Both the position numbers and the translations under genes were made by a program. The notes beneath the pieces are model-generated. The model saw only the letters and a program-made list of their open reading frames with translations, was not told the origin of the DNA and made no database searches. A stretch of DNA of 64,000 nucleotides, from contig NZ_JAPKNI010000001.1 of NCBI RefSeq assembly GCF_026343955.1, forward strand, positions 62,001 through 126,000, in the 5' to 3' direction. The DNA is from Kaistia defluvii (GTDB taxonomy: Bacteria > Pseudomonadota > Alphaproteobacteria > Rhizobiales > Kaistiaceae). Below are positions 1 through 64,000 of this stretch, piece by piece; the stretch's first letter is position 1; the number at the start of each line of letters is the position of its first letter.

Positions 1-1
1 T

Positions 2-1153
2 CTGGTTTCCTTTGTCCTCACGGGGAAGCCTGACGACGACTTCGCCCAGGTCATCGAGGCGGTGCGGAAGCAGAGCTACCCGCGTTTCGAGGCGATCCTT
101 GTCGACGCAAGCGCAACGGCTTCCAGTCACGCCGCCCTCGAGCGCCAGATCGCCGGCGATCGCCGCTTCCAGATCGTATCCGTGGACACGGATCCGGGGC
201 CGTTTGGCCGAGCGTCTCTTGGGCTTGCCGCCGCCGAAGGAGAGTTCATCACCTTCCTGGAGGCGACGGAACTTCCCCTGCCGAACTTCGCCGCCATCCA
301 TATCCAGACCCATCTCGCGAGCCGTCACAGCGTCGCCTTCACCGCTTCGCCGTTCTTCACGGCCAGACCGGAGCGCGACGGCCCGCCCTCGCCGCTGTCC
401 GAACCATCCGCCGCCTGGCCGCAACCGGGGACGCCGGTCCTGCGGCTCGCCTGTATCGACGACAGTGCTTTCGCGGACCTGGCATCGCGCGTGGCGCTGA
501 TCGAACCGACGAGGCAGGGCTGGACGACGTCTCCCGATGCCGCAAAGATGTATCGGCGCTTCATCCTCGATCTTCTGGATCCGCAGGCCGTCGCCGCGAC
601 GGAACAGCCATCCTCGGCGTCCACGCACTATGCGCCGCTGTGCCAAATGCTGGGCGGGTCGGCGTCGATCGGGATCCCGCTTTCGAGCCCACGGCTCACC
701 GCCCTTCCCGAGCCGACAGCCAGCCGCGAGGCCGGATCGCGGACGGCCATCGACGAGCGGAACACGCTTCGCGTCTGGGCGGCCAACGGCTCGGACTTTG
801 TCCGTCGCATCGGTTCGCAACGCTACTGGAACGGGCTGGCTCTGCTGCTGGTCGGCCCGCAGCCGGGCCCGAGCCAGATGCCAGGCCCCGCGCAGATCGC
901 GGCGCGGGCGGACGGCCTGCTGCCTCTGCTATCCAGCGCCTTTGGCGAGCGCCAAGCGATTCACCAGCTCGATGAACGGCTGCCGCGCCCGGCCGTCCTG
1001 GCCGTGCTCAAGGAGCAATACGGGAGTCGCCTGCCCCTCCACGTGCAGATCGCTCTGCGCACGACCGTCCTCCGTCGGATGCGTGAGGCCGTACGCCAGT
1101 ATCTCCGCGCGCGCAAAGCCAGGGGCCGCAAACGTCGGGCGATGCGAGGATAG
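2..1153 (+). CDS. Glycosyltransferase family 2-like protein, 5'-truncated, catalytic motifs degenerate
   Basis: The reading frame is open from base 2, so the true start lies outside the window; 383 residues are visible. The beginning (VSFVLTGKPDDDF, then QSYPRFEAILVDASAT) aligns with the GT-A nucleotide-binding start of the next gene. The two proteins stay alignable to the C-terminus: HIQTHLASRH against HIQVHLASRH, YRRFILDLL against YRRHILDIL, SQRYWNGLA against EKRYWSSLA, AFGERQAI against AFGERKAI. The motifs expected for a family 2 enzyme are missing. Where the neighbour has VDNASTDES this protein has VDASATASS, and where the neighbour has FIDSDDTLL it has FLEATELPL, so the metal-binding DxD is gone. 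It is either a pseudo-enzyme that binds a partner or substrate, or a decaying duplicate; the intact frame favours the former. Confidence 0.8.
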   Translation: MVSFVLTGKPDDDFAQVIEAVRKQSYPRFEAILVDASATASSHAALERQIAGDRRFQIVSVDTDPGPFGRASLGLAAAEGEFITFLEATELPLPNFAAIHIQTHLASRHSVAFTASPFFTARPERDGPPSPLSEPSAAWPQPGTPVLRLACIDDSAFADLASRVALIEPTRQGWTTSPDAAKMYRRFILDLLDPQAVAATEQPSSASTHYAPLCQMLGGSASIGIPLSSPRLTALPEPTASREAGSRTAIDERNTLRVWAANGSDFVRRIGSQRYWNGLALLLVGPQPGPSQMPGPAQIAARADGLLPLLSSAFGERQAIHQLDERLPRPAVLAVLKEQYGSRLPLHVQIALRTTVLRRMREAVRQYLRARKARGRKRRAMRG

Positions 1154-1529
1154 TCCTGGATGAACCAGGCCGGCGCGCCGGGTTCGGTCACGATCGGTTG
1201 GTTGAGATCGACCCCGGCGCCGTTGATGTCGATAGCGAGGTGGAGCGCTTGGATCGGGCCCAACCCGCTCGCAGCGCCGACGAAGGGAATTCAGGTCCCT
1301 GCCGAATGGCAAATCAGGCGCTGCATTCCGGGGGATCGCGCATCGGTAGGGTCTGCTGATCGACTATACTGGATGAATTCCAATCCAGTCATTGCGTCCC
1401 GCCCGGCACGTGCATACCAATGGGCGGCTACCGGGCAACCGCCACGCAGTCGCCCGATGGCGGCTCTATTCAGCGGCAGCCTCTCAAGTCGACAGAGATC
1501 GGCACCCAGAAAAAGGCCTACCTCAAGCC
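1154..1529. other. Intergenic gap between the two glycosyltransferase-like genes
   Basis: I see no convincing gene in this 376-base stretch. TATACT at 1365-1370 resembles a -10 hexamer, but no matching -35 box lies 16-18 bases upstream. On the minus strand, about 40 codons from 1263 downwards read like protein (IDINGAGVDLNQPI), yet the frame then runs into the antisense of the upstream gene. That could be a gene remnant or chance. Confidence 0.4.
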
Positions 1530-2852
1530 ATGCAAGACCGCCTGGAAGTCTCAGGTTCCGGGAATCTGCCGCCCCCGAGCGATGCCGGCGGCGAAGATCT
1601 GACGATCGGCGGTATCGCGGCTTCCAGGCTGGCGATCGCCGGAGAAGCGCGGCTTCCCAAGGTCTCTTTCATCGTTCGAAACTGGAACTATGGCCGGTAT
1701 ATCGGGCGCACGATCGACTCGATCCTGAGGCAGGATTATCCGGACTTCGAGGTCGTGATCGTCGACAATGCCTCGACGGATGAAAGCCGGGACGTCATCG
1801 CGCGTCACGTCGGCGACGACCCGCACTTTCGCATCCGTCATGCCGAGGTCAACCTGGGTTCCTTGGGCGCCGGCTTGCTCGGACTGGAACAGGCATCAGG
1901 CGAATTCGTTGCGTTCATCGATTCGGACGATACGCTCCTGTCGAACTTTGCCTCGGTGCATATCCAGGTCCATCTGGCCAGTCGCCACAACATTGCGTTC
2001 ACCTCCAGTGCCGCCCTGGAGACGGGACCGGACGGCGGCCTGTTCAGTGGCTCGCGCAGCCGGGAGAGCGTCCACGAAATAGCGACACCGGGCGGATTGC
2101 GCTCCGCCGACGTGGTACCCCGGCTCGGAAGCATCGACGGCAAGCTCTATGACCTGCTCGGCAAGCACACGTTCCTGCTGCCGCCAACGCCCCTGACCTG
2201 GCCCTGGTCTCCCGGCACGTCGAACGTCTACCGTCGCCACATCCTCGATATTCTCCGGCCGCAATGCGCCCCGGACGACATGGCGAAACTCTCGGCGGAT
2301 GGTCACTTCAACCGCCTCGCACATTGCCTCGGGGGCTCGGCTCTGATCGAGCTTCCCCTCTCGACCTATCGAATCCATGGCGACAACTTCGCAGCCTCGG
2401 CGCCGAGTCTGGCCGCCATGGGGGGCGATGGCGGTCCGGCGACAAAGTTTCACAGGGTACGCGCCCGCGAGATGGCCAGAGTCCTGGTCGCCAACGCATC
2501 GGACTTCTCGAACCGGATCGGCGAGAAGCGGTACTGGAGTTCCCTGGCTTTCCTGTTCCAGCTCGGCGGCCTCACGACACCGGGCGATCTCGCGGAATGG
2601 AACCGGGACGGGTTCTTCGACGAACAGGTCCGGCAACTGGCGGTGGCGTTCGGTGAACGCAAGGCCATTCGCAAGCTGGCGGCGTTCATTCCACGACCGC
2701 TGCTGCGATGCGGGGTCGCGGCGCTCCATGCCGGCAAATGGCCTGTCCATGCGCATCTGGAACTGCATCTGAGCGCGACGCGGCGCCTGCACGCCCGGAT
2801 CAAGCGCGCCATCCGCAAGCGGCGCCGCCCCCTGTCGACCAGCCCATTCTGA
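1530..2852 (+). CDS. Glycosyltransferase family 2 protein
   Basis: This 440-residue protein has a GT-A fold start at about residues 40-130: SFIVRNWNYGRYI, SILRQDYPDFEVVIVDNASTDES, and then FIDSDD, the DxD motif that holds the nucleotide-sugar metal ion. It should transfer a sugar from an activated donor to an unidentified acceptor, probably in surface polysaccharide or glycan synthesis. The C-terminal half has a YRRHILDIL segment and a strongly basic tail (KRAIRKRRR), and no membrane span is obvious. The ATG at 1530 is chosen because the GT domain begins soon after it; an earlier in-frame ATG at 1392 would add a non-conserved extension. It is a tandem paralogue of the preceding gene. Confidence 0.82.
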   Translation: MQDRLEVSGSGNLPPPSDAGGEDLTIGGIAASRLAIAGEARLPKVSFIVRNWNYGRYIGRTIDSILRQDYPDFEVVIVDNASTDESRDVIARHVGDDPHFRIRHAEVNLGSLGAGLLGLEQASGEFVAFIDSDDTLLSNFASVHIQVHLASRHNIAFTSSAALETGPDGGLFSGSRSRESVHEIATPGGLRSADVVPRLGSIDGKLYDLLGKHTFLLPPTPLTWPWSPGTSNVYRRHILDILRPQCAPDDMAKLSADGHFNRLAHCLGGSALIELPLSTYRIHGDNFAASAPSLAAMGGDGGPATKFHRVRAREMARVLVANASDFSNRIGEKRYWSSLAFLFQLGGLTTPGDLAEWNRDGFFDEQVRQLAVAFGERKAIRKLAAFIPRPLLRCGVAALHAGKWPVHAHLELHLSATRRLHARIKRAIRKRRRPLSTSPF

Positions 2853-3045
2853 CGCGCTTCCAATCCGAAGCCATCCGATCCCGCCCTCCCCCCGCCGCGG
2901 CAACATTCTCCTGCCCGCCCGCCTTTGCGCGTTTTGAGTGCGATGCTATAGGGGAGCCCGCACCATCCTCGGCGCTGCCTTGCCGCCCGCGACCTCCTTC
3001 CGCCGGCAAGCCGAGCCGTACAACCCCGAAGCGAGGTTCTCATCC

Positions 3046-4257
3046 ATGGCGAAGATCAAGGTAGCCAATCCCGTCGTTGAGCTCGACGGCGACGAGATGA
3101 CCCGGATCATCTGGCAGAACATCAAGGACAAGCTGATCCACCCCTACCTCGATCTCGACCTCCAGTATTTCGACCTGGGCATCGAGCATCGCGACGCCAC
3201 CAACGACATGGTGACGATCGAGGCGGCCGAAGCGATCAAGAAGGTGGGCGTCGGCGTCAAGTGCGCCACCATCACGCCGGACGAAGCCCGCGTGAAGGAG
3301 TTCAACCTCAAGGAGATGTGGAAGTCGCCGAACGGCACGATCCGCAACATCCTCGGCGGGGTGATCTTCCGCGAGCCGATCATCTGCCAGAACGTGCCGC
3401 GCCTGGTTCCCGGCTGGACCCAGCCGATCATCGTCGGCCGTCATGCCTTTGGCGACCAGTACAAGGCCACCGATTTCCTCGTCCCCGGCAAGGGCCGGAT
3501 GACGATCAAGTTCGAGGGCGAAGACGGCACCGTCATCGAGAAGGAAGTCTTCAAGTTCCCGGGCGCCGGCGTCGCCATGGCGATGTACAACCTCGACGAA
3601 TCGATCCGCGACTTCGCGCGCGCTTCGCTGAACTACGGCCTGATGCGCAAGTATCCGGTCTATCTCTCGACCAAGAACACCATCCTCAAGGCCTATGACG
3701 GCCGCTTCAAGGATCTGTTCCAGGAAGTGTTCGACGCCGAATTCGCCGCCGCCTTCAAGGCCGCCGGCATCACCTACGAGCACCGCCTGATCGACGACAT
3801 GGTCGCTTCGGCCCTGAAGTGGTCCGGCGGTTATGTCTGGGCGTGCAAGAACTACGACGGCGACGTGCAGTCCGACACGGTCGCCCAGGGCTTCGGTTCG
3901 CTCGGCCTGATGACCTCCGTGCTGCTGACGCCCGACGGCAAGACCGTCGAAGCGGAAGCTGCCCACGGCACCGTGACGCGCCACTACCGCCAGCACCAGC
4001 AGGGCAAGGAGACCTCGACCAACTCGATCGCCTCGATCTTCGCCTGGACGCGTGGCCTCGCCCATCGCGCCAAGCTCGACGACAACGCCGAACTCGCAAA
4101 GTTCGCGCTGACGCTCGAGAAGGTCTGCGTCGATACGGTCGAGGCCGGCGACATGACAAAGGATCTGGCGCTGCTCGTCGGTCCGGACCAGAAGTGGCTG
4201 TCGACCACGGGCTTCCTCGACAAGGTCAGCGAGAACCTGACCAAGGCGATGGCATAA
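3046..4257 (+). CDS. icd: NADP-dependent isocitrate dehydrogenase
   Basis: The product converts isocitrate and NADP+ to 2-oxoglutarate, CO2 and NADPH in the cytosolic TCA cycle. At 403 residues it has the length of the eukaryotic-type dimeric enzyme usual in Rhizobiales. It starts [20 protein letters not shown] and carries the substrate-binding SPNGTIRN segment (about residues 95-102), the metal-ligand region around LIDDMVA, and GTVTRHYR near residue 312 at the NADP site. The start at 3046 matches the conserved N-terminus; an in-frame ATG at 2938 would add a non-conserved extension. The gene is monocistronic and followed by a strong terminator. Confidence 0.97.
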
Positions 4258-4281
4258 GCCAAACTCCCCTAGCGGAACACG

Positions 4282-4316
4282 AACGGCGCGGGCTCATCCC
4301 CGCGCCGTTTTTGTTT
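4282..4316 (+). terminator. Rho-independent terminator of icd
   Basis: A 9-bp GC stem, cggcgcggg (4284-4292) with cccgcgccg (4299-4307), has a 6-base loop and is followed by TTTTTG and TTT. It lies 25 bases after the icd stop codon. The same stem sequence is reused after the ABC transporter operon. Confidence 0.9.
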
Positions 4317-5048
4317 GGGCCTCGCCGCGTCGGCGATCGACGGAAGAGACCCCGCACAAACGGGCGACCATCGCGCCGAGTTGCCGAGCTCCTGACGCAC
4401 AGGGCAACATTACGATTGCGTCAGTTGAAAACATCTCGGTGTACTACCGCAAAATTATCGATAGTTTACAAGTATTCCTACCTTCGAATTGTCGACGATC
4501 ACGGCTTTGTTGCATCGCAACAAACACACAGACTCCCGTGTTATTTGAAATTCTCCCCGGTAGTTGGTTGACCCTGGTCTATAACTTTTCATATGATCAA
4601 TTACTTTGCGCGATAGGACGCGTTCACGGACAGAGGGAGAAGCTGTCTTTGACAATCTGGCCGAGTTCACACTGCGCATTGTGCGAGGAATGAGGCTGTC
4701 CCTGGAGCGGCGACGTGCGAAGGCCCGGTTTTTCCGTCAGCCCATCGACACAACGGTCGGAGCAACCAGACCGACGCCAGCGGCAGGGACCCTGCCCTGC
4801 GACAACGCGGGTCCTGCGCGGACGCCGGGCCGGCGTATGGGGCGCGGATGGCGATAGTCTCTCGCGACACTGCCCGTACAGGCGGAATGCACAGGACCGT
4901 CTCGCGTGACGGGCCGTCGATGCGTGCGGGGAAGGCATCGCGCCCCAGCCGCCCGGCATCAACGACCAGAACCAATCGCGCGATTTAAACAATCACCGCC
5001 AGGATTCAGCCGAAGGCGGCACTAACATAAAGTTCCGGGAGGACGTGC
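4317..5048. other. Long non-coding gap upstream of the ABC operon, AT-rich core
   Basis: About 730 bases separate the icd terminator from the ATPase gene. Roughly 4400-4620 is far richer in A+T than anything nearby (for example the stretch around aaaattatcgatagtttaca). Short open frames here, such as an 84-codon one starting at 4439, lack a ribosome site and look random. The stretch could hold a long 5' leader, a small RNA or regulator sites for the sugar transporter. A good ribosome site (gggagga) stands just before 5049. Confidence 0.5.
4568..4597 (+). promoter_or_regulatory. Candidate sigma-70 promoter in the AT-rich gap
   Basis: TTGACC at 4568-4573 and TATGAT at 4592-4597 are separated by 18 bases, a good match to the housekeeping consensus on the plus strand. 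A transcript would start near 4604, about 445 bases before the ABC ATPase gene. It would therefore give either a long leader or an independent small RNA. Confidence 0.45.
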
Positions 5049-6110
<1,062 letters not shown>

Positions 6111-6193
6111 GCCAATTCCCTGACGAAGCGCCGCTTCGGGACGGCGCCTGCCTGCCAGGCAAATCCCGCAAAAGCAGGAGGAGGAGGAACCCC

Positions 6194-7510
6194 ATGACTT
6201 TGAACAGACGCCATTTTCTGACCACGTCCGCAGGACTCGTCGCAGCCACCGGCTTGAGCGGCCTGGGTATCAACCCGGCATTCGCGCAGGCGGCCGCGCC
6301 CACCTTCAAGCCGGAGGAAGGCGCATCGCTGCGACTCTTGCGCTGGGTCCCGTTCGTCCCGGGGGAAGAAGCCGCCTGGCTCGCCAACACGAAGAAATTC
6401 ACCGACGCGACCGGCGTCCCGGTTCGCATCGACAAGGAAAGCTGGGAAGACGTCCGCCCGAAGGCTGCCGTCGCCGCCAATATCGGCTCGGGCCCCGACA
6501 TGGTGATGAGCTGGTTCGACGACCCGCAGCAATATCCCGACAAGTTGGTCGACTTGACGGAACTCGGCGAATATCTGGGCAGCGCCCATGGTGGCTGGTA
6601 TCCGGGCCTCGAGGGCTACGCCAAGCGCGACGGCAAGTTCATCGCCCTGCCCCTTTGCGCCATCGGCAACGCCGTCGTCTATCGCGACAGCCACATGAAG
6701 GCGGCCGGCTTCAGCGAATTCCCCAAGGACACGGCCGGCTTCCTCGAACTCTGCAAGGCCATGCAGGCGAAAGGCACCCCGGCAGGCTTCCCGCACGGCA
6801 AGGCGGTCGGCGACGGCAACAACTATGCCCACTGGCTGCTGTGGAGCCATGGCGGCAAGATGGTCGACGAGAGCGGCAATGTCGTCCTCAATAGCCCGGA
6901 GACGCTGGCTTCGGTCAAATATGCGCAGGAGCTCTACAAGACCTTCATTCCGGGAACCGAGAGCTGGCAGGACGTCAACAACAACCGCGCCTTCCTGGCC
7001 GGCCAGATATCGCTGACCGCCAATGGCGTCTCGATCTACTACGCCGCCATCAAGGATCCTTCGATGAAGGAAATCGCGGAGGACATGCGTTCGGTCAATC
7101 TGCCGATCGGCCCGGTGGGTGAGTCCGTCGAGCTGCACCAGGCCTCGACCCTCTCCGTGTTCAAGCACACGAAGTATCCGGAAGCCGCCAAGGCCTATCT
7201 GCAGTTCATGTATCAGGCCGACAACATGAATAACTGGATCGAAGGCGCCAGCGCCTATTGCTGCCAGCCGCTCAAGGCCTTCGCCGACAACCCCGTCTGG
7301 ACCAGCAATCCGATCCATGCCGCCTATGCCAAGGCATCGGGTTCCCTGCGTCCCAACGGCTATGCCGGCCCGCTCGGCACCGCCTCCGCCGCGACGATGG
7401 CGGATTATGTGCTGGTCGACATGTATGCGACCGCGGTCACCGGCCAGATGTCGCCGGAAGACGCGATCGCTCAGGCCGAGCGCCGGGCCCAGCGCTACTA
7501 CCGCGTCTAG
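6194..7510 (+). CDS. ABC transporter sugar-binding protein, Tat-exported
   Basis: This periplasmic extracellular solute-binding protein (family 1) of 438 residues should deliver a sugar or polyol to the two permeases that follow. It begins MTLNRRHFLTTSAG, with a twin-arginine motif, a hydrophobic stretch and a probable cleavage site after AFAQA near residue 33, so it is likely exported folded by Tat. The purine-rich ribosome site gcaggaggaggagg directly precedes ATG 6194; upstream in-frame codons lack such a site. The mature part has the usual lobes (GPDMVMSWFDDP, YAHWLLWSHGG). The ligand is unknown; the nearby L-xylulose-reductase-like gene hints at a polyol or pentose. Confidence 0.92.
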   Translation: MTLNRRHFLTTSAGLVAATGLSGLGINPAFAQAAAPTFKPEEGASLRLLRWVPFVPGEEAAWLANTKKFTDATGVPVRIDKESWEDVRPKAAVAANIGSGPDMVMSWFDDPQQYPDKLVDLTELGEYLGSAHGGWYPGLEGYAKRDGKFIALPLCAIGNAVVYRDSHMKAAGFSEFPKDTAGFLELCKAMQAKGTPAGFPHGKAVGDGNNYAHWLLWSHGGKMVDESGNVVLNSPETLASVKYAQELYKTFIPGTESWQDVNNNRAFLAGQISLTANGVSIYYAAIKDPSMKEIAEDMRSVNLPIGPVGESVELHQASTLSVFKHTKYPEAAKAYLQFMYQADNMNNWIEGASAYCCQPLKAFADNPVWTSNPIHAAYAKASGSLRPNGYAGPLGTASAATMADYVLVDMYATAVTGQMSPEDAIAQAERRAQRYYRV

Positions 7511-7581
7511 TCGGCGCCTTCCTTTCCCGCCGCGCAAGCGGCGGGAAACACCCTGATTCCTTGCTGGGCGCGGAGATGTCC

Positions 7582-8514
7582 ATGAGTGCCTACCCCACCC
7601 CAAAGCCGCCATCGCGCATAGCAGATATGTTCCAGAGCCGGAATGCGATGGGACTGATGTTCATGCTGCCGGCGGCGGTGTTCCTGATCTGCTTCCTGAC
7701 CTATCCGCTCGGCCTCGGCGTCTGGCTTGGTTTCACCGATGCGAAGATCGGCCGTGACGGCGTCTTCATCGGCCTCGAGAACTATCGCTATCTCTGGGAT
7801 GACCCGGTCTTCTGGACCTCCGTCTTCAACACGGTCGTCTACACCTTCGTCGCCTCGGTCCTCAAATTCGCGCTCGGCCTCTGGCTGGCGATGATCCTGA
7901 ACGAGCAACTGCCGTTCAAATCCTTCTTCCGCGCCATCGTCCTTCTGCCCTGGGTCGTGCCGACGGTTCTCTCCGCGCTGGCCTTCTGGTGGATCTTCGA
8001 CGCGCAGTTTTCCATCATCTCCTGGTCGCTGATGCAGATCGGCTGGATCGACGGCCCGATCAATTTCCTCGGGGACCCGACCAACGCCCGCATCTCCGTC
8101 ATCGCCGCCAATGTCTGGCGCGGCATTCCTTTCGTCGCCATCTCGCTGCTGGCCGGCTTGCAGACGATCTCCCCGTCGTTGCAGGAAGCGGCATCCCTGG
8201 ACGGCGCCACCAGCTGGCAGCGCTTCCGCCTCGTGACGCTACCCATGCTGAGCCCGATCATTGCCGTGGTGATGACGTTCTCGGTCCTGTTCACCTTCAC
8301 CGACTTCCAGCTGATCTATGTTCTGACCAAGGGCGGCCCGGTGAACGCGACCCACCTGATGGCGACGCTTTCGTTCCAGCGCGGCATCCCCGGAGGCCAG
8401 CTTGGCGAGGGTGCGGCGATCGCCGTCGCGATGATCCCCTTCCTGCTCGCAGCGATCCTGTTCAGCTTCTTCGGCCTGCAACGGCGGAAGTGGCAGCAGG
8501 GCGGACAGGACTAG
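7582..8514 (+). CDS. Sugar ABC transporter permease (MalF/UgpA type)
   Basis: This is an inner-membrane permease of about 310 residues with six predicted spans. The first is MLPAAVFLICFLTYPLG. The EAA loop that docks the ATPase is present as EAASLDGATSWQRFRLVTLPML (within about residues 205-230). ATG 7582 is preferred over ATG 7576 because GGAG at 7572-7575 lies six bases before it and abuts the other. It forms the transport channel with the permease encoded next. Confidence 0.92.
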   Translation: MSAYPTPKPPSRIADMFQSRNAMGLMFMLPAAVFLICFLTYPLGLGVWLGFTDAKIGRDGVFIGLENYRYLWDDPVFWTSVFNTVVYTFVASVLKFALGLWLAMILNEQLPFKSFFRAIVLLPWVVPTVLSALAFWWIFDAQFSIISWSLMQIGWIDGPINFLGDPTNARISVIAANVWRGIPFVAISLLAGLQTISPSLQEAASLDGATSWQRFRLVTLPMLSPIIAVVMTFSVLFTFTDFQLIYVLTKGGPVNATHLMATLSFQRGIPGGQLGEGAAIAVAMIPFLLAAILFSFFGLQRRKWQQGGQD

Positions 8515-8524
8515 GAGAAATACC

Positions 8525-9421
8525 ATGGCAATGACCGCCCAGAACGACCCGACCCTCAACGACGACGCGGAGGGCATGAGCTATCTGAACCGCCTGCCCC
8601 GCCGGATCGTGACGGTCTATCTTCCGCTCGCCGTCTTCGTCTTCGTCCTGATCTTCCCGTTCTACTGGATGGCGATCACGGCGGTGAAGCCCAACCACCA
8701 GCTCACCAATTACGAGCAATACAGCCCGTTCTGGGTGGTGGAGCCGACGCTCGACCACATCAAGTACCTGCTGTTCGAGACCTCCTATCCCGGCTGGCTC
8801 TGGAACACGATGCTGGTCGCCTTCGGCTCGACGGTGCTCTCCCTGGCGGCGTCCGTCTTCGCCGCCTACGCGATCGAACGGGTGCGGTTCACCGGTTCGC
8901 GACCGGCGGGGCTGCTGATCTTCCTCGCCTATCTGGTTCCGCCCTCGATCCTGTTCATCCCGCTCGCCGTCATCGTCTTCCAGTTCGGAATCTATGACAC
9001 CAAGCTGGCGCTGATCTTCACCTATCCGACCTTCCTGATTCCGTTCTGCACCTGGCTGCTGATGGGCTATTTCCGCTCGATTCCCTTCGAACTCGAGGAA
9101 AGCGCCCTGGTCGACGGCGCGACGCGCTGGCAGATCCTGATCAAGGTCATCCTGCCGCTCGCCGTGCCGGGGCTGATCTCGGCCGGCATCTTCGCCTTCA
9201 CCCTGTCGTGGAACGAATTCATCTACGCGCTGACCTTCATCCAGTCGTCCGAGAACAAGACGATCCCGGTCGGCGTGCTGACGGAACTGGTGCGCGGCGA
9301 CGTGTTCGAATGGGGAGCGCTGATGGCGGGCGCCCTGTTCGGCTCGCTTCCCGTCGTCATCCTCTATTCGTTCTTCGTCGACTCCTACGTCTCGTCGATG
9401 ACGGGCGCGGTCAAGGAATAG
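8525..9421 (+). CDS. Sugar ABC transporter permease (MalG/UgpE type)
   Basis: This second membrane subunit has 298 residues and starts ten bases after the previous gene, with aggag as ribosome site. The first span is the VYLPLAVFVFVLIFPFYWMA region, the EAA loop is ESALVDGATRWQILIKVILP, and the periplasmic segment after the first span is long, as in MalG-type subunits. It completes the importer and ends the operon, since a strong terminator follows. Confidence 0.92.
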   Translation: MAMTAQNDPTLNDDAEGMSYLNRLPRRIVTVYLPLAVFVFVLIFPFYWMAITAVKPNHQLTNYEQYSPFWVVEPTLDHIKYLLFETSYPGWLWNTMLVAFGSTVLSLAASVFAAYAIERVRFTGSRPAGLLIFLAYLVPPSILFIPLAVIVFQFGIYDTKLALIFTYPTFLIPFCTWLLMGYFRSIPFELEESALVDGATRWQILIKVILPLAVPGLISAGIFAFTLSWNEFIYALTFIQSSENKTIPVGVLTELVRGDVFEWGALMAGALFGSLPVVILYSFFVDSYVSSMTGAVKE

Positions 9422-9445
9422 AGGGCCTTCCAGCCAAGCATCGGA

Positions 9446-9474
9446 AACGGCGCGGGCCCTCCCGCGCCGTTTTT
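9446..9474 (+). terminator. Terminator of the sugar ABC operon
   Basis: Stem cggcgcggg (9448-9456) and cccgcgccg (9461-9469) enclose a 4-base loop and are followed by five T residues. It closes the operon before the convergent AraC gene. Confidence 0.9.
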
Positions 9475-9486
9475 CGTTGGCGGCGG

Positions 9487-10416
9487 TCAGACGGGCTGCG
9501 ACAGCCGCTGCGGATCGAGCGCCGAGAGGTCGCGCAGCCTGGCGGCGTCGCGCGCCGGTGGCTCGCCGAACAGGCGGCTATATTCACGGCTGAACTGCGA
9601 CTGGCTCTCATAGCCGACCGCGAAGCCGATGCTGCCGGCGTCGGCGCGCTGCACGAGCAGCAGGCGGCGGGCCTCCTGCAATCGGATCTGCTTCTGGAAC
9701 TGCAGCGGGCTCATCGAGGTAACGGCCTTGAAATGGCGGTGGAACGACGATCCGCTCATGCCGGCGATCTCGGCCAGCGCCTCGACGCGCATCGTCTCGC
9801 TGTAATTGTGCTTGATCCAGTCGATGGCGCGGCTGATGCAGGATAGCCGGCTGTCGGAAAGCGCGATCTGCCGCAGCATGCGCCCCTGCGCCCCGGTCAG
9901 CAGGCGATAGAGGATTTCGCGCTCGATCAGCGGGGATAGAATCGCCAGGTCGCGGGGACGGTCCAGCAGGCGCAGCAGACGGACGACAGGATCGAGCAAT
10001 TCCGCGTCGATCGGGCTGACGGCCATGCCCGCCGAGGGCGCCCCATCATCCTCGATGCTCGCCAGTTCGAGCAGCAGCGAGGCGAGCGCGCCGCGGTCGA
10101 GCCGCATGCTGAAGGCGAGATAGGGCTCGGTGGCGCTGGCATCCAGGATCGACCCGCTGGCCGGAAGGTCGACCGAGACCACCAGATATTTGGCCGTGTC
10201 GTAGATCAGCATCTTGTCGCCGACCATCACCTGCTTGCGGCCCTGGGCCACGACGCAGAATAGCGGCTCGTAGAGCACGCGGGCCGGCCCGGTCTGGGTG
10301 CAGGAGCGCAACAGGGTGACGCGCGGGATCGCCGTCTCGAAACGGGTCGAGACGCAATGCCGTTCGATCAGCGCGCGGAGTTCGTTCATCGCTTCCATGA
10401 TGGCCCGATAAGACAT
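9487..10416 (-). CDS. AraC family transcriptional regulator (AraC_N/YqhC-like)
   Basis: This 309-residue regulator has an N-terminal cupin-like AraC_N domain (LYEPLFCVVAQGRKQVMVG, YLVVSVDLP) and two C-terminal helix-turn-helix units (residues about 205-300: EALAEIAGMSGSSFHRHFK and GFAVGYESQSQFSREY). Relatives with this N-terminal domain, such as E. coli YqhC, activate genes for aldehyde reductases. It is divergent from the SDR that starts 136 bases away and is followed by an aldo/keto reductase, which fits control of a carbonyl-reduction response. The start at 10416 is the most upstream plausible ATG; ATGs at 10398 and 10389 are alternatives. Confidence 0.85.
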   Translation of the reverse strand: MSYRAIMEAMNELRALIERHCVSTRFETAIPRVTLLRSCTQTGPARVLYEPLFCVVAQGRKQVMVGDKMLIYDTAKYLVVSVDLPASGSILDASATEPYLAFSMRLDRGALASLLLELASIEDDGAPSAGMAVSPIDAELLDPVVRLLRLLDRPRDLAILSPLIEREILYRLLTGAQGRMLRQIALSDSRLSCISRAIDWIKHNYSETMRVEALAEIAGMSGSSFHRHFKAVTSMSPLQFQKQIRLQEARRLLLVQRADAGSIGFAVGYESQSQFSREYSRLFGEPPARDAARLRDLSALDPQRLSQPV

Positions 10417-10552
10417 CCGGCTGTCGCCTCGCGCAAGCGCGGTCGCAGCCCGGATCGGCACTCTGAGAGGATCAGGCAAGAAGCTGGTAGCTTCCTGGTA
10501 ACGGTTCGTTACCCCACGCCCCATCTTCCTCCTGCAATCGAAGGAGTTCGAC

Positions 10553-11389
10553 ATGAGCAAGATCTGGTTCGTCACCGGCTCGACGCGCGGCATCGGCGCC
10601 GAGATCGTCAAGGCAGCACTCCAGGGCGGCGACAGCGTCGTCGCCACCGGCCGCGACCCCGACAAGATCCGCACGGGCTTTGCCGCGGATGCCGACCGCG
10701 TCCTGGCGCTGGCGCTCGACGTCACCGACCCCGCCGCGATCCCGGCCGCCGTCGAAGCCGCCGTCCATAAGTTCGGCCGCATCGACGTGCTGGTCAACAA
10801 TGCCGGCTATGGCCATCTCGGCCTGTTCGAGGAATCGGCGCCCGACGACGCGGAACGCCAGTTCGCGACCAACGTGTTCGGCCTGTTCAACGTCACCCGC
10901 GCGGTCCTGCCGGTGATGCGCCGGCAGCGCGCCGGCCATATCTTCAACATCTCCTCGATCGCCGGCATCCGCGGCGGGCTCGGCGGCTCGCTCTATTGCG
11001 CCAGCAAGTTCGCCATCGAGGGCTTCTCGGAATCGCTAGCCCAGGAAGTCGAGCCCTTCGGCATCCATGTGACGGTGGTCGAGCCCGGCTTCTTCCGGAC
11101 CGATTTCCTGGACGAAAGCTCGGTGCGCTTCGGCGCCAGGCCGATCGAGGACTATGCCGATGTCTCGGCCCAGATCCGCGCCGGCTATCGCGATCGCAAC
11201 CACCAGCAGGCGGGCGACCCGGCCAAGCTCGCGGCCGTGCTCGTCGAACTCGCCGCCCGCGAGAAGCCGCTGTTCCGCTACGCCGCCGGTTCCGATTCCG
11301 CCGGCGTGTTCGCCGCCAAGATCGAGCGGCTCCAATCCGAACTCGAAGCGACCCGTCCGCTGTCCGCGACCACGGACGGCAGCTTCTAG
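10553..11389 (+). CDS. SDR family oxidoreductase
   Basis: This is a classical short-chain dehydrogenase of 278 residues. It has the cofactor motif TGSTRGIG (residues 8-15), NNAG (about 82-85), the catalytic serine in SSIAG, and YCASK as the catalytic Y-x-x-x-K. The C-terminal part after the PG motif (VVEPGFFRTDFL) is longer than in minimal SDRs and matches the group often acting on aldehydes or ketones with NADP(H). aaggag precedes ATG 10553. It is probably controlled by the divergent AraC-type regulator. Confidence 0.88.
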   Translation: MSKIWFVTGSTRGIGAEIVKAALQGGDSVVATGRDPDKIRTGFAADADRVLALALDVTDPAAIPAAVEAAVHKFGRIDVLVNNAGYGHLGLFEESAPDDAERQFATNVFGLFNVTRAVLPVMRRQRAGHIFNISSIAGIRGGLGGSLYCASKFAIEGFSESLAQEVEPFGIHVTVVEPGFFRTDFLDESSVRFGARPIEDYADVSAQIRAGYRDRNHQQAGDPAKLAAVLVELAAREKPLFRYAAGSDSAGVFAAKIERLQSELEATRPLSATTDGSF

Positions 11390-11489
11390 CCATTCCAGCC
11401 TGTACCCGGACCGCCCCTGGCGCGTCCGGCCCCCTGCCCTATCTCCCGGTTGGCGCCCCCGGCGCCCCTCACCAGAACGGATCTCACTT

Positions 11490-12512
11490 ATGCGCACCAA
11501 GACACTCGGCGGCACCGGACTTCTCGTTTCCGAAATCTGCCTCGGCACCATGACCTTCGGCGGTCGCGGCTTCTGGACGGCGATCGGCCAGCTCGACCAG
11601 TCGGTCGCCGACAACATCGTCGCCCGCGCGCTCGATGCCGGCGTCAACTTCATCGACACGGCTGACGTCTATTCGGAAGGCGTTTCGGAGGAAGTCACCG
11701 GCCGCGCCATGGTCAATTCCGGCCGCAAGCGCTCGGACATCGTGCTCGCCACCAAGGCGCTCGGCCAGACCGGCCCGGGTCCGAACGATCGCGGCGCCTC
11801 GCGCGGCCACATCATGGACGCCGTCAAGGCGAGCCTGAAGCGGCTCGGCACCGACTATATCGACCTCTACCAGATCCACGGCTTCGATCCGCTGACCCCG
11901 ATCGAGGAAACCGTGCGGGCGCTCGACGATCTCGTCCGCCAGGGCCATGTCCGCTATGTCGGCGTCTCCAACTGGGCGTCGTGGCAGATCATGAAGGCAC
12001 TGGGGATCGCCGACCACAAGGACTGGGCCCGCTTCGCCTCGCTGCAGGCCTATTACACCATCGCCGGCCGCGACCTGGAGCGCGACATCGCGCCGATGCT
12101 GCGCGACCAGAAGGTCGGCCTGATGGTGTGGAGCCCGCTCGCCGGCGGCTTCCTCTCCGGCAAGTATGATCGCGACGGCAAGGGGCCGGATGGCGCCCGC
12201 CGCGCCAGCTTCGACTTCCCGCCGATCAACAAGGATCGCGCCTTCGACGTCATCGACGTGATGCGCGAGATCGGCGACGCCAGGGGCGTCTCGGTCGCCC
12301 GCATCGCGCTCGCCTGGCTGCTGCACCAGCCGGTCGTGACCTCGGTCATCATCGGCGCCAAGAGCGTGGAACAGTTGAACGACAATCTCGCCGCGACGAG
12401 CGTTACGCTCTCGGCCGAGGAGTTGAAGCGCCTCGATGAAGTGAGCGCGCTGCCGGCGGAATATCCCGGCTGGATGATCGAACGCCAGAGCGCCAACCGC
12501 CGCCCGGACTGA
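11490..12512 (+). CDS. Aldo/keto reductase
   Basis: This 340-residue TIM-barrel NADPH oxidoreductase starts MRTKTLGGTGLLVSEICLG. The catalytic tetrad is visible as Asp and Tyr in DTADVYSEG (about residues 53-61), Lys in LATKALG, and His in YQIHGFDP. The NADP-binding end is VIIGAKSVEQL. It follows the SDR by 100 bases on the same strand and probably belongs to the same carbonyl-detoxification or sugar-alcohol unit. The start lies just before the conserved KTLG segment; earlier in-frame codons overlap the SDR gene. Confidence 0.9.
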   Translation: MRTKTLGGTGLLVSEICLGTMTFGGRGFWTAIGQLDQSVADNIVARALDAGVNFIDTADVYSEGVSEEVTGRAMVNSGRKRSDIVLATKALGQTGPGPNDRGASRGHIMDAVKASLKRLGTDYIDLYQIHGFDPLTPIEETVRALDDLVRQGHVRYVGVSNWASWQIMKALGIADHKDWARFASLQAYYTIAGRDLERDIAPMLRDQKVGLMVWSPLAGGFLSGKYDRDGKGPDGARRASFDFPPINKDRAFDVIDVMREIGDARGVSVARIALAWLLHQPVVTSVIIGAKSVEQLNDNLAATSVTLSAEELKRLDEVSALPAEYPGWMIERQSANRRPD

Positions 12513-12533
12513 CGCTCGACGGGAGCCCCAGAA

Positions 12534-12570
12534 GATGCAAGGCGGAGCGAGCCATCATCCGCCTTGCATC
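12534..12570 (+). terminator. Hairpin after the aldo/keto reductase gene
   Basis: A perfect 12-bp inverted repeat, gatgcaaggcgg (12534-12545) and ccgccttgcatc (12559-12570), encloses a 13-base loop 22 bases past the stop codon. No T-run follows, so it may be a Rho-assisted terminator or an mRNA-stabilising hairpin. Confidence 0.5.
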
Positions 12571-12765
12571 ACGACCCCACGCACGCCGCATGACGCTTCT
12601 GTCCACGCCCCCTCCGGGCGAAGCGCGGTGCTCTCGCCCGCTGGCGCGTGGCTTCATCGTGCGCAGCCCCTGACAATCTGGGGACGATTATCGGATGCGA
12701 TCAACCCCATGGCCTTTTCGCTAGGGTTCGGGCTAGTTTCGCTCAACCATATCGGGAGGAAATCC

Positions 12766-13494
12766 ATGACTGAATTCAAGGGCAAGCGCATCCTGGTCAC
12801 CGGCGCCGGCAAGGGCATCGGCCGCGCCACGGCGCTGCTGCTGGCCGAATATGGCGCCACCGTCGTGGCGCTTTCGCGCGATCCGAAGGATCTGGAGACG
12901 CTGGCGGCCGAGATCGGCTGCGAGACCTATGCCGTCGACCTCGCCGACCCGGTCGCGACGCGGGAGGCCGCCCGCGCCGCCCAGCCGATCGACCTGCTGG
13001 TCAATTGCGCCGGCACCACCACGCTGGAGCCGTTCCTCGACGCCAAGGTCGAGAGCTTCCAGCATCTCTACAACGTCAACGTGATCGCCGCGGCGGTCGT
13101 CGCCCAGGAAACCGCGCGCAACATGATCGAGCGCGGCGTCAAGGGCGCGATCGTGAACGTCTCCTCGCTCTCGTCCTGGATCGGCTTCGAGGACCACGCC
13201 GCCTATTGCGCCTCCAAGGGCGGGCTGGACGGGCTCACCACGGTGATGGCCAACGAGCTCGGCCGCAAGGGCATCCGCGTCAATGCCGTCAATCCCTGCG
13301 TGACGCTGACCCCGATGGCGGTCAAGGCCTGGAGCGACCCGGCCAAGGCCGACCCGATGCTGGCGCGCATCCCGCTCGGCCGCTTCATCGAGCCGCGCGA
13401 GGTCGCCGAGACGATCGCCTATCTGCTCTCCGACCGCGCCTCGATGATCAACGGCGTGGCGCTGCCGGTCGATGGCGGCTTCCTGGTGAACTGA
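12766..13494 (+). CDS. SDR family oxidoreductase, L-xylulose reductase (DCXR)-like
   Basis: The 242-residue protein resembles dicarbonyl/L-xylulose reductase along most of its length. It has RILVTGAGKGIGRAT at the cofactor site, DLLVNCAG, YCASKGGLDGLT with the catalytic Tyr/Lys, AVNPCVTLTPM, a KAWSDPAK segment, RIPLGRF, and a C-terminal LPVDGGF. Family members reduce L-xylulose and alpha-dicarbonyls with NADPH. The start is fixed by gggagga seven bases before ATG 12766. Its position after an ABC sugar importer and an aldo/keto reductase suggests polyol or pentulose metabolism, which is inference. Confidence 0.85.
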   Translation: MTEFKGKRILVTGAGKGIGRATALLLAEYGATVVALSRDPKDLETLAAEIGCETYAVDLADPVATREAARAAQPIDLLVNCAGTTTLEPFLDAKVESFQHLYNVNVIAAAVVAQETARNMIERGVKGAIVNVSSLSSWIGFEDHAAYCASKGGLDGLTTVMANELGRKGIRVNAVNPCVTLTPMAVKAWSDPAKADPMLARIPLGRFIEPREVAETIAYLLSDRASMINGVALPVDGGFLVN

Positions 13495-13506
13495 CGAGAC
13501 CACCGG

Positions 13507-13531
13507 CTGACCCGCCATCGCGGCGGGTCAG
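13507..13531. terminator. Convergent hairpin between the SDR and antiporter genes
   Basis: Inverted repeat ctgacccgcc (13507-13516) and ggcgggtcag (13522-13531) sits between the stop codons of two convergent genes and overlaps the antiporter stop. There is no T-run on either side, so termination activity is uncertain. Confidence 0.4.
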
Positions 13532-15324
13532 TCGTCGCCGGGCCGCGTCGCGGCGCCGGCCGCCACCCTGGAGTCGGTCGGGTAAGGCTCTTCCTCGCTC
13601 AACCTCGCCTCGACGACGGCGCGCACGACCGCCAGTCGGTTGGCGATCACCTCCGTAGGCAGGCCGATCGACGCCAGCAATTCCCCGCTCAGCTGCAGGC
13701 TGCCTTCGAAGGCCTCCGGCACGACATGGGTGGCCCCAAGATCGAGCAGTTCGCGCGCATGCGCCACGCTGCGCGCGCGGGCATGGATCGTGGCGTGCGG
13801 CCAGCGGGAGCGGATCGCCTCGACCATGCGCTTCGCCATGTCGCCGCCATCGGCCGTCACGACGAAGGCCAGCGCCTTTTCCGCGCCCAGCCGCGTCAGG
13901 ATCTCGGCGCGCGTCGCATCGCCGTAAAACACCGGCAACCCGTCCTTCTTCGCGCGCTCGACATGCACCACATCGAGATCCAGCGCGACGAAGGGAATGC
14001 CCTCGGCGCGGAGCAGGCCGCCGACCATGCCCCCGACGCGACCATAGCCGCCGATGATGACGTGGTCGGAGAATGCCTCGTCGGCGTGGAAACCGTGTTT
14101 CGCCATATGGGTCCGGCCTTCGATCGCCTTCGCGATGCGCCCGCCTACCATGCCCAGCGCCGGGGTGAACATCATGGAGAGCGCGGCCACCGTGGTCGCG
14201 AAATGGGCGACATCGGCGGTGATGACGTTGTCGCGGAACGCCAGCGCGAACATGACGAAGGCAAACTCGCCGGCGCCGGCGAGCAGGAAGGCCATCTCGA
14301 TCGCCACCGGCCGCTCGACGCGGACCAGACGCGCGGCGACATAGGCCGTCACCAACTTGACCGCCAGCATCAGCACGAGCGCCAGAAGCACCATCGTCCA
14401 TTGCAGATAGACGATATCGAGATCGATCGTCATGCCGACCGTCATGAAGAACAGGCCGAGCAGCAGATCCCGGAACGGCTCCACATCGACATCGAGCTGA
14501 TGGCGATATTCGCTTTCGCTGAGCAGCAGGCCGGCCAGGAACGCGCCAAGCGCCGAGGAGAGCCCCGCCGCCGAGGTCAACGCCCCGGCGCCGATGATGA
14601 TCAGCAGCGTGATCGCGATCAGCAGGGTGCGATTCCCGGTGGCCCCCGCCAGTTGCATGAACGGCTTGATCAGGAAACGGCCGAGGGCGAGCACGGCGAT
14701 GACGACGGCGACCGCGATGCCGATGCCCTGGACCAGCGCGAGACCGACGCTGCTGCCGGCCGTCGCCCCGGCCGTGCCCAGGATGCCGACGACGATAACG
14801 ACCGGCACCACCGTCAGATCCTGCAGGATCAGCACGCCCAGCGTCGTCCGGCCCACCGGCGCCACGAGACGCTTCCGCTCGATCAGCGACTGGGTGACGA
14901 TCGCGGTCGAGGACAGCGCGAACGCCATGCCGAGCACCAGCGAATCGTCGAACTGGAACCCGGCCATCGCGGCGAGCGCGTAGATGGCGCCGGTGGCCAG
15001 GATGACCTGAAGGCCGCCGACCTGAACCATCATCTTGCCGATCGCGGCAAGCCGCGACAGCGACAGCTCCAGGCCGATGGTGAACAGCAGGAACAGCACG
15101 CCGAGATCGCCCAGCGTCTGCAGACGGGTCACGTCGGTGATGGCGGCATAGCCGAAGATCGGCAGGGTCTGGGCCAGATGCCCGAAGCCGCCCGGGCCCA
15201 CCGCCACGCCGGCGATGAGAAAACCCAGCACGACGCCAAGCCGCATATACTGGAACAGCGGAACGACAATGCCCGCGGCGACCAGGAAGATCAGAAGTTC
15301 CCTGCCCGCCGCGAGATGTTCCAC
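13528..15324 (-). CDS. Cation:proton antiporter, KefB/CPA2 family with RCK domain
   Basis: This 598-residue inner-membrane protein has a hydrophobic Na+/H+-exchanger domain of about a dozen spans (residues 1-395, starting near LLIFLVAAGIVVPLFQY). The conserved region LGVLFLLFTIGLELSL is followed by ILQDLTVVP. A cytoplasmic TrkA-N/RCK domain from about residue 420 has the NAD-binding GGYGRVGG loop and YGDATRAEIL. Such proteins exchange K+ or Na+ for H+ under nucleotide control. The glutathione-adduct gating of E. coli KefB/KefC cannot be assumed here. It lies 36 bases downstream of alaS on the same strand. Confidence 0.88.
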   Translation of the reverse strand: MEHLAAGRELLIFLVAAGIVVPLFQYMRLGVVLGFLIAGVAVGPGGFGHLAQTLPIFGYAAITDVTRLQTLGDLGVLFLLFTIGLELSLSRLAAIGKMMVQVGGLQVILATGAIYALAAMAGFQFDDSLVLGMAFALSSTAIVTQSLIERKRLVAPVGRTTLGVLILQDLTVVPVVIVVGILGTAGATAGSSVGLALVQGIGIAVAVVIAVLALGRFLIKPFMQLAGATGNRTLLIAITLLIIIGAGALTSAAGLSSALGAFLAGLLLSESEYRHQLDVDVEPFRDLLLGLFFMTVGMTIDLDIVYLQWTMVLLALVLMLAVKLVTAYVAARLVRVERPVAIEMAFLLAGAGEFAFVMFALAFRDNVITADVAHFATTVAALSMMFTPALGMVGGRIAKAIEGRTHMAKHGFHADEAFSDHVIIGGYGRVGGMVGGLLRAEGIPFVALDLDVVHVERAKKDGLPVFYGDATRAEILTRLGAEKALAFVVTADGGDMAKRMVEAIRSRWPHATIHARARSVAHARELLDLGATHVVPEAFEGSLQLSGELLASIGLPTEVIANRLAVVRAVVEARLSEEEPYPTDSRVAAGAATRPGDD

Positions 15325-15360
15325 AGCGTTATCCTTTGCTGGGGCGTCGCCCCGCCGGAA

Positions 15361-18012
15361 CTAGCCTGCCAGTACCGCTTCGATCGCCGCCAGCGCATCG
15401 TCGGCCTTGGCGCCATCGGGGCCACCGGCCTGCGCCATGTCCGGCCGGCCGCCGCCGCCCTTGCCGCCCAGCGCATCCGAACCGGCCCGAACCAGATCGA
15501 TGGCGCTGTACTGGCCGACCAGATCCTCGCTGACGCCGACGACCAGACCGGCCTTGCCGTCATCCGAGACGCCGACGATCGCGACAATGCCGGAACCGAC
15601 CGACTTCTTGGCGTCGTCGACGAGCCCCTTCAGGTCCTTCGGCGAAATGCCCGACACCACGCGGCCAAGGTAGCGCACGGAGCCGACCTCGCGAACGCCG
15701 TCGCCGGCCGCCTGGCCGCCACCGCCGCCCAGCGCCAGCTTCTTCCTGGCCTCGGCAAGCTCGCGCTCCAGGCGACGCTTGTCCTCGACCAGCGACTGGA
15801 CCCGGTCCGCCGCCTCGTCGGGACGCACCTTGAGCGCCGCCGCGACCGCCTTCAGGCGCTTGTCCTGCAGCTCCAGATGCTCGCGCGCCGCCTTGCCGGT
15901 CAGCGCTTCGACGCGGCGCACGCCGGCCGCGACCGCGCTCTCGCCGACAAAGGTGACCAGCCCGATCTCGCCGGTGCGGCCGACATGAGTGCCGCCGCAA
16001 AGCTCGACCGAATAAGGCTTGCCGTTCTCCTCGCCCATGGTGACGACGCGTACCTCATCGCCATACTTCTCGCCGAACAGCGCCATCGCGCCGGAATGCA
16101 TCGCCTCGTCGCGATCCATCAGGCGGGTGACGACCGGCGCGTCCTGCAGCACGATCTGGTTGGCGATCTCCTCGACGGCGGCGAGTTCGGCCTCGTCGAT
16201 CGGCTTCGGATGGCTGAAATCGAAACGCAGGCGTTCCGGCGCGACCAGCGAGCCCTTCTGGGCGACGTGATCGCCGAGCACGCGGCGGAGTGCGGCGTGC
16301 AGCAGATGGGTCGCCGAATGGTTGGAACGGATGGTGCCGCGGCGGCCATGATCCACGACCAGCCGCACGGCGTCACCGGTCTTGACCGAACCGCTCTCGA
16401 CCTGCCCGACATGCACGAACAGGCCATCGGCGCGCTTCTGCGTGTCCTCGATCCGGATGACGGCGCCGCCCTCGGTCTCGATCCGGCCGGCATCGCCGAC
16501 CTGGCCGCCCGATTCGGCGTAGAACGGCGTCTGGTTGACGACGATCGACACCGGCTCGCCGGCCTTAGCCTCGGCGATCTCGGCGCCGTCGCGAACGAGG
16601 GCCAGCACCTTGCCTTCGGCCGCTTCCGCCGAATAGCCGAGGAACTCGGTCGCGCCGAGCTTGTCGCGCAGCGAGAACCAGACCGTCTCGGTCGCGGTAT
16701 CACCCGAACCCGCCCAATTGGCGCGGGCCTCGGCCTTCTGCCGCTCCATCGCCGTCTGGAACGCGTCGATATCGACGCCGATGCCGCGGGCGCGCAGCGC
16801 GTCCTGCGTCAGGTCGAGCGGGAAGCCATAGGTGTCGTACAGCTTGAACGCGGTCTCGCCATCGAGCGTCGCGCCGCTGGTGAGCGTGCCCGTCGCGTCG
16901 TCGAGCAGCGTCAGGCCGCGTGCCAGCGTGCGGCGGAAGCGGATTTCCTCCAGCCGCAGCGTCTCGGTGATCAGCGCTTCGGCGCGCAGCAGTTCCGGAT
17001 AGGCCTGGCCCATTTCGCGGACCAGCGCCGGCACCAGGCGCCACATCAGCGGCTCGGCCGCGCCCAGCAAATGCGCGTGGCGCATGGCGCGTCGCATGAT
17101 GCGGCGCAGCACATAGCCGCGGCCTTCGTTGGACGGCAGGACGCCGTCGGCGATCAGGAAGGAGGTGGCGCGCAGATGGTCGGCGATGATGCGGTGGCTG
17201 GCGCGGTTGGCGCCTTCGGCCGGCACGCCGGTCGCCTCGACCGAGGCGCGGATCAGCGCCTTGAACAGGTCGATGTCGTAATTGTCATGCACGCCCTGCA
17301 TGACCGCGGCGACGCGCTCGAGGCCCATGCCGGTATCGATCGACGGACGCGGCAGCGGCACGCGGTTGCCCGGCGCGGTCTGCTCGAACTGCATGAAGAC
17401 GAGATTCCAGATCTCGATGAAGCGGTCGCCATCCTCGTCCGGGCTGCCGGGCGGGCCGCCGGGGATGTGGTCGCCATGGTCGAAGAAGATCTCCGAGCAC
17501 GGGCCGCACGGGCCGGTATCGCCCATCTGCCAGAAATTGTCCGACGTCGCGATGCGGATGATCCGGTCTTCCGACAGGCCGGCGATCTTCTTCCAGAGAC
17601 CGAAGGCTTCCTCGTCGTCATGATAGACGGTGACGAGCAGCTTCTCGCGCGCCAGGCCGAATTCCCTGGTGACCAGCGTCCAGGCCAGCTCGATCGCGCG
17701 TTCCTTGAAATAGTCGCCGAACGAGAAATTGCCGAGCATCTCGAAGAAGGTGTGATGTCGGGCGGTGTAGCCGACATTGTCGAGATCATTGTGCTTGCCG
17801 CCGGCGCGGACGCATTTCTGCGACGTCGTGGCGCGCGGATAGGGCGCGGCGGACCGGCCGGTGAAATAGTCCTTGAACTGGACCATGCCGGCATTGGTGA
17901 ACATCAGCGTCGGATCGTTGCGCGGCACGAGCGGGCTCGACGCGACGATCTCGTGACCGTTCTTCTGATAGAAGCCGAGATACGCCGACCGGATGTCGTT
18001 GACGCTGCTCAT
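15361..18012 (-). CDS. alaS: Alanyl-tRNA synthetase
   Basis: This cytosolic enzyme of 883 residues charges tRNA-Ala and edits mis-activated serine and glycine. It has a class II catalytic core near the N-terminus ([28 protein letters not shown]) and a tRNA-recognition region. The editing domain has zinc-type ligands HSATHLLH (about residue 565) and [10 protein letters not shown] (about 670), and a glycine-rich DHHA1 tail ([13 protein letters not shown]) follows. The length is normal for the family. It lies downstream of recA on the same strand, an arrangement common in Rhizobiales. Confidence 0.97.
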
Positions 18013-18253
18013 GGAAACTGACCCGCCTGCTACAGAGGGGGGCGCGCAAGAGCGTACCCCGCCGAAGGAATTGTGCGGGCGTTTGTAGCGACCGGTCGCC
18101 GGACTGTCCAGAAAACGCGTGAGCCGTCCTTAACGCCGCGTCGATCCACCGGGACGAAGGGCCGCCCCGGTCGCGCCGGAGCTTGCCTGCCGCCGATCGG
18201 ACGGGCCGGCGCCACCGGTCCCGCCGCCGCGCGGCATCCGCCCCCAAGGCGAA

Positions 18254-18276
18254 GGAAGGACGCCGACCGTCCTTCC
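18254..18276 (-). terminator. Hairpin downstream of recA
   Basis: Inverted repeat ggaaggacg (18254-18262) and cgtccttcc (18268-18276) has a 5-base loop and starts just past the recA stop on the minus strand. Only TT, not a long T-run, follows, so it is a weak or Rho-assisted terminator candidate. Confidence 0.5.
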
Positions 18277-18287
18277 TGTCCTCGATC

Positions 18288-19373
<1,086 letters not shown>

Positions 19374-19420
19374 TCCGGCGCTCCTTATTCCACACCGCTC
19401 GGACGTGAGCAAACAGGGAC

Positions 19421-19448
19421 AATGTACACGTTTTGTTCTCGTCTTCAA
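19421..19448 (-). promoter_or_regulatory. recA promoter with LexA (SOS) box
   Basis: On the minus strand TTGAAG (19448-19443) and TACATT (19426-19421) are separated by 16 bases. In the spacer and overlapping the -10 lies GAAC-N7-GTAC (19438-19424), which fits the GAAC-N7-GNAC type of LexA box described in rhizobia. LexA bound here would block recA transcription until DNA damage. Confidence 0.65.
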
Positions 19449-19571
19449 GCGGCAATGCCGCGACCTCGGTCCTCTTTTTTGAGCCGCGGGGCGCGGGGCG
19501 GGCTAGAGTGGCGGCGAGGAAGGCACGGACGCCGCCATTGCGAGCCGCAAGCCGGACCTCCAGGAGACCGC

Positions 19572-20942
19572 ATGATGTCGCTCTCGCCTGCCCCGATTCC
19601 AGCTCCGTCCCCTCTCTGCGCCCTGCCCCGTCGCCTGGCCGCCCTCGTCGCCCTGGGCCTGGGCGGCGCAATGACACTGCTCCCCTCTGCCCGCGCCGAG
19701 GAGGCGATCCCGATGACAGCGCAGCAATCGGATCCCGCGACGCTGGGCTGGATGGTCGGCGCGCCGCCGCCGGCCGACAAGATCATCCGCTTCAGCGATG
19801 GCGACTATTTCACCTTTCCCAAGCTGCGCTGGACGGTCTGCCATTTCCGCCAGCTGATGCCGACGATCGGCGTCGGGCGCGGCCTGGGGCCGCTGCGCTT
19901 CTTCGAGCGGAGGATCGACAATTCGATCGAGGGCCTGAGCTTCATGCCGCTCGGCGGCACCAAGCCGATGACGTTCGGCGAGGCGTTCGACGTCAACTAT
20001 ACCGATGGCCTCGTCATCCTGCACAAGGGCGTGCTGGTCTATGAGCGCTATGCCGGCTGCCTGGACGAGACCGGGCAGCATGCCGCGATGTCGGTAACCA
20101 AGTCGCTGACCGGCCTGCTGGGCGAAATACTCGTCGCCGAGGGGACGATCGACGACAAGGCCAAGGTGGCGACGCTGGTGCCGGAACTCGCCGGTAGCGC
20201 CTTCGGCGACGCGACCGTGCGCCAGGTACTCGATATGACCACCGGGCTTCACTACAGCGAAGACTATTCGGATCCGAACGCCGATGTCTGGATCTATTCG
20301 GCCGCCGGCAATCCGCTGCCGAAGCCCGCCGACTACAAGGGTCCGCGCAGCTATTTCGACTACCTGAAGACGGTGCGCAAGGAAGGCGAGCATGGCGCCG
20401 CCTTCGGCTACAAGACGATCAATTCCGATGCGCTCGGCTGGATCATCGCCCGTGTCACCGGCAAGTCGGTGGCCACGCTGCTGTCGGAACGGATCTGGAG
20501 TCGGATGGGCGCCGAACTGGACGCCTATTACACGGTCGATTCGATCGGCACGCCGTTTGCCGGCGGCGGGTTCAATGCCGGCCTGCGCGACCTCGCGCGG
20601 ATCGGCCAACTGATGCTGGGCGGCGGAACGATGAATGGCGAGCGCCTGATCCCGGAGGCCGCGATCGCCCATATCCGCGCCGGCGGCGACCCGGCCAAAT
20701 TCGCCAAGGCCGACTACCCGCTGCTCAAGGGCTGGAGCTATACCGGCATGTGGTGGATCACCAACAATCCGAACGGCGCCTTCATGGCGCGCGGCGTGCA
20801 CGGCCAGGCGATCTATGTCGATCCGGCCGCGCATATGGTGATTGCCCGCTTCGCCTCGAACCCGGTCACCAGCAACGCGGCCAACGACCCGACGAGCCTG
20901 CCGGCCTATGCCGCCGTGGCGGACTACCTGAAGGACAAGTAG
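19572..20942 (+). CDS. Exported serine hydrolase, class C beta-lactamase/NylB fold
   Basis: The 456-residue protein has a signal peptide (arginines at PRRLAA, hydrophobic core [14 protein letters not shown], likely cut after SARA). The catalytic S-x-x-K is SVTK at residues 174-177, and a tyrosine in GYKTINSD fits the Y-x-N general-base motif. HGQ near the C-terminus replaces the KTG triad element. That combination is usual in esterase and 6-aminohexanoate-oligomer hydrolase relatives rather than true lactamases. It likely cleaves an ester or amide in the periplasm. caggaga precedes ATG 19572. No partner gene is evident. Confidence 0.82.
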
Positions 20943-20960
20943 CCCCGCCCGCGCGACGGA

Positions 20961-21650
20961 TCAGGATGTCAGGCCGCCATCGACGGTGATCGTCTGGCCG
21001 GTGACATAGCGCGCCAGCGGCGAGACGAGATAGGCGACGGCGCTGGCAAGCTCGGCGACTTCGCCATAGCGGCCGGCCGGGATGCGGGCGATCCGCTCGG
21101 CCGTGCTGGGCAGCGAATCGATAAAGCCGGGCGCGACGGCGTTGATGGTGATGCCATCCTTGGCGAGCGTGCGCGCCGCCACCGCGACATAGGCGGAAAG
21201 CCCGGCGCGCAGCACCGAGGACGAGGCGAAATCGCCATCCGGCCGGGCGGCGGCGAAGCTCGACATGGCGACGAAGGCCCCCTTCGAGGCTTCCAGATCG
21301 GCGCGCGCCGCCCGCAACAGCCGGACGGTCGGCATCAGGAACATGTCCTGCGCGGCGCGCCAGTCGTCGTCGTCGAGATCGAGCAGCTTCTTCTTGGCGG
21401 CATGGCCGCTATTGGCGACGATGGCGTCGATCCGCCCCGTCTCCGCCCGGGCGCGCTCGACCAGCGCCTGCAGATCCCCGGCATTCGTCACATCGCCGCG
21501 CACGGCGAAGCCGCCCAGTTCCCGGGCCAGCGCCTCGACGCCTTCCGAGCGGCCGAGCAGGCCGACCCGGTAGCCGTCGGCGGCCAGGCGGCGGGCGATC
21601 CCCGCGCCGATTCCCTTGCTGGCGGCGGTGACGAGAGCGGTCTTCGACAT
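20961..21650 (-). CDS. SDR family oxidoreductase
   Basis: This is a 229-residue short-chain dehydrogenase. The N-terminus ALVTAASKGIGAGIA holds the cofactor loop, followed by GDVTNAGD and VANSGH. The tail VAYLVSPLARYVTGQTITVDGGL is classical. The expected catalytic Y-x-x-x-K is not obvious: the region after SSFAAARP reads SSVLRAGLSAY, so the tyrosine is apparently substituted and the activity may be altered. The start at 21650 is preceded by aagagg; a frame extension to 21809 would overlap the divergent promoter region. It is divergent from psuG. Confidence 0.78.
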   Translation of the reverse strand: MSKTALVTAASKGIGAGIARRLAADGYRVGLLGRSEGVEALARELGGFAVRGDVTNAGDLQALVERARAETGRIDAIVANSGHAAKKKLLDLDDDDWRAAQDMFLMPTVRLLRAARADLEASKGAFVAMSSFAAARPDGDFASSSVLRAGLSAYVAVAARTLAKDGITINAVAPGFIDSLPSTAERIARIPAGRYGEVAELASAVAYLVSPLARYVTGQTITVDGGLTS

Positions 21651-21880
21651 GCTGGAGGCCTCTTGCTGCCGGCCAAGGCCGGATTGGGTCGATCGAGCGC
21701 CGATAAGAACCGCAAACGGCTCGGCCTGCAATCGACCGGCGCGACATGTGCGCCGGGCATGGCCGACCGGCGCGGACAAGGCTTGCCGAGAACGGGGGCG
21801 ATCGGCCATGGTCCGCCTTTTCGCGGATGCGCTTCGCCGAACCGGTGCCGGTCCGCCCCCTCAGAATGGTGATCCACAGA

Positions 21881-22792
21881 ATGTACGAGTCCGATCTCAT
21901 CATCCTTTCCGACGAAGTCGCGGCGGCCAAGGCCGAAGGCAAGCCGCTGGTCGCGCTGGAAACGACGATCGTCACCCATGGCATGCCCTATCCCGACAAC
22001 ATCGCGACGGCGCGCGCCGTCGAGGACATCGTGCGGGCCAATGGCGCGGTGCCGGCGACCATCGCCATCATGGACGGCAAGATCCGGGTCGGCCTGACGG
22101 CGGACGAGCTGGAGCGCCTCGCCGGCCTCAAGGACGTGATGAAGGTGTCGCGCGCCGATCTCGCCTTCGCGCTGTCGACCGGCCGCCCGGGCGCCACGAC
22201 GGTGGCGGCCACCATGATCACCGCCCATCTCGCCGGCGTCCGCGTGTTCGCGACGGGCGGAATCGGCGGCGTGCATCGCGGCGCCGAGACGACCTATGAC
22301 GTTTCGGCCGACCTCTACGAATTCGCCAAGACCCCGGTGACGGTCGTCTGCGCCGGCGCCAAGGCGTTGCTCGACATCCCGAAGACGCTGGAAGTGCTGG
22401 AAACGCTGGGCGTGCCGGTCGTCACCGTCGGCCAGGACGAACTGCCGGCCTTCTGGTCGCGCCAGAGCGGCCTGCCCACGCCGCTGCGCCTCGACGCGCC
22501 GCGAGAGATCGCAGCCTTCATCGCCAAGCGCGCCGAGATTGGCCTCGAGGGCGGCATGCTGGTCGCCAATCCGGTGCCGCTCGCCGACGAGATCCCGGCC
22601 GAGGAAATGCGCGGCTATATCGACACCGCAATCGCGGATGCCGATCGCCACGGCATCCGCGCCAAGCAGGTCACGCCCTATGTGCTCGGCCGCATGCTGG
22701 AACTCACAGCCGGTCGCAGCCTGGTCACCAACATCGCCCTGGTGAAGAACAACGCCAGGCTCGCCGCCGAGATCGCCGCGGCCCTGGTCTGA
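21881..22792 (+). CDS. psuG: Pseudouridine-5'-phosphate glycosidase
   Basis: The enzyme reversibly splits pseudouridine 5'-phosphate into uracil and ribose 5-phosphate, and in vivo acts in pseudouridine breakdown. The 303-residue sequence is full length: ALETTIVTHGMPYPDN near the N-terminus, SRADLAFALSTGRPGATTVAATM, FATGGIGGVHRGAE, and FWSRQSGLPTP. The ATG at 21881 lies just before the conserved region; an ATG at 21866 is an equally possible start. The pseudouridine kinase gene that usually accompanies psuG is not adjacent. Confidence 0.92.
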   Translation: MYESDLIILSDEVAAAKAEGKPLVALETTIVTHGMPYPDNIATARAVEDIVRANGAVPATIAIMDGKIRVGLTADELERLAGLKDVMKVSRADLAFALSTGRPGATTVAATMITAHLAGVRVFATGGIGGVHRGAETTYDVSADLYEFAKTPVTVVCAGAKALLDIPKTLEVLETLGVPVVTVGQDELPAFWSRQSGLPTPLRLDAPREIAAFIAKRAEIGLEGGMLVANPVPLADEIPAEEMRGYIDTAIADADRHGIRAKQVTPYVLGRMLELTAGRSLVTNIALVKNNARLAAEIAAALV

Positions 22793-22803
22793 GACCCTTC
22801 CGA

Positions 22804-22828
22804 GCCCCGGGCCTTGCGCGCCCGGGGC
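22804..22828 (+). terminator. GC hairpin after psuG
   Basis: Inverted repeat gccccgggc (22804-22812) and gcccggggc (22820-22828) encloses a 7-base loop, 11 bases after the psuG stop. No T-run follows, so it may be a Rho-dependent or processing hairpin. Confidence 0.5.
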
Positions 22829-22860
22829 CCGAACCTGGAACGTGAAGCATGCGCATTCTC

Positions 22861-22883
22861 CACCTCCCCCTCGGGGAGAGGTG
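22861..22883. repeat. Palindromic dispersed repeat unit (cacctc-type)
   Basis: The short palindrome cacctcccc / ggggagaggtg is an imperfect version of the unit at 56595-56617. It lies between the convergent psuG and methyltransferase genes, where such repetitive extragenic palindromes are usually found. Confidence 0.5.
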
Positions 22884-22947
22884 ACAGGCCGATTCCTTCC
22901 ATGGGAATCTGGCTCCCGTTGCCAGCGGGCCGCGCATCCGGCCCCCG

Positions 22948-23820
22948 CTAGGGGGACGGAGCTGCCGGAGCCTTGATCGCCGCGACGACATGGCCGACCG
23001 CGGCCCGGTCCAGCGCGGAGGGCCCGCCAAGATAGAGCTGCCCCAGTTCCGGACCGGTGCGATCCTCGATCGACGAGAAGCCGAGGCCGGCCAGACGGCC
23101 CGCCAGGTCATCGGGCTTGAAGAAGGTGACGAAAGGTTCGCCAAGGCTGGCCGTGCGGCCGGAAAGCGTCGTGAAAGCCAGCCGCTGCAGCAGGGTGAGC
23201 TTGTCCGGAATCTCGGCATAATCGAACACGACTTCGCTTCCGCCGGGGCGTGCCGCGATGATGCCGAGCGTCGAGAAGATCGCCGCCTCGGTCAGGTAAG
23301 GCGCGACGCCGAGCCAGGAGAAGAAGGTCGGCTCGGCCGGGTCGAGCCCGGCGGCAAGCAGTTGCTCGTCCAGCCTGTCGACCGAGAAATCGACCGGCAC
23401 GAAACGCACGCCCTCCGGCACCGGAATGCCGGTCGCGGCCAGACGATCCCGCTTCCAGGCCTGGGTGGCCGGGTGGTCGACCTCGAAAACGACAACGCCG
23501 TTGTCGGCGAAGGGATTGCGATAGGCGAAGGTGTCGAGACCGGCGCCGAGCACGACGACATGGCGCACGCCACGTGCGACGGCGGCGGCGAGCCGGTCCT
23601 CGGCAAAGCGGCTGCGCGCCGCGAGGAAGGCGCGGATCGTCTCGCCGCCCGGCGAATCGGCGCGGGAGAGTTCGTCGCGCGCCAGAACGGAGCCGCGATC
23701 GCCCCCGACGATGGTGAGAGCGAGCGGATCCTCGAATATCAAAGGCTTATCGAGGAGCTGGTGGGCCGCGCGACGCATGGCGACGCGAAAGGCTGTTGCG
23801 CTGGGCTGACCTTCAATCAT
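22948..23820 (-). CDS. Class I SAM-dependent methyltransferase (leucine carboxyl methyltransferase-like)
   Basis: The 290-residue protein belongs to the family containing leucine carboxyl methyltransferases and many actinobacterial-type putative methyltransferases. RSRFAEDRL is followed by the SAM-binding VVVLGAGLDTFAYRN (about residues 88-102), then FEVDHPATQAWKRDRL, and SWLGVAPYLTEAA. The natural substrate is unknown for most members. It lies 128 bases downstream of the cytochrome P450 on the same strand and may be co-transcribed, which would suit tailoring of a small molecule. Confidence 0.82.
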   Translation of the reverse strand: MIEGQPSATAFRVAMRRAAHQLLDKPLIFEDPLALTIVGGDRGSVLARDELSRADSPGGETIRAFLAARSRFAEDRLAAAVARGVRHVVVLGAGLDTFAYRNPFADNGVVVFEVDHPATQAWKRDRLAATGIPVPEGVRFVPVDFSVDRLDEQLLAAGLDPAEPTFFSWLGVAPYLTEAAIFSTLGIIAARPGGSEVVFDYAEIPDKLTLLQRLAFTTLSGRTASLGEPFVTFFKPDDLAGRLAGLGFSSIEDRTGPELGQLYLGGPSALDRAAVGHVVAAIKAPAAPSP

Positions 23821-23948
23821 GGCGGGGTTTTACTCCACACGGCCCGGATTGGTAAGCAGCCTTGTCCCGCTTTCCTCGCCCGCCAGCCAGCAGACAGGCT
23901 CTGGCAACGGCGACGACGCAGGGGCAGGCCGCGGCACGGCCCGGTCCA

Positions 23949-25241
23949 TCAAACGTCCCATGCCAGCCGCAGCCCGTCGAGGCCGTGGAAATGATAGGCG
24001 TCGCGGTAGCTGGGCGGGGCGGCGAAACGCAATCCCTTCAGCCGCTCGAACAGGATCGGCAGCGCGACCTGCATTTCCAGCCGCGCCAGCGGCGCGCCGA
24101 TGCAGAAATGGATGCCGAGACCGAAGGAGACATGCGGCTTCAGCTCGCGCGTCGTGTCGAAGCGATCGGCCATGGCATAGCGGTTGGGATCTCGATTGGC
24201 GGCGCCAAGCATCAGCCCGACCTGCTGGCCCTTCTTCAGCACGATGCCGCCATACTCCAGATCTTCCAGCGCATAGCGCGTGAACATGTGCAGCGGCGGG
24301 TCGTAGCGCAGGCATTCCTCGACCGTCGCGGCCGTCGATTCGGGCGTCGCGAACAGAGCGGACGGCTCCGCGCCGGAACGCAGGATCGCCCGCACGCCAT
24401 TGCCCAGCGCATGCACCGTCGCCTCGTGGCCGGCATTGAGCAACAGGATGCAGGTGGTGATCAGTTCGTCCTCGGAGAGCTTTTCGCCCTTCTCCTCGGC
24501 CGATATCAGCTGGCTGATCAGGTCGTCGCCGGGCTTGCCGCGCCGCTCCTGCACATAGCCCCGGAGAAAGGCCGAGAAGGCGAGCGTCGCGGCGACGGCG
24601 GCGTCCTCCATCGCGGGGGTGCGGCCAAGCTGGTACATGCCGACCATGGCATGCGACCAGGCCAGCAGATCGGGCGCGCGCTCGACCGGCACGCCGAGAA
24701 TCTCGGCGATCACGGTGATCGGGATCGGCGTCGCATAGGCTTCGATCAGGTCGATCTCGCCTTTGGCGGCGAAGCCGTCGATCAACTCGTTGCAAAGCGC
24801 CTCGATGCGCGGGCGAAGCCGCTCGATCTGCCGGGACACGAAGGCCCGGTTGACCAGCGTGCGCAGCCGAGTGTGGACCGGGGGCTCGCGCTCCAGCATC
24901 GACAGGCCGTCGACATCGTAGAATGGCTTCAGACGCGCCGGGATCTCAGGAATGCCAAGTTCCTCGCGCGTTGCCACATGAAGAATCTCCCGGCCGAAAC
25001 GGCGGTCGCGATAGAGCGCGTTGACGTCATCGGCGGCGAGGAAACACCAGACGCCCTGTTCCTCCCAGAAGAACACCGGCGAGATGGCCCGGATCGCCTC
25101 GAACACCGGATAGGGATCCTGGAAGAAGGCGGGATCGCTGGCATCGATCGACACGCGGCGCGTCACCGGATCGATCCGGAAAGGCAGGGCCGTGGTCGCC
25201 GCTTCGATGGCGGGCGCGGTTCGATCGTTCATGAACATCAT
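23949..25241 (-). CDS. Cytochrome P450
   Basis: This 430-residue soluble bacterial P450 monooxygenase shows the I-helix AGHEAT (oxygen activation), the K-helix E-x-x-R in EECLRYDPP, and the heme-binding FGLGIHFCIGAPLAR near residue 375, with Cys as the axial ligand. It needs electrons from a ferredoxin and reductase; a 2Fe-2S ferredoxin and a ferredoxin-NADP reductase are encoded 11-13 kb away, but a specific pairing is speculative. The start is ambiguous among ATG 25241, 25238 and 25232. The substrate is unknown. Confidence 0.93.
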   Translation of the reverse strand: MMFMNDRTAPAIEAATTALPFRIDPVTRRVSIDASDPAFFQDPYPVFEAIRAISPVFFWEEQGVWCFLAADDVNALYRDRRFGREILHVATREELGIPEIPARLKPFYDVDGLSMLEREPPVHTRLRTLVNRAFVSRQIERLRPRIEALCNELIDGFAAKGEIDLIEAYATPIPITVIAEILGVPVERAPDLLAWSHAMVGMYQLGRTPAMEDAAVAATLAFSAFLRGYVQERRGKPGDDLISQLISAEEKGEKLSEDELITTCILLLNAGHEATVHALGNGVRAILRSGAEPSALFATPESTAATVEECLRYDPPLHMFTRYALEDLEYGGIVLKKGQQVGLMLGAANRDPNRYAMADRFDTTRELKPHVSFGLGIHFCIGAPLARLEMQVALPILFERLKGLRFAAPPSYRDAYHFHGLDGLRLAWDV

Positions 25242-25321
25242 TCCAGTTGGAAACGGACTGGCATTCTCCGCAGGCGGCCGCGGCTTGGCAAGCGCGGTAT
25301 GCGGCGGCGCCCGCGCCCGGC

Positions 25322-27928
25322 CTAATGGCCGAGCGTTTCCTTGACGGCGGTCGCCAGCTGCTTGAGCGAGAACGGCTTCGGCAGGAAATTGAAGGTCTCG
25401 CCATCCGGCAGGTTCTTGGCGAAGGCGTCCTCGGCATAGCCGGAGACGAAGATGATCTTCAGCCCCGGACGCTCCTTGCGCAGCTCGCGCAGCAGCGACG
25501 GGCCGTCGAGTTCCGGCATGACGACGTCGGAGACAACGAGATCGATCGTGCCGCCGGTCTCGCGCATGATTTCCAGCGCCTCGATTCCGGAGGCGGCCTC
25601 GTGCACGGTGTAGCCGCGCGAGGCGAGCGCCCGGGCGGCGAAGGCCCGCACGGCCTCCTCGTCCTCGACCAGCAGGATGCTGGCGCTGCCGGTGAGATCG
25701 GCGATCTCGGGCGCCTTCTCGGCGATGATCTCGGGCTTGGACGAAACAAGCGGAACGTGGCGCGGCACGAAGATGCGAAAGGTCGTGCCGACATCCGTCT
25801 CGCTGTCGAAGAAGATATGCGCGCCGGTCTGCTTGACGATGCCGTAGACGGTCGAGAGGCCGAGGCCCGTGCCCTTGCCGACATCCTTGGTCGAGAAGAA
25901 CGGCTCGAAGATCTTCGACTGCACTTCGGGCGGAATGCCGGTGCCAGTATCCGCCACTTCGATCAGCACATAGTCGGCAGGCGGCAGCGGCTTGTAGCTG
26001 AACTCCGCCACCTCCTCCGGCGTGACGTTGCGCGTGCGGATGGTCAGCGTGCCGCCCTTCGGCATGGCGTCGCGGGCATTGACGGCGAGATTGATGACCA
26101 CCTGCTCGAACTGATTGAGGTCGGCCTTGATCGGCCAGACATCGCGGCCATGCACCAGTTGCAGCTTGACCTTCTCGCCGAGCAGCCGCTCCAGCAGGAT
26201 CGAGAGATCGGACAGCACGTCGCCCATCGCCAGCACCTGCGGGCGCAGGGTCTGGCGGCGCGAGAAGGCCAGCAACTGGCGGACGAGTCCGGCCGCGCGG
26301 TTGGCGTTCTGCTTGATGTTCATGATGTCCTGGAAGGACGGATCGCTCGGCCGATGGTTGGCGAGCAGCAGGTCGGAGAAGCCGATGATCGCCGTCAGCA
26401 CGTTGTTGAAATCGTGCGCGACGCCGCCGGCCAGCTGGCCGATCGCCTGCATCTTCTGGCTCTGCGCGAACTGCAGCTCCAGCGCCCGCTGCTCCGTCGT
26501 CTCGAGCGCATAGACGGTGGCGATCTCGCGCTCGTTCGCGTCCTCGTCGACGGCCGTCACGTAGAAGCGCACGCTGCGCTCGCCCTGGCCGAGAATGGTG
26601 GTGTCGACGGGCGGGATTTCGCTGCGGCCGCCGGCGGCGCTCTCCAGCGCGGCCTCCAGCGCCGGGCGCTCGCTCTCGGCGATCACGTCGATCAGGCGGG
26701 CGCGGCTGCCGCCATCCGACTTGATCGGCCCGAACAGGCGCGCGAAGGGCGCGTTGGTGCGGCCGATCCGGCCGGACTTGTCGATCGAGGCGATGGCGAA
26801 GGGCGTGTGATTGAAGAAGCGGGTGAAGCGCACTTCCGCCGCGCGCAACGCCTCGGATGTCTCCTCCCCGGGGCCGCGATTGAGCACGATGGTCCGGGTC
26901 GCGCCCGGCGCGCCGTCGCCGGCGAAGGGAACGCGATGCAGCAGCCGCACAGGCAGGCTCTGGCCGTTCTGCTTGACGAGATCGAGATCGATCGTCTGCG
27001 GCCGCATCTCGCCGGAATTCTCGCGGTCGACCGAGAGCAGCGCCGCGCCGTCGCCGCGCACGATATCGCCGAGCGTGAGGGCGCCGGCCTTGAAATAGGT
27101 CAGGTCGATGCCGAGCCAGTCGGCGAGCGTCGCGTTCAGATAGACGATGCGGCCATCCGGCTCGGCCGAGAAGAAGCCGGCCGGCGCATGGTCGAGATAG
27201 TCGATGGCGTGCTGCAGGTCCTGGAACACGGTTTCCTGCTGGGCGCGGTCATGCGTGACATCGGCGACCTGCCAGGCCGTCAGCAGGCGGCCGTCATCCT
27301 TGCCGGCCTTCACAGGGCGGACCCGGATGCGATACCAGCGCGGCGTGCCGTTGGCGGGGCCGGCCAGGGGGGTCGGCATGCGCACTTCCTCGACGGCGGC
27401 GCGACCTTCGCGGATCGACTGCGACAGGCGGTAGATCGCCTCGCTCGCGGCCTGGTCGCCGGAGAAGACGCGCTCCACGACGCGCACATCCTTGCCCTCG
27501 TCCGCGCCGACCAGGTCGGCATAGGCGGCGTTGGCGTAGAGGATGCGGCTGTCGCGATCCGTGATGATCAGGCCTTCGGCCATGCTGTCGATGAAGCCAC
27601 GGCCGAGATCATCGCGCGGCGAGCGCCCGGTGAAGCGCATCAGCCCGATCGCGGCGGCGAACAGCGTGAAGACGCCGACGACCGCAAGAAGCCCGAGCAG
27701 CGCGAAGATGAAGGGTTCGGCCGCCCGGGGGGGCAGCAGGGCAAAAGCGAGCGCCGCGCCGACGAGGCAGCCGGCGAGCACCAGCAGTCGCCCGATCCCG
27801 CCGGGGCGATCGGAGCGATCGACCAGCGCGCGGCGAGGCGTTTTCTGGTTGCTGTCGTCGGTCATGCCGCTACGCGGCTCGACTTGTGCGGCATGAACCC
27901 CTGCACCCCGGTCTGCCCATCTGTTCAT
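25322..27928 (-). CDS. cckA: Cell-cycle hybrid histidine kinase CckA
   Basis: CckA relays phosphate through ChpT to the cell-cycle regulator CtrA and to CpdR, and is a membrane-bound kinase/phosphatase. Two spans lie at about residues 45-65 and 70-95 ([38 protein letters not shown]). PAS domains follow ([47 protein letters not shown]). The phospho-accepting His is in GGVAHDFNN, the ATPase shows [10 protein letters not shown] and GTGIPPE, and the receiver has its Asp in [12 protein letters not shown]. At 868 residues the layout is complete. An alternative start at 27865 removes 21 residues. Confidence 0.93.
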
Positions 27929-28392
27929 AGATCCTTGCGAACGCTTGTTGACGGCGAAGAATCGCTGTTCGCTTCTAACAGGGAGAATGCGGAGGATTGC
28001 TTGTTAATTCAACGCGGACCGGCGGAAATCGGCGCAGGATGGCAGGCTCTCCCCTGAAGAGGGAGCCTCGCCCCGCGCCCGCAGGATCGAGAATCACCGG
28101 CGACACGAAGGCGGCTGAGCCCTGACAAGGCCACTTTTCCCGGAACAATGACCCGTTCAACGCGCATGGACATGCGAATCCACTGGATTCTGCCACAGCC
28201 ATGGTCAATGAATTCTTAACGCCGCCAAGGGATTGTTGGCGGCGGCTGGTGTCGCGGGGCCATTGCGGGCCTAGCGCCCGGGAAAGACGTGGAATAAGCA
28301 AGGAATCGAGCCGGGGCGCATGATGGCGCCAGGTCGATCCGTTTCATGGCCTGCATGCGGGCAGCACCGGAATCGGAAGTCGGGAGAGTAAG
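27929..28392. other. Divergent intergenic region between cckA and the FliO-like gene
   Basis: This 464-base stretch must hold the promoters of both divergent genes. TTAA tetramers occur singly (for example near 28001 and 28216) but no TTAA-N7-TTAA CtrA box is seen. No small gene is evident. A gagag sequence provides a weak ribosome site before 28393. Confidence 0.4.
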
Positions 28393-29718
28393 ATGCACGA
28401 TTATCTGGCGCCAATGTTCGGCGACACAGGCGCGACCATTGCCCAGTTCGTGATCACGCTCGTCGTGGTTCTCCTGGTCATCCTGCTGGTCTTCTGGCTG
28501 ATCCGCCTGTTCACCAATGGCAAGCTCGGGTCCAATCCGGCACGCGGCCGCCAGCCGCGCCTCGCGGTTCTCGACGCCCTGCCGCTCGACCAGCGCCGCC
28601 GGCTGATCCTGGTGCGCCGCGACAATGTCGAGCATCTGATCCTGATCGGCGGGCCCAGCGACGTGGTGGTCGAGCCCGGCATCCAGCGTCCGCAGCAGCA
28701 GACCCGACGCCTGGAGCCGATCCGGCAGGATCCGATCCGACAGGAGCCCATCCGCCCGGAGCCACAGCGCACGGAGCCGATTCCCGCCCGAGCCGAAGCC
28801 GCGCCGGCGCGGCCGACGCCGCAGGCCGCCCGCGCCGTCCCGCCCGTTGCGGAAGCTGTCGCACGCCCGGCGGAAACGCGCCGCCCGGATCTGGCGCAGC
28901 CGGCAGACATTCAGCCGGTCGAAGCCCCCTTGCCCGCCGAGGCGCCCGCTCGCCGCGCGGCTCCGGCTTTCGACGACGAAGCCGCCCCCATCGAGGCCCG
29001 CGTCGTGGAGACGGACTCCGCACCGGCCGAGCCCGAGGCGAGCTTCGAGCCCCCGCAGCGTGCGGCCCCGCCCGTGGCCGCTGCCCCGCCGCAGCGCCCG
29101 GCGCCCGAGCCGCGCACCGGCCGGGGCTTCCCGAGCTTCCTGTCCGGCAATCGTCCGCGCCACACGCCGACCACCGTCGAGATCCCGCCGGAATCGGTTC
29201 CCGTGCCGCGCCCGATGCCGGCGGCATCGCCCTCCGAGCCGAATGAGGGTCGTCCGACCGGCCAGCGTCCCCGCCCCTACGATCCGCGCCCGCTGCTCGG
29301 CTCGCAGCAGACGCCGGTAGCCCCGAACGCCGCGCCGGCGCCCTCGGTCGATCCCGCCCGCGCTGCCCCGCGCCGGCCGATCATTCCGCCCGCGCCTCCG
29401 GTCGTCGACGAAGCGGACCCCTTCGCCGGGATGGAAGAGGAAGCGGATCGCCTGGCGCGCTTCGAGCCGATCTTCGATCTTGGGCCGGAGTCGGCGGGTG
29501 CCGATGACGCGCATCTCTATGGCACACCGCCCCGCTCGTCGGCCCCCTCGGTCGAACCGCCACAACCGGAAGATGCCCCGGTCGCGATTGCCGAGGATTT
29601 CATCGAGGCGCCGCAGCCGGAATCGGCCGAGAGCTCCGAGACCTCCTCGTCGGTCGGCGATCTCGAAAAGGAAATGGCGCGCCTGCTGGGCGAGATTTCC
29701 AACGCCCGCAAGAGCTAG
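28393..29718 (+). CDS. FliO-domain membrane protein with long disordered tail
   Basis: The 441-residue product has a single N-terminal span (FVITLVVVLLVILLVFWLIRLF, about residues 18-38). It is followed by a FliO-type beta domain at about 55-95, RLAVLDALPLDQRRRLILVRRDNVEHLILIGG. FliO assists assembly of the flagellar export gate (FliP). The remaining 340 residues are rich in Pro, Ala and Arg and look disordered, ending in a short acidic helix (VGDLEKEMARLLGEI). No fliP/fliQ genes are adjacent. It is divergent from cckA. It may have a flagellar role or a separate envelope role. Confidence 0.7.
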   Translation: MHDYLAPMFGDTGATIAQFVITLVVVLLVILLVFWLIRLFTNGKLGSNPARGRQPRLAVLDALPLDQRRRLILVRRDNVEHLILIGGPSDVVVEPGIQRPQQQTRRLEPIRQDPIRQEPIRPEPQRTEPIPARAEAAPARPTPQAARAVPPVAEAVARPAETRRPDLAQPADIQPVEAPLPAEAPARRAAPAFDDEAAPIEARVVETDSAPAEPEASFEPPQRAAPPVAAAPPQRPAPEPRTGRGFPSFLSGNRPRHTPTTVEIPPESVPVPRPMPAASPSEPNEGRPTGQRPRPYDPRPLLGSQQTPVAPNAAPAPSVDPARAAPRRPIIPPAPPVVDEADPFAGMEEEADRLARFEPIFDLGPESAGADDAHLYGTPPRSSAPSVEPPQPEDAPVAIAEDFIEAPQPESAESSETSSSVGDLEKEMARLLGEISNARKS

Positions 29719-29784
29719 GCGGAGGTCTGGGCCGCGGCTCGCCAAGGCGAGTTGCGCCCGCCCGGCGGCTCCGCCGACGCAACA

Positions 29785-29818
29785 AAAAGGGCGCGGAACC
29801 ATGGTTCCGCGCCCTTTT
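29785..29818. terminator. Bidirectional terminator between FliO-like gene and dksA
   Basis: A perfect 34-bp palindrome has 16-base arms (29785-29800 and 29803-29818) of GC-rich stem flanked by AAAA on one side and TTTT on the other. It therefore works as a U-tract terminator for both convergent genes. Confidence 0.88.
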
Positions 29819-29841
29819 CAATTCTTCGGAGAACGATCGCG

Positions 29842-30258
29842 CTATTCGTCGCGATAGACGCGTTCGCGCCGCTCGTGGCGCTCCTGTGCCTCGATCGACA
29901 GCGTGGCGATGGGCCGGGCGTCCAGACGCTTGAGGCTGATCGGCTCGCCGGTTTCCTCGCAGTAGCCGTAGCTGCCATCTTCGATCCGCTGCAGGGCGGC
30001 ATCGATCTTGGCAATCAGCTTGCGCTGCCGATCCCGGGCCCTGAGCTCGATCGCGCGATCCGTCTCCGACGATGCGCGGTCGGCAAGATCCGGATGGTTT
30101 ACGTTCTCGTCCTGCAAATGCTGAAGCGTTTCCCGGGACTCCCGGAGAATATCGTCTTTCCAGGCGAGGAGCTTCTTGCGGAAGTACTCCCGTTGCCGCT
30201 CGTTCATGAAGGGTTCGGCTTCCGAAGGCCGATACGCTTCAAGGGTATCTAGCGTCAT
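29842..30258 (-). CDS. dksA: RNA polymerase-binding transcription factor DksA (cysteine-poor)
   Basis: The 138-residue protein should bind the RNA polymerase secondary channel and, with ppGpp, tune stringent-response promoters. The coiled-coil region spans NERQREYFRKKLLAWKDDIL to DRASSETDRAIELRARDRQ, with the Asp at the tip in DLADRAS. The C-terminal finger reads GYCEETGEPISLKRLDARPIATLSIEAQ: only one of the four zinc cysteines is kept (C-x-x-T and S-x-x-A). Such zinc-independent DksA forms are known in alphaproteobacteria and in DksA2-type paralogues. aagggg upstream of 30258 fixes the start. Confidence 0.92.
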   Translation of the reverse strand: MTLDTLEAYRPSEAEPFMNERQREYFRKKLLAWKDDILRESRETLQHLQDENVNHPDLADRASSETDRAIELRARDRQRKLIAKIDAALQRIEDGSYGYCEETGEPISLKRLDARPIATLSIEAQERHERRERVYRDE

Positions 30259-30291
30259 GAATGACCCCTTGTCGATGGCATTTCGGCGCGG

Positions 30292-30320
30292 AATATAGCG
30301 ATGCGACTTGCCTAGGACAA
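30292..30320 (-). promoter_or_regulatory. Candidate sigma-70 promoter of dksA
   Basis: Reading the minus strand, TTGTCC (30320-30315) is followed after 17 bases by TATATT (30297-30292). This is a good housekeeping promoter about 35 bases upstream of the dksA start codon. Confidence 0.55.
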
Positions 30321-30630
30321 CCGTTAGCGAGCGGGATAATGAGAGGCCCGAAAAAAGCACTTTCGAAGCCGGCTATATCGGCTGCCGAAGTTTCGCGTTT
30401 TTCTACAACCCATTGAATATACTTGAAAGAATCGTGCCGCCGCCATGCGGAAAGAGTGTCTCGCTGCAGCGCAAACCGGCGATGGCGAGCGTGACATTGC
30501 CGCAACGGAAGGTAAAACTTCGTTAATATTACCAATGTTTGAATGGGCTTTGCGGCCAGAGCTGCCGGCCCAGCCCCGGACAAGCTTCCGCCCGTATCGC
30601 GTTCGCCGCGCTCGACCAGGGAAGATCTCC
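30321..30630. other. Divergent gap between dksA and the FlgN-like gene
   Basis: Apart from the dksA promoter, this stretch is relatively AT-rich (for example gttaatattaccaatg near 30513-30530) and presumably carries the promoter of the downstream plus-strand gene. No gene or RNA is recognised. Confidence 0.35.
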
Positions 30631-31107
30631 GTGACTGAAGCACGATCCCATCCCGCCTCCCGCCGCCGCCCGACCGCGCAGCCCCCCGACGCGAGACACC
30701 ACGAGGCAGCGACCGCGCTGACCGGCATCGAGGCGACGATGGACGCTCTGCTGCAACTGATAGAGGCCGAGGCAGAGCTGCTGCGCGCCGGCAAGATCTT
30801 CGCCGCCCGCGAGCTTGGCCAGCGCAAGAGCCATTATGCCAAGCGCTACATGGACGAACTCGCCGTGCTCGGCGCCATCGGGCAAAGCCTGGAGGACCTC
30901 GATCCCGGCCAGGTCGCCCGGCTGCGCCAGCGGCACGAAGAGTTCCGCTCGGTGCTGCAGATCAACCTTGCCGCCTTGGCGACCGCCCGCGCCGTCTCCG
31001 ACAGCGCGCTCCAGGCCGTGGTCGACAATTCGCGCAATCTGCGCCGTCCGGAGCCCCACGCGGAGGAAGTACGTCCCAATCCGCGCTTCGGCCGCCACGC
31101 GGGCTGA
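30631..31107 (+). CDS. FlgN-like flagellar chaperone-type protein
   Basis: The 158-residue protein has a basic, proline-rich N-terminus and then a long alpha-helical region (ATMDALLQLIEAEAELLRAG, followed by ELGQRKSHYAKRYMDELAVLG and LQINLAALATARAVSDSALQ). This is the pattern of FlgN/FliT-type chaperones that hold flagellar hook-associated proteins. The GTG at 30631 is chosen because aggga lies upstream of it at good spacing; an in-frame codon at 30445 runs through AT-rich intergenic DNA. The assignment rests on helical pattern and proximity to a FliO-like gene. Confidence 0.55.
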   Translation: MTEARSHPASRRRPTAQPPDARHHEAATALTGIEATMDALLQLIEAEAELLRAGKIFAARELGQRKSHYAKRYMDELAVLGAIGQSLEDLDPGQVARLRQRHEEFRSVLQINLAALATARAVSDSALQAVVDNSRNLRRPEPHAEEVRPNPRFGRHAG

Positions 31108-31256
31108 CGCCCCCCCCGTGTGCCGATCGGCGCGCCTTCTCGCCTCGCGGCCGGATTGAGTTCGGAAGCAAGCCATGACAGCGTATTCATCAGAACGCGC
31201 GCGGCTGCCTCGATTGAGGTAGAATTCGCGGCCGAACCGGGAACGAAACGACCAAC

Positions 31257-31802
31257 ATGCGTCTTCTTCTGCTCCGCCACGCCAAGTCCGCCTGGGATGT
31301 CGCCGGCCTCGCCGATTTCGATCGACCGCTGGCCCCTCGCGGACGGCGCGCGGCCACGATGATCGGCGAGCATCTCGCGGCCCATCGCCTGATCCCGGAC
31401 CGCATTCTCTGCTCTTCGGCACGGCGCACGCGCGAGACGCTGATGGGGCTGATGCCGATGATCAGCACCGACCTGGAGATCCGCATCACGCGCGGCCTCT
31501 ACGAAGTCGGCGCCGACGCCTATGTCGATACGATCGGCGCGCTGGGCGGCAATGCGCGCAACCTGATGATGATCGGCCACAACCCGACCATGCAGGACAC
31601 CGCCATCGAACTGATCGGCAACGGCAATCCCGCGCTGCGCGAGGAGATCGCCGACAAGTTCCCGACCGCGGGCCTGGCGGTGATCGACTTCGACATCCAC
31701 AAATGGTCGGAGCTCCGGCCCCGGACCGGCCGGGTCGTCGCCTTCTTCCGCCCGCGCGAGCTGGAGCTGGTCGGCTCGGAACCGATCGCCGACGACGAAT
31801 AG
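31257..31802 (+). CDS. SixA-type histidine phosphatase
   Basis: This 181-residue member of the histidine phosphatase (phosphoglycerate-mutase-like) superfamily starts MRLLLLRHAKSAW with the catalytic R-H-A at residues 7-9. CSSARRTRETL carries the second arginine and MMIGHNPTM the second histidine. SixA in E. coli removes phosphate from histidine phosphotransfer proteins; here the substrate could be a phospho-His protein such as a PTS component, which is inference. It precedes the ycjX-ycjF pair. Confidence 0.85.
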   Translation: MRLLLLRHAKSAWDVAGLADFDRPLAPRGRRAATMIGEHLAAHRLIPDRILCSSARRTRETLMGLMPMISTDLEIRITRGLYEVGADAYVDTIGALGGNARNLMMIGHNPTMQDTAIELIGNGNPALREEIADKFPTAGLAVIDFDIHKWSELRPRTGRVVAFFRPRELELVGSEPIADDE

Positions 31803-31899
31803 ATCTTTTGCCGCCCGCCGGCCGTGCCTACATGGGACAGCGGCCGGCTCTTCGGCCGAGACGCGAGCGGCCGCACTCCACCGGCCAGGAACGGGACCC

Positions 31900-33363
31900 T
31901 TGAAGCTGACCACGCTGACCGACGAAGCGCGCCTCGCGCTCGCAACGCTTGGAGATCGCGCGGCGGATCTCGTCTCGCCGACCGTTCGCCTGGGGGTCAC
32001 GGGACTGGCGCGCGCCGGCAAGACGGTCTTCATCACGGCGCTGGTGCACAATCTTGTCCATGGCGGCCGCCTGCCGCTGTTCCGAGCCTATTCGACCGGT
32101 CGCGTCACCGGGGCGAGGCTGGAACCGCAGCCCGACGACGACGTGCCGCGCTTCGATTACGAGGATCACGTGCGCGCGCTGGTCGATCAGCGCATCTGGC
32201 CGGATTCGACCTACCGGATCAGCGAACTGCGCCTGACCATCGCCTATGAATCCGCGTCCTACTTCAAGCACCGCTTCGGGCCGGGCAAGCTCAACCTCGA
32301 CATCGTCGACTATCCCGGCGAGTGGCTGCTCGATCTCCCCCTGCTCGCCAAGGATTACGCCACCTGGTCGCGCGAGGCGCTCGGCATGGCCCGCAGCCCG
32401 GCGCGCATGGCCGCCGCCGCCCCTTGGCTGGCGCGGCTCGAGACCATCGATCCCGCGGCAGCAGAGGACGAAGCGGTGGCGCGCGAGCTGGCGGCGCTGT
32501 TCACCGGCTATCTGCGTGCCTGCCGCGCCGATGAAAACGCCATGTCGACCCTGCCGCCCGGCCGCTTCCTGATGCCGGGCGATCTCGAGGGCTCGCCTGC
32601 GCTGACCTTCTCGCCGCTTCCGGAATCGGCCGCGGCCTTGCCGCCCGGCTCGCTCGGCCGGATGATGGCGCGCCGCTACGAGGCCTACAAGTCCGTGGTG
32701 GTGAAGCCATTCTTCCGCGACCACTTCGCGCGGCTCGACCGCCAGATCGTGCTGGTCGACGCGCTGAACGCGCTGAATGCGGGCCCGGCCGCCGTGGCCG
32801 ATCTCGGCGCCGCGCTGACCGAGATCCTCGGCTGCTACCGGCCCGGATCCGGCTCGTGGCTGGGCGGGCTGATGACGCGCCGCATCGACCGCATCCTGAT
32901 CGGCGCCACCAAGGCCGACCACCTGCATCATGCCGACCACGACCGCCTGGAAGCGATCCTGTCGCGCCTGCTCGCGCCGGCGATCGAACGGGCCTCGGCA
33001 GCGGGCGCGCGCGTCGAGGTGGCGGCGCTCGCCTCGGTCCGCGCCACCCGCGAAGGCGTGGTCATCCAGGACTCGGAAAAGTTGCCGTCAATCATCGGAA
33101 CGCCGCTCGCCGGCGAGACGATCGATGGCGAGACCTTCGACGGCAAAAGCGAAATCGCCTTCTTTCCCGGCGACTTGCCGAACAATCCTGATTCAGTTCT
33201 TTCAGGTGCTCACTCAACTTCTGAACTGGGCCAGACATCGCTGCGCTTCGTCCGTTTCCGCCCACCCGCACTGGAGCGGACGGCCGAGGGCATCACCCTG
33301 TCGCTGCCGCATATCCGCCTCGACCGGGCGCTGGAATTCCTGATCGGAGACCGGCTGGCATGA
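31900..33363 (+). CDS. ycjX: YcjX family GTPase-like protein
   Basis: The 487-residue protein carries a P-loop, GVTGLARAGKTVFITALVHNL (G-x-x-x-x-G-K-T near residue 38), and the switch-like DIVDYPGEWLLDLPLL. These are the hallmarks of the YcjX/DUF463 family, stress-associated predicted GTPases of unknown substrate. The likely start is TTG at 31900 with caggaa upstream; no better ATG precedes the conserved region. It overlaps the next gene by four bases (ATGA), indicating translational coupling with ycjF. Confidence 0.9.
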   Translation: MKLTTLTDEARLALATLGDRAADLVSPTVRLGVTGLARAGKTVFITALVHNLVHGGRLPLFRAYSTGRVTGARLEPQPDDDVPRFDYEDHVRALVDQRIWPDSTYRISELRLTIAYESASYFKHRFGPGKLNLDIVDYPGEWLLDLPLLAKDYATWSREALGMARSPARMAAAAPWLARLETIDPAAAEDEAVARELAALFTGYLRACRADENAMSTLPPGRFLMPGDLEGSPALTFSPLPESAAALPPGSLGRMMARRYEAYKSVVVKPFFRDHFARLDRQIVLVDALNALNAGPAAVADLGAALTEILGCYRPGSGSWLGGLMTRRIDRILIGATKADHLHHADHDRLEAILSRLLAPAIERASAAGARVEVAALASVRATREGVVIQDSEKLPSIIGTPLAGETIDGETFDGKSEIAFFPGDLPNNPDSVLSGAHSTSELGQTSLRFVRFRPPALERTAEGITLSLPHIRLDRALEFLIGDRLA

Positions 33364-34382
33364 CCGACATCCCGCGCAAGCCGACCGCTTTCCGGCTCGA
33401 TCGCATCCGCGTCGTCGACGATCCCGATATCGCGCACCGCCCCGGCGACCGGCCGGTGGTGATCGCCGAGCCGGAGGAGCTGGAGCTTCCGGTTCCCGTT
33501 CTGCCGAAGCCGCGTCGCGGCCCGCGCTGGGCCAACATCCTCGTCTCCGCGCTCGGCATCCTGCTCTCGCTCGGCATCGGCCTCGCCGTCGACCAGCTGA
33601 TCCGCGATCTGTTCCAGCGCGCCGAATGGCTCGGCTGGTTTGCGGTGGCGGTTGCCGCCACCGGTGGCGTGGCGCTGGTCGCCCTCGCCTTCCGCGAGAT
33701 CGGCGGGCTCCTGCGGCTGCGGCGGATCACGCGGATTCGCGAGGCGGCCGAAGACGCCGCACGGCGCGACGACCGCATCGCCGCTCGAGCCTCGGTGCGC
33801 GACCTGACGGAACTCTATGGCGAGCGCCCGGACACGGCGCATGGCCGCGCCGCGCTGGCGCAGCATGCCGCCGAGATCATCGACGGGCGCGACCTCATCG
33901 GACTCTCCGAGCAGGAGTTGCTGCGCCCGCTCGACATCGCTGCCCAGACGCTGGTGCTGTCCGCCGCCAAGCGGGTGACGCTGGTGACCGCGATCTCGCC
34001 GCGCGCCCTGGTCGACCTACTGTTCGTGCTGGTGACCGCGCTGCGGCTGATCCGCCAGCTTGGCCAGCTCTATGGCGGCCGGCCCGGCACGCTGGGCTTC
34101 CTGCGCCTCGCCCGCACCGTCATCGCCCATCTCGCCGTCACCGGCGGCATGGCGGCGGGCGACTCGCTGGTGCAGCAGATTCTTGGCCACGGCATCGCCG
34201 CCCGCCTTTCGGCGCGGCTCGGCGAGGGCGTGATCAACGGCATCTTGACGGCGCGCGTCGGCATCGCCGCGATCGACGTCTGCCGCCCCCTGCCCTTCAT
34301 CGCCGAGAAGCCGCCGGCGATGGCGGATTTCATCGCGGAACTGACCAAGATCGGCGGCAAGGGTGGAAAGAAGCCGGACTGA
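33360..34382 (+). CDS. ycjF: YcjF family membrane protein (DUF697)
   Basis: The 340-residue inner-membrane protein is the usual partner of YcjX. Two N-terminal spans are seen (ANILVSALGILLSLGIGLAV and WLGWFAVAVAATGGVALVAL). A cytoplasmic DUF697 domain follows, ending in the GEGVINGILTARVGIAAIDVCRPLPF segment typical of the family. Its role is unknown; in several bacteria the pair responds to heat shock or envelope stress. The start overlaps the stop of ycjX. Confidence 0.9.
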   Translation: MTDIPRKPTAFRLDRIRVVDDPDIAHRPGDRPVVIAEPEELELPVPVLPKPRRGPRWANILVSALGILLSLGIGLAVDQLIRDLFQRAEWLGWFAVAVAATGGVALVALAFREIGGLLRLRRITRIREAAEDAARRDDRIAARASVRDLTELYGERPDTAHGRAALAQHAAEIIDGRDLIGLSEQELLRPLDIAAQTLVLSAAKRVTLVTAISPRALVDLLFVLVTALRLIRQLGQLYGGRPGTLGFLRLARTVIAHLAVTGGMAAGDSLVQQILGHGIAARLSARLGEGVINGILTARVGIAAIDVCRPLPFIAEKPPAMADFIAELTKIGGKGGKKPD

Positions 34383-34453
34383 CAGGACAGTCGCACAAAT
34401 TTGACAATCTGATTGAGTTGGGATTACCCATCATTACGTAGGGGAAATCTCGA

Positions 34454-34996
34454 ATGCAGCCAGACTATGCCTCGATTGTTGCTCGTCGCCGTTCACTGCG
34501 GATTGATGGATACATGACGCTGGCCGATGTTGGCTTCGACGGGGATTGGGTTACTCCATACCAGATGGCGTCCCGGTCAATGGACGGACCGGTGCTCGTT
34601 GCCCAACATTGGCTTGATGCGCAATCCATTGAGTTGCACCGAACAACGCTGGAGCAACTCGGCTACCTACCGCATATCCGGTTCAATCGGACCCTCGATA
34701 TAGCCCTCGCGATAGCGGGCATGGCGAGATCGTCATTGTATATGACTCAAGCTTTTCAACTCATACCTCTCAGCAGCACGGAGCGCATTTCTCGTCGGGC
34801 AATGGATGAGTCATTCGACCAGGTTACAGTGCACGAACTGACTGACCGGCCAGTCATCGCATTGGGCGCACACGCTGTTCGCCTATGTACCCGCCATGGA
34901 ATTGCACATGTTCCCTCACCGAACCCCAGCCGGAGAGGGCATTCAAACGCCGAAAATGCACGTGAGCTTGCACTGGCCTTGGCTCAAACCGCCTAG
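34454..34996 (+). CDS. Uracil-DNA glycosylase-like protein of atypical base composition
   Basis: This 180-residue protein is not recognised with certainty. Its layout resembles the uracil-DNA glycosylase superfamily: GPVLVAQHW near residue 49, a central SSLYMTQAFQLIPL like the family's T-N-A-F strand, RPVIALGAHAVRLC like the LG-x-x-A helix, and HVPSPNPSRRGHSNAEN like the H-P-S loop. The catalytic Asp/Asn and an exact H-P-S are not clear. Codon use is visibly less GC-rich than the neighbours (ctcgattgttgctcgtcgcc), suggesting acquisition by transfer. A TTGACA at 34401-34406 could be its -35 box, with a poor -10; aggggaa precedes the ATG. Confidence 0.5.
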   Translation: MQPDYASIVARRRSLRIDGYMTLADVGFDGDWVTPYQMASRSMDGPVLVAQHWLDAQSIELHRTTLEQLGYLPHIRFNRTLDIALAIAGMARSSLYMTQAFQLIPLSSTERISRRAMDESFDQVTVHELTDRPVIALGAHAVRLCTRHGIAHVPSPNPSRRGHSNAENARELALALAQTA

Positions 34997-35011
34997 AGGC
35001 CGGAGCCGCAG

Positions 35012-35521
35012 CTAACGTCGCCAATGCGTCCGCAGCGGGCCGTTCTTGCCCTCGATCGGGTCTTCGCACGGCATCTCCAGCGCGCGGATCCGCGCCCGGA
35101 CCGCGACGCCGTCGACGACGTCGTCATCGCGAATCAGATCCCAGCGCTGGCCGACGGGATAGGCGCCGACGACGAGCAGGTCGGGGCTGGAGCGGAGGCG
35201 CTTGTGGCCGACACCGGCCGGGATGAGCACGGCGTCGCCCGCCACCAGTTCCATCGCCTTGCCGGTTTCGCCACCGAGCTGGACCGTCACCGTCCCGGAA
35301 GCGATGCCCAGCACCTCATGCGCGGTCGAGTGGTAGTGGTGGAACGGATACATGCCGTTGCGCCAGGTGCCGCCCCAGCCATGCGACACGAACAGCCGCT
35401 CGAACGCGGAGGCGCGGTCCGTGCCGTCTTCCGCCAGCGCCTGGCGATAGAGGATCAGCGGCAGGGACGGGTTGTTGGGAATGACGCCGGCATCGGCGAA
35501 TTCGTGCGTGCTGGATTTCAT
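35012..35521 (-). CDS. Cupin domain protein (YjlB-like)
   Basis: The 169-residue protein is a single-domain cupin. The metal-binding motif 1 is visible as YPFHHYHSTAHEVLGIASG (about residues 58-76) and motif 2 as GDAVLIPAGVGHKRL (about 95-109). Related YjlB-type proteins have no assigned reaction. It stands 90 bases upstream of the ferredoxin reductase gene's end on the same strand. Confidence 0.82.
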   Translation of the reverse strand: MKSSTHEFADAGVIPNNPSLPLILYRQALAEDGTDRASAFERLFVSHGWGGTWRNGMYPFHHYHSTAHEVLGIASGTVTVQLGGETGKAMELVAGDAVLIPAGVGHKRLRSSPDLLVVGAYPVGQRWDLIRDDDVVDGVAVRARIRALEMPCEDPIEGKNGPLRTHWRR

Positions 35522-35611
35522 CGTCGTCTCCGACTCTGGATCATCGGAAAACGGGCCGCGCCGCCCGGAGTTCCGGCCCGGCGCGCTCGCCGGGCCATCG
35601 GGCGCGACGGG

Positions 35612-36745
<1,134 letters not shown>

Positions 36746-36767
36746 TCACTCGCGGCCGCGTCGGGGC

Positions 36768-37088
36768 TTAGCCCTGGCGCTCGGGGATCCGGACGATCAG
36801 GCCATCCAGTTCGGGCTTGACGCGGATCTGGCAGGAAAGGCGGGAGTTCGGCTGCACGTCCTGCGCGAAGTCCAGCATGTCCTCTTCCATCGCTTCCGGC
36901 TCGCCGGTGATCGCGACCCAGGCTTCATCGACATAGACATGGCAGGTCGCGCAGGCGCAGGCCCCGCCACACTCCGCCTCGATACCGGGCACGGCGTTGC
37001 GCACGGCATTTTCCATGACGGTCGAACCATCACGGGCTTCAATCTCGTAGGGCGTACCGTCAAAGGCGATATAGGTGATCTTGGCCAT
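36768..37088 (-). CDS. 2Fe-2S ferredoxin (adrenodoxin type)
   Basis: The 106-residue electron carrier shows three cluster ligands in the [14 protein letters not shown] region with C-x5-C-x2-C spacing (about residues 39-50), and the fourth in RLSCQIRV. Adrenodoxin-like ferredoxins of this kind serve P450s or iron-sulfur assembly. It is transcribed towards the ferredoxin reductase gene, and the two probably form an operon. Confidence 0.93.
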
Positions 37089-37833
37089 GGCATCCGCGAC
37101 GCTGCAAAAGACCGCCCCCTATAGGCGATATGCGGCTTGCGTGCCAAGGCCTGTGCGCCACCGCGGCCGCGACCGATTGGTCCACCAGCCGGACGCGGGA
37201 AAATCGGATGGGATGGTTAACGATCGATCGCCGGTCCTGCGGGCGCCAATTCTGCCCCGGATACGGGGCCTGCCGTAGACTTTCCGCTTCGTCATCCAGG
37301 AACCGGATCGTCTATCGCGCAATATTGGGCCGCGCTGCCAGCAATGGGATGGCGGGATCTCTCGCGAACAGCCATAAATGATGCGACCCATGCCAATTCG
37401 ACAGGATCGCTGCTGGGAACAACATGTCTCGTGAGCCATCGCCCGAGAAAAACGGCGTCCGCAGGCGATACGGGGATGCAAACGGTCGTTCGCGCGGCTG
37501 CGAAGTCTTCCGCATCGGACATGTCTGTTCATGCCGGTCTCGCTGGGAGCCGGCACACACGCCGTCAATACCTTGTTAACAAATTGCTACCGAAAGCCGT
37601 ACTTTCTTGTACCCCTGCCCCTAATGTGCCAAAAGGTGGGGCTACGGGCAAGGGTGTGAAGGCCGATCTGGATCGCGAGTATGGCGTCTCCGGGGGACAG
37701 GCTGATCTACGGGTTGTGGCGATCTCGGCGCACGTATCAAGCGCTAGCTGTGTCCTGGAAGCATCCTCGTGCTTTTGACGGGTTCCCGTCGAAGCGGCCG
37801 ACAGAGTATCGAGTACGGACGCGAGGCTAAAAA
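37089..37833. other. Long gap upstream of the GPR-like gene
   Basis: The 745-base stretch lies between the divergent ferredoxin and GPR-like genes. Short frames (for example 76 codons from 37522 on the minus strand and 144 codons from 37344 on the plus strand) lack ribosome sites and family resemblance. Single GTTAAC sites occur at about 37214 and 37576. It probably contains the promoter and a leader of the giant gene; nothing else is seen. Confidence 0.4.
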
Positions 37834-40800
37834 ATGGCGAATACCCCGAAGTCCAAGGACCCGGTGGATGCAGCGCTCACCGCCGTGGAGGAGGCGCTCC
37901 GGATCGATTTCGACGCTCCGACGACGGCGAGCCCCCGGGCACCCGCTGGCGGCGGTCCGCGCGATCGACGGCTTGAGCCCCCCAGACTTCAGGAGGCGCC
38001 CCGCAAGGGAGATGCGCCCCGCCGCGCGGATGCACCGCGCAAGGTAGAAGCCCCGGCAGCGGCTGCGAACCGCGCCCTGCCCTCGCCGACCCGCTCCGAA
38101 GAACCCGGCGCCTCGCCGCGCGGCCGCCAGTCCGGCCGCAACAGCCGCATGCCCGCCAATGACGACCGTCGCGTCGGCGGCGCCTCGCTGCCCGCGCGCC
38201 GTCCGTCGCGCCTGATCTACCCGCTTGCCTCGCTGTTCTCGATCGCCTGGGTCGGCGCCATTGCGGCCTATGTGAGCTCCGCCAATATCAGCCTGTTCTC
38301 CGGCGACAGCGCCGTGGGCTCGGCCCAGTTCACCAACATCGCGCTCGCCCTGGTGCTACCGGTCGGCATCGTGTGGGGCATCGCCATGATGGTGGCCCGC
38401 GCGCAGGAAATGCGCATCGCCGCGCGCTCGATCTCCGATGTCGCCGCCCGCCTGTCCGAGCCCGAGGACGCCGCTTCCGAAGCCGTCGTCACCGTCAGCC
38501 AGGCCATTCGCCGCGAAGTTGCCGCCATGGGCGACGGCATCGAGCGGGCGCTGGCCCGCGCCAGCGAGCTCGAACTGCTGGTGCACAACGAGGTCGCGGC
38601 GCTCGAACGCTCCTATTCCGACAATGAAGTCCGCATGCGCGGCCTGATCGACGACCTCGCCAACCAGCGCGAGGCGATCGTCATCAATTCCGAGCGCGTC
38701 CGCACCTCGATCGTGTCGGCGCAGGAATCGCTGTCGAAGGATCTGGGCGAGGCGAGCGAGCAGATCGCCGCCAACATCATCGGCTCCGGCGACCGCATCA
38801 CCCAGGCCCTGGCCGGACGCGGCGAAAACATCACCACGGCGCTCGGCACGGCCGGCGACGAGATGATCAGCAAGCTGTCGCTGCGCGGCGAGGATCTGGT
38901 CAACCGCCTGACCAGCGCCGCAACCGACGTCACGGAATCCTTCTCGCGCACCAGCGTCGAAGTGACGGATGTGCTGCTGTCGCGCAGCGCCGACATCAAC
39001 GAGACCCTCGAGACGACCGGCCGCGCCATGGCCGAAACCGTCGCCGAGCGCGGACGCGAGGTCAACGAGACCCTGGCCCGCGTCACCGAGGAACTGACGG
39101 AAGGCCTGGATCGGCGTACCGCCGACATGACCCGCTCGATCTCGGTCACCGGCAACCAGGTCGCCGAGACGATTTCGCTGCATACCCGCGAAGTGAACGC
39201 CGCGCTGAAGTCCAATGCCGACAGCCTGATTGTCGACCTGGCCCTGCGCGGCCAGGAGATCAACGACAAGCTCGACGAGACCGGCAACCGCATCGCCGAC
39301 ACCATTTCCGACCGCGGCGGCGACCTCGCCGACCGTCTGGCGCTCACCGGCGACCGGATCCAGGACGCCATCGCCATTGATGGCGGCGCGCTCGCCGAGC
39401 GGCTGACCTCGGCCGGCGACATCATGGCGACGCTGATCGAAGCCCGTACCGCGGCGCTGCGCGACACCATCGACGGCGCCTCCAACGCGGTCAACGAGAC
39501 CTTCGACGCCCGCTCGGCCGAACTGACCGAACGTCTTGCGACGGTCGGCGGCGAAGTCGCCAAGGCGATCGCCGTGCGTGGCCTCAAGGTCAACGAGACG
39601 ATCATCGCCTCCGGCAACGAGATTTCCGAGACCATCGCCTCGCGCGCCGGCCTGCTGCATGAGCGGATCGTCGAATCTGGCAAGCAGATCTCCGACACCA
39701 TGGAGAGCCGCGGCACCGCCGTTTACGACCTGATCATCGAATCGAGCCAGCAGTTGGCCGATGCGATCGAGACGCGCGGCTCCGCCGTGCATCAGCGCAT
39801 CCTGCATTCCGGCAACGAGATCGCCTCGACGATCGAGAGCCGCGGCACGGACATCCACGAGCGCATCCTCGCGTCCGGCAGCCGTTTTGCCGACGAGATC
39901 GCCAAACGCGCCGACAGCGCGCACCAGCAGATTCTGGCCTCCGGTACCGAACTGGCGGATGCGATCGAGAGCCGCGCCGGCGCCGTGCACCAGCGCATCC
40001 TCGCTTCCGGCACCGAACTCGCCGACACGATCGAGAGCCGCGCCGAAGCCGCGCACCAGCGCATCCTCGCTTCGGGCACCGAGCTGGCCGACACGATCGA
40101 GAACCGCGCCGAGACCGCGCACCAGCGCATTCTCACTTCGGGCACCGAACTGGCCGATACGATCGAGAGCCGCGCCGAGGCCGCGCATCAGCGCATCATC
40201 GCTTCCGGCACCAGTCTGGCTGGCGAGATCGAGACCCGCGCCGACGCGGTGCATGAGCGTATCCTGACCTCGGGCAGCAACCTGGTCGGCGAGATCGAGA
40301 CGCGCGCCCAGGCGGCGCATGAGCGCATCCTGTCTTCCAGCGTCCATCTGGCCGGCGACATCGAGAGCCGTGCCGAGGCCGTGCACAAGCGGATCGTGGC
40401 TTCCGGCACCGAGCTCGCAGGCGAGATCGAGAACCGTGCCCAGACCGTGCACGAGCGCATCCTGTCGACCGGCACCGAACTGGCGCAGGATATCACCGAC
40501 CGTGCCGATGCCGTGCACCAGAGCATCATCGCCTCCGGTACCGACATCTCCGGCGAGATCGAGCGTCGCGGCCTCGATGCGCAGCAGCGCATCGTCAGCT
40601 CCGGTTCCGAACTGGCCGATGAGCTGGCCAACCGCGCCACCACGATCCACGAGCGCATTCTTTCCTCGGGCAGCGCGATCGCGGCCGAGATCGAGAGCCG
40701 CGGCACCGATGTGCATCAGCGCATCGTCAGCTCCGGTTCCGAGCTCGCCAACGAGATCACCAGCCGCGCCGAAGCCGTGCACCAGCGCATCATCGTCTCC

Positions 40801-43800
40801 GGCAGCGAGATCGCCGACGAGATCGAGACCCGTGCCTCGACCGTGCATCAGCGCGTGATCGAGGCCGGATCCGGCCTGATCGAGGAGATCGAGACCCGCA
40901 CCGGCGCGGTGCATGACCGCATCGTCTCGGCCGGCTCGGCCCTGGTCGGCGACATCGCCGGCCAGGCCAGCCTCGCGCAGGAGCAGATGCTGGAAGCGAG
41001 CGCCGGCCTTGCCGACCAGATCGCCAACCAGGCGCTCTCCGCGCATCGCCAGTTCCTCTCGTCCGGCAACACACTGATCGGGGAGCTGACCAGCCAGGCA
41101 CGCGCCGCCCATGAGGAGATCGTCACCTCGGGTTCGGGCCTGATCGACCAGATCGCGAGCCATGCGCGCCTCGCCAACGATCAGATCGTTGCCTCCGGTT
41201 CGTCGCTCTCGGAAGAGATCGCAAACCAGGCCCGCGTCGCGCATGACCGCATCCTGACCTCCGGCTCCGAGCTCGCCAACGAGATCGAAGACCGCGCCAA
41301 TGCCGTGCACCAGCGCATCGTCACCTCCGGCGCCAATCTGGCCAACGAGATCGAGGGCCGCGCCACGGCCGTGCACGAGCGCATCGTCGCCTCGGGCACC
41401 GACCTCGCCGGCGAGATCGAGAACCGCGCGACCTCCGTCCATGACCGGATCGTCGATACGTCCAGCCGCTTCGGCGACCTCATCAACGATCGCGGGCTCG
41501 CCATCGCGACCGGTCTCGACGAGCGCTTCGCGGCGCTGCGCGACATCATCGAGGTCCGGGGCCCCGAGCTGGTCACCCGCTTCGCCGACCGCGCCAACCT
41601 GATGGACACGACGCTGGCGGAGCGCCTCGAAGGCTTCGGCGACGCGATCGAATCCAAGATCGGCGCCGTCTCCGAGACGCTCGACAGCAATACCCGCCGC
41701 ATTGACGAGGCCCTCGACGCCCGCTCGGCCCAGATCAACCAGACCCTGATCGAGCGCACGCGCCACATCGCCGAGGCCTTCTCCAATGGCCAGGCCGAAA
41801 TCGGCGCGATCATCGACGACCGCCTTTCGGACGTGACCGGCCGTCTCTCCGATCGCACCCAGGCGCTTTCGGACATGCTGTCCGAGCGCTGGCAGTCGAT
41901 CAACGAGACGCTGGGCGAAAAGGCCGTCGAGGCAGCCAACAGCTTCGATGCCCGCGCCGCCCAGATGGACCAGATTCTCTCGACGCGCCTCAGCGACATC
42001 AGCTCGACGCTCGGCCGTGAGTCGGTCCGCGCCGCCGAACAGATCGTCGGCTCGCTCTCGGACGCGACCGAGCAGCTGGTCGCCGCCTCGAATACGACCA
42101 GCGGCGCGCTGCGTGCCTCGGCGAGCGATGCCTCGCAGAGCCTGACCCAGTCGGCGGCCGACGCCACTCAGGTCTTCTCGCAATCGGCGGCCGAGGCCAG
42201 CCAGGCGCTGACCCAGTCGCTGGACGAAGCCTCCCGCAACCTCGCCCGTTCGGCTCTCAGCGTCTCCGAGACGGTCACGCTTTCGGCCAATCAGGCCTCC
42301 GAGGCGCTGTCGCAGGTGGCAAGCTCGACGGTCGAGCTTCTGTCGACCTCGAGCGCCGACGCGGCCGGTCACCTGTCGCGGGTGTCCGCCGAAGCGGCCG
42401 AGCAGATTTCGCGGGTTTCCCTCGAAGTCGAGCAGAGCCTCGGCGGGCGCGCGATGAACACGGCCAGCGCGCTGGAAGAACGGACCCGCGCCTTCAACGC
42501 GGTTCTCGAAACCCGCAGCGCGGAACTGGCCCAGTTGCTCGACGGCGAAGGCAACCGCCTCGTCGCGGCGATCGACCAGCGCGGCAACGACCTGACCAGC
42601 AGCGTCGCCACCGCCGGCGACACCATCGTCGACCTGTTGTCGTCGAAGGGCTCCGAGATTGTCTCGATGGTGCTGTCGCGCACCGACGAGGCGGCCCGCG
42701 CCCTGATCGACAGCGGCGAGACCGTGTCGCGGAGCTTCGGCTCCACCAACGAGCGGCTCCGCACCGATGTGGCCGGCATCGTCGACCGGCTGGCCCAGTC
42801 GAACGAGATGCTCAACGCGCTGCTGACCCGCACGACCGAGAACCTGAACCAGATCGAGACGGGTCTGGCGACGCGGACCGGCGAGTTCGCCCAGGCGATC
42901 GAGCAGGCGATCGGCGGCACGCAGAATTCCTCCACCCTGCTCGCTTCGCAGGTCGAGATGCTGCGCGACGTGTCGAAGGACGTGCTGGAAAATGTCGGCG
43001 CCATCGCCGGCCGCTTCGAGGACCAGGGCCGCTCGCTCAGCTTCGCCGCCAGCACGCTCACCTCGGCCAACAGCGAAATCGAAGGTTCGATCGAGCAGCG
43101 CCGCATCGCCCTCGACCAGCTTGCCCAGAGCCTCGCCGCCCGCTCGTCCGAGCTGGATGGCATGATGCGCACCTTCACGGAAACCGTCAGCACCTCGCTG
43201 AAGGATGCCGAGGAGCGCGCCGCCGAGGTCGCCCGGATGCTCGCCCGTTCGAGCGAGACCGCCGCCAAGGGCGTTCTCGAAAACCTCGAAGGCATGCAGG
43301 CCACCGCCAGCAGCCAGAGCCAGAAGGCCGCCGAGGCGGTCCGCGAGGCGAACCGCGCCCTGATGGACGACATGGCCGCGGTGGTCGCCCAGGCGACCAA
43401 GCAGTTCTCGGCCGCGACCGACGAAATGCGCTCGGCCGCCAAGGAGATGGCGCAGGATCTCGAAACCACCCGCACCGAACTGAAGCGCGGCGTGCTCGAA
43501 CTCCCGGCCGAAACGCGCGAAAGCGCCGACGCCATGCGCCGGGTCGTCACCGACCAGCTGAAGGCCCTTTCCGAGCTCTCCGACATCGTCGGCAAGCATG
43601 GCAAGTCGCTCGACGTCTCGGTGCCCGGCACGCCGGCACCGGCGCCGCGCGGTCGCATTGCCGAGACGGCCCCGTCCTTCGCCCGGCCGCAGCCGGCCGC
43701 CGCCCAGGCTGTCCGCCAGGCGGCACCCGAGCCGGTTCGCGCCGCCACGGTTGCCCCGGCGACGTCCGCCCCGGCTGCCCAGCGCCCTGCCCCGGTTCGC

Positions 43801-44352
43801 CCGGCTCCGGTCGAGCCTGCCCGTCCGGCGGTTTCGGTCCGCCCGGCTCCGGCCCCGGCCCGCGCCGAGGCAAAGCCCGCTCCGGCGACGGAACAGGCCG
43901 AGCCGCGCGGCTGGGTCTCCGACCTGCTGCGCCGCGCCTCGCGCGACGAGGATCACAGCGCGGCTCCCGTCGAGCGTCGCGAGGCGGAAGCTCCGGCTGC
44001 CGCCGCCGGCAACGGCGCGTCGCTCGGCAATCTCTCGACCGACATTGCCCGCGCGATCGATCCGCGCGCGGCTGCCGAGCTCTGGGAACGTCACCATCGC
44101 GGCGAGAAGAACGTCTTCACCCGCCGCCTCTACACGCTGGCGGGCCAGCAGACCTTCGACGAGATCCGCCGCAAGTATCAGAGCGAGGCGGACTTCAAGG
44201 CAGCAGTCGATCGCTATGTCGGCGATTTCGAGCGCCTGCTGAAGGAAGTAGCCCGCAACGGCCAGGATACGGCGGGCAACAACGCCTACCTCGTGTCCGA
44301 TACCGGCAAGGTCTACACGATGCTCGCCCATGCGAGCGGCCGTTTCGACTGA
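37834..44352 (+). CDS. Giant coiled-coil membrane protein, Growth Pole Ring (GPR/RgsE) homologue
   Basis: The 2172-residue product matches the description of GPR of Agrobacterium (about 2100 residues, RgsE in Sinorhizobium), which forms a ring at the growing pole and is needed for polar growth. A Pro/Arg-rich cytoplasmic head (1-125) is followed by two spans (LIYPLASLFSIAWVGAIAAYV; IALALVLPVGIVWGIAMMVA). Then comes over 1200 residues of helix built on an 11/22-residue repeat. A Pro/Ala-rich linker (about 1930-2030) leads to a conserved-looking C-terminal domain (RAIDPRAAAELWERHHRGEKNVFTRRLY). Assignment to GPR is from size, topology and repeats; it could be another large polarity scaffold. 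A strong terminator follows. Confidence 0.8.
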   Translation: MANTPKSKDPVDAALTAVEEALRIDFDAPTTASPRAPAGGGPRDRRLEPPRLQEAPRKGDAPRRADAPRKVEAPAAAANRALPSPTRSEEPGASPRGRQSGRNSRMPANDDRRVGGASLPARRPSRLIYPLASLFSIAWVGAIAAYVSSANISLFSGDSAVGSAQFTNIALALVLPVGIVWGIAMMVARAQEMRIAARSISDVAARLSEPEDAASEAVVTVSQAIRREVAAMGDGIERALARASELELLVHNEVAALERSYSDNEVRMRGLIDDLANQREAIVINSERVRTSIVSAQESLSKDLGEASEQIAANIIGSGDRITQALAGRGENITTALGTAGDEMISKLSLRGEDLVNRLTSAATDVTESFSRTSVEVTDVLLSRSADINETLETTGRAMAETVAERGREVNETLARVTEELTEGLDRRTADMTRSISVTGNQVAETISLHTREVNAALKSNADSLIVDLALRGQEINDKLDETGNRIADTISDRGGDLADRLALTGDRIQDAIAIDGGALAERLTSAGDIMATLIEARTAALRDTIDGASNAVNETFDARSAELTERLATVGGEVAKAIAVRGLKVNETIIASGNEISETIASRAGLLHERIVESGKQISDTMESRGTAVYDLIIESSQQLADAIETRGSAVHQRILHSGNEIASTIESRGTDIHERILASGSRFADEIAKRADSAHQQILASGTELADAIESRAGAVHQRILASGTELADTIESRAEAAHQRILASGTELADTIENRAETAHQRILTSGTELADTIESRAEAAHQRIIASGTSLAGEIETRADAVHERILTSGSNLVGEIETRAQAAHERILSSSVHLAGDIESRAEAVHKRIVASGTELAGEIENRAQTVHERILSTGTELAQDITDRADAVHQSIIASGTDISGEIERRGLDAQQRIVSSGSELADELANRATTIHERILSSGSAIAAEIESRGTDVHQRIVSSGSELANEITSRAEAVHQRIIVSGSEIADEIETRASTVHQRVIEAGSGLIEEIETRTGAVHDRIVSAGSALVGDIAGQASLAQEQMLEASAGLADQIANQALSAHRQFLSSGNTLIGELTSQARAAHEEIVTSGSGLIDQIASHARLANDQIVASGSSLSEEIANQARVAHDRILTSGSELANEIEDRANAVHQRIVTSGANLANEIEGRATAVHERIVASGTDLAGEIENRATSVHDRIVDTSSRFGDLINDRGLAIATGLDERFAALRDIIEVRGPELVTRFADRANLMDTTLAERLEGFGDAIESKIGAVSETLDSNTRRIDEALDARSAQINQTLIERTRHIAEAFSNGQAEIGAIIDDRLSDVTGRLSDRTQALSDMLSERWQSINETLGEKAVEAANSFDARAAQMDQILSTRLSDISSTLGRESVRAAEQIVGSLSDATEQLVAASNTTSGALRASASDASQSLTQSAADATQVFSQSAAEASQALTQSLDEASRNLARSALSVSETVTLSANQASEALSQVASSTVELLSTSSADAAGHLSRVSAEAAEQISRVSLEVEQSLGGRAMNTASALEERTRAFNAVLETRSAELAQLLDGEGNRLVAAIDQRGNDLTSSVATAGDTIVDLLSSKGSEIVSMVLSRTDEAARALIDSGETVSRSFGSTNERLRTDVAGIVDRLAQSNEMLNALLTRTTENLNQIETGLATRTGEFAQAIEQAIGGTQNSSTLLASQVEMLRDVSKDVLENVGAIAGRFEDQGRSLSFAASTLTSANSEIEGSIEQRRIALDQLAQSLAARSSELDGMMRTFTETVSTSLKDAEERAAEVARMLARSSETAAKGVLENLEGMQATASSQSQKAAEAVREANRALMDDMAAVVAQATKQFSAATDEMRSAAKEMAQDLETTRTELKRGVLELPAETRESADAMRRVVTDQLKALSELSDIVGKHGKSLDVSVPGTPAPAPRGRIAETAPSFARPQPAAAQAVRQAAPEPVRAATVAPATSAPAAQRPAPVRPAPVEPARPAVSVRPAPAPARAEAKPAPATEQAEPRGWVSDLLRRASRDEDHSAAPVERREAEAPAAAAGNGASLGNLSTDIARAIDPRAAAELWERHHRGEKNVFTRRLYTLAGQQTFDEIRRKYQSEADFKAAVDRYVGDFERLLKEVARNGQDTAGNNAYLVSDTGKVYTMLAHASGRFD
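38752..42018 (+). repeat. Tandem 22-residue (66-bp) repeats in the GPR-like gene
   Basis: Read in frame, residues 307-372 form three 22-residue units. Residues 373-383 are a half unit of 11, and residues 384-1395 form 46 consecutive 22-residue units without a register shift. The 28 central units (39643-41490) share the pattern R-A-x-x-[VA]-H-x-R-I-[LIV]-x-S-G-x-x-L-x-x-E-I-E-x. Four copies around 39907-40170 are nearly identical in DNA. Pure 11-residue units continue downstream at about 42160-42450. Confidence 0.92.
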
Positions 44353-44378
44353 TCCATACGGCACCGACACCTCAAGAG

Positions 44379-44406
44379 GGCGCAGCCAAGGCTGCGCCTT
44401 TTTTTT
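44379..44406 (+). terminator. Terminator of the GPR-like gene
   Basis: Stem ggcgcagc / gctgcgcc (44379-44398, tetraloop caag) is followed by eight T residues, 27 bases after the stop codon. Confidence 0.92.
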
Positions 44407-44574
44407 CGTTGAGGCCGGCTGGTTGCGACCAGAAGGTCACACGATCGGCCGCATTGCGACCCGATGGCTGTTCCGGATTGTCGCGGTCCCGGCGCGGGAC
44501 TAGAGAGACGATCTGACCATCGCGCCGGGCGTCGCCTCGGCGCTCCCCGCATCAGAGGTCTGGACCTCCCACCC

Positions 44575-45816
44575 ATGCCCGACACCAAGGCTGCGCACAG
44601 GCGCAAGAGCTTCGGCGCCTTCCAACATCGCGGCTTCCTGTTCTATTGGCTGTCCCGCCTCTGCGCGACCTTCGCCGTCAACATGGTGAGCGTCTCCGTC
44701 GGCTGGCAGGTCTATGACCTGACGCGCGATCCCTTCGACCTGGGCCTGATCGGGCTGGTGCAGTTCCTGCCGGCGCTGCTGCTCGTCCTGGTGACGGGCT
44801 CGGTCGCCGACCGCTTCAACCGCCGCATGATCATGGCGCTCTGCCTGGCCGGCGAAGCGTTTGCCGTGATGGCGCTGCTGGCCTTCACCATCTCGGGCAG
44901 CGAGATGGTCGTCATCGTCTTCGGCATCCTTCTGTTCTTCGGCATCGTCCGCGCCTTCATGGGCCCGGCCTCGCAATCGCTGGCGCCCAATCTCGTCCCG
45001 ACGCAGGATCTCGCCAGCGCCATCGCCTGGAATTCCTCCGCCTGGCAGATCGCGACCATTGTCGGCCCCGTCGCCGGCGGCCTGCTCTATGGCATCTCGC
45101 CCGAGGCGCCCTATGCCGTGGCGCTGGCCATGATGATCATCGGCGCGATCCTGATCCTTTTGGTGCCGAAGCCGGCGCAGAAGATCCTCGGCGACAAGGC
45201 GAGCTGGGAGACGGTGATCGCCGGCTTCCGCTATGTCTGGAAGGAAAAGATCGTGCTCGGCGCGATCTCGCTCGACCTGTTCGCCGTCCTGCTCGGCGGC
45301 GCCACGGCGCTGATGCCGATCTTCGCTCGCGATATCCTGGATGTCGGCCCGTGGGGCCTCGGCCTGCTGCGCGCCGCGCCGGCCGTCGGCGCGCTGACCG
45401 TCGCCGCATGGCTCGCCTTCCATCCGATCCGCAACCATGCCGGCCTGCTGCTGTTCGCCTTCGTCACCATGTTCGGCCTGACCACTATCGTCTTCGGCCT
45501 GTCGACGCTGGTCTGGGTGTCCGTCGTCGCCCTTGTCCTGATGGGCGCCAGCGACATGGTGAGCGTCTATATCCGCGAAACCCTGATCCAGCTCTGGACG
45601 CCGGACGCGGTGCGCGGCCGGGTGAACGCGGTCAACATGGTGTTCGTCGGCGCCTCGAACGAGCTTGGCGAGTTCCGGGCCGGCATGTCGGCCGCCGTTT
45701 TCGGCGCCGTCAGCGCCGTGGTGATCGGCGGCGCCGGGACGGTTGCCGTGGCGGCGCTGTGGGCGCGCTTCTTCCCGGATCTGCGCCGCGCCCGCCATCT
45801 TGACGGACGGCCCTGA
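44575..45816 (+). CDS. MFS transporter (EntS-like, MFS_3)
   Basis: This 413-residue inner-membrane protein has twelve predicted spans. The start (FGAFQHRGFLFYWLSRLCATFAVNM) and the loop SVADRFNRRMIM fit the MFS_3 group that includes enterobactin exporter EntS and many drug exporters. VGPVAGGLLYG marks span five, and RGRVNAVNMVFVGASNELGEFRAG lies before the last spans. It is probably an efflux protein of unknown substrate. ATG 44575 sits just before the conserved N-terminal helix; an upstream in-frame ATG at 44464 would add a non-hydrophobic, arginine-rich stretch. Confidence 0.87.
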   Translation: MPDTKAAHRRKSFGAFQHRGFLFYWLSRLCATFAVNMVSVSVGWQVYDLTRDPFDLGLIGLVQFLPALLLVLVTGSVADRFNRRMIMALCLAGEAFAVMALLAFTISGSEMVVIVFGILLFFGIVRAFMGPASQSLAPNLVPTQDLASAIAWNSSAWQIATIVGPVAGGLLYGISPEAPYAVALAMMIIGAILILLVPKPAQKILGDKASWETVIAGFRYVWKEKIVLGAISLDLFAVLLGGATALMPIFARDILDVGPWGLGLLRAAPAVGALTVAAWLAFHPIRNHAGLLLFAFVTMFGLTTIVFGLSTLVWVSVVALVLMGASDMVSVYIRETLIQLWTPDAVRGRVNAVNMVFVGASNELGEFRAGMSAAVFGAVSAVVIGGAGTVAVAALWARFFPDLRRARHLDGRP

Positions 45817-45909
45817 TCCGCCACAGGAAGCGACAGACGCCGCCCTGCGCATGGAACCGAAACAGGCGCACCGCATTGAGCCTTATATGAGCCAATTCGG
45901 GGAGCTGAC

Positions 45910-46062
45910 ATGAGTACCATTCTTCTGATCATCATCGTGATCCTGGTGATCGCAGCATTGCCCAGTTGGCCGTACAGCTCCGGCTGGGGCTACTATCCGA
46001 GTGGCGGCCTCGGTCTGATCCTAATCATTCTGCTGATCCTGCTGCTGATGGGCAGGCTCTAG
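45910..46062 (+). CDS. DUF3309 family small membrane protein
   Basis: The 50-residue protein starts MSTILLIIIVILVIAALPSW and ends GGLGLILIILLILLLMGRL. The two hydrophobic stretches with the central WPYSSGWGYYPSGG are the signature of DUF3309, short hydrophobic proteins common in alpha- and betaproteobacteria. Function is unknown. ggggagctg provides the ribosome site. Confidence 0.9.
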   Translation: MSTILLIIIVILVIAALPSWPYSSGWGYYPSGGLGLILIILLILLLMGRL

Positions 46063-46072
46063 CCTGAGCCAG

Positions 46073-46105
46073 AAAATGGCCTCCCCCGGGAGGCCATTTT
46101 TCTTT
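46073..46105 (+). terminator. Terminator of the DUF3309 gene
   Basis: aaaatggcctccc (46073-46085) pairs with gggaggccatttt (46088-46100), and the T-run continues as TTTTTCTTT. It starts 11 bases after the stop codon. Confidence 0.88.
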
Positions 46106-46226
46106 GGCGCAACGCGGCGCCCGGCCCGCTCCTCGCGGCTAACCACGGGCGGATTGCATTCGAGCACTATCCCCGCGCCGCCCATTGCGGTAGCTGACGC
46201 ATCCCTGCCTATGGATCGCGTCTCCC

Positions 46227-47468
46227 ATGCAACACCCTGATTCCACCATCGACGAAGCCCGCACGCCGCGGGAACGCATGCTGGCCTGCCTGGTCGTCGT
46301 CATCGCCACCCTCTCGACCATGGTGTCGATCGACCTGGTGCTGCCGGCGATCCCGACCCTGCCCTCGTTGCTCGGCGGCGATCCGCAGGCGGCGCAATAT
46401 GTACTCGCGACCTATATGGGCGGCTCCAGCATCGGCCTGATCCTGTTCGGCAGCATCGCCCATCGCTTCGACGCGCGAAAGCTGCTGGCCTGGTCGCTGC
46501 TGGCCTATGCGATCGTTTCGGCGCTGGCGGCGCTTTCGACCGATATCTGGACGCTCAACGCCATCCGCGTCGTCCAGGGCGCGACCTCGGCGGGCGCCGC
46601 GGTCCTCCCCGCCCCCATGCTGCGCCGGCTTTTCAGCGATACCGGCGCGGTGCGCGCCATTTCGGTCATCGGCAGCATCCAGTCGCTGGTGCCGGGCCTG
46701 GCGCCGCTGATCGGCGCGTGGCTGCTGCATGTCTCCGGCTGGCAGGCCTCGTTCATCGTGCCGGCCGTACTGGGCGGGCTCGTCTCCATCGTCATCTTGC
46801 TCAAGCCGTCGCTGCTGCCGGCCAATCCGCAGATGCAGGCCGGCCAGACGCGCGGCGGCTATTGGGCGCTGCTCCGCAATCGTCCCTATCTGCGCTATGC
46901 CCTCAGCCACTCGCTGATCCTCGGCGGCCTGATCACCTTCGTCTTCAGCGCACCCTACATCATGGTCGAGACCATGGGCGGCACGGTCGAGGGCTTCGTC
47001 CTGTTCCAGCTCCTGAGCGTCGCCATGTTCGTGGTGACCTCCAATCTGGCCGGCGTGTTCGTGCATCGCTGGGGTCCGGAGCGACTGGTCACCATCGGCA
47101 CGCTTATGGTCGGCGCCTCGGCGATCGCCCTTCTGGCCTACGCCTTTGCCGGCGGCTCCAGCATCGTCGTGCTGCTGTTCATCATGCTGCCCGTCCCGGG
47201 CGGGCTGGGGCTTCGCGGCGGCGTCGGCTTCGTCAAGTCGCTGGCGGCTTCCGCTCCCGACGAGGGACGCGGTTCGGCGGCGCTGATGCTGGCGATCACG
47301 CTGCTGCCGACCATCGGCACCGCCCTCGTGGCGCCGTTCATCCAGTTCGGCCTGCCGGCCCTGGCCATCGCCTTCGCGGTCATCACCCTGCCGGCGATCG
47401 CCGCGATCTACCTGCTGCCGCGCTATGAGGGCGCGGCGACCAGCACGACGGCGGGGCATTTCGGCTAG
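46227..47468 (+). CDS. MFS drug exporter, Bcr/CflA family
   Basis: This 413-residue transporter has twelve predicted spans. The start MVSIDLVLPAIPTL places the membrane-embedded Asp of the Bcr/CflA group, and GSIAHRFDARKLL is the loop 2-3 motif. RVVQGATSAGAAVLPAPMLRRLF and PGLAPLIGAWLL correspond to the antiporter motif region of spans four and five. Members expel drugs such as bicyclomycin or export amino acids. Substrate is unknown. No adjacent regulator is visible. Confidence 0.87.
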   Translation: MQHPDSTIDEARTPRERMLACLVVVIATLSTMVSIDLVLPAIPTLPSLLGGDPQAAQYVLATYMGGSSIGLILFGSIAHRFDARKLLAWSLLAYAIVSALAALSTDIWTLNAIRVVQGATSAGAAVLPAPMLRRLFSDTGAVRAISVIGSIQSLVPGLAPLIGAWLLHVSGWQASFIVPAVLGGLVSIVILLKPSLLPANPQMQAGQTRGGYWALLRNRPYLRYALSHSLILGGLITFVFSAPYIMVETMGGTVEGFVLFQLLSVAMFVVTSNLAGVFVHRWGPERLVTIGTLMVGASAIALLAYAFAGGSSIVVLLFIMLPVPGGLGLRGGVGFVKSLAASAPDEGRGSAALMLAITLLPTIGTALVAPFIQFGLPALAIAFAVITLPAIAAIYLLPRYEGAATSTTAGHFG

Positions 47469-47568
47469 CCGCCGCGCGCCGTGACAGCGTTCACAGCGCC
47501 CGGCCTGACGCTACGGTATCAACCCCTCGCCGACGAATAAACCGCCGGCCTTGCAGGGAGATACCATC

Positions 47569-47715
47569 ATGAAGAACGCGCTCAACCTTCCGCGCTGGCT
47601 GCGTCGCCGCCAGGATCGCCGGATCCTGATGTCGATGGACGACCGCATGCTCGCCGATGTCGGCATCAGCCGGTCGCAGATCGACCTCTACATCTCCGGC
47701 GCGCGCGGCCGCTGA
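47569..47715 (+). CDS. DUF1127 (YjiS-like) small protein
   Basis: The 48-residue protein starts MKNALNLPRWLRRRQDRR, and its DUF1127 core is LMSMDDRMLADVGISRSQI. These small basic proteins are common in Rhizobiales and some affect phosphate or stress physiology through RNA binding; no specific role can be given here. gcagggag precedes the start. Confidence 0.88.
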   Translation: MKNALNLPRWLRRRQDRRILMSMDDRMLADVGISRSQIDLYISGARGR

Positions 47716-47739
47716 GATGACCGGGATCCGTCCCCAGCG

Positions 47740-48633
47740 TCAGGAACCGCCGGCAGCCATTGCCCGGCCGGCGGCGAGAATGGCGGCGTCAGCCCCCAGG
47801 GCTGTGGTGACGCTGCCGCCCTTCTCGCTATAGGGCGCGCCCTTGTAGCGCGGATCCCGCCACGGCCCCGTGGTGATGGTGATGCCGCGAAACACCAACT
47901 GGCCATTGACGCGTGACAGGTTCATGCCGCCGGACGAGGCGCCGGTCGCATCGCAATCCGTCCGGAAGAACGAGGTCGCCGCCGCCGAGCGCGACTTGTC
48001 GATGGCGCGCCGCACCTGGCACCCCTGCGCGACGGGAATATCGCGATCGACTTCCTTCTCCATCTCCGCCGGATGCGCGGTGATGACGATCAGCTTGTCG
48101 CCATTCTGCACCGGCACGTCCGGCGCAACCGGAAACGGCACGGCGCCCGCCAGCGGCTCGACCAGCCGCACGATCGCATAATCATTGTTCGAACCCGCCT
48201 TCGGCTTCTTCGAGCCAAAATGTGTCCGGTCGTCGACAATCAGGTCGATCATCGGCCCATCGACGCTCTGCGGGCGGAAGAAGCATTTCCAGCGCCGCTT
48301 GCCCGAGGGCTCGAAGAAGACATGCGCCGCGGTCAGAATCTGCTGGTTGGTCAGGAACAGCGCCGCCGATCCGACGGAGGGCGAAGGCGACAGGCAGCCG
48401 ACATAGCCCGAGACGCTGCGGATGCGCGAAATCTCGCTGCGGGAGAGGCCAAGCGACGGCCCGATCTTCAGCAGCGAATCGCGGTCGTCCGTACCATCGA
48501 TGATGTTTACGCGCTGCAGCAGCGGCGCCGACCGCCCCGACTGCACGTCGGCGAAGCCGATCCGCGTCGAGAGATCGATGGCCTGGGCAGCGGCGGGAAG
48601 CAGCAGGGCGAGGCAGAAAGTGAGGATGCGCAT
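47740..48633 (-). CDS. Exported trypsin-like serine protease
   Basis: The 297-residue protein has a signal peptide (MRILTFCLALLLPAAAQA) and a chymotrypsin-like domain. The catalytic His is in LTAAHVFF (about residue 102), the Asp in NNDYAIVRL (about 148), and the Ser in TGASSGGMNL (about 235). A cysteine pair is likely formed around the active-site serine (GCQVRRAI and RTDCDATG). It should act in the periplasm or outside. No inhibitor or chaperone gene is adjacent. Confidence 0.85.
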   Translation of the reverse strand: MRILTFCLALLLPAAAQAIDLSTRIGFADVQSGRSAPLLQRVNIIDGTDDRDSLLKIGPSLGLSRSEISRIRSVSGYVGCLSPSPSVGSAALFLTNQQILTAAHVFFEPSGKRRWKCFFRPQSVDGPMIDLIVDDRTHFGSKKPKAGSNNDYAIVRLVEPLAGAVPFPVAPDVPVQNGDKLIVITAHPAEMEKEVDRDIPVAQGCQVRRAIDKSRSAAATSFFRTDCDATGASSGGMNLSRVNGQLVFRGITITTGPWRDPRYKGAPYSEKGGSVTTALGADAAILAAGRAMAAGGS

Positions 48634-48805
48634 GGCCCGACCATGCCACGCCCATGCAATGCCGTCACCTGCCTACGGGGCGGCAAACGAGCCTCTCGAA
48701 CATATTTGGTCGCACCCTTGGATCGCCACTTGTAGTCAAGCTGTTAAGCTGGCTCAATTCAAGGTGACGCTCCTGTAGACGTGTAATCCAGACTAGGTTG
48801 GCGAA

Positions 48806-49348
48806 ATGCAGTTGAGACCCGTCACGTATTATTCCGACTTCGTCGTCTATCCAATCACCCTGGCCGGGCTGATCTTGGCGGTCGTGCTCTGGCAGGGACA
48901 CATCAATCCTCTCGTCTGGATCGCCGCCTTTGGCGTCGGCCTGTGCGTGTGGACCTTCGCCGAGTATTGGATCCATCGCGGCATCCTGCACAACGTTGTC
49001 TATTTCCGCGATCTGCACGAGACGCACCACGCCGCGCCGACCGCGCTGATCGGCACGCCGATCTGGCTCTCCTTCTTCGTCATCGCCGCCGTCGTGTTCT
49101 GGCCGAGCTGGCATTTGTTCGGCTTCGGCGTCGCGAGCGGCTTCACGGCCGGCGTCACCACCGGCTATCTCAGCTACAGCTTCGTGCACCACGTGCTGCA
49201 CCACTGGCACCCGCCGCACGATTCCTATCTGTACAAGGTGAAGCGCCGGCATGCCCTGCATCACCACAGCGCCGACGAGGGCAATTTCGGCGTCACGACG
49301 CTGTTCTGGGATCACGTCTTCGGAACCACGTTGCCGAAGGCCCGGTGA
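48806..49348 (+). CDS. Fatty acid hydroxylase/sterol desaturase family membrane protein
   Basis: The 180-residue protein has about four spans and the di-iron histidine clusters of the family: HRGILH (about residues 58-63), HETHH (71-75), HHVLHHWH (131-138) and HALHHH (152-157). Members hydroxylate or desaturate lipids, such as carotenoid or fatty-acyl chains, using O2 in the membrane. The substrate cannot be read. It is flanked by intergenic repeats and appears monocistronic. Confidence 0.85.
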   Translation: MQLRPVTYYSDFVVYPITLAGLILAVVLWQGHINPLVWIAAFGVGLCVWTFAEYWIHRGILHNVVYFRDLHETHHAAPTALIGTPIWLSFFVIAAVVFWPSWHLFGFGVASGFTAGVTTGYLSYSFVHHVLHHWHPPHDSYLYKVKRRHALHHHSADEGNFGVTTLFWDHVFGTTLPKAR

Positions 49349-49435
49349 AGAGACCGGCAGAGCCCTCACCCTCGGAAAAGTCGGCTCTTACTTAGGGATC
49401 GCGGATAGCCGGCAGCCAGCGCAAGGGGGTGAGAA

Positions 49436-49570
49436 AGCCCCTCACCCAACCCTCTCCCGCAAGCGGGCGAGGGCTTCTGGCCAGCTTGGCGGCGCCCTCG
49501 AGACCGAACTGGCGGGCCTCGACCTGCTCCCTCTCCCGTCCACGGGAGAGGGCTGGGGTGAGGGTCTTTC
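49436..49570. repeat. Composite palindromic repeat (ccctctcccg family)
   Basis: Two palindromic units face each other: aaccctctcccgc-aa-gcgggcgaggg (from about 49448) and ccctctcccg-tcca-cgggagaggg (from about 49530). They are bounded by the outer inverted arms cctcaccc and gggtgagg. Related units lie at 56817-56932 and 60736-60759. The arrangement resembles bacterial interspersed mosaic elements. Confidence 0.75.
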
Positions 49571-49609
49571 GGCGTTTGGCCACAAATCTCAGTTGTCCGA
49601 AATCAACCT

Positions 49610-49894
49610 TCAGCCGTCATTCGCCGAGCTGAGTTCTTCCGGCCGCTTGCCCTCGTCGACCTGGCTGCGCTGGAGCCGCACGCCGGGCCCGCCCTCGAGC
49701 ATCTGGCCCTCGTCCTCGAAGATGATGCCGGCAGCCTGCAGCGTGTCCCGCAGCGTCTCGTAGACGTGCGGCGGAACAACTTCACCGCCATCGAAGCGCA
49801 GCGCCGCATCCACCGGAACACCCGCGTGCCGCGCCAGATCCTCTACGCTCCAGCCAAGCCCCGCCAGCGCCATCCTGCATTGAAGGACATTCAT
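49610..49894 (-). CDS. Small XRE-like helix-turn-helix protein
   Basis: The 94-residue protein begins NVLQCRMALAGLGWSVEDLARHAGVPVDAALRFDGGE, which fits the first helices and turn of an XRE-type DNA-binding domain. It is followed by LRDTLQAAGIIFEDEGQ, common in rhizobial single-domain regulators. The C-terminus (GPGVRLQRSQ) also matches that small family. Target genes are unknown. It lies between a palindromic repeat and the tRNA genes. Confidence 0.75.
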   Translation of the reverse strand: MNVLQCRMALAGLGWSVEDLARHAGVPVDAALRFDGGEVVPPHVYETLRDTLQAAGIIFEDEGQMLEGGPGVRLQRSQVDEGKRPEELSSANDG

Positions 49895-50067
49895 CTCGGC
49901 TCACCACTCCTTGTTGTCGTCGAGCCAGTAGACCATCCGCCCGCCCGCTGGGCAATCAACCGCGCGGGCGCCGGGACGTTCCCGAAGCGGACCGAGAAGG
50001 CGGAGGGTATGGAAGGGGACCGAAACGAACAAGGCCGCCAGTCGGAGACTGGCGGCCTTGTCGAAGA

Positions 50068-50143
50068 TGGTGGGTGCACTAGGGATCGAACCTAGGACAA
50101 GCTGATTAAGAGTCAGCTGCTCTACCAACTGAGCTATGCACCC
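50068..50143 (-). tRNA. tRNA-Lys(CTT)
   Basis: On the minus strand the gene runs from GGGTGCATAGCTCAGTTGG to TGCACCCA with the CCA end encoded (76 bases). The acceptor arms pair, and the T-loop GGTTCGATCC and D-loop are normal. The anticodon loop CTCTTAA gives anticodon CTT for lysine AAG codons. Confidence 0.96.
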
Positions 50144-50204
50144 ATTCGCTGACATTACAGAGCGAAAACAAGAAGGCTCTGGAACCCGCGAACGGTCGGT
50201 AATT

Positions 50205-50280
50205 TGGTGGGTGCACTAGGGATCGAACCTAGGACAAGCTGATTAAGAGTCAGCTGCTCTACCAACTGAGCTATGCACCC
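50205..50280 (-). tRNA. tRNA-Lys(CTT), second copy
   Basis: This gene appears identical to the copy 61 bases away, again 76 bases with an encoded CCA end and anticodon CTT. On the minus strand it is the upstream copy, so both are probably made from one transcript. Confidence 0.96.
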
Positions 50281-50506
50281 ATTCCGTGGCGGCCTCGAAG
50301 CCTTCGCCGCGACGCCCGGAACGAGGCGGTATGTAGCAAAGCGCTCCCGGCCTGTCCAGCCGCCCTTTCAATGGACTGTGGAAATCTTCGAAAGCCAGGC
50401 GGCAAGCCACGGGAAACTGTCATTCCCCCGTCATGCGCGGTGGGTCTATTGCCGGCAATCCTTGGCGCACCTCGCCCCGGACCTCTCTGAAATGATTGAG
50501 GAAACC

Positions 50507-52714
50507 ATGCTCAAGCCGATCCTGCGCAGCGCGCTCGCAGCCAGCCTCCTGGCGGGCACCGCCCTCGCCTCCCATGCCGCGGAAAACTTCAACCGCATCG
50601 CGACCTTCCATGTCGTCGACAACCTGCCTGCCGATGCCGACGCGAAGAAGAAGACGGTCGCCGAGATCATCACCGCGACCGCCGACGGCAAGACGCTGGT
50701 CTATACCGACAGCCCCGGCGAGCGCATCGGCTTGATCGACATCACCGATCCGAAGGCCCCCAAGCCGGCCGGCACCGTCGCGCTCGGCGGCGAGCCGACC
50801 TCGACCGTCGTCGCCAATGGCTACGCCCTGGTCGGCGTCGTCACCTCCCAGTCGAAGAGCGAGCCCTCGGGCCATCTCGCCATCGTCGATCTCGCCACAA
50901 AGACGGTGAAGGCGACCTGCGATCTCGCCGGCCAGCCGGATTCGCTCGCCAGGAGCCCGGACGGCAAATTCCTCGCCGTCGCGATCGAGAACGAGCGCGA
51001 CGAGGACATCAACGAAGGCGCCATCCCGCAGCTGCCGGGCGGCAACCTCACGAGCTTCGCGATTCAGCCCGATGGTTCCGTCGATTGCGCCAGCAAGACG
51101 GTCATCGACGTCACAGGCCTTGCCGAGATCGCGCCAACCGATCCGGAGCCGGAATTCGTCGACATCAACGAAAACAACCAGGTCGTCCTCACCCTGCAGG
51201 AGAACAACCACATCGTCATCGCCGACCTCGCCACCGGCAAGATCGTGAAGCATTTTTCGGCCGGCACCGTCGATCTCGACGGCATCGACGTGAAGAAGGA
51301 CGGCGTGATCGACCTTTCCGGCAAGATGGAGAAGGTCGCCCGCGAGCCGGACGGCGTGCAGTGGATCGACAAGGAGCGGTTCTTCACCGCCAATGAGGGC
51401 GACTGGAAGGGCGGCTCGCGCGGCTTCTCGATCTTCAACATCGACGGCACGCTCGAATATGACTCGGGCACCGCGCTCGAATACGAGACCGTCCGCCTCG
51501 GCCACTACCCCGAAAAGCGCAACAAGAAGGGCAACGAGCCGGAAGGCGCCGAAGTCGCGACGTTCGGCACGGACAAGCTGATCTTCGTCGGCTCCGAGCG
51601 CGCTTCGCTGGTCGGCGTCTACAAGGACGAGGGCGCCGGTAAGGCCCCGACCTTCCTGCAGGCACTGCCGGGCGGCATCGGCCCGGAAGGCCTGCTCGCC
51701 ATCCCCTCGCGCAACCTGTTCGTGACGGCCGCCGAAAACGATCTGCGCGAGGACGGCCTGATCGGCTCCGTCGTGACGATCTATGAGCGCAGCGACGCGC
51801 CGGCCGCCTACCCGACCCTCGTCTCCGCCGACAAGAACGGCAAGCCGATCGGCTGGGCCGCCCTCTCGGGCACGGTCGCCGACGCCAAGGGGGCCGGCAA
51901 GCTCTACGCCGTCATCGACAGCGCGCAGAAGATCGGCCGCATCCTGACCATCGACGCCACCAGGACCCCGGCCGTCATCACCGATGAGATGACGGTGACC
52001 AGGGATGGCAAGCCGGTCGAGAACCTCGACCTGGAAGGCATCGCGCTTGCAAGCGATGGCGGCTTCTGGCTCGCCTCGGAGGGCAATCCCGAGCGCGAGA
52101 AGAACAAGACGCAGTCCTCCCTCGTCCGCGTCGACGCCAGGGGCGTCGTGCAGGAAGAGATCGCCCTGCCGGAGGCGCTGGCCGCCAACGCCACCCGCTT
52201 CGGCTTCGAGGGCGTCACGGTGGTCGGCACCGGCGTGGACGAGACGGTCTGGGTGGCCGTGCAGCGCGAATGGAAGGACGATCCCAAGGGCTTCACCAAG
52301 CTGCTCGCCTACAAGCCTGCCTCGAAGGAATGGGCCGCCGTGCTCTACCCGCTCGACAAGGCGGAAAAGGGCTGGGTTGGCCTGTCCGAGCTGACGGCGG
52401 TCCCCGGCGGCCTCGTCGCCATCGAGCGCGACAACCAGATCGGCCGCGACGCGAAGATCAAGAAGCTGACCTTCGTCTCGCTGGACGGCGTCAAGCCGGC
52501 CCCGCTCGGCGGCGAACTGCCCAAGGTCGCCAAGGAAGACCTCTACGACCTGCTGCCGGCCCTGCAGGCGACGAATGGCTACGTGCTCGACAAGATCGAG
52601 AGCTTCGCCATCGACGCCGCCGGCAATGGCTATGCGATCACCGACAATGACGGCGTCGACGACCATTCCGGCGAGACGCAGTTCCTGCGCCTGGATCTTT
52701 CCCTGCCGAAATAA
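50507..52714 (+). CDS. Exported phytase-esterase-like beta-propeller protein
   Basis: The 735-residue protein has a clear signal peptide (MLKPILRSALAASLLAGTALASHAAE). The mature part consists of propeller-like blades; the C-terminal half fits the esterase-like phytase domain family (LEGIALASDGGFWLASEGN, GFEGVTVVG, WVGLSELTAVPGGLVAIERDNQIG). Acidic loops (DNDGVDDHSGET) could bind calcium. Members are periplasmic and poorly characterised; phosphate-ester or ester hydrolysis is only suggested by family name. gaggaa precedes ATG 50507. A strong terminator follows. Confidence 0.8.
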   Translation: MLKPILRSALAASLLAGTALASHAAENFNRIATFHVVDNLPADADAKKKTVAEIITATADGKTLVYTDSPGERIGLIDITDPKAPKPAGTVALGGEPTSTVVANGYALVGVVTSQSKSEPSGHLAIVDLATKTVKATCDLAGQPDSLARSPDGKFLAVAIENERDEDINEGAIPQLPGGNLTSFAIQPDGSVDCASKTVIDVTGLAEIAPTDPEPEFVDINENNQVVLTLQENNHIVIADLATGKIVKHFSAGTVDLDGIDVKKDGVIDLSGKMEKVAREPDGVQWIDKERFFTANEGDWKGGSRGFSIFNIDGTLEYDSGTALEYETVRLGHYPEKRNKKGNEPEGAEVATFGTDKLIFVGSERASLVGVYKDEGAGKAPTFLQALPGGIGPEGLLAIPSRNLFVTAAENDLREDGLIGSVVTIYERSDAPAAYPTLVSADKNGKPIGWAALSGTVADAKGAGKLYAVIDSAQKIGRILTIDATRTPAVITDEMTVTRDGKPVENLDLEGIALASDGGFWLASEGNPEREKNKTQSSLVRVDARGVVQEEIALPEALAANATRFGFEGVTVVGTGVDETVWVAVQREWKDDPKGFTKLLAYKPASKEWAAVLYPLDKAEKGWVGLSELTAVPGGLVAIERDNQIGRDAKIKKLTFVSLDGVKPAPLGGELPKVAKEDLYDLLPALQATNGYVLDKIESFAIDAAGNGYAITDNDGVDDHSGETQFLRLDLSLPK

Positions 52715-52732
52715 GACGGTCTTCGAATGGAC

Positions 52733-52775
52733 GAGAAACGGCGTCCTGCGCAAGCAGGGCGCCGTTTCTCTTTTT
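52733..52775 (+). terminator. Terminator of the phytase-esterase-like gene
   Basis: gagaaacggcg (52733-52743) pairs with cgccgtttctc (52760-52770). The inner stem cctgc/gcagg closes a GCAA loop, and five T residues follow. Confidence 0.88.
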
Positions 52776-52815
52776 GGGACGCTGTTTCGCTCAGCGAGGG
52801 CCGATTCCACGGCTG

Positions 52816-52905
52816 CCCAAGGCTCAACCATCACCTGAGGTGACGGGCGAGGCCTGGCCTCGAAGGAGGGTCCAGCAAGCCTGGGGGAGATTTCTGGGGC
52901 TCGAC
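52816..52905. repeat. Dispersed repeat related to the cctcaggatg-type element
   Basis: The stretch caccTGAGGTGacgggcgaggcctggcctcgaaggagggtccag (shown only by its landmarks TGAGGTG, gaggcc-tggcctc and gggtccag) resembles parts of the element at 56641-56775. It lies between two convergent genes. Confidence 0.5.
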
Positions 52906-52947
52906 GATGGACCGGCGTCTCGCGGCCCGAGCGCGCGTTACGATCAT

Positions 52948-53307
52948 CTAGCGCCCAGCAAGAGGCGTCTTCGTCCAATCGACGGCGAAGCAACGCTGCT
53001 GCTCCATAGTCATGGCCTCAGTAGTTTCGAGGCCAAGGTCCTTGTAAAGCCGTGCATCTGGCGACGGCATACCGGTCTGCTTCGAAACGACCAACACCGA
53101 CAGCACTGGCCAACCAGCCTTGTGGCACCTGAGGGCGATGCCGCCCAGCGTGTCGCCCCACCCTCTGTCCGTACCTCCGAACTCGCGTGTCAAATCTCCG
53201 TAGGTGACAGTCTCCCTTCGCGCAGCCGCAGCCGCTATGTGTTGCGCCACATCAAACCGAAACGCCTTCTCCATCTTGCGCCGATGGGCTTCGGATATTT
53301 CCGGCAT
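52948..53307 (-). CDS. Hypothetical protein with a TYGDL...LGGI...C...VV pattern
   Basis: I do not recognise this 119-residue protein. After a short N-terminal helix it shows TVTYGDLTREFGG, DTLGGIALRCHKAGWPVLSVLVVSKQTGMPS. This sequence order recalls the winged-helix part of alkyltransferase-like proteins (V-T-Y-G-x-L) but has no P-C-H-R active site. ATG 53307 is chosen because ggggagagg lies six bases before it; the frame extends to 53331. Base use is somewhat less GC-rich than its neighbours. No partner gene is evident. Confidence 0.6.
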   Translation of the reverse strand: MPEISEAHRRKMEKAFRFDVAQHIAAAAARRETVTYGDLTREFGGTDRGWGDTLGGIALRCHKAGWPVLSVLVVSKQTGMPSPDARLYKDLGLETTEAMTMEQQRCFAVDWTKTPLAGR

Positions 53308-53413
53308 ACGCCTCTCCCCGTCCTGAGCCAACTTGTAGTCGACATCATTTTAACGGGTTCCACCAACGCTCTCGCTTATCAACAACGAACCCACGGGCGG
53401 TCGCCCAAACGAA

Positions 53414-53440
53414 AACGGCCGCGTCATCGACGCGGCCGTT
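53414..53440 (-). terminator. Terminator of leuA
   Basis: aacggccgcg (53414-53423) pairs with cgcggccgtt (53431-53440); on the minus strand the stem is followed by TTTTCGTTT. It lies just past the leuA stop codon. Confidence 0.85.
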
Positions 53441-53464
53441 TCTCATTTCAAGCAGGCTAGAAGA

Positions 53465-55033
53465 TCAGGCGTTGACGGCTTGGGCGTGCTGGCGCTGGCG
53501 CTTCACCATCAGCTTGTTCAGGCTGGAGAGATACGCCTTGGCCGAGGCGACCATCGTATCCGGATCGGCGCCCTTGCCGGTGACCGACTTGCCGTCCTCC
53601 TCGAGGCGGACCGAAACCTCGGCCTGCGCGTCGGTGCCCTCGGTAACCGCGTGCACCTGATAGAGCGACAAGGTCGCCTCATGCGGCACGATCGCCTTGA
53701 TCGCGTTGAAGATGGCGTCGACGGGGCCGTTGCCGGAGACTTCCTTGGTGACATGCGAGCCTTCGACGTCGAGGCTGATGATCGCCTTGGCGGCGCCGCC
53801 GGTGCCGGCGATGACGGTCAGCGACAACAGGCGGATCGACTCGGCGGCGGTCGCGACCTCGTCGCCGATCAGCGCCTCGATGTCCTCGTCATAGACATGC
53901 TTCTTGCGGTCGGCCAAGTCCTTGAAGCGCTTGAAAGCGTCTTCCAGGGCGTTGTCGCCGACCTCGTAGCCCAATTCCTTCAGCTTCTCGCGGAAGGCAT
54001 GGCGGCCCGAATGCTTGCCCATCACCAGCGAGGTCGCCTTCACGCCGACGCTCTCCGGCGTCATGATCTCGTAGGTTTCGGCGTTCTTCAGCATGCCGTC
54101 CTGGTGGATGCCGCTTTCATGCGCGAAGGCATTCCGCCCGACGATCGCCTTGTTGTACTGGACCGGGAAGGCCGAGACGTTGGAGACAAGCTTCGAGGCG
54201 CGGGTCAGCATGGTCGCGTCGATATTGCTGTCATAGGGCATGACATCGCGGCGGGTGCGGATCGCCATGACGATCTCCTCCAGCGCCGCGTTGCCTGCGC
54301 GCTCGCCGAGGCCATTGATCGTGCATTCGATCTGGCGCGCGCCACCGGCGACGCCGGCCAGCGAATTCGCGACGGCCAGGCCCAGATCGTTGTGGCAATG
54401 GGTCGAGAAGATCGCCTTGTCCGAATTCGGCACGCGCTCGATTACCTCGCGGAACATCGCCGCATATTCTTCCGGCACGGCATAACCGACCGTATCGGGC
54501 AGGTTGATCGTGGTGGCGCCGGCCTTGATCGCGGCATCGACGCAGCGGACCAGATATTCGATCGGCGTGCGGGTAGCGTCCATCGCCGACCACTCGACGT
54601 CCTCGACCAGGTTGCGCGCCTGCGCCACCGTGGCGGCGATGATGTCGAGCACCTGCTCCTCGGTCTTGCGCATCTGGTGCGCCAGATGGATCGGCGAGGT
54701 CGAGACGAAGGTGTGGATGCGCGAACGCTTGGCGATGCGTACCGCCTCGCCGGCCCGGATGATGTCGCCGGAGATGGCGCGGGCGAGGCCGGCGATGGTG
54801 ACGGTGTCGCCGGCGCGCTTGGCAATCTCGTGCACGGCCTCGAAATCGCCCTGGCTGGCGATCGGGAACCCGGCTTCGATCACGTCGACGCCCATGTCTT
54901 CGAGCAGTTCGGCGACTTCGATCTTTTCTTCGAACGTCATCGAGGCGCCGGGGCACTGCTCGCCGTCGCGCAGGGTCGTGTCGAAGATGACGATCCGGTC
55001 CTTGGACGAGGACGAGTTGGCATTCGCGGTCAT
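53465..55033 (-). CDS. leuA: 2-isopropylmalate synthase
   Basis: The first committed enzyme of leucine synthesis condenses acetyl-CoA with 2-oxoisovalerate. The 522-residue protein has DTTLRDGEQCPGASM at the catalytic barrel start (about residues 18-32) and the metal-binding H-x-H in STHCHNDLGLAVANSLAG (about 205). HESGIHQDGMLKN follows, and the C-terminal LeuA_C regulatory domain (from about 390) is where leucine feedback usually acts. The length fits the long, leucine-sensitive class. aaggaagacc upstream of 55033 is the ribosome site. Confidence 0.96.
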   Translation of the reverse strand: MTANANSSSSKDRIVIFDTTLRDGEQCPGASMTFEEKIEVAELLEDMGVDVIEAGFPIASQGDFEAVHEIAKRAGDTVTIAGLARAISGDIIRAGEAVRIAKRSRIHTFVSTSPIHLAHQMRKTEEQVLDIIAATVAQARNLVEDVEWSAMDATRTPIEYLVRCVDAAIKAGATTINLPDTVGYAVPEEYAAMFREVIERVPNSDKAIFSTHCHNDLGLAVANSLAGVAGGARQIECTINGLGERAGNAALEEIVMAIRTRRDVMPYDSNIDATMLTRASKLVSNVSAFPVQYNKAIVGRNAFAHESGIHQDGMLKNAETYEIMTPESVGVKATSLVMGKHSGRHAFREKLKELGYEVGDNALEDAFKRFKDLADRKKHVYDEDIEALIGDEVATAAESIRLLSLTVIAGTGGAAKAIISLDVEGSHVTKEVSGNGPVDAIFNAIKAIVPHEATLSLYQVHAVTEGTDAQAEVSVRLEEDGKSVTGKGADPDTMVASAKAYLSSLNKLMVKRQRQHAQAVNA

Positions 55034-55044
55034 TCTGGTCTTCC

Positions 55045-55151
55045 TTATCGGGTGCCCGACGCGCGCATGGCGATCAGGGCATGAATGGCGGAGGTCTTCG
55101 CTTTCATTCCCCTGAGTGCCCGCCCGTCATGGGGCAGCCGACGCTCAGGGG
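55045..55151 (-). promoter_or_regulatory. leuA leader: hairpin and overlapping small upstream ORF
   Basis: Upstream of leuA on the minus strand, CCCCTGAG (55151-55144) and CTCAGGGG (55116-55109) can pair into a hairpin. Directly after it a 20-codon frame (55107-55045, MKAKTSAIHALIAMRASGTR) ends with TAA overlapping the leuA ribosome site. It has one Leu and three Ile/Met-type codons, so it is not a classical leucine-rich attenuator peptide. Translation of it could couple to leuA. The rest of the gap to 55429 shows no gene. Confidence 0.45.
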
Positions 55152-55429
55152 CGTCTAAGGAGAAGCAGACCACGAAGAGCGGACATGGCACGGCCGGTCG
55201 CGTCGGACGCAACCTGGAACCCGGAACCATGAATCGTGAAGAGCTGCACGCTCTCGCCCTCGTTTGCATTCCGCCGGACCGCGCGGCGTCGCGCCGGGAT
55301 CAGACTGCAAGACCCATAGCAAAGGACACCCACCAGAAGCAAGGCGACAATCGGGCCTTCGCCGTTTCTGTTGCATGGGGATTTGGCGGGTTGCTATAGA
55401 CCACGCGAAGCAGAGGACCGGGCCCCACC

Positions 55430-56518
55430 ATGACCGTCGACGAAGCCAGGACGCGTGGCGGCCGCCCGTTGCGCATTCTCGATATCAACACGCGCCTGTT
55501 CCATCATGCCGCCCCCGACCAGACGGACTTCTTCTGGTCCGGCCGCAAGCCCGGCGGCGCGAACGCGCCCCTGCTCGGCCCCGGCGCGTTCTTCCGCACG
55601 ATGCGAATGCTGCGCGACGGCGACTATGATCTCGTCGTCGTCGACGGGCCGACGCTTCCCGCCTGGCATCCGCGCACCTGGCTGACGGCGCTGCGCGATT
55701 ATCACGTTCGCGCGCCCAAGGCGCTGTTCGCGATAGCCGCCACCCGGCTGATGCACCGCTTCCACGACGTGCCCGTGGCGGTGATCGACATCAATGATTC
55801 ATTCGGCGTGGGTAAGCACAATTTCCGGCTGATCGACCGCTGCCACAGCTATTTCAAGCGCGAGCTGACCGCCGACAAATGGCAGGTGTTCTTCAAGTCG
55901 AGCCATTGGGACCTGCCGGGTCGGCGCTGGCGGCTGAAGAAGAGCTCGCAACGCCGGATCCACAAGCTGAAGCCGATCCATCTCGGCTATCCCGGCAGGC
56001 TCGCCAGCCAGCCGACGACGGTGAAGACGTCGGACGTGTTCTTCGCCGGCGACACGCACCCGAACAGCAGCGTGCGCAGCGAAGGCATCGAGGAATTGCT
56101 GGCGTTGCGCAACGAGGGCTACATCATCGACGTCCCGGATGGCCCGCTCGATCGGGCCACCTTCCACCATCGCCTCGCCTCGGCCCGGCTCGCCTGGTCG
56201 CCGATGGGCTATGGCTGGGATTGCTATCGCCACTACGAGTCGAGCGAACTCGGCACCGTGCCGGTGATGAACTATCCGACCATCTGCCAGCACAGGCCGT
56301 TCCGCAACGGCGAGCATTGCTTCTACTATTCGCCGGAACCTGGCGGCCTCTCGCGCGCCGTTCGCGGCGCCCTGCAGGACCCCGACCGCCTCGCCGGCAT
56401 GGCCGTCGCGGCGCGGGCCTTCACGCTGGAAAACCACACGATCCGCGCCCGGGCGGAATATGTCGCCACGACGGTGCTGGGACGCGGGCTGGACGGAGAA
56501 CCGGCGGCGGTGGCGTGA
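55430..56518 (+). CDS. Glycosyltransferase-like protein
   Basis: The 362-residue cytoplasmic protein starts with RPLRILDINTRLF. The middle carries DVFFAGDTHPNSSVRSEGIEELLAL. The C-terminal part has WSPMGYGWDCYRHYESSELGTVPVMNYPT, where GWDCYRHYES and GTVPVM fit the donor-binding end of GT-B enzymes (E at the E-x7-E-type position). It likely transfers a sugar in surface glycan synthesis. The acceptor is unknown, and no polysaccharide cluster surrounds it. Confidence 0.6.
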   Translation: MTVDEARTRGGRPLRILDINTRLFHHAAPDQTDFFWSGRKPGGANAPLLGPGAFFRTMRMLRDGDYDLVVVDGPTLPAWHPRTWLTALRDYHVRAPKALFAIAATRLMHRFHDVPVAVIDINDSFGVGKHNFRLIDRCHSYFKRELTADKWQVFFKSSHWDLPGRRWRLKKSSQRRIHKLKPIHLGYPGRLASQPTTVKTSDVFFAGDTHPNSSVRSEGIEELLALRNEGYIIDVPDGPLDRATFHHRLASARLAWSPMGYGWDCYRHYESSELGTVPVMNYPTICQHRPFRNGEHCFYYSPEPGGLSRAVRGALQDPDRLAGMAVAARAFTLENHTIRARAEYVATTVLGRGLDGEPAAVA

Positions 56519-56594
56519 GAGAGCCCTACGTTGACATCGTAGGGGGCAGAAGGTCAGATCAGGCTCCGTTTCGACAGGGCTGGACAACTTCCCT

Positions 56595-56617
56595 CACCTC
56601 TCCCTGAGGGAGAGGTG
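56595..56617. repeat. Perfect palindrome cacctctccct-g-agggagaggtg
   Basis: Eleven-base arms (56595-56605 and 56607-56617) surround a single central base. It is a cleaner copy of the unit at 22861-22883, in the gap between two convergent genes. Confidence 0.7.
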
Positions 56618-56640
56618 AAGAAAGCCTCTAACCGCACCGC

Positions 56641-56775
56641 CATCATCCTGAGGTGCTTCGCGCCAGCGAAGCCTCGAAGAAGGGTCCAGCGGCGCACGCC
56701 AAGTTTTGCGGGTCTGACTTATCATTCCCTGCCTCTCCTTCGAGGCCCGGCTTCGCCGGGCACCTCAGGATGATG
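56641..56775. repeat. 135-bp element with 16-bp inverted ends (catcatcctgaggtgc)
   Basis: The ends at 56641-56656 and 56760-56775 are perfect inverted copies. Each end is next to its own small hairpin (gcttcgcgccagcgaagc and gcccggcttcgccgggc) and a gaggcttcga-like block. Such elements are abundant between convergent genes of Rhizobiales. No open frame exists inside it. Confidence 0.8.
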
Positions 56776-56816
56776 GCTGCGGGTGAAGCACGGAGCAGCA
56801 GGAAAAAAGCAAGCCC

Positions 56817-56932
56817 TTGCCCAACCTCTCCCGCAGCCAAGCGAGCGCTTTAGGGGCGCGCGTGACCGAGACGGCGGAGCTCAATTTGCCACCTCTCCCG
56901 CGCGGGAGAGGGCTGGGGTGGGGGTCTTCTGG
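56817..56932. repeat. Composite palindromic repeat (ccctctcccg family)
   Basis: The left unit is aacctctcccgc at 56823, and the right unit is cctctcccg-cgcgggagaggg near 56892-56912 followed by ctggggtgggggtcttctggcg. It matches the layout at 49436-49570. Confidence 0.7.
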
Positions 56933-56954
56933 CGCAAGCCGACGCTTGCCGCCC

Positions 56955-57902
56955 CTAGATATCGAGCGTCCCGCGCCCGATCACCACGGCGTCGCCACCG
57001 ATCCGGCTGGCGTCGAGGCCATGGTTCTCGATGTCGACCTCGAGCGAGATCAGGCTCGGGCGGTCGATCTCAAAACCCTGCTCGATGACGAAGCGATGCG
57101 TGCCCGAGGGCAACTGGTCAAAGGCAGCGACCGCGCCGGCGAAGGCGGCGGCGGCGGAGCCGGTCGCCGGGTCCTCGATGATGCCCTCGCCCAGCCAGAA
57201 CATGCGCGCGTGGAACTGGTGCCCGTTGGTCGTGGTCTCGCGCGTGTAGAGATAGACGCTGCCGACGCCCTCCGGCAGCACGCTCTTCCAGTTCTGGATC
57301 ACCGGCCGGGCGCGGGCGATGGCCGCGAGATCGCGAACCGGCGCCAGCAGATAGGGCACACCGGCCGAATAGACGGAGGGGCGATGGTTCTCGCAACCCA
57401 GTTGCGACGGCTCCAGCCCCAGCATCGCCGCCAGGGCGGCCTCGTCGATCTCGGCCTCGATCCTTTCCGCCTGGCGCGGCACGTCGAAGATGGCGTGGCC
57501 CGCCTTGCCGGAATGCAGCGCGACGGCGCAGCGTATGTCGCCGACCTTTTCCTCAACGACGAAGACGGCATCCTGCCCGGCTGCATCCGGGCCGAAGGTC
57601 TCCAGCGCCAGCAGCACCGCCGTGCCGACGGTCGGGTGGCCCGCGAAGGGCATCTCATAGGCCGGGCAGAAGATGCGCAGATGCGCGCGATGACCGGGCC
57701 GTTCCGGCGGCAGGACGAACACCGTCTCGGCCAGGTTGAACTCGCGCGTGATCGCCTGCATGCGCTCGTCGCTCAGCCCCTCGCTATCGAGGACCACGGC
57801 AAGCTGATTGCCCTGAAGCGGGGCTTTGGCAAAGACGTCGAGAAGGGCAAAACGGCGGGACAAGGCAACCTCATGCGTCGACCGGAACAGATTGCCCGTC
57901 AT
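56955..57902 (-). CDS. PhzF family protein
   Basis: The 315-residue protein matches the PhzF isomerase/epimerase fold, which has two similar alpha/beta halves. It shows FALLDVFAKAPLQGNQLAVV at the start and the catalytic Glu in NLAETVFVLPP (about residue 58). CPAYEMPFAGHPTVGTA and the second-half DPATGSAAAAFAG follow. PhzF itself isomerises a phenazine precursor, but most members, including this one, have no known substrate. No other phenazine genes are near. Confidence 0.88.
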   Translation of the reverse strand: MTGNLFRSTHEVALSRRFALLDVFAKAPLQGNQLAVVLDSEGLSDERMQAITREFNLAETVFVLPPERPGHRAHLRIFCPAYEMPFAGHPTVGTAVLLALETFGPDAAGQDAVFVVEEKVGDIRCAVALHSGKAGHAIFDVPRQAERIEAEIDEAALAAMLGLEPSQLGCENHRPSVYSAGVPYLLAPVRDLAAIARARPVIQNWKSVLPEGVGSVYLYTRETTTNGHQFHARMFWLGEGIIEDPATGSAAAAFAGAVAAFDQLPSGTHRFVIEQGFEIDRPSLISLEVDIENHGLDASRIGGDAVVIGRGTLDI

Positions 57903-58039
57903 AGCACGGCGGCAAGCTGCGCGGCCTGTGTGATGGCATTCATAGCGGCGAAGGGCGCGTTTTGATGTGCTCCCGTCATTCAGCGAGCGTTCAGGTCGCC
58001 CCCTCTAGAACCGCATCCATGCCTACCGGAGATACCAGC

Positions 58040-58405
58040 ATGAAGAAGATCGCAGCCGCCGCTCTTGCTACCCTCATCGGAATCACCGCCGTCGTCGGCA
58101 CGGCGCAGACCGCCTCGGCCGAAAACGGCCGCAATGCCGCCCTCGCGGCCGGCGCGGCCGTGGGCCTCGGTGTCGGCGCCCTGCTCGCCGCGCCCCGTTA
58201 CGACGATGGCTACGAGGTCGCCCCGCCCCGCTACGCCGCCCCGGCCTATGACGATGGCTACCGCGCACCGCCGCGCCGCGTCGTCCGCGCCAATTGGCGT
58301 GCCCACACCGACTGGTGCTACGACAACTATCGCTCCTATGACGAACGCACCGACACCTTCATCGGTCACGACGGCAACGAATATCGCTGCCGCGGTTCCT
58401 ACTAA
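58040..58405 (+). CDS. BA14K family exported protein
   Basis: The 121-residue protein has a signal peptide (MKKIAAAALATLIGITAVVGTAQTASA), a glycine-rich hydrophobic stretch (AAGAAVGLGVGALLA) and a Tyr/Pro/Asp-rich linker. The C-terminal BA14K-type signature is HTDWCYDNYRSYDERTDTFIGHDGNEYRCRG with two cysteines. In Brucella the BA14K antigen binds sugars and affects LPS; a similar envelope role here is inference. A paralogue lies at 60282. Confidence 0.88.
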   Translation: MKKIAAAALATLIGITAVVGTAQTASAENGRNAALAAGAAVGLGVGALLAAPRYDDGYEVAPPRYAAPAYDDGYRAPPRRVVRANWRAHTDWCYDNYRSYDERTDTFIGHDGNEYRCRGSY

Positions 58406-58564
58406 GCGCCCGTTTCAGGACAGGCAGCCGCCTGGACGCGCTGCCTGTCCTGAGCGCCTCCCGGCGCTGTATCCAACCGCTGAGGGACCGCCGAGGTTTA
58501 CCCCCGCTCGCGAATCCGGGATGCTGCAGTCAGTTTTCCTACAATCTGCAGCCTGCCGTTCCCC

Positions 58565-58834
58565 GTGTCGAAGAACCTCAAATATCTCGCCGTCTTCATC
58601 GGCATCGAAATCTTTCTGCTGATCGCGTTCATCTTCCGGGATGCGATCTGGAGCGCCAACCGAATCCCGGCGATCATGTCCCGCAACGAACGCCTGATCC
58701 GGCTGATCGTCGGAGACTGGGCCTTCGAGCGCTATATCGAGCTCTCGATCCTTCTCTCGATGGCGGTCTTCCTCCTGGCCATTGTCGGCACCATCCGGAA
58801 AATTCGCGAAGCGCAGCTTCAGCAGAGCCGCTAG
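58565..58834 (+). CDS. Small two-span membrane protein
   Basis: This 89-residue hypothetical has two predicted spans, YLAVFIGIEIFLLIAFIF near the N-terminus and LSILLSMAVFLLAIVGTI near the C-terminus, and a charged tail (RKIREAQLQQSR). The GTG at 58565 has no evident ribosome site, and the first possible ATG is much later. It is a plausible but unproven gene between a BA14K gene and the convergent dehydrogenase. Confidence 0.5.
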   Translation: MSKNLKYLAVFIGIEIFLLIAFIFRDAIWSANRIPAIMSRNERLIRLIVGDWAFERYIELSILLSMAVFLLAIVGTIRKIREAQLQQSR

Positions 58835-58883
58835 GTGGAAGACCTCGAGAGGTCTCCCACCCTTGCGTGTCGTTGGGGTGGCT

Positions 58884-59909
58884 TCAGGTCACGCTGACGG
58901 GCTTCGAGCGCAGCCGGCTTGCCAGCGCCGGATCGGCGCGACGGCAGAGTTGCGGCGGCAGGCCGCGCAGGATCAGTTCCGCATCCGCGACCGCCATCCG
59001 GCCGATCGAAAACAGCGCGTCGACCGTGCCGCCGGTCCTGTGCGCGGAGAGCAGGATGCCCTCCATCTGGCGCACCGGGTCATCGGCCGGCACCGGCTCC
59101 TCCGGAAACACATCGGTTGCGACGCGGATATGGCCGGAGCGGACCGCGTCGAGCATGGCCGGAAAATCGACCACCGCCGCGCGGCTCATCAGCAGGAAGG
59201 CGGCGCCCTTCTGCATCAGCGCGAATTCGCGGGCGCCCAGGAAGCCCTGGTTCTCGCCCGTTACCGCCGCGAAGACGAACACGACCTGGCTGGTCGAAAG
59301 CAGTTCGTCCAGCGAGGCGGGCGTGCAGTCGTGGCGCTCGATGATCTCGTCCGGCAGCCAGGGATCGAACACCTTGACCGGATTGCGGAACGGCCGGATC
59401 AGCTCGCGCAGATTCTTGCCAAGATCGCCGAGGCCGATGATGCCGACCGAAGCGCCGGCGAAGCGGAACGTTTCGGCGTTGGCGGCGAGGCCATATTGCT
59501 CGGTGCCGGCGCGAAACGCGCGGTCCGCCGCCGTGATGCCGCGCGCCAGGTCGATCGCCATGCCGAGGGCGGCCTCCGCCACCGGGGCGGCAAAGGCCGA
59601 GCCCGGCGTCAGCACCCAGATGTTGCGTTCCTGGCAGGCCTGGTAGTCGATATTGGGCAGGAAGTTGGTCTCGACATTGATGACCCCCTTCAGCTTCTTC
59701 GCCCGGTCGAGCCGCTCACGCGGCAATGCCGTCTGGCCGAAGATCAGCACCGTCTCCGGCAGCAGCTCGTCAATTTGCGCGTCCGACATCGGCGCGTCTT
59801 CCGAGATCACCACCCGGCCCAGCTTTTCCAGCCGCGCGCGGACATCCGGCTCCATGATCAGATCCAGTGTCCGCGGCAGCGGATCGACCAGAATAATTCC
59901 CTCAGCCAA
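58884..59909 (-). CDS. D-isomer specific 2-hydroxyacid dehydrogenase family protein
   Basis: The 341-residue NAD(P)-dependent enzyme has the cofactor loop VGIIGLGDLGKNLREL (G-x-G-x-x-G, about residues 158-165). The catalytic arginine is near MSRAAVVDFPAM, the glutamate in DVFPEEPVPADDP, and the histidine in LLSAHRTGGT. TTG at 59909 is chosen as start because gggaggaag lies seven bases upstream; another TTG at 59924 would place that site inside the gene. The physiological hydroxyacid is unknown. Confidence 0.85.
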   Translation of the reverse strand: MAEGIILVDPLPRTLDLIMEPDVRARLEKLGRVVISEDAPMSDAQIDELLPETVLIFGQTALPRERLDRAKKLKGVINVETNFLPNIDYQACQERNIWVLTPGSAFAAPVAEAALGMAIDLARGITAADRAFRAGTEQYGLAANAETFRFAGASVGIIGLGDLGKNLRELIRPFRNPVKVFDPWLPDEIIERHDCTPASLDELLSTSQVVFVFAAVTGENQGFLGAREFALMQKGAAFLLMSRAAVVDFPAMLDAVRSGHIRVATDVFPEEPVPADDPVRQMEGILLSAHRTGGTVDALFSIGRMAVADAELILRGLPPQLCRRADPALASRLRSKPVSVT

Positions 59910-60281
59910 GGCACTTCCTCCCAATCTCGATTGGGCGTCAGCCTAGGCCAGTTTCCGCGCTCCGCGCCATCGGCTGATGCTTCACGAGCCACGATCCCCC
60001 GGCTTTTTGTGAGGATCGACGCCGGCCAGGATCGGCACGCGTCCCGCTTGCGCGGCCCCTCGATCGCCCGCCGACAGGCGGTCCCGCGCGCCGACATCCG
60101 CCGCGCCTGGGCCCGACGCGCCGAGTGCGTCTATTCTTGGTTTAAATTGGGTTAATTCAACAACGGGGATGCTACCCAAGGTAGTTCTACAACCAAAACC
60201 TGAAGTGAATCAGTCATAGTTTTGCCCCGATGCGCTCGGATATTCGCGTCATCACAGGCTTCACGAACAGGAGGCTTCACG
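59910..60281. other. Divergent gap before the second BA14K gene
   Basis: The 372-base stretch includes an AT-rich segment near 60138-60160 (ggtttaaattgggttaattc) that may carry promoters for one or both divergent genes. A strong site, aggagg, precedes ATG 60282. No gene is seen. Confidence 0.4.
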
Positions 60282-60647
60282 ATGAGAAGCTTCGTTACCG
60301 CGTCTCTCGCCGGCGTTCTCGGCATTCTTGCCGTTACGGCAACGGCTTCGACGGCGTCGGCGGACCGCTGGCACGGCGGCCCGCGCTATTATGGCCACTA
60401 TCACCGCGACAATAGCGGCGCCGTCATTGGCGGCCTCGCCGCCGGCACGCTGCTCGGCCTCGGCATCGGCGCCATCGCGTCGCAGCCGCGCGCCTATGCC
60501 TACGATTACGAGGTTCCGCCGCCGCGCGGTGCCGCCTGGCGCGCGCATGTCGACTACTGCCTCGACCGCTACCGCAGCTACAGCCCGGAGACCGATACGT
60601 TCATCGGCGCCGACGGCTACGAATATCGCTGCCGCGGCTCCTACTGA
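60282..60647 (+). CDS. BA14K family exported protein, second paralogue
   Basis: The 121-residue protein has a signal peptide (MRSFVTASLAGVLGILAVTATASTASA), a His/Tyr-rich segment and a glycine-rich hydrophobic stretch (IGGLAAGTLLGLGIGAI). Its C-terminal signature HVDYCLDRYRSYSPETDTFIGADGYEYRCRG closely matches the copy at 58040. The two genes share length and domain order, and flank the 58565-59909 pair. Confidence 0.88.
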   Translation: MRSFVTASLAGVLGILAVTATASTASADRWHGGPRYYGHYHRDNSGAVIGGLAAGTLLGLGIGAIASQPRAYAYDYEVPPPRGAAWRAHVDYCLDRYRSYSPETDTFIGADGYEYRCRGSY

Positions 60648-60669
60648 GCCGTCGCTGCCCGGCATGCAA

Positions 60670-60704
60670 AAGCCCCGCGGGATCGCTCCCGCGGGGCTTT
60701 TTTG
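60670..60704 (+). terminator. Terminator of the second BA14K gene
   Basis: aagccccgcggg (60670-60681) pairs with cccgcggggctt (60688-60699) around a 6-base loop, and a run of six T residues overlaps and follows the stem. Confidence 0.92.
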
Positions 60705-60735
60705 GTTCGATGGCAGGAACCCCCCTCCGAATGTC

Positions 60736-60759
60736 CCCTCTCCCGCGGACGGGAGAGGG
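60736..60759. repeat. Palindrome ccctctcccg-cgga-cgggagaggg
   Basis: Ten-base perfect arms (60736-60745 and 60750-60759) enclose a 4-base loop. It belongs to the same dispersed family as the units at 49530 and 56892. Confidence 0.75.
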
Positions 60760-60791
60760 TTGTGGCGAGGGGCTCGCCCGAAGCCGGAAGC

Positions 60792-62503
<1,712 letters not shown>

Positions 62504-62561
62504 GCGACTTCCGGAACGTCCTTGGCGGGAGACGGGCAACCCGCCTCATGCTGCGGTGCAG

Positions 62562-62577
62562 CGTACCGTACGGTACG
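62562..62577. promoter_or_regulatory. Perfect palindrome cgtaccgtacggtacg, candidate TetR operator
   Basis: This 16-bp perfect palindrome lies between the divergent tetR-ilvC unit and the flavin oxidoreductase gene. Its length and symmetry suit binding of a TetR dimer. Binding here could regulate the tetR-ilvC transcript, the oxidoreductase gene, or both. Confidence 0.6.
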
Positions 62578-62751
62578 GTTCCAGTTGACTACAGCAAGCC
62601 CCGGAAGCGGTCAAGCTTCCCGATCGCCGAAACGCGACAGCCCGTTCACCGGAAGCGGTCTGGACGGCCGGGCTTGCCGGGTTCATAGCCATGGGACACA
62701 AGCGTCGCGCCCGTCCGAAGGCTGCCGCCGCGTCCGCCCATGGAGAGACAA

Positions 62752-63792
62752 TTGCAGAAGAAAATCGGCTTCCTTTCCTTCGGCCATTGGCAGGCCGCCC
62801 GCGGCTCGCAGACGCGCACGGCGCAGGAATCCCTGCTCCAGGCGATCGATCTCGCCGTCGCCGCCGAGGAGATCGGCATCGATGGCGCCTATTTCCGCGT
62901 CCACCATTTCGCACGCCAGGCGGCGGCCCCCTTCCCCGTGCTGGCGGCGATCGCGGCGCGGACCAAGCGCATCGAGTTCGGCACTGCCGTCGTCGACATG
63001 CGCTACGAGAACCCGCTCTACATGGCCGAGGAGGCCGCGGCGACCGACCTGATCGGCGACGGAAGGCTGCAGCTTGGCATCAGCCGCGGCTCGCCCGAGC
63101 CGGCCGAGCGCGGCTGGGAGGCCTTCGGCTATGATTCCGGCGACGATCTGAGCGGCGCCGACCTCGCCCGTACCCACACCGAGCTGTTCCGCGCCGCGAT
63201 CAAGGGCGCCGGCATCGCCAAGGCCGACCTGAAGATGACCGGCATGAACGGCCGGCTGGCGATCCAGCCACAATCGGCCGGCCTGCCGGAGCGCATCTGG
63301 TGGGGCGCCGGCACGCGCAAGACGGCGGTGTGGACCGCCGAGCAGGGCATGAACCTGATGAGTTCGACCCTGCTTTCGGAAGATACCGGCGTGCCGTTCA
63401 GCGAGTTGCAGGCCGAGCAGATCCAGCTCTATCGCGACGCCTGGAAGGCGGCCGGCTGGCAGCATGAGCCGCGCGTGTCGGTCTCACGCAGCGTGATGCC
63501 GATCGTCGATGACATCGACCGGATGTATTTCGGCGCCCGCGACGGCTCGGACCAGGACCAGGTCGGCTATCTCGGCGGCGGCATCGCCCGCTTCGGCAAG
63601 AGCTATATCGGCGCGCCGGACGTGATCGCGGCCGAACTGGCCAAGGACCAGGCCGTGCTCGACGCCGACACGCTGCTGCTGACGGTGCCGAACCAGCTCG
63701 GCGTCGCGTACAATGCCAAGTTGCTGAAGGCCATCGCCGACCACATCGCGCCGGCGATCGGCTGGAAGCGCGCGGAGGTGGAGCCGGCATAG
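62752..63792 (+). CDS. LLM class flavin-dependent oxidoreductase
   Basis: The protein of about 346 residues is a luciferase-like monooxygenase TIM barrel. It starts KKIGFLSFGHWQ and shows AEEIGIDGAYFRVHHF, FGTAVVDMRYENPLYMAEE and LGISRGSPEPAERGW, all typical of this group, with RIWWGAGTRKTAVW in the second half. It would use reduced FMN or F420 and O2 on an unknown substrate. TTG 62752 is preferred because ggaga lies about six bases before it; ATG 62740 in the same frame lacks a ribosome site. Confidence 0.85.
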   Translation: MQKKIGFLSFGHWQAARGSQTRTAQESLLQAIDLAVAAEEIGIDGAYFRVHHFARQAAAPFPVLAAIAARTKRIEFGTAVVDMRYENPLYMAEEAAATDLIGDGRLQLGISRGSPEPAERGWEAFGYDSGDDLSGADLARTHTELFRAAIKGAGIAKADLKMTGMNGRLAIQPQSAGLPERIWWGAGTRKTAVWTAEQGMNLMSSTLLSEDTGVPFSELQAEQIQLYRDAWKAAGWQHEPRVSVSRSVMPIVDDIDRMYFGARDGSDQDQVGYLGGGIARFGKSYIGAPDVIAAELAKDQAVLDADTLLLTVPNQLGVAYNAKLLKAIADHIAPAIGWKRAEVEPA

Positions 63793-63877
63793 CCGACACC
63801 CCACACAACCGCCGTCGACGGCACGTATCCAAGGTGGCGGTGGATAGGTTCCACACGCGCTTCCGCGACCTTGTGAC

Positions 63878-64000
63878 ATGCGCTACCGGTGGATTGACTT
63901 CAATCTTGAGGAATCGCTGCGGGACAGCATGCCTACGCCCCGACCCTTGGTGATCGTGATCATGCCGCCTTGGCCCAGAGGGGGAAGCGCCAACCTCTTC
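63878..64000 (+). CDS. Probable glycosyltransferase start, cut by the window edge
   Basis: An open frame begins at ATG 63878 and runs to the end of the window (41 codons). It reads MRYRWIDFNLEESLRDS and then VIVIMPPWPRGGSANLF, which resembles the N-terminal strand and glycine-rich loop of GT-B glycosyltransferases. No ribosome site is clear and only the N-terminus is visible. Confidence 0.45.
   Translation, partial: MRYRWIDFNLEESLRDSMPTPRPLVIVIMPPWPRGGSANLF

Follow-up and report, generated by a model that had tools for sequence, protein, structure and literature searches.

In the order Rhizobiales, bacterial growth proceeds from one pole and mostly without MreB. GPR of Agrobacterium tumefaciens (Atu1348) has been described as a protein of 2115 aa with two membrane spans, apolipoprotein-type repeats that are viewed as lipid-related, a Pro-rich region and an essential C-terminal end, and its length is stated as 600 nm for 1700 helical residues (PMC8262873); at 0.15 nm per residue these residues would give ~255 nm. 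In S. meliloti the corresponding protein is RgsE (SMc00190, PMC7327166), and the published descriptions of these relatives report localisation to the growth pole and a need for the protein in rod shape (PMC8262873, PMC7327166).

Family membership and gene layout

The window, i.e. the whole stretch of 64,000 nt of Kaistia defluvii DNA that was analysed, contains an open reading frame of 2172 aa, and the sequence comparisons support its product as a further member of the known GPR/RgsE family. The gene, its parts and its neighbours are:

35612..36643 (-): gene of the pyridine nucleotide-disulphide oxidoreductase type, syntenic neighbour, which we take to be ferredoxin reductase-like
36768..37088 (-): 2Fe-2S ferredoxin gene, divergent syntenic neighbour
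37089..37833 (no strand): intergenic stretch, where many relatives have a small Hpt-like gene
37834..44352 (+): gpr/rgsE orthologue, ORF of 2172 aa (ORF translation, PF01442, S. meliloti comparison)
37834..38211 (+): residues 1-126, Arg/Pro/Ala-rich, probably disordered, N-terminal to span 1 (composition, proline list)
38212..38280 (+): transmembrane span 1, residues ~127-149 (hydropathy; helix in the model)
38326..38406 (+): transmembrane span 2, residues ~165-191, predicted to be a single helix with the rod (hydropathy, model)
38407..38670 (+): conserved juxtamembrane stalk, residues 192-279, period near 3.6
38671..42744 (+): slip-free hendecad rod, residues 280-1637, 1358 aa (Viterbi register model)
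38983..42018 (+): 46 units of 22 residues, residues 384-1395 (unit display)
39755..40854 and 41241..41454 (+): 66-bp tandem repeats in the DNA, two blocks
42745..43503 (+): post-rod segment, residues 1638-1890, proline-free, without a single register
43504..44019 (+): Pro/Ala-rich linker, residues 1891-2062 (composition, proline list)
44020..44349 (+): C-terminal domain (CTD), residues 2063-2172, occurring across the class

A preliminary description of this DNA had proposed the GPR/RgsE identity, and homology outside the helix was looked for and found in a 2089-aa protein of S. meliloti strain Ak57 (L180, 2064-8333, annotated 'kinesin'), which we infer from species and length to be RgsE. An ungapped alignment of the two CTDs over 109 residues shows 68% identity, and the spans with the juxtamembrane region (residues 120-318) reach 51% over 190 aligned residues, this alignment having 4 gaps. 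The S. meliloti protein also has a long helical rod with PF01442 matches, a Pro-rich region and a divergent 2Fe-2S gene upstream, and A. tumefaciens GPR, by its published description, resembles the window protein in size, spans, repeats and Pro-rich region. At ~2000 aa the window protein consists mostly of PF01442 repeats (11 matched stretches), and all eight PF01442 matches in the genome fall in the 37834-44352 frame. Hydropathy and the structure model both give the two N-terminal spans that had been proposed, which would leave most of the protein in the cytoplasm.

The neighbourhood is conserved as well: a ferredoxin was matched in 40 of the 140 loci searched, many of which have little upstream DNA, and the gene is annotated in S. 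meliloti. A small Hpt-like gene lies nearby in 50 of 114 sequences and next to S. meliloti rgsE, whereas none was detected in the window, where the intergenic stretch 37089..37833 would be its place. The plus-strand ORFs 35024-36679 and 36663-37124 overlap the oxidoreductase and ferredoxin genes in antisense orientation and were set aside. The antisense ORF 38356-44370 (-), of 2004 aa, showed no gene signal and was discounted: in 200 synonymous shuffles the longest stop-free run in this frame averaged 1610 codons, and in 12.5% of them it was at least 2000 codons.

Register and length of the rod

The preliminary description had counted 46 units, each of 22 residues, between residues 384 and 1395, an 11-residue half unit at 373-383 and some earlier units, all of which are seen in the unit display, and the slip-free rod extends beyond them. 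Hydrophobic periodicity at 11/3 had a power of 139 over residues 231-1700 and of 127 over residues 231-1740, where 500 shuffles reached 7.6 at most, and one phase (within 60 degrees) holds for 114 of 120 hendecad blocks. A Viterbi register-tracking model assigned residues 280-1637 to a single slip-free segment of 1358 residues, or 123 hendecads, which bears out the proposed hendecad architecture. In control runs on the window rod and three relatives, this model detected all 240 of the deletions (1-10 residues each) that had been planted; these rods are like the window's, and slips in distant rods are therefore less sure. An earlier run tracker was abandoned, as slips of 1, 3, 4, 7 and 8 residues escaped it in the control and its long runs do not equal slip-free ones. 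Downstream, where pure 11-mers had been described, the 11-residue register does continue over residues 1396-1637, and what can be said of the 22-residue alternation is that it looks weaker there. The hendecad core has large residues (I/L/V) at positions d and h and Gly/Ala at a, and the flanking position k is Arg/Lys in 43% of cases. By comparison, the S. meliloti RgsE rod has a global period of 3.655 and eight detected slips (remainder 7 seven times, remainder 3 once; two wider gaps are left out of this count), all fitting whole heptads, as opposed to zero slips over 1358 aa in the window rod.

Rod length was compared among relatives. Of the first 40, 36 were taken in, the other four having open frames of 178-193 aa, and one sequence (L066) ends at the contig end; an anchor filter was passed by 30 of 96 relatives, the remaining 66 being dropped for gapped or weak anchors. 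The tree of the window protein and these 30 (16 of 28 inner branches well supported, 11 long end branches unsure) cannot do with fewer than 24 length changes, whereas 10 changes suffice for length modulo 11. Were class-keeping expected in 1 of 11 changes, finding it in at least 14 of 24 would have P ~2e-9. In 49 proteins of the order, 86 register slips were counted between segments no more than 40 residues apart, and 82 of them fit whole heptads; the remainders 7, 3, 10, 6 and 9 correspond to 1, 2, 3, 4 and 6 heptads, with a single heptad in 54, and enough heptads can produce any remainder modulo 11. In five of the 30 filtered relatives the remainder needs at least two heptads. The rod of defined length that had been suggested is thus not what the orthologues show, as their lengths vary widely, mostly by whole units. 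That the steps are mostly whole 11s or 7s suggests that helix register matters more than exact length.

A proposed membrane-anchored rod and competing readings

We propose, with a probability of about 0.7, that the window protein is a coiled-coil rod, anchored in the membrane and in register, which keeps its CTD at a distance from the growth-pole membrane. The two spans would anchor the protein in the inner membrane, and span 2 would continue unbroken into a very long helix. For the first part of the rod such a continuous helix is predicted by AlphaFold2, as residues 160-407 form one helix in a 289-residue model (mean pLDDT 88.5; pTM 0.32, for a long lone helix) that takes in only the rod's first 128 residues. 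At 0.148-0.15 nm per residue the 1358 residues of the hendecad part would span ~200 nm. Most likely, parallel rods would self-associate in register to give a coiled coil that is nearly straight and slightly right-handed, and the flexible Pro/Ala linker would present the CTD, which may recruit partners at the growth pole; that the protein sits at this pole is suggested by the published work on its relatives. Register would be constrained more than length, with repeat recombination adding or removing units and out-of-register changes being eliminated. The modelled CTD has six helices (pLDDT 78, pTM 0.71); in a Foldseek search of the PDB it had no match with E <0.001 (best 3.1), and its profile gave two unconvincing matches among PDB sequences (best E 0.024).

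Published deletions in A. tumefaciens GPR can be read in this light. A deletion of ~20 aa from residue 413 is described as partly functional alone and as interfering most strongly when mixed with wild type (PMC8262873), as expected if the register of a parallel coiled coil were broken. The deletion proteins were tracked there by GFP fused to the N-terminus, a tag that marks only the anchored end. Function suffers when the last 10 residues are lost or GFP is added at the C-terminus (PMC8262873), which agrees with the conserved CTD end. The same work describes a C-terminal deletion of 221 aa as worse than one of 332 aa (PMC8262873), an order that a simple rod-plus-effector model does not explain. 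Strict register combined with free length would make the question of how GPR organises the growth pole simply testable, and the register-bound rod offers an alternative to the apolipoprotein view.

According to that view, the repeats are apolipoprotein-like amphipathic helices, folded back and lying on or sequestering growth-pole lipid. Lipid-binding helices also show 11-residue periodicity, and the rod shares 11/22-residue amphipathic repeats with apolipoproteins A1/A4/E (PF01442), which it matches at 8.2e-63 and 212 bits, the curated cut-off being 90. In phmmer searches ApoA-IV chains are also matched, weakly (E 0.0005-0.008), but weak PDB matches of this kind are near noise and an unrelated flavoprotein scores alike. 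Unlike the apolipoproteins, the rod is strongly acidic, has few lysines (0.9%) and aromatics (1.1%) and lacks the proline punctuation of the family's lipid-binding helices, with one proline in 1358 aa as compared to seven in a 216-aa ApoA-IV stretch. A HeliQuest-type lipid-binding factor averages -0.08 over the rod (>0.68 in 21 of 1341 windows, >1.34 in none) but 0.29 over the ApoA-IV stretch, where 17% exceed 0.68. The modelled N-terminal part is one helix rather than a bundle. The membrane-lying belt of the preliminary description is disfavoured because the rod carries a net charge of -92 over its 1358 aa and its hydrophobic seam is narrow, and we regard a lipid-bound arrangement as unlikely.

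Alternatively, the length steps might be neutral, arising by slippage between the 66-bp repeats with neither register nor length under selection. The window gene and its nearest relative are 94% identical, and the difference between their rods is exactly 132 bp (2 x 22 aa) and lies inside the DNA repeats, so the mutation process by itself already leads one to expect some of the unit-wise length change. However, orthologue rods differ by odd multiples of 11 residues as well as by 22, heptads do not equal the DNA repeat unit, and 11-residue steps also hold in several members of other families (L050, L051, L052, L059). Moreover, slips of remainder 7 outnumber those of remainder 4 by 54 to 3, though the calculated seam shift is equal. 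Neutral expansion as the whole explanation therefore seems improbable to us.

Least credible, with only a few chances in a hundred, is that the rod is related to the force- or signal-conducting cytoplasmic rod of MotA/TolQ-type stators such as ZorA: PADLOC ZorA models match it (up to 3.5e-26, for instance with 235-533 of 692, which is presumably the tail that follows the channel domain), a solved five-chain MotA/TolQ/ExbB-type entry (8vvn) matches at E 0.014 and an RgsE-TolQ interaction in two-hybrid tests is described (PMC7327166), but the matches are limited to repetitive helix, the protein has two spans only, NCBIfam ZorA2 gives 13.9 bits against a 700-bit cut-off and the N-terminal model has no PDB fold match at E <0.001 (Foldseek, best 2.0). 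The Pfam matches of the window protein include no MotA/TolQ-type channel domain, and the matched portions of the PADLOC models are later ones, aligned with the rod. Like ZorA tails, phage tail tape-measure proteins share a long helical rod with the window protein, a repeat-based likeness confined to the rod.

The C-terminal domain in other Alphaproteobacteria

The CTD is a conserved domain, present in 141 of 385 sampled Alphaproteobacteria; 40 of these 141 sequences were retrieved, together with 20 loci chosen for score and spread. By its profile, proteins from several alphaproteobacterial lineages come together as candidate members of one polar-scaffold family, and retrieved proteins outside the order often have 25-residue repeats with a period of 3.57. 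Tentatively, at slightly less than even odds, GPR/RgsE, TipN-like proteins of Caulobacteraceae and short, near-rodless proteins would form a single alphaproteobacterial family, with a shared plan of membrane hairpin, rod and CTD. Its rods would consist only of 11s and 7s, with register selected, length drifting unit by unit and the 11:7 ratio setting the supercoil. Units of 25 residues (7+7+11, 3.571) would give a slightly left-handed coil in many lineages, and pure hendecads (3.667) a right-handed one in the giant rods of the window protein's clade. If true, the rod would act as a spacer whose twist can be tuned and which sets the CTD off from the pole membrane by a distance quantised in units.

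A similarity between GPR and TipN is already in print (PMC8546619, PMC13170164), and Caulobacter TipN is given as 882 aa (PMC13170164). Our literature search found no work joining TipN with RgsE, and no relevant work joining hendecads with polar growth or with apolipoproteins. The TipN-like protein was matched in 71 of 80 Caulobacteraceae genomes, several matches being fragmentary, and its family, length and topology suggest that it is TipN. It differs from the window protein in its short rod with a weak 25-residue repeat signal. In the four copies retrieved (821-1005 aa), two N-terminal spans are followed by a rod and by a divergent CTD, with a weak likeness to the CTD profile (E 1.3e-10 to 3.9e-6).

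Identity and layout of the protein

The ORF at 37834-44352 (+) encodes 2172 residues, with the following layout.

Residues 1-126: N-terminal segment rich in Arg, Pro and Ala
Residues 127-149: first hydrophobic span
Residues 165-191: second hydrophobic span
Between the second span and the repeat rod: conserved juxtamembrane stalk
After the rod, ending at residue 1890: proline-free stretch
Between residue 1890 and the C-terminal domain: Pro/Ala-rich linker
Residues 2063-2172: C-terminal domain (CTD)

Within residues 211-1890 there is only one proline, at 1244. The preliminary description had read this protein as a polar scaffold of the GPR/RgsE type, and sequence search showed that the assignment to GPR/RgsE was right. 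In a 3.7-Mb S. meliloti record from the plasmid collection we found a 2089-aa protein, which from its length, identical to the published one for RgsE, was taken to be RgsE. Against this protein, identity is 51% for window residues 120-318, where 190 residues align with 4 gaps, 68% for the CTD, aligned gap-free over 109 residues, and 25% for the long alignment of residues 4-1905. A divergent 2Fe-2S gene lies upstream in both the window and S. meliloti; of 140 loci searched, a large share of which have little upstream DNA, 40 showed it. Pfam detected apolipoprotein repeats (8.2e-63), as PMC8262873 likewise describes for GPR. On these sequence comparisons orthology to GPR/RgsE is taken as established; the family is already known and the window protein is a new member.

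The S. meliloti record (CP090106.1, strain Ak57, L180) is labelled plasmid pSymB but resembles a chromosome filed under a plasmid name, and its rgsE is annotated as 'kinesin'. In the window, an antisense open frame of 2004 aa (38356-44370, -) overlies the gene; it was rejected as a gene signal, since synonymous shuffling showed that such frames arise readily in a GC-rich gene.

Register and length of the rod

The 22-residue units counted earlier, 46 of them across 384-1395, are present as described, as is the half unit at 373-383, and the periodicity analysis proposed with them gave a hydrophobic peak at a period of 3.666. Power at 11/3 was 127 in the rod stretch used for the null, as compared to a maximum of 7.6 in 500 shuffles. 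Register was followed with a Viterbi model that has eleven states and charges a single penalty for register slips (breaks in the 11-residue phase) of whatever size; it placed residues 280-1637 in one register throughout, without slips. This absence is informative: when deletions of 1-10 residues were planted in the window protein and in three relatives, the model recovered 240/240. The hendecad core pattern is a,d,e,h, where d and h hold large I/L/V, a holds Gly/Ala and e holds Ala/His; position k is Arg/Lys in 43%, and the far side of the helix carries acidic residues.

Rod length could be compared in 30 of 96 relatives, those with gapless anchors on either side, and ranged from 687 residues shorter than in the window to 275 longer. 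Taken modulo 11, the differences leave 0 in 17, 7 in 8, 6 in 2, and 3, 10 and 1 once each. A tree built from parts outside the hendecad rod requires a minimum of 24 changes of length, against only 10 of the remainder, where free length change would give about 22 (P ~2e-9, approximate, from parsimony counts).

The model placed 86 slips, known modulo 11, in 49 order-level proteins, with remainders of 7 (54 times), 3 (12), 10 (11), 6 (3), 4 (3), 9 (2) and 8 (1), and none of 1, 2 or 5. The values 7, 3, 10, 6 and 9 are those given by one, two, three, four and six heptads. When class-level proteins were included (97 in all), they were counted 61, 35, 17, 7 and 2 times, the rest being 2 (three times, five heptads), 4 (three times) and 8 (once); the eight slips counted in RgsE were 7 seven times and 3 once. 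Since nearly all the remainders fit one to six whole heptads, the rods look as if built from 11s and 7s, with the 7s lost from the window rod. Within its genus some members keep one 7: L034, L035 and L036 each have remainder 7 and a slip of 7. Between the window and its nearest relative the rod differs in length by two units, exactly 132 bp, which indicates that the unit-wise length pattern is partly mutational; the other two indels between them are 6 bp each, in the Pro-rich linker.

Structure and published deletion data

AlphaFold2 predicted residues 160-407, including the second span, as a single unbroken helix (mean pLDDT 88.5, pTM 0.32), and thus no hairpin within the first 128 residues of the rod. 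The CTD was predicted as six helices (pLDDT 78.2, pTM 0.71). Neither model had a Foldseek match in the PDB with E < 0.001. For A. tumefaciens GPR, three-helix bundles were proposed from homology models (PMC8262873, section 10). With a rise of 0.148-0.15 nm per residue, the hendecad part would extend ~200 nm, and 160-1890 ~255-260 nm if wholly helical. In section 12 of PMC8262873 a length of 600 nm is stated for 1700 residues, and 50-nm foci are taken as a sign of folding; the 600 nm suits an extended chain, not an alpha-helix (~255 nm). The deletion proteins of that paper had GFP fused N-terminally, where it marks the anchor end.

The preliminary description also offered a membrane-lying belt, in which amphipathic, apolipoprotein-like repeats lie on lipid at the growth pole. 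This is disfavoured by the rod's net charge of -92, 0.9% lysine and narrow hydrophobic seam, and by a HeliQuest-type lipid-binding factor of -0.08 vs 0.29 for an ApoA-IV stretch.

Parallel in-register oligomers would fit the behaviour of one GPR mutant, although this is our own reading of data from PMC8262873. A deletion of ~20 residues from residue 413 gave the strongest interference beside wild type and partial function alone, as may be expected if mixed oligomers fall out of register from the deletion onward and purely mutant ones can re-pair. Function was harmed by removing the last 10 residues or by a C-terminal GFP, as a conserved CTD end would predict. We cannot explain why, in the same paper, a 221-aa deletion was worse than one of 332 aa.

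The C-terminal domain and neighbouring genes across the class

In the first search the CTD was present in 41/41 genomes, the window's own among them, and it also occurred in 141/385 sampled Alphaproteobacteria. Its profile matched 72 of 299 phylum-drawn genomes, all 72 Alphaproteobacteria, in a listing silent on other classes' share of the draw. Of the 36 order-level proteins fetched, 34 show two spans, one a single span, and one is truncated by a contig end; among the 40 at class level, 28 show two spans, 11 show one, often long, and one, likewise truncated, shows none. Rod periods of the 37 class-level proteins that do not belong to the order were 3.566-3.576 in 18, 3.616-3.626 in 4 and elsewhere within 3.54-3.64 in 13, two being without a value. 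A 25-residue lag was prominent in many of these among the matches listed, and 25-mers were displayed for two proteins. Three fetched members of one family (L112, L113, L114) have 321-350 aa, two spans and the CTD, but almost no rod between them. From outside the order, a CTD match that is very weak (L105, E 6e-4) is flanked by ferredoxin and oxidoreductase genes, as in the window, and by an Hpt gene, which supports distant orthology.

One CTD family is assigned to Caulobacteraceae through an identical match to a named Phenylobacterium MAG, and 71/80 genomes of this family matched its protein. The protein agrees in length and plan with TipN as described, 882 aa according to PMC13170164, and may be TipN; GPR-TipN similarity is already in print in PMC8546619. 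In the literature searched on GPR, RgsE, TipN and hendecads we found no description of the strict register, of rods whose length evolves mainly by whole 11s and 7s, or of a class-wide CTD with differing repeat mixes.

A small Hpt-like gene lies near gpr/rgsE in 50 of 114 sequences examined, some with little upstream DNA, and is divergent and upstream in 45 of the 50. It occurs in at least two named orders, Hyphomicrobiales (S. meliloti) and Sphingomonadales; two of the loci gave

L180, 1078-1446: Hpt-like gene
L182, 2550-2843: Hpt-like gene

It was not found in L032-L036 (the window's nearest relatives), L046, L052 or the Caulobacteraceae loci, nor at window 37089-37833; in the window's own genome Hpt matches fell only within larger frames elsewhere. 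The phosphorylatable position is His in 43/50, another residue in 5/50 and a gap in 2/50; the His is replaced in the copy from Sphingomonas and in those closest to it.

The window also holds a hybrid histidine kinase with PAS and receiver domains (25322-27928, -) and two tandem tRNA-Lys(CTT) genes (50068-50143 and 50205-50280, -).
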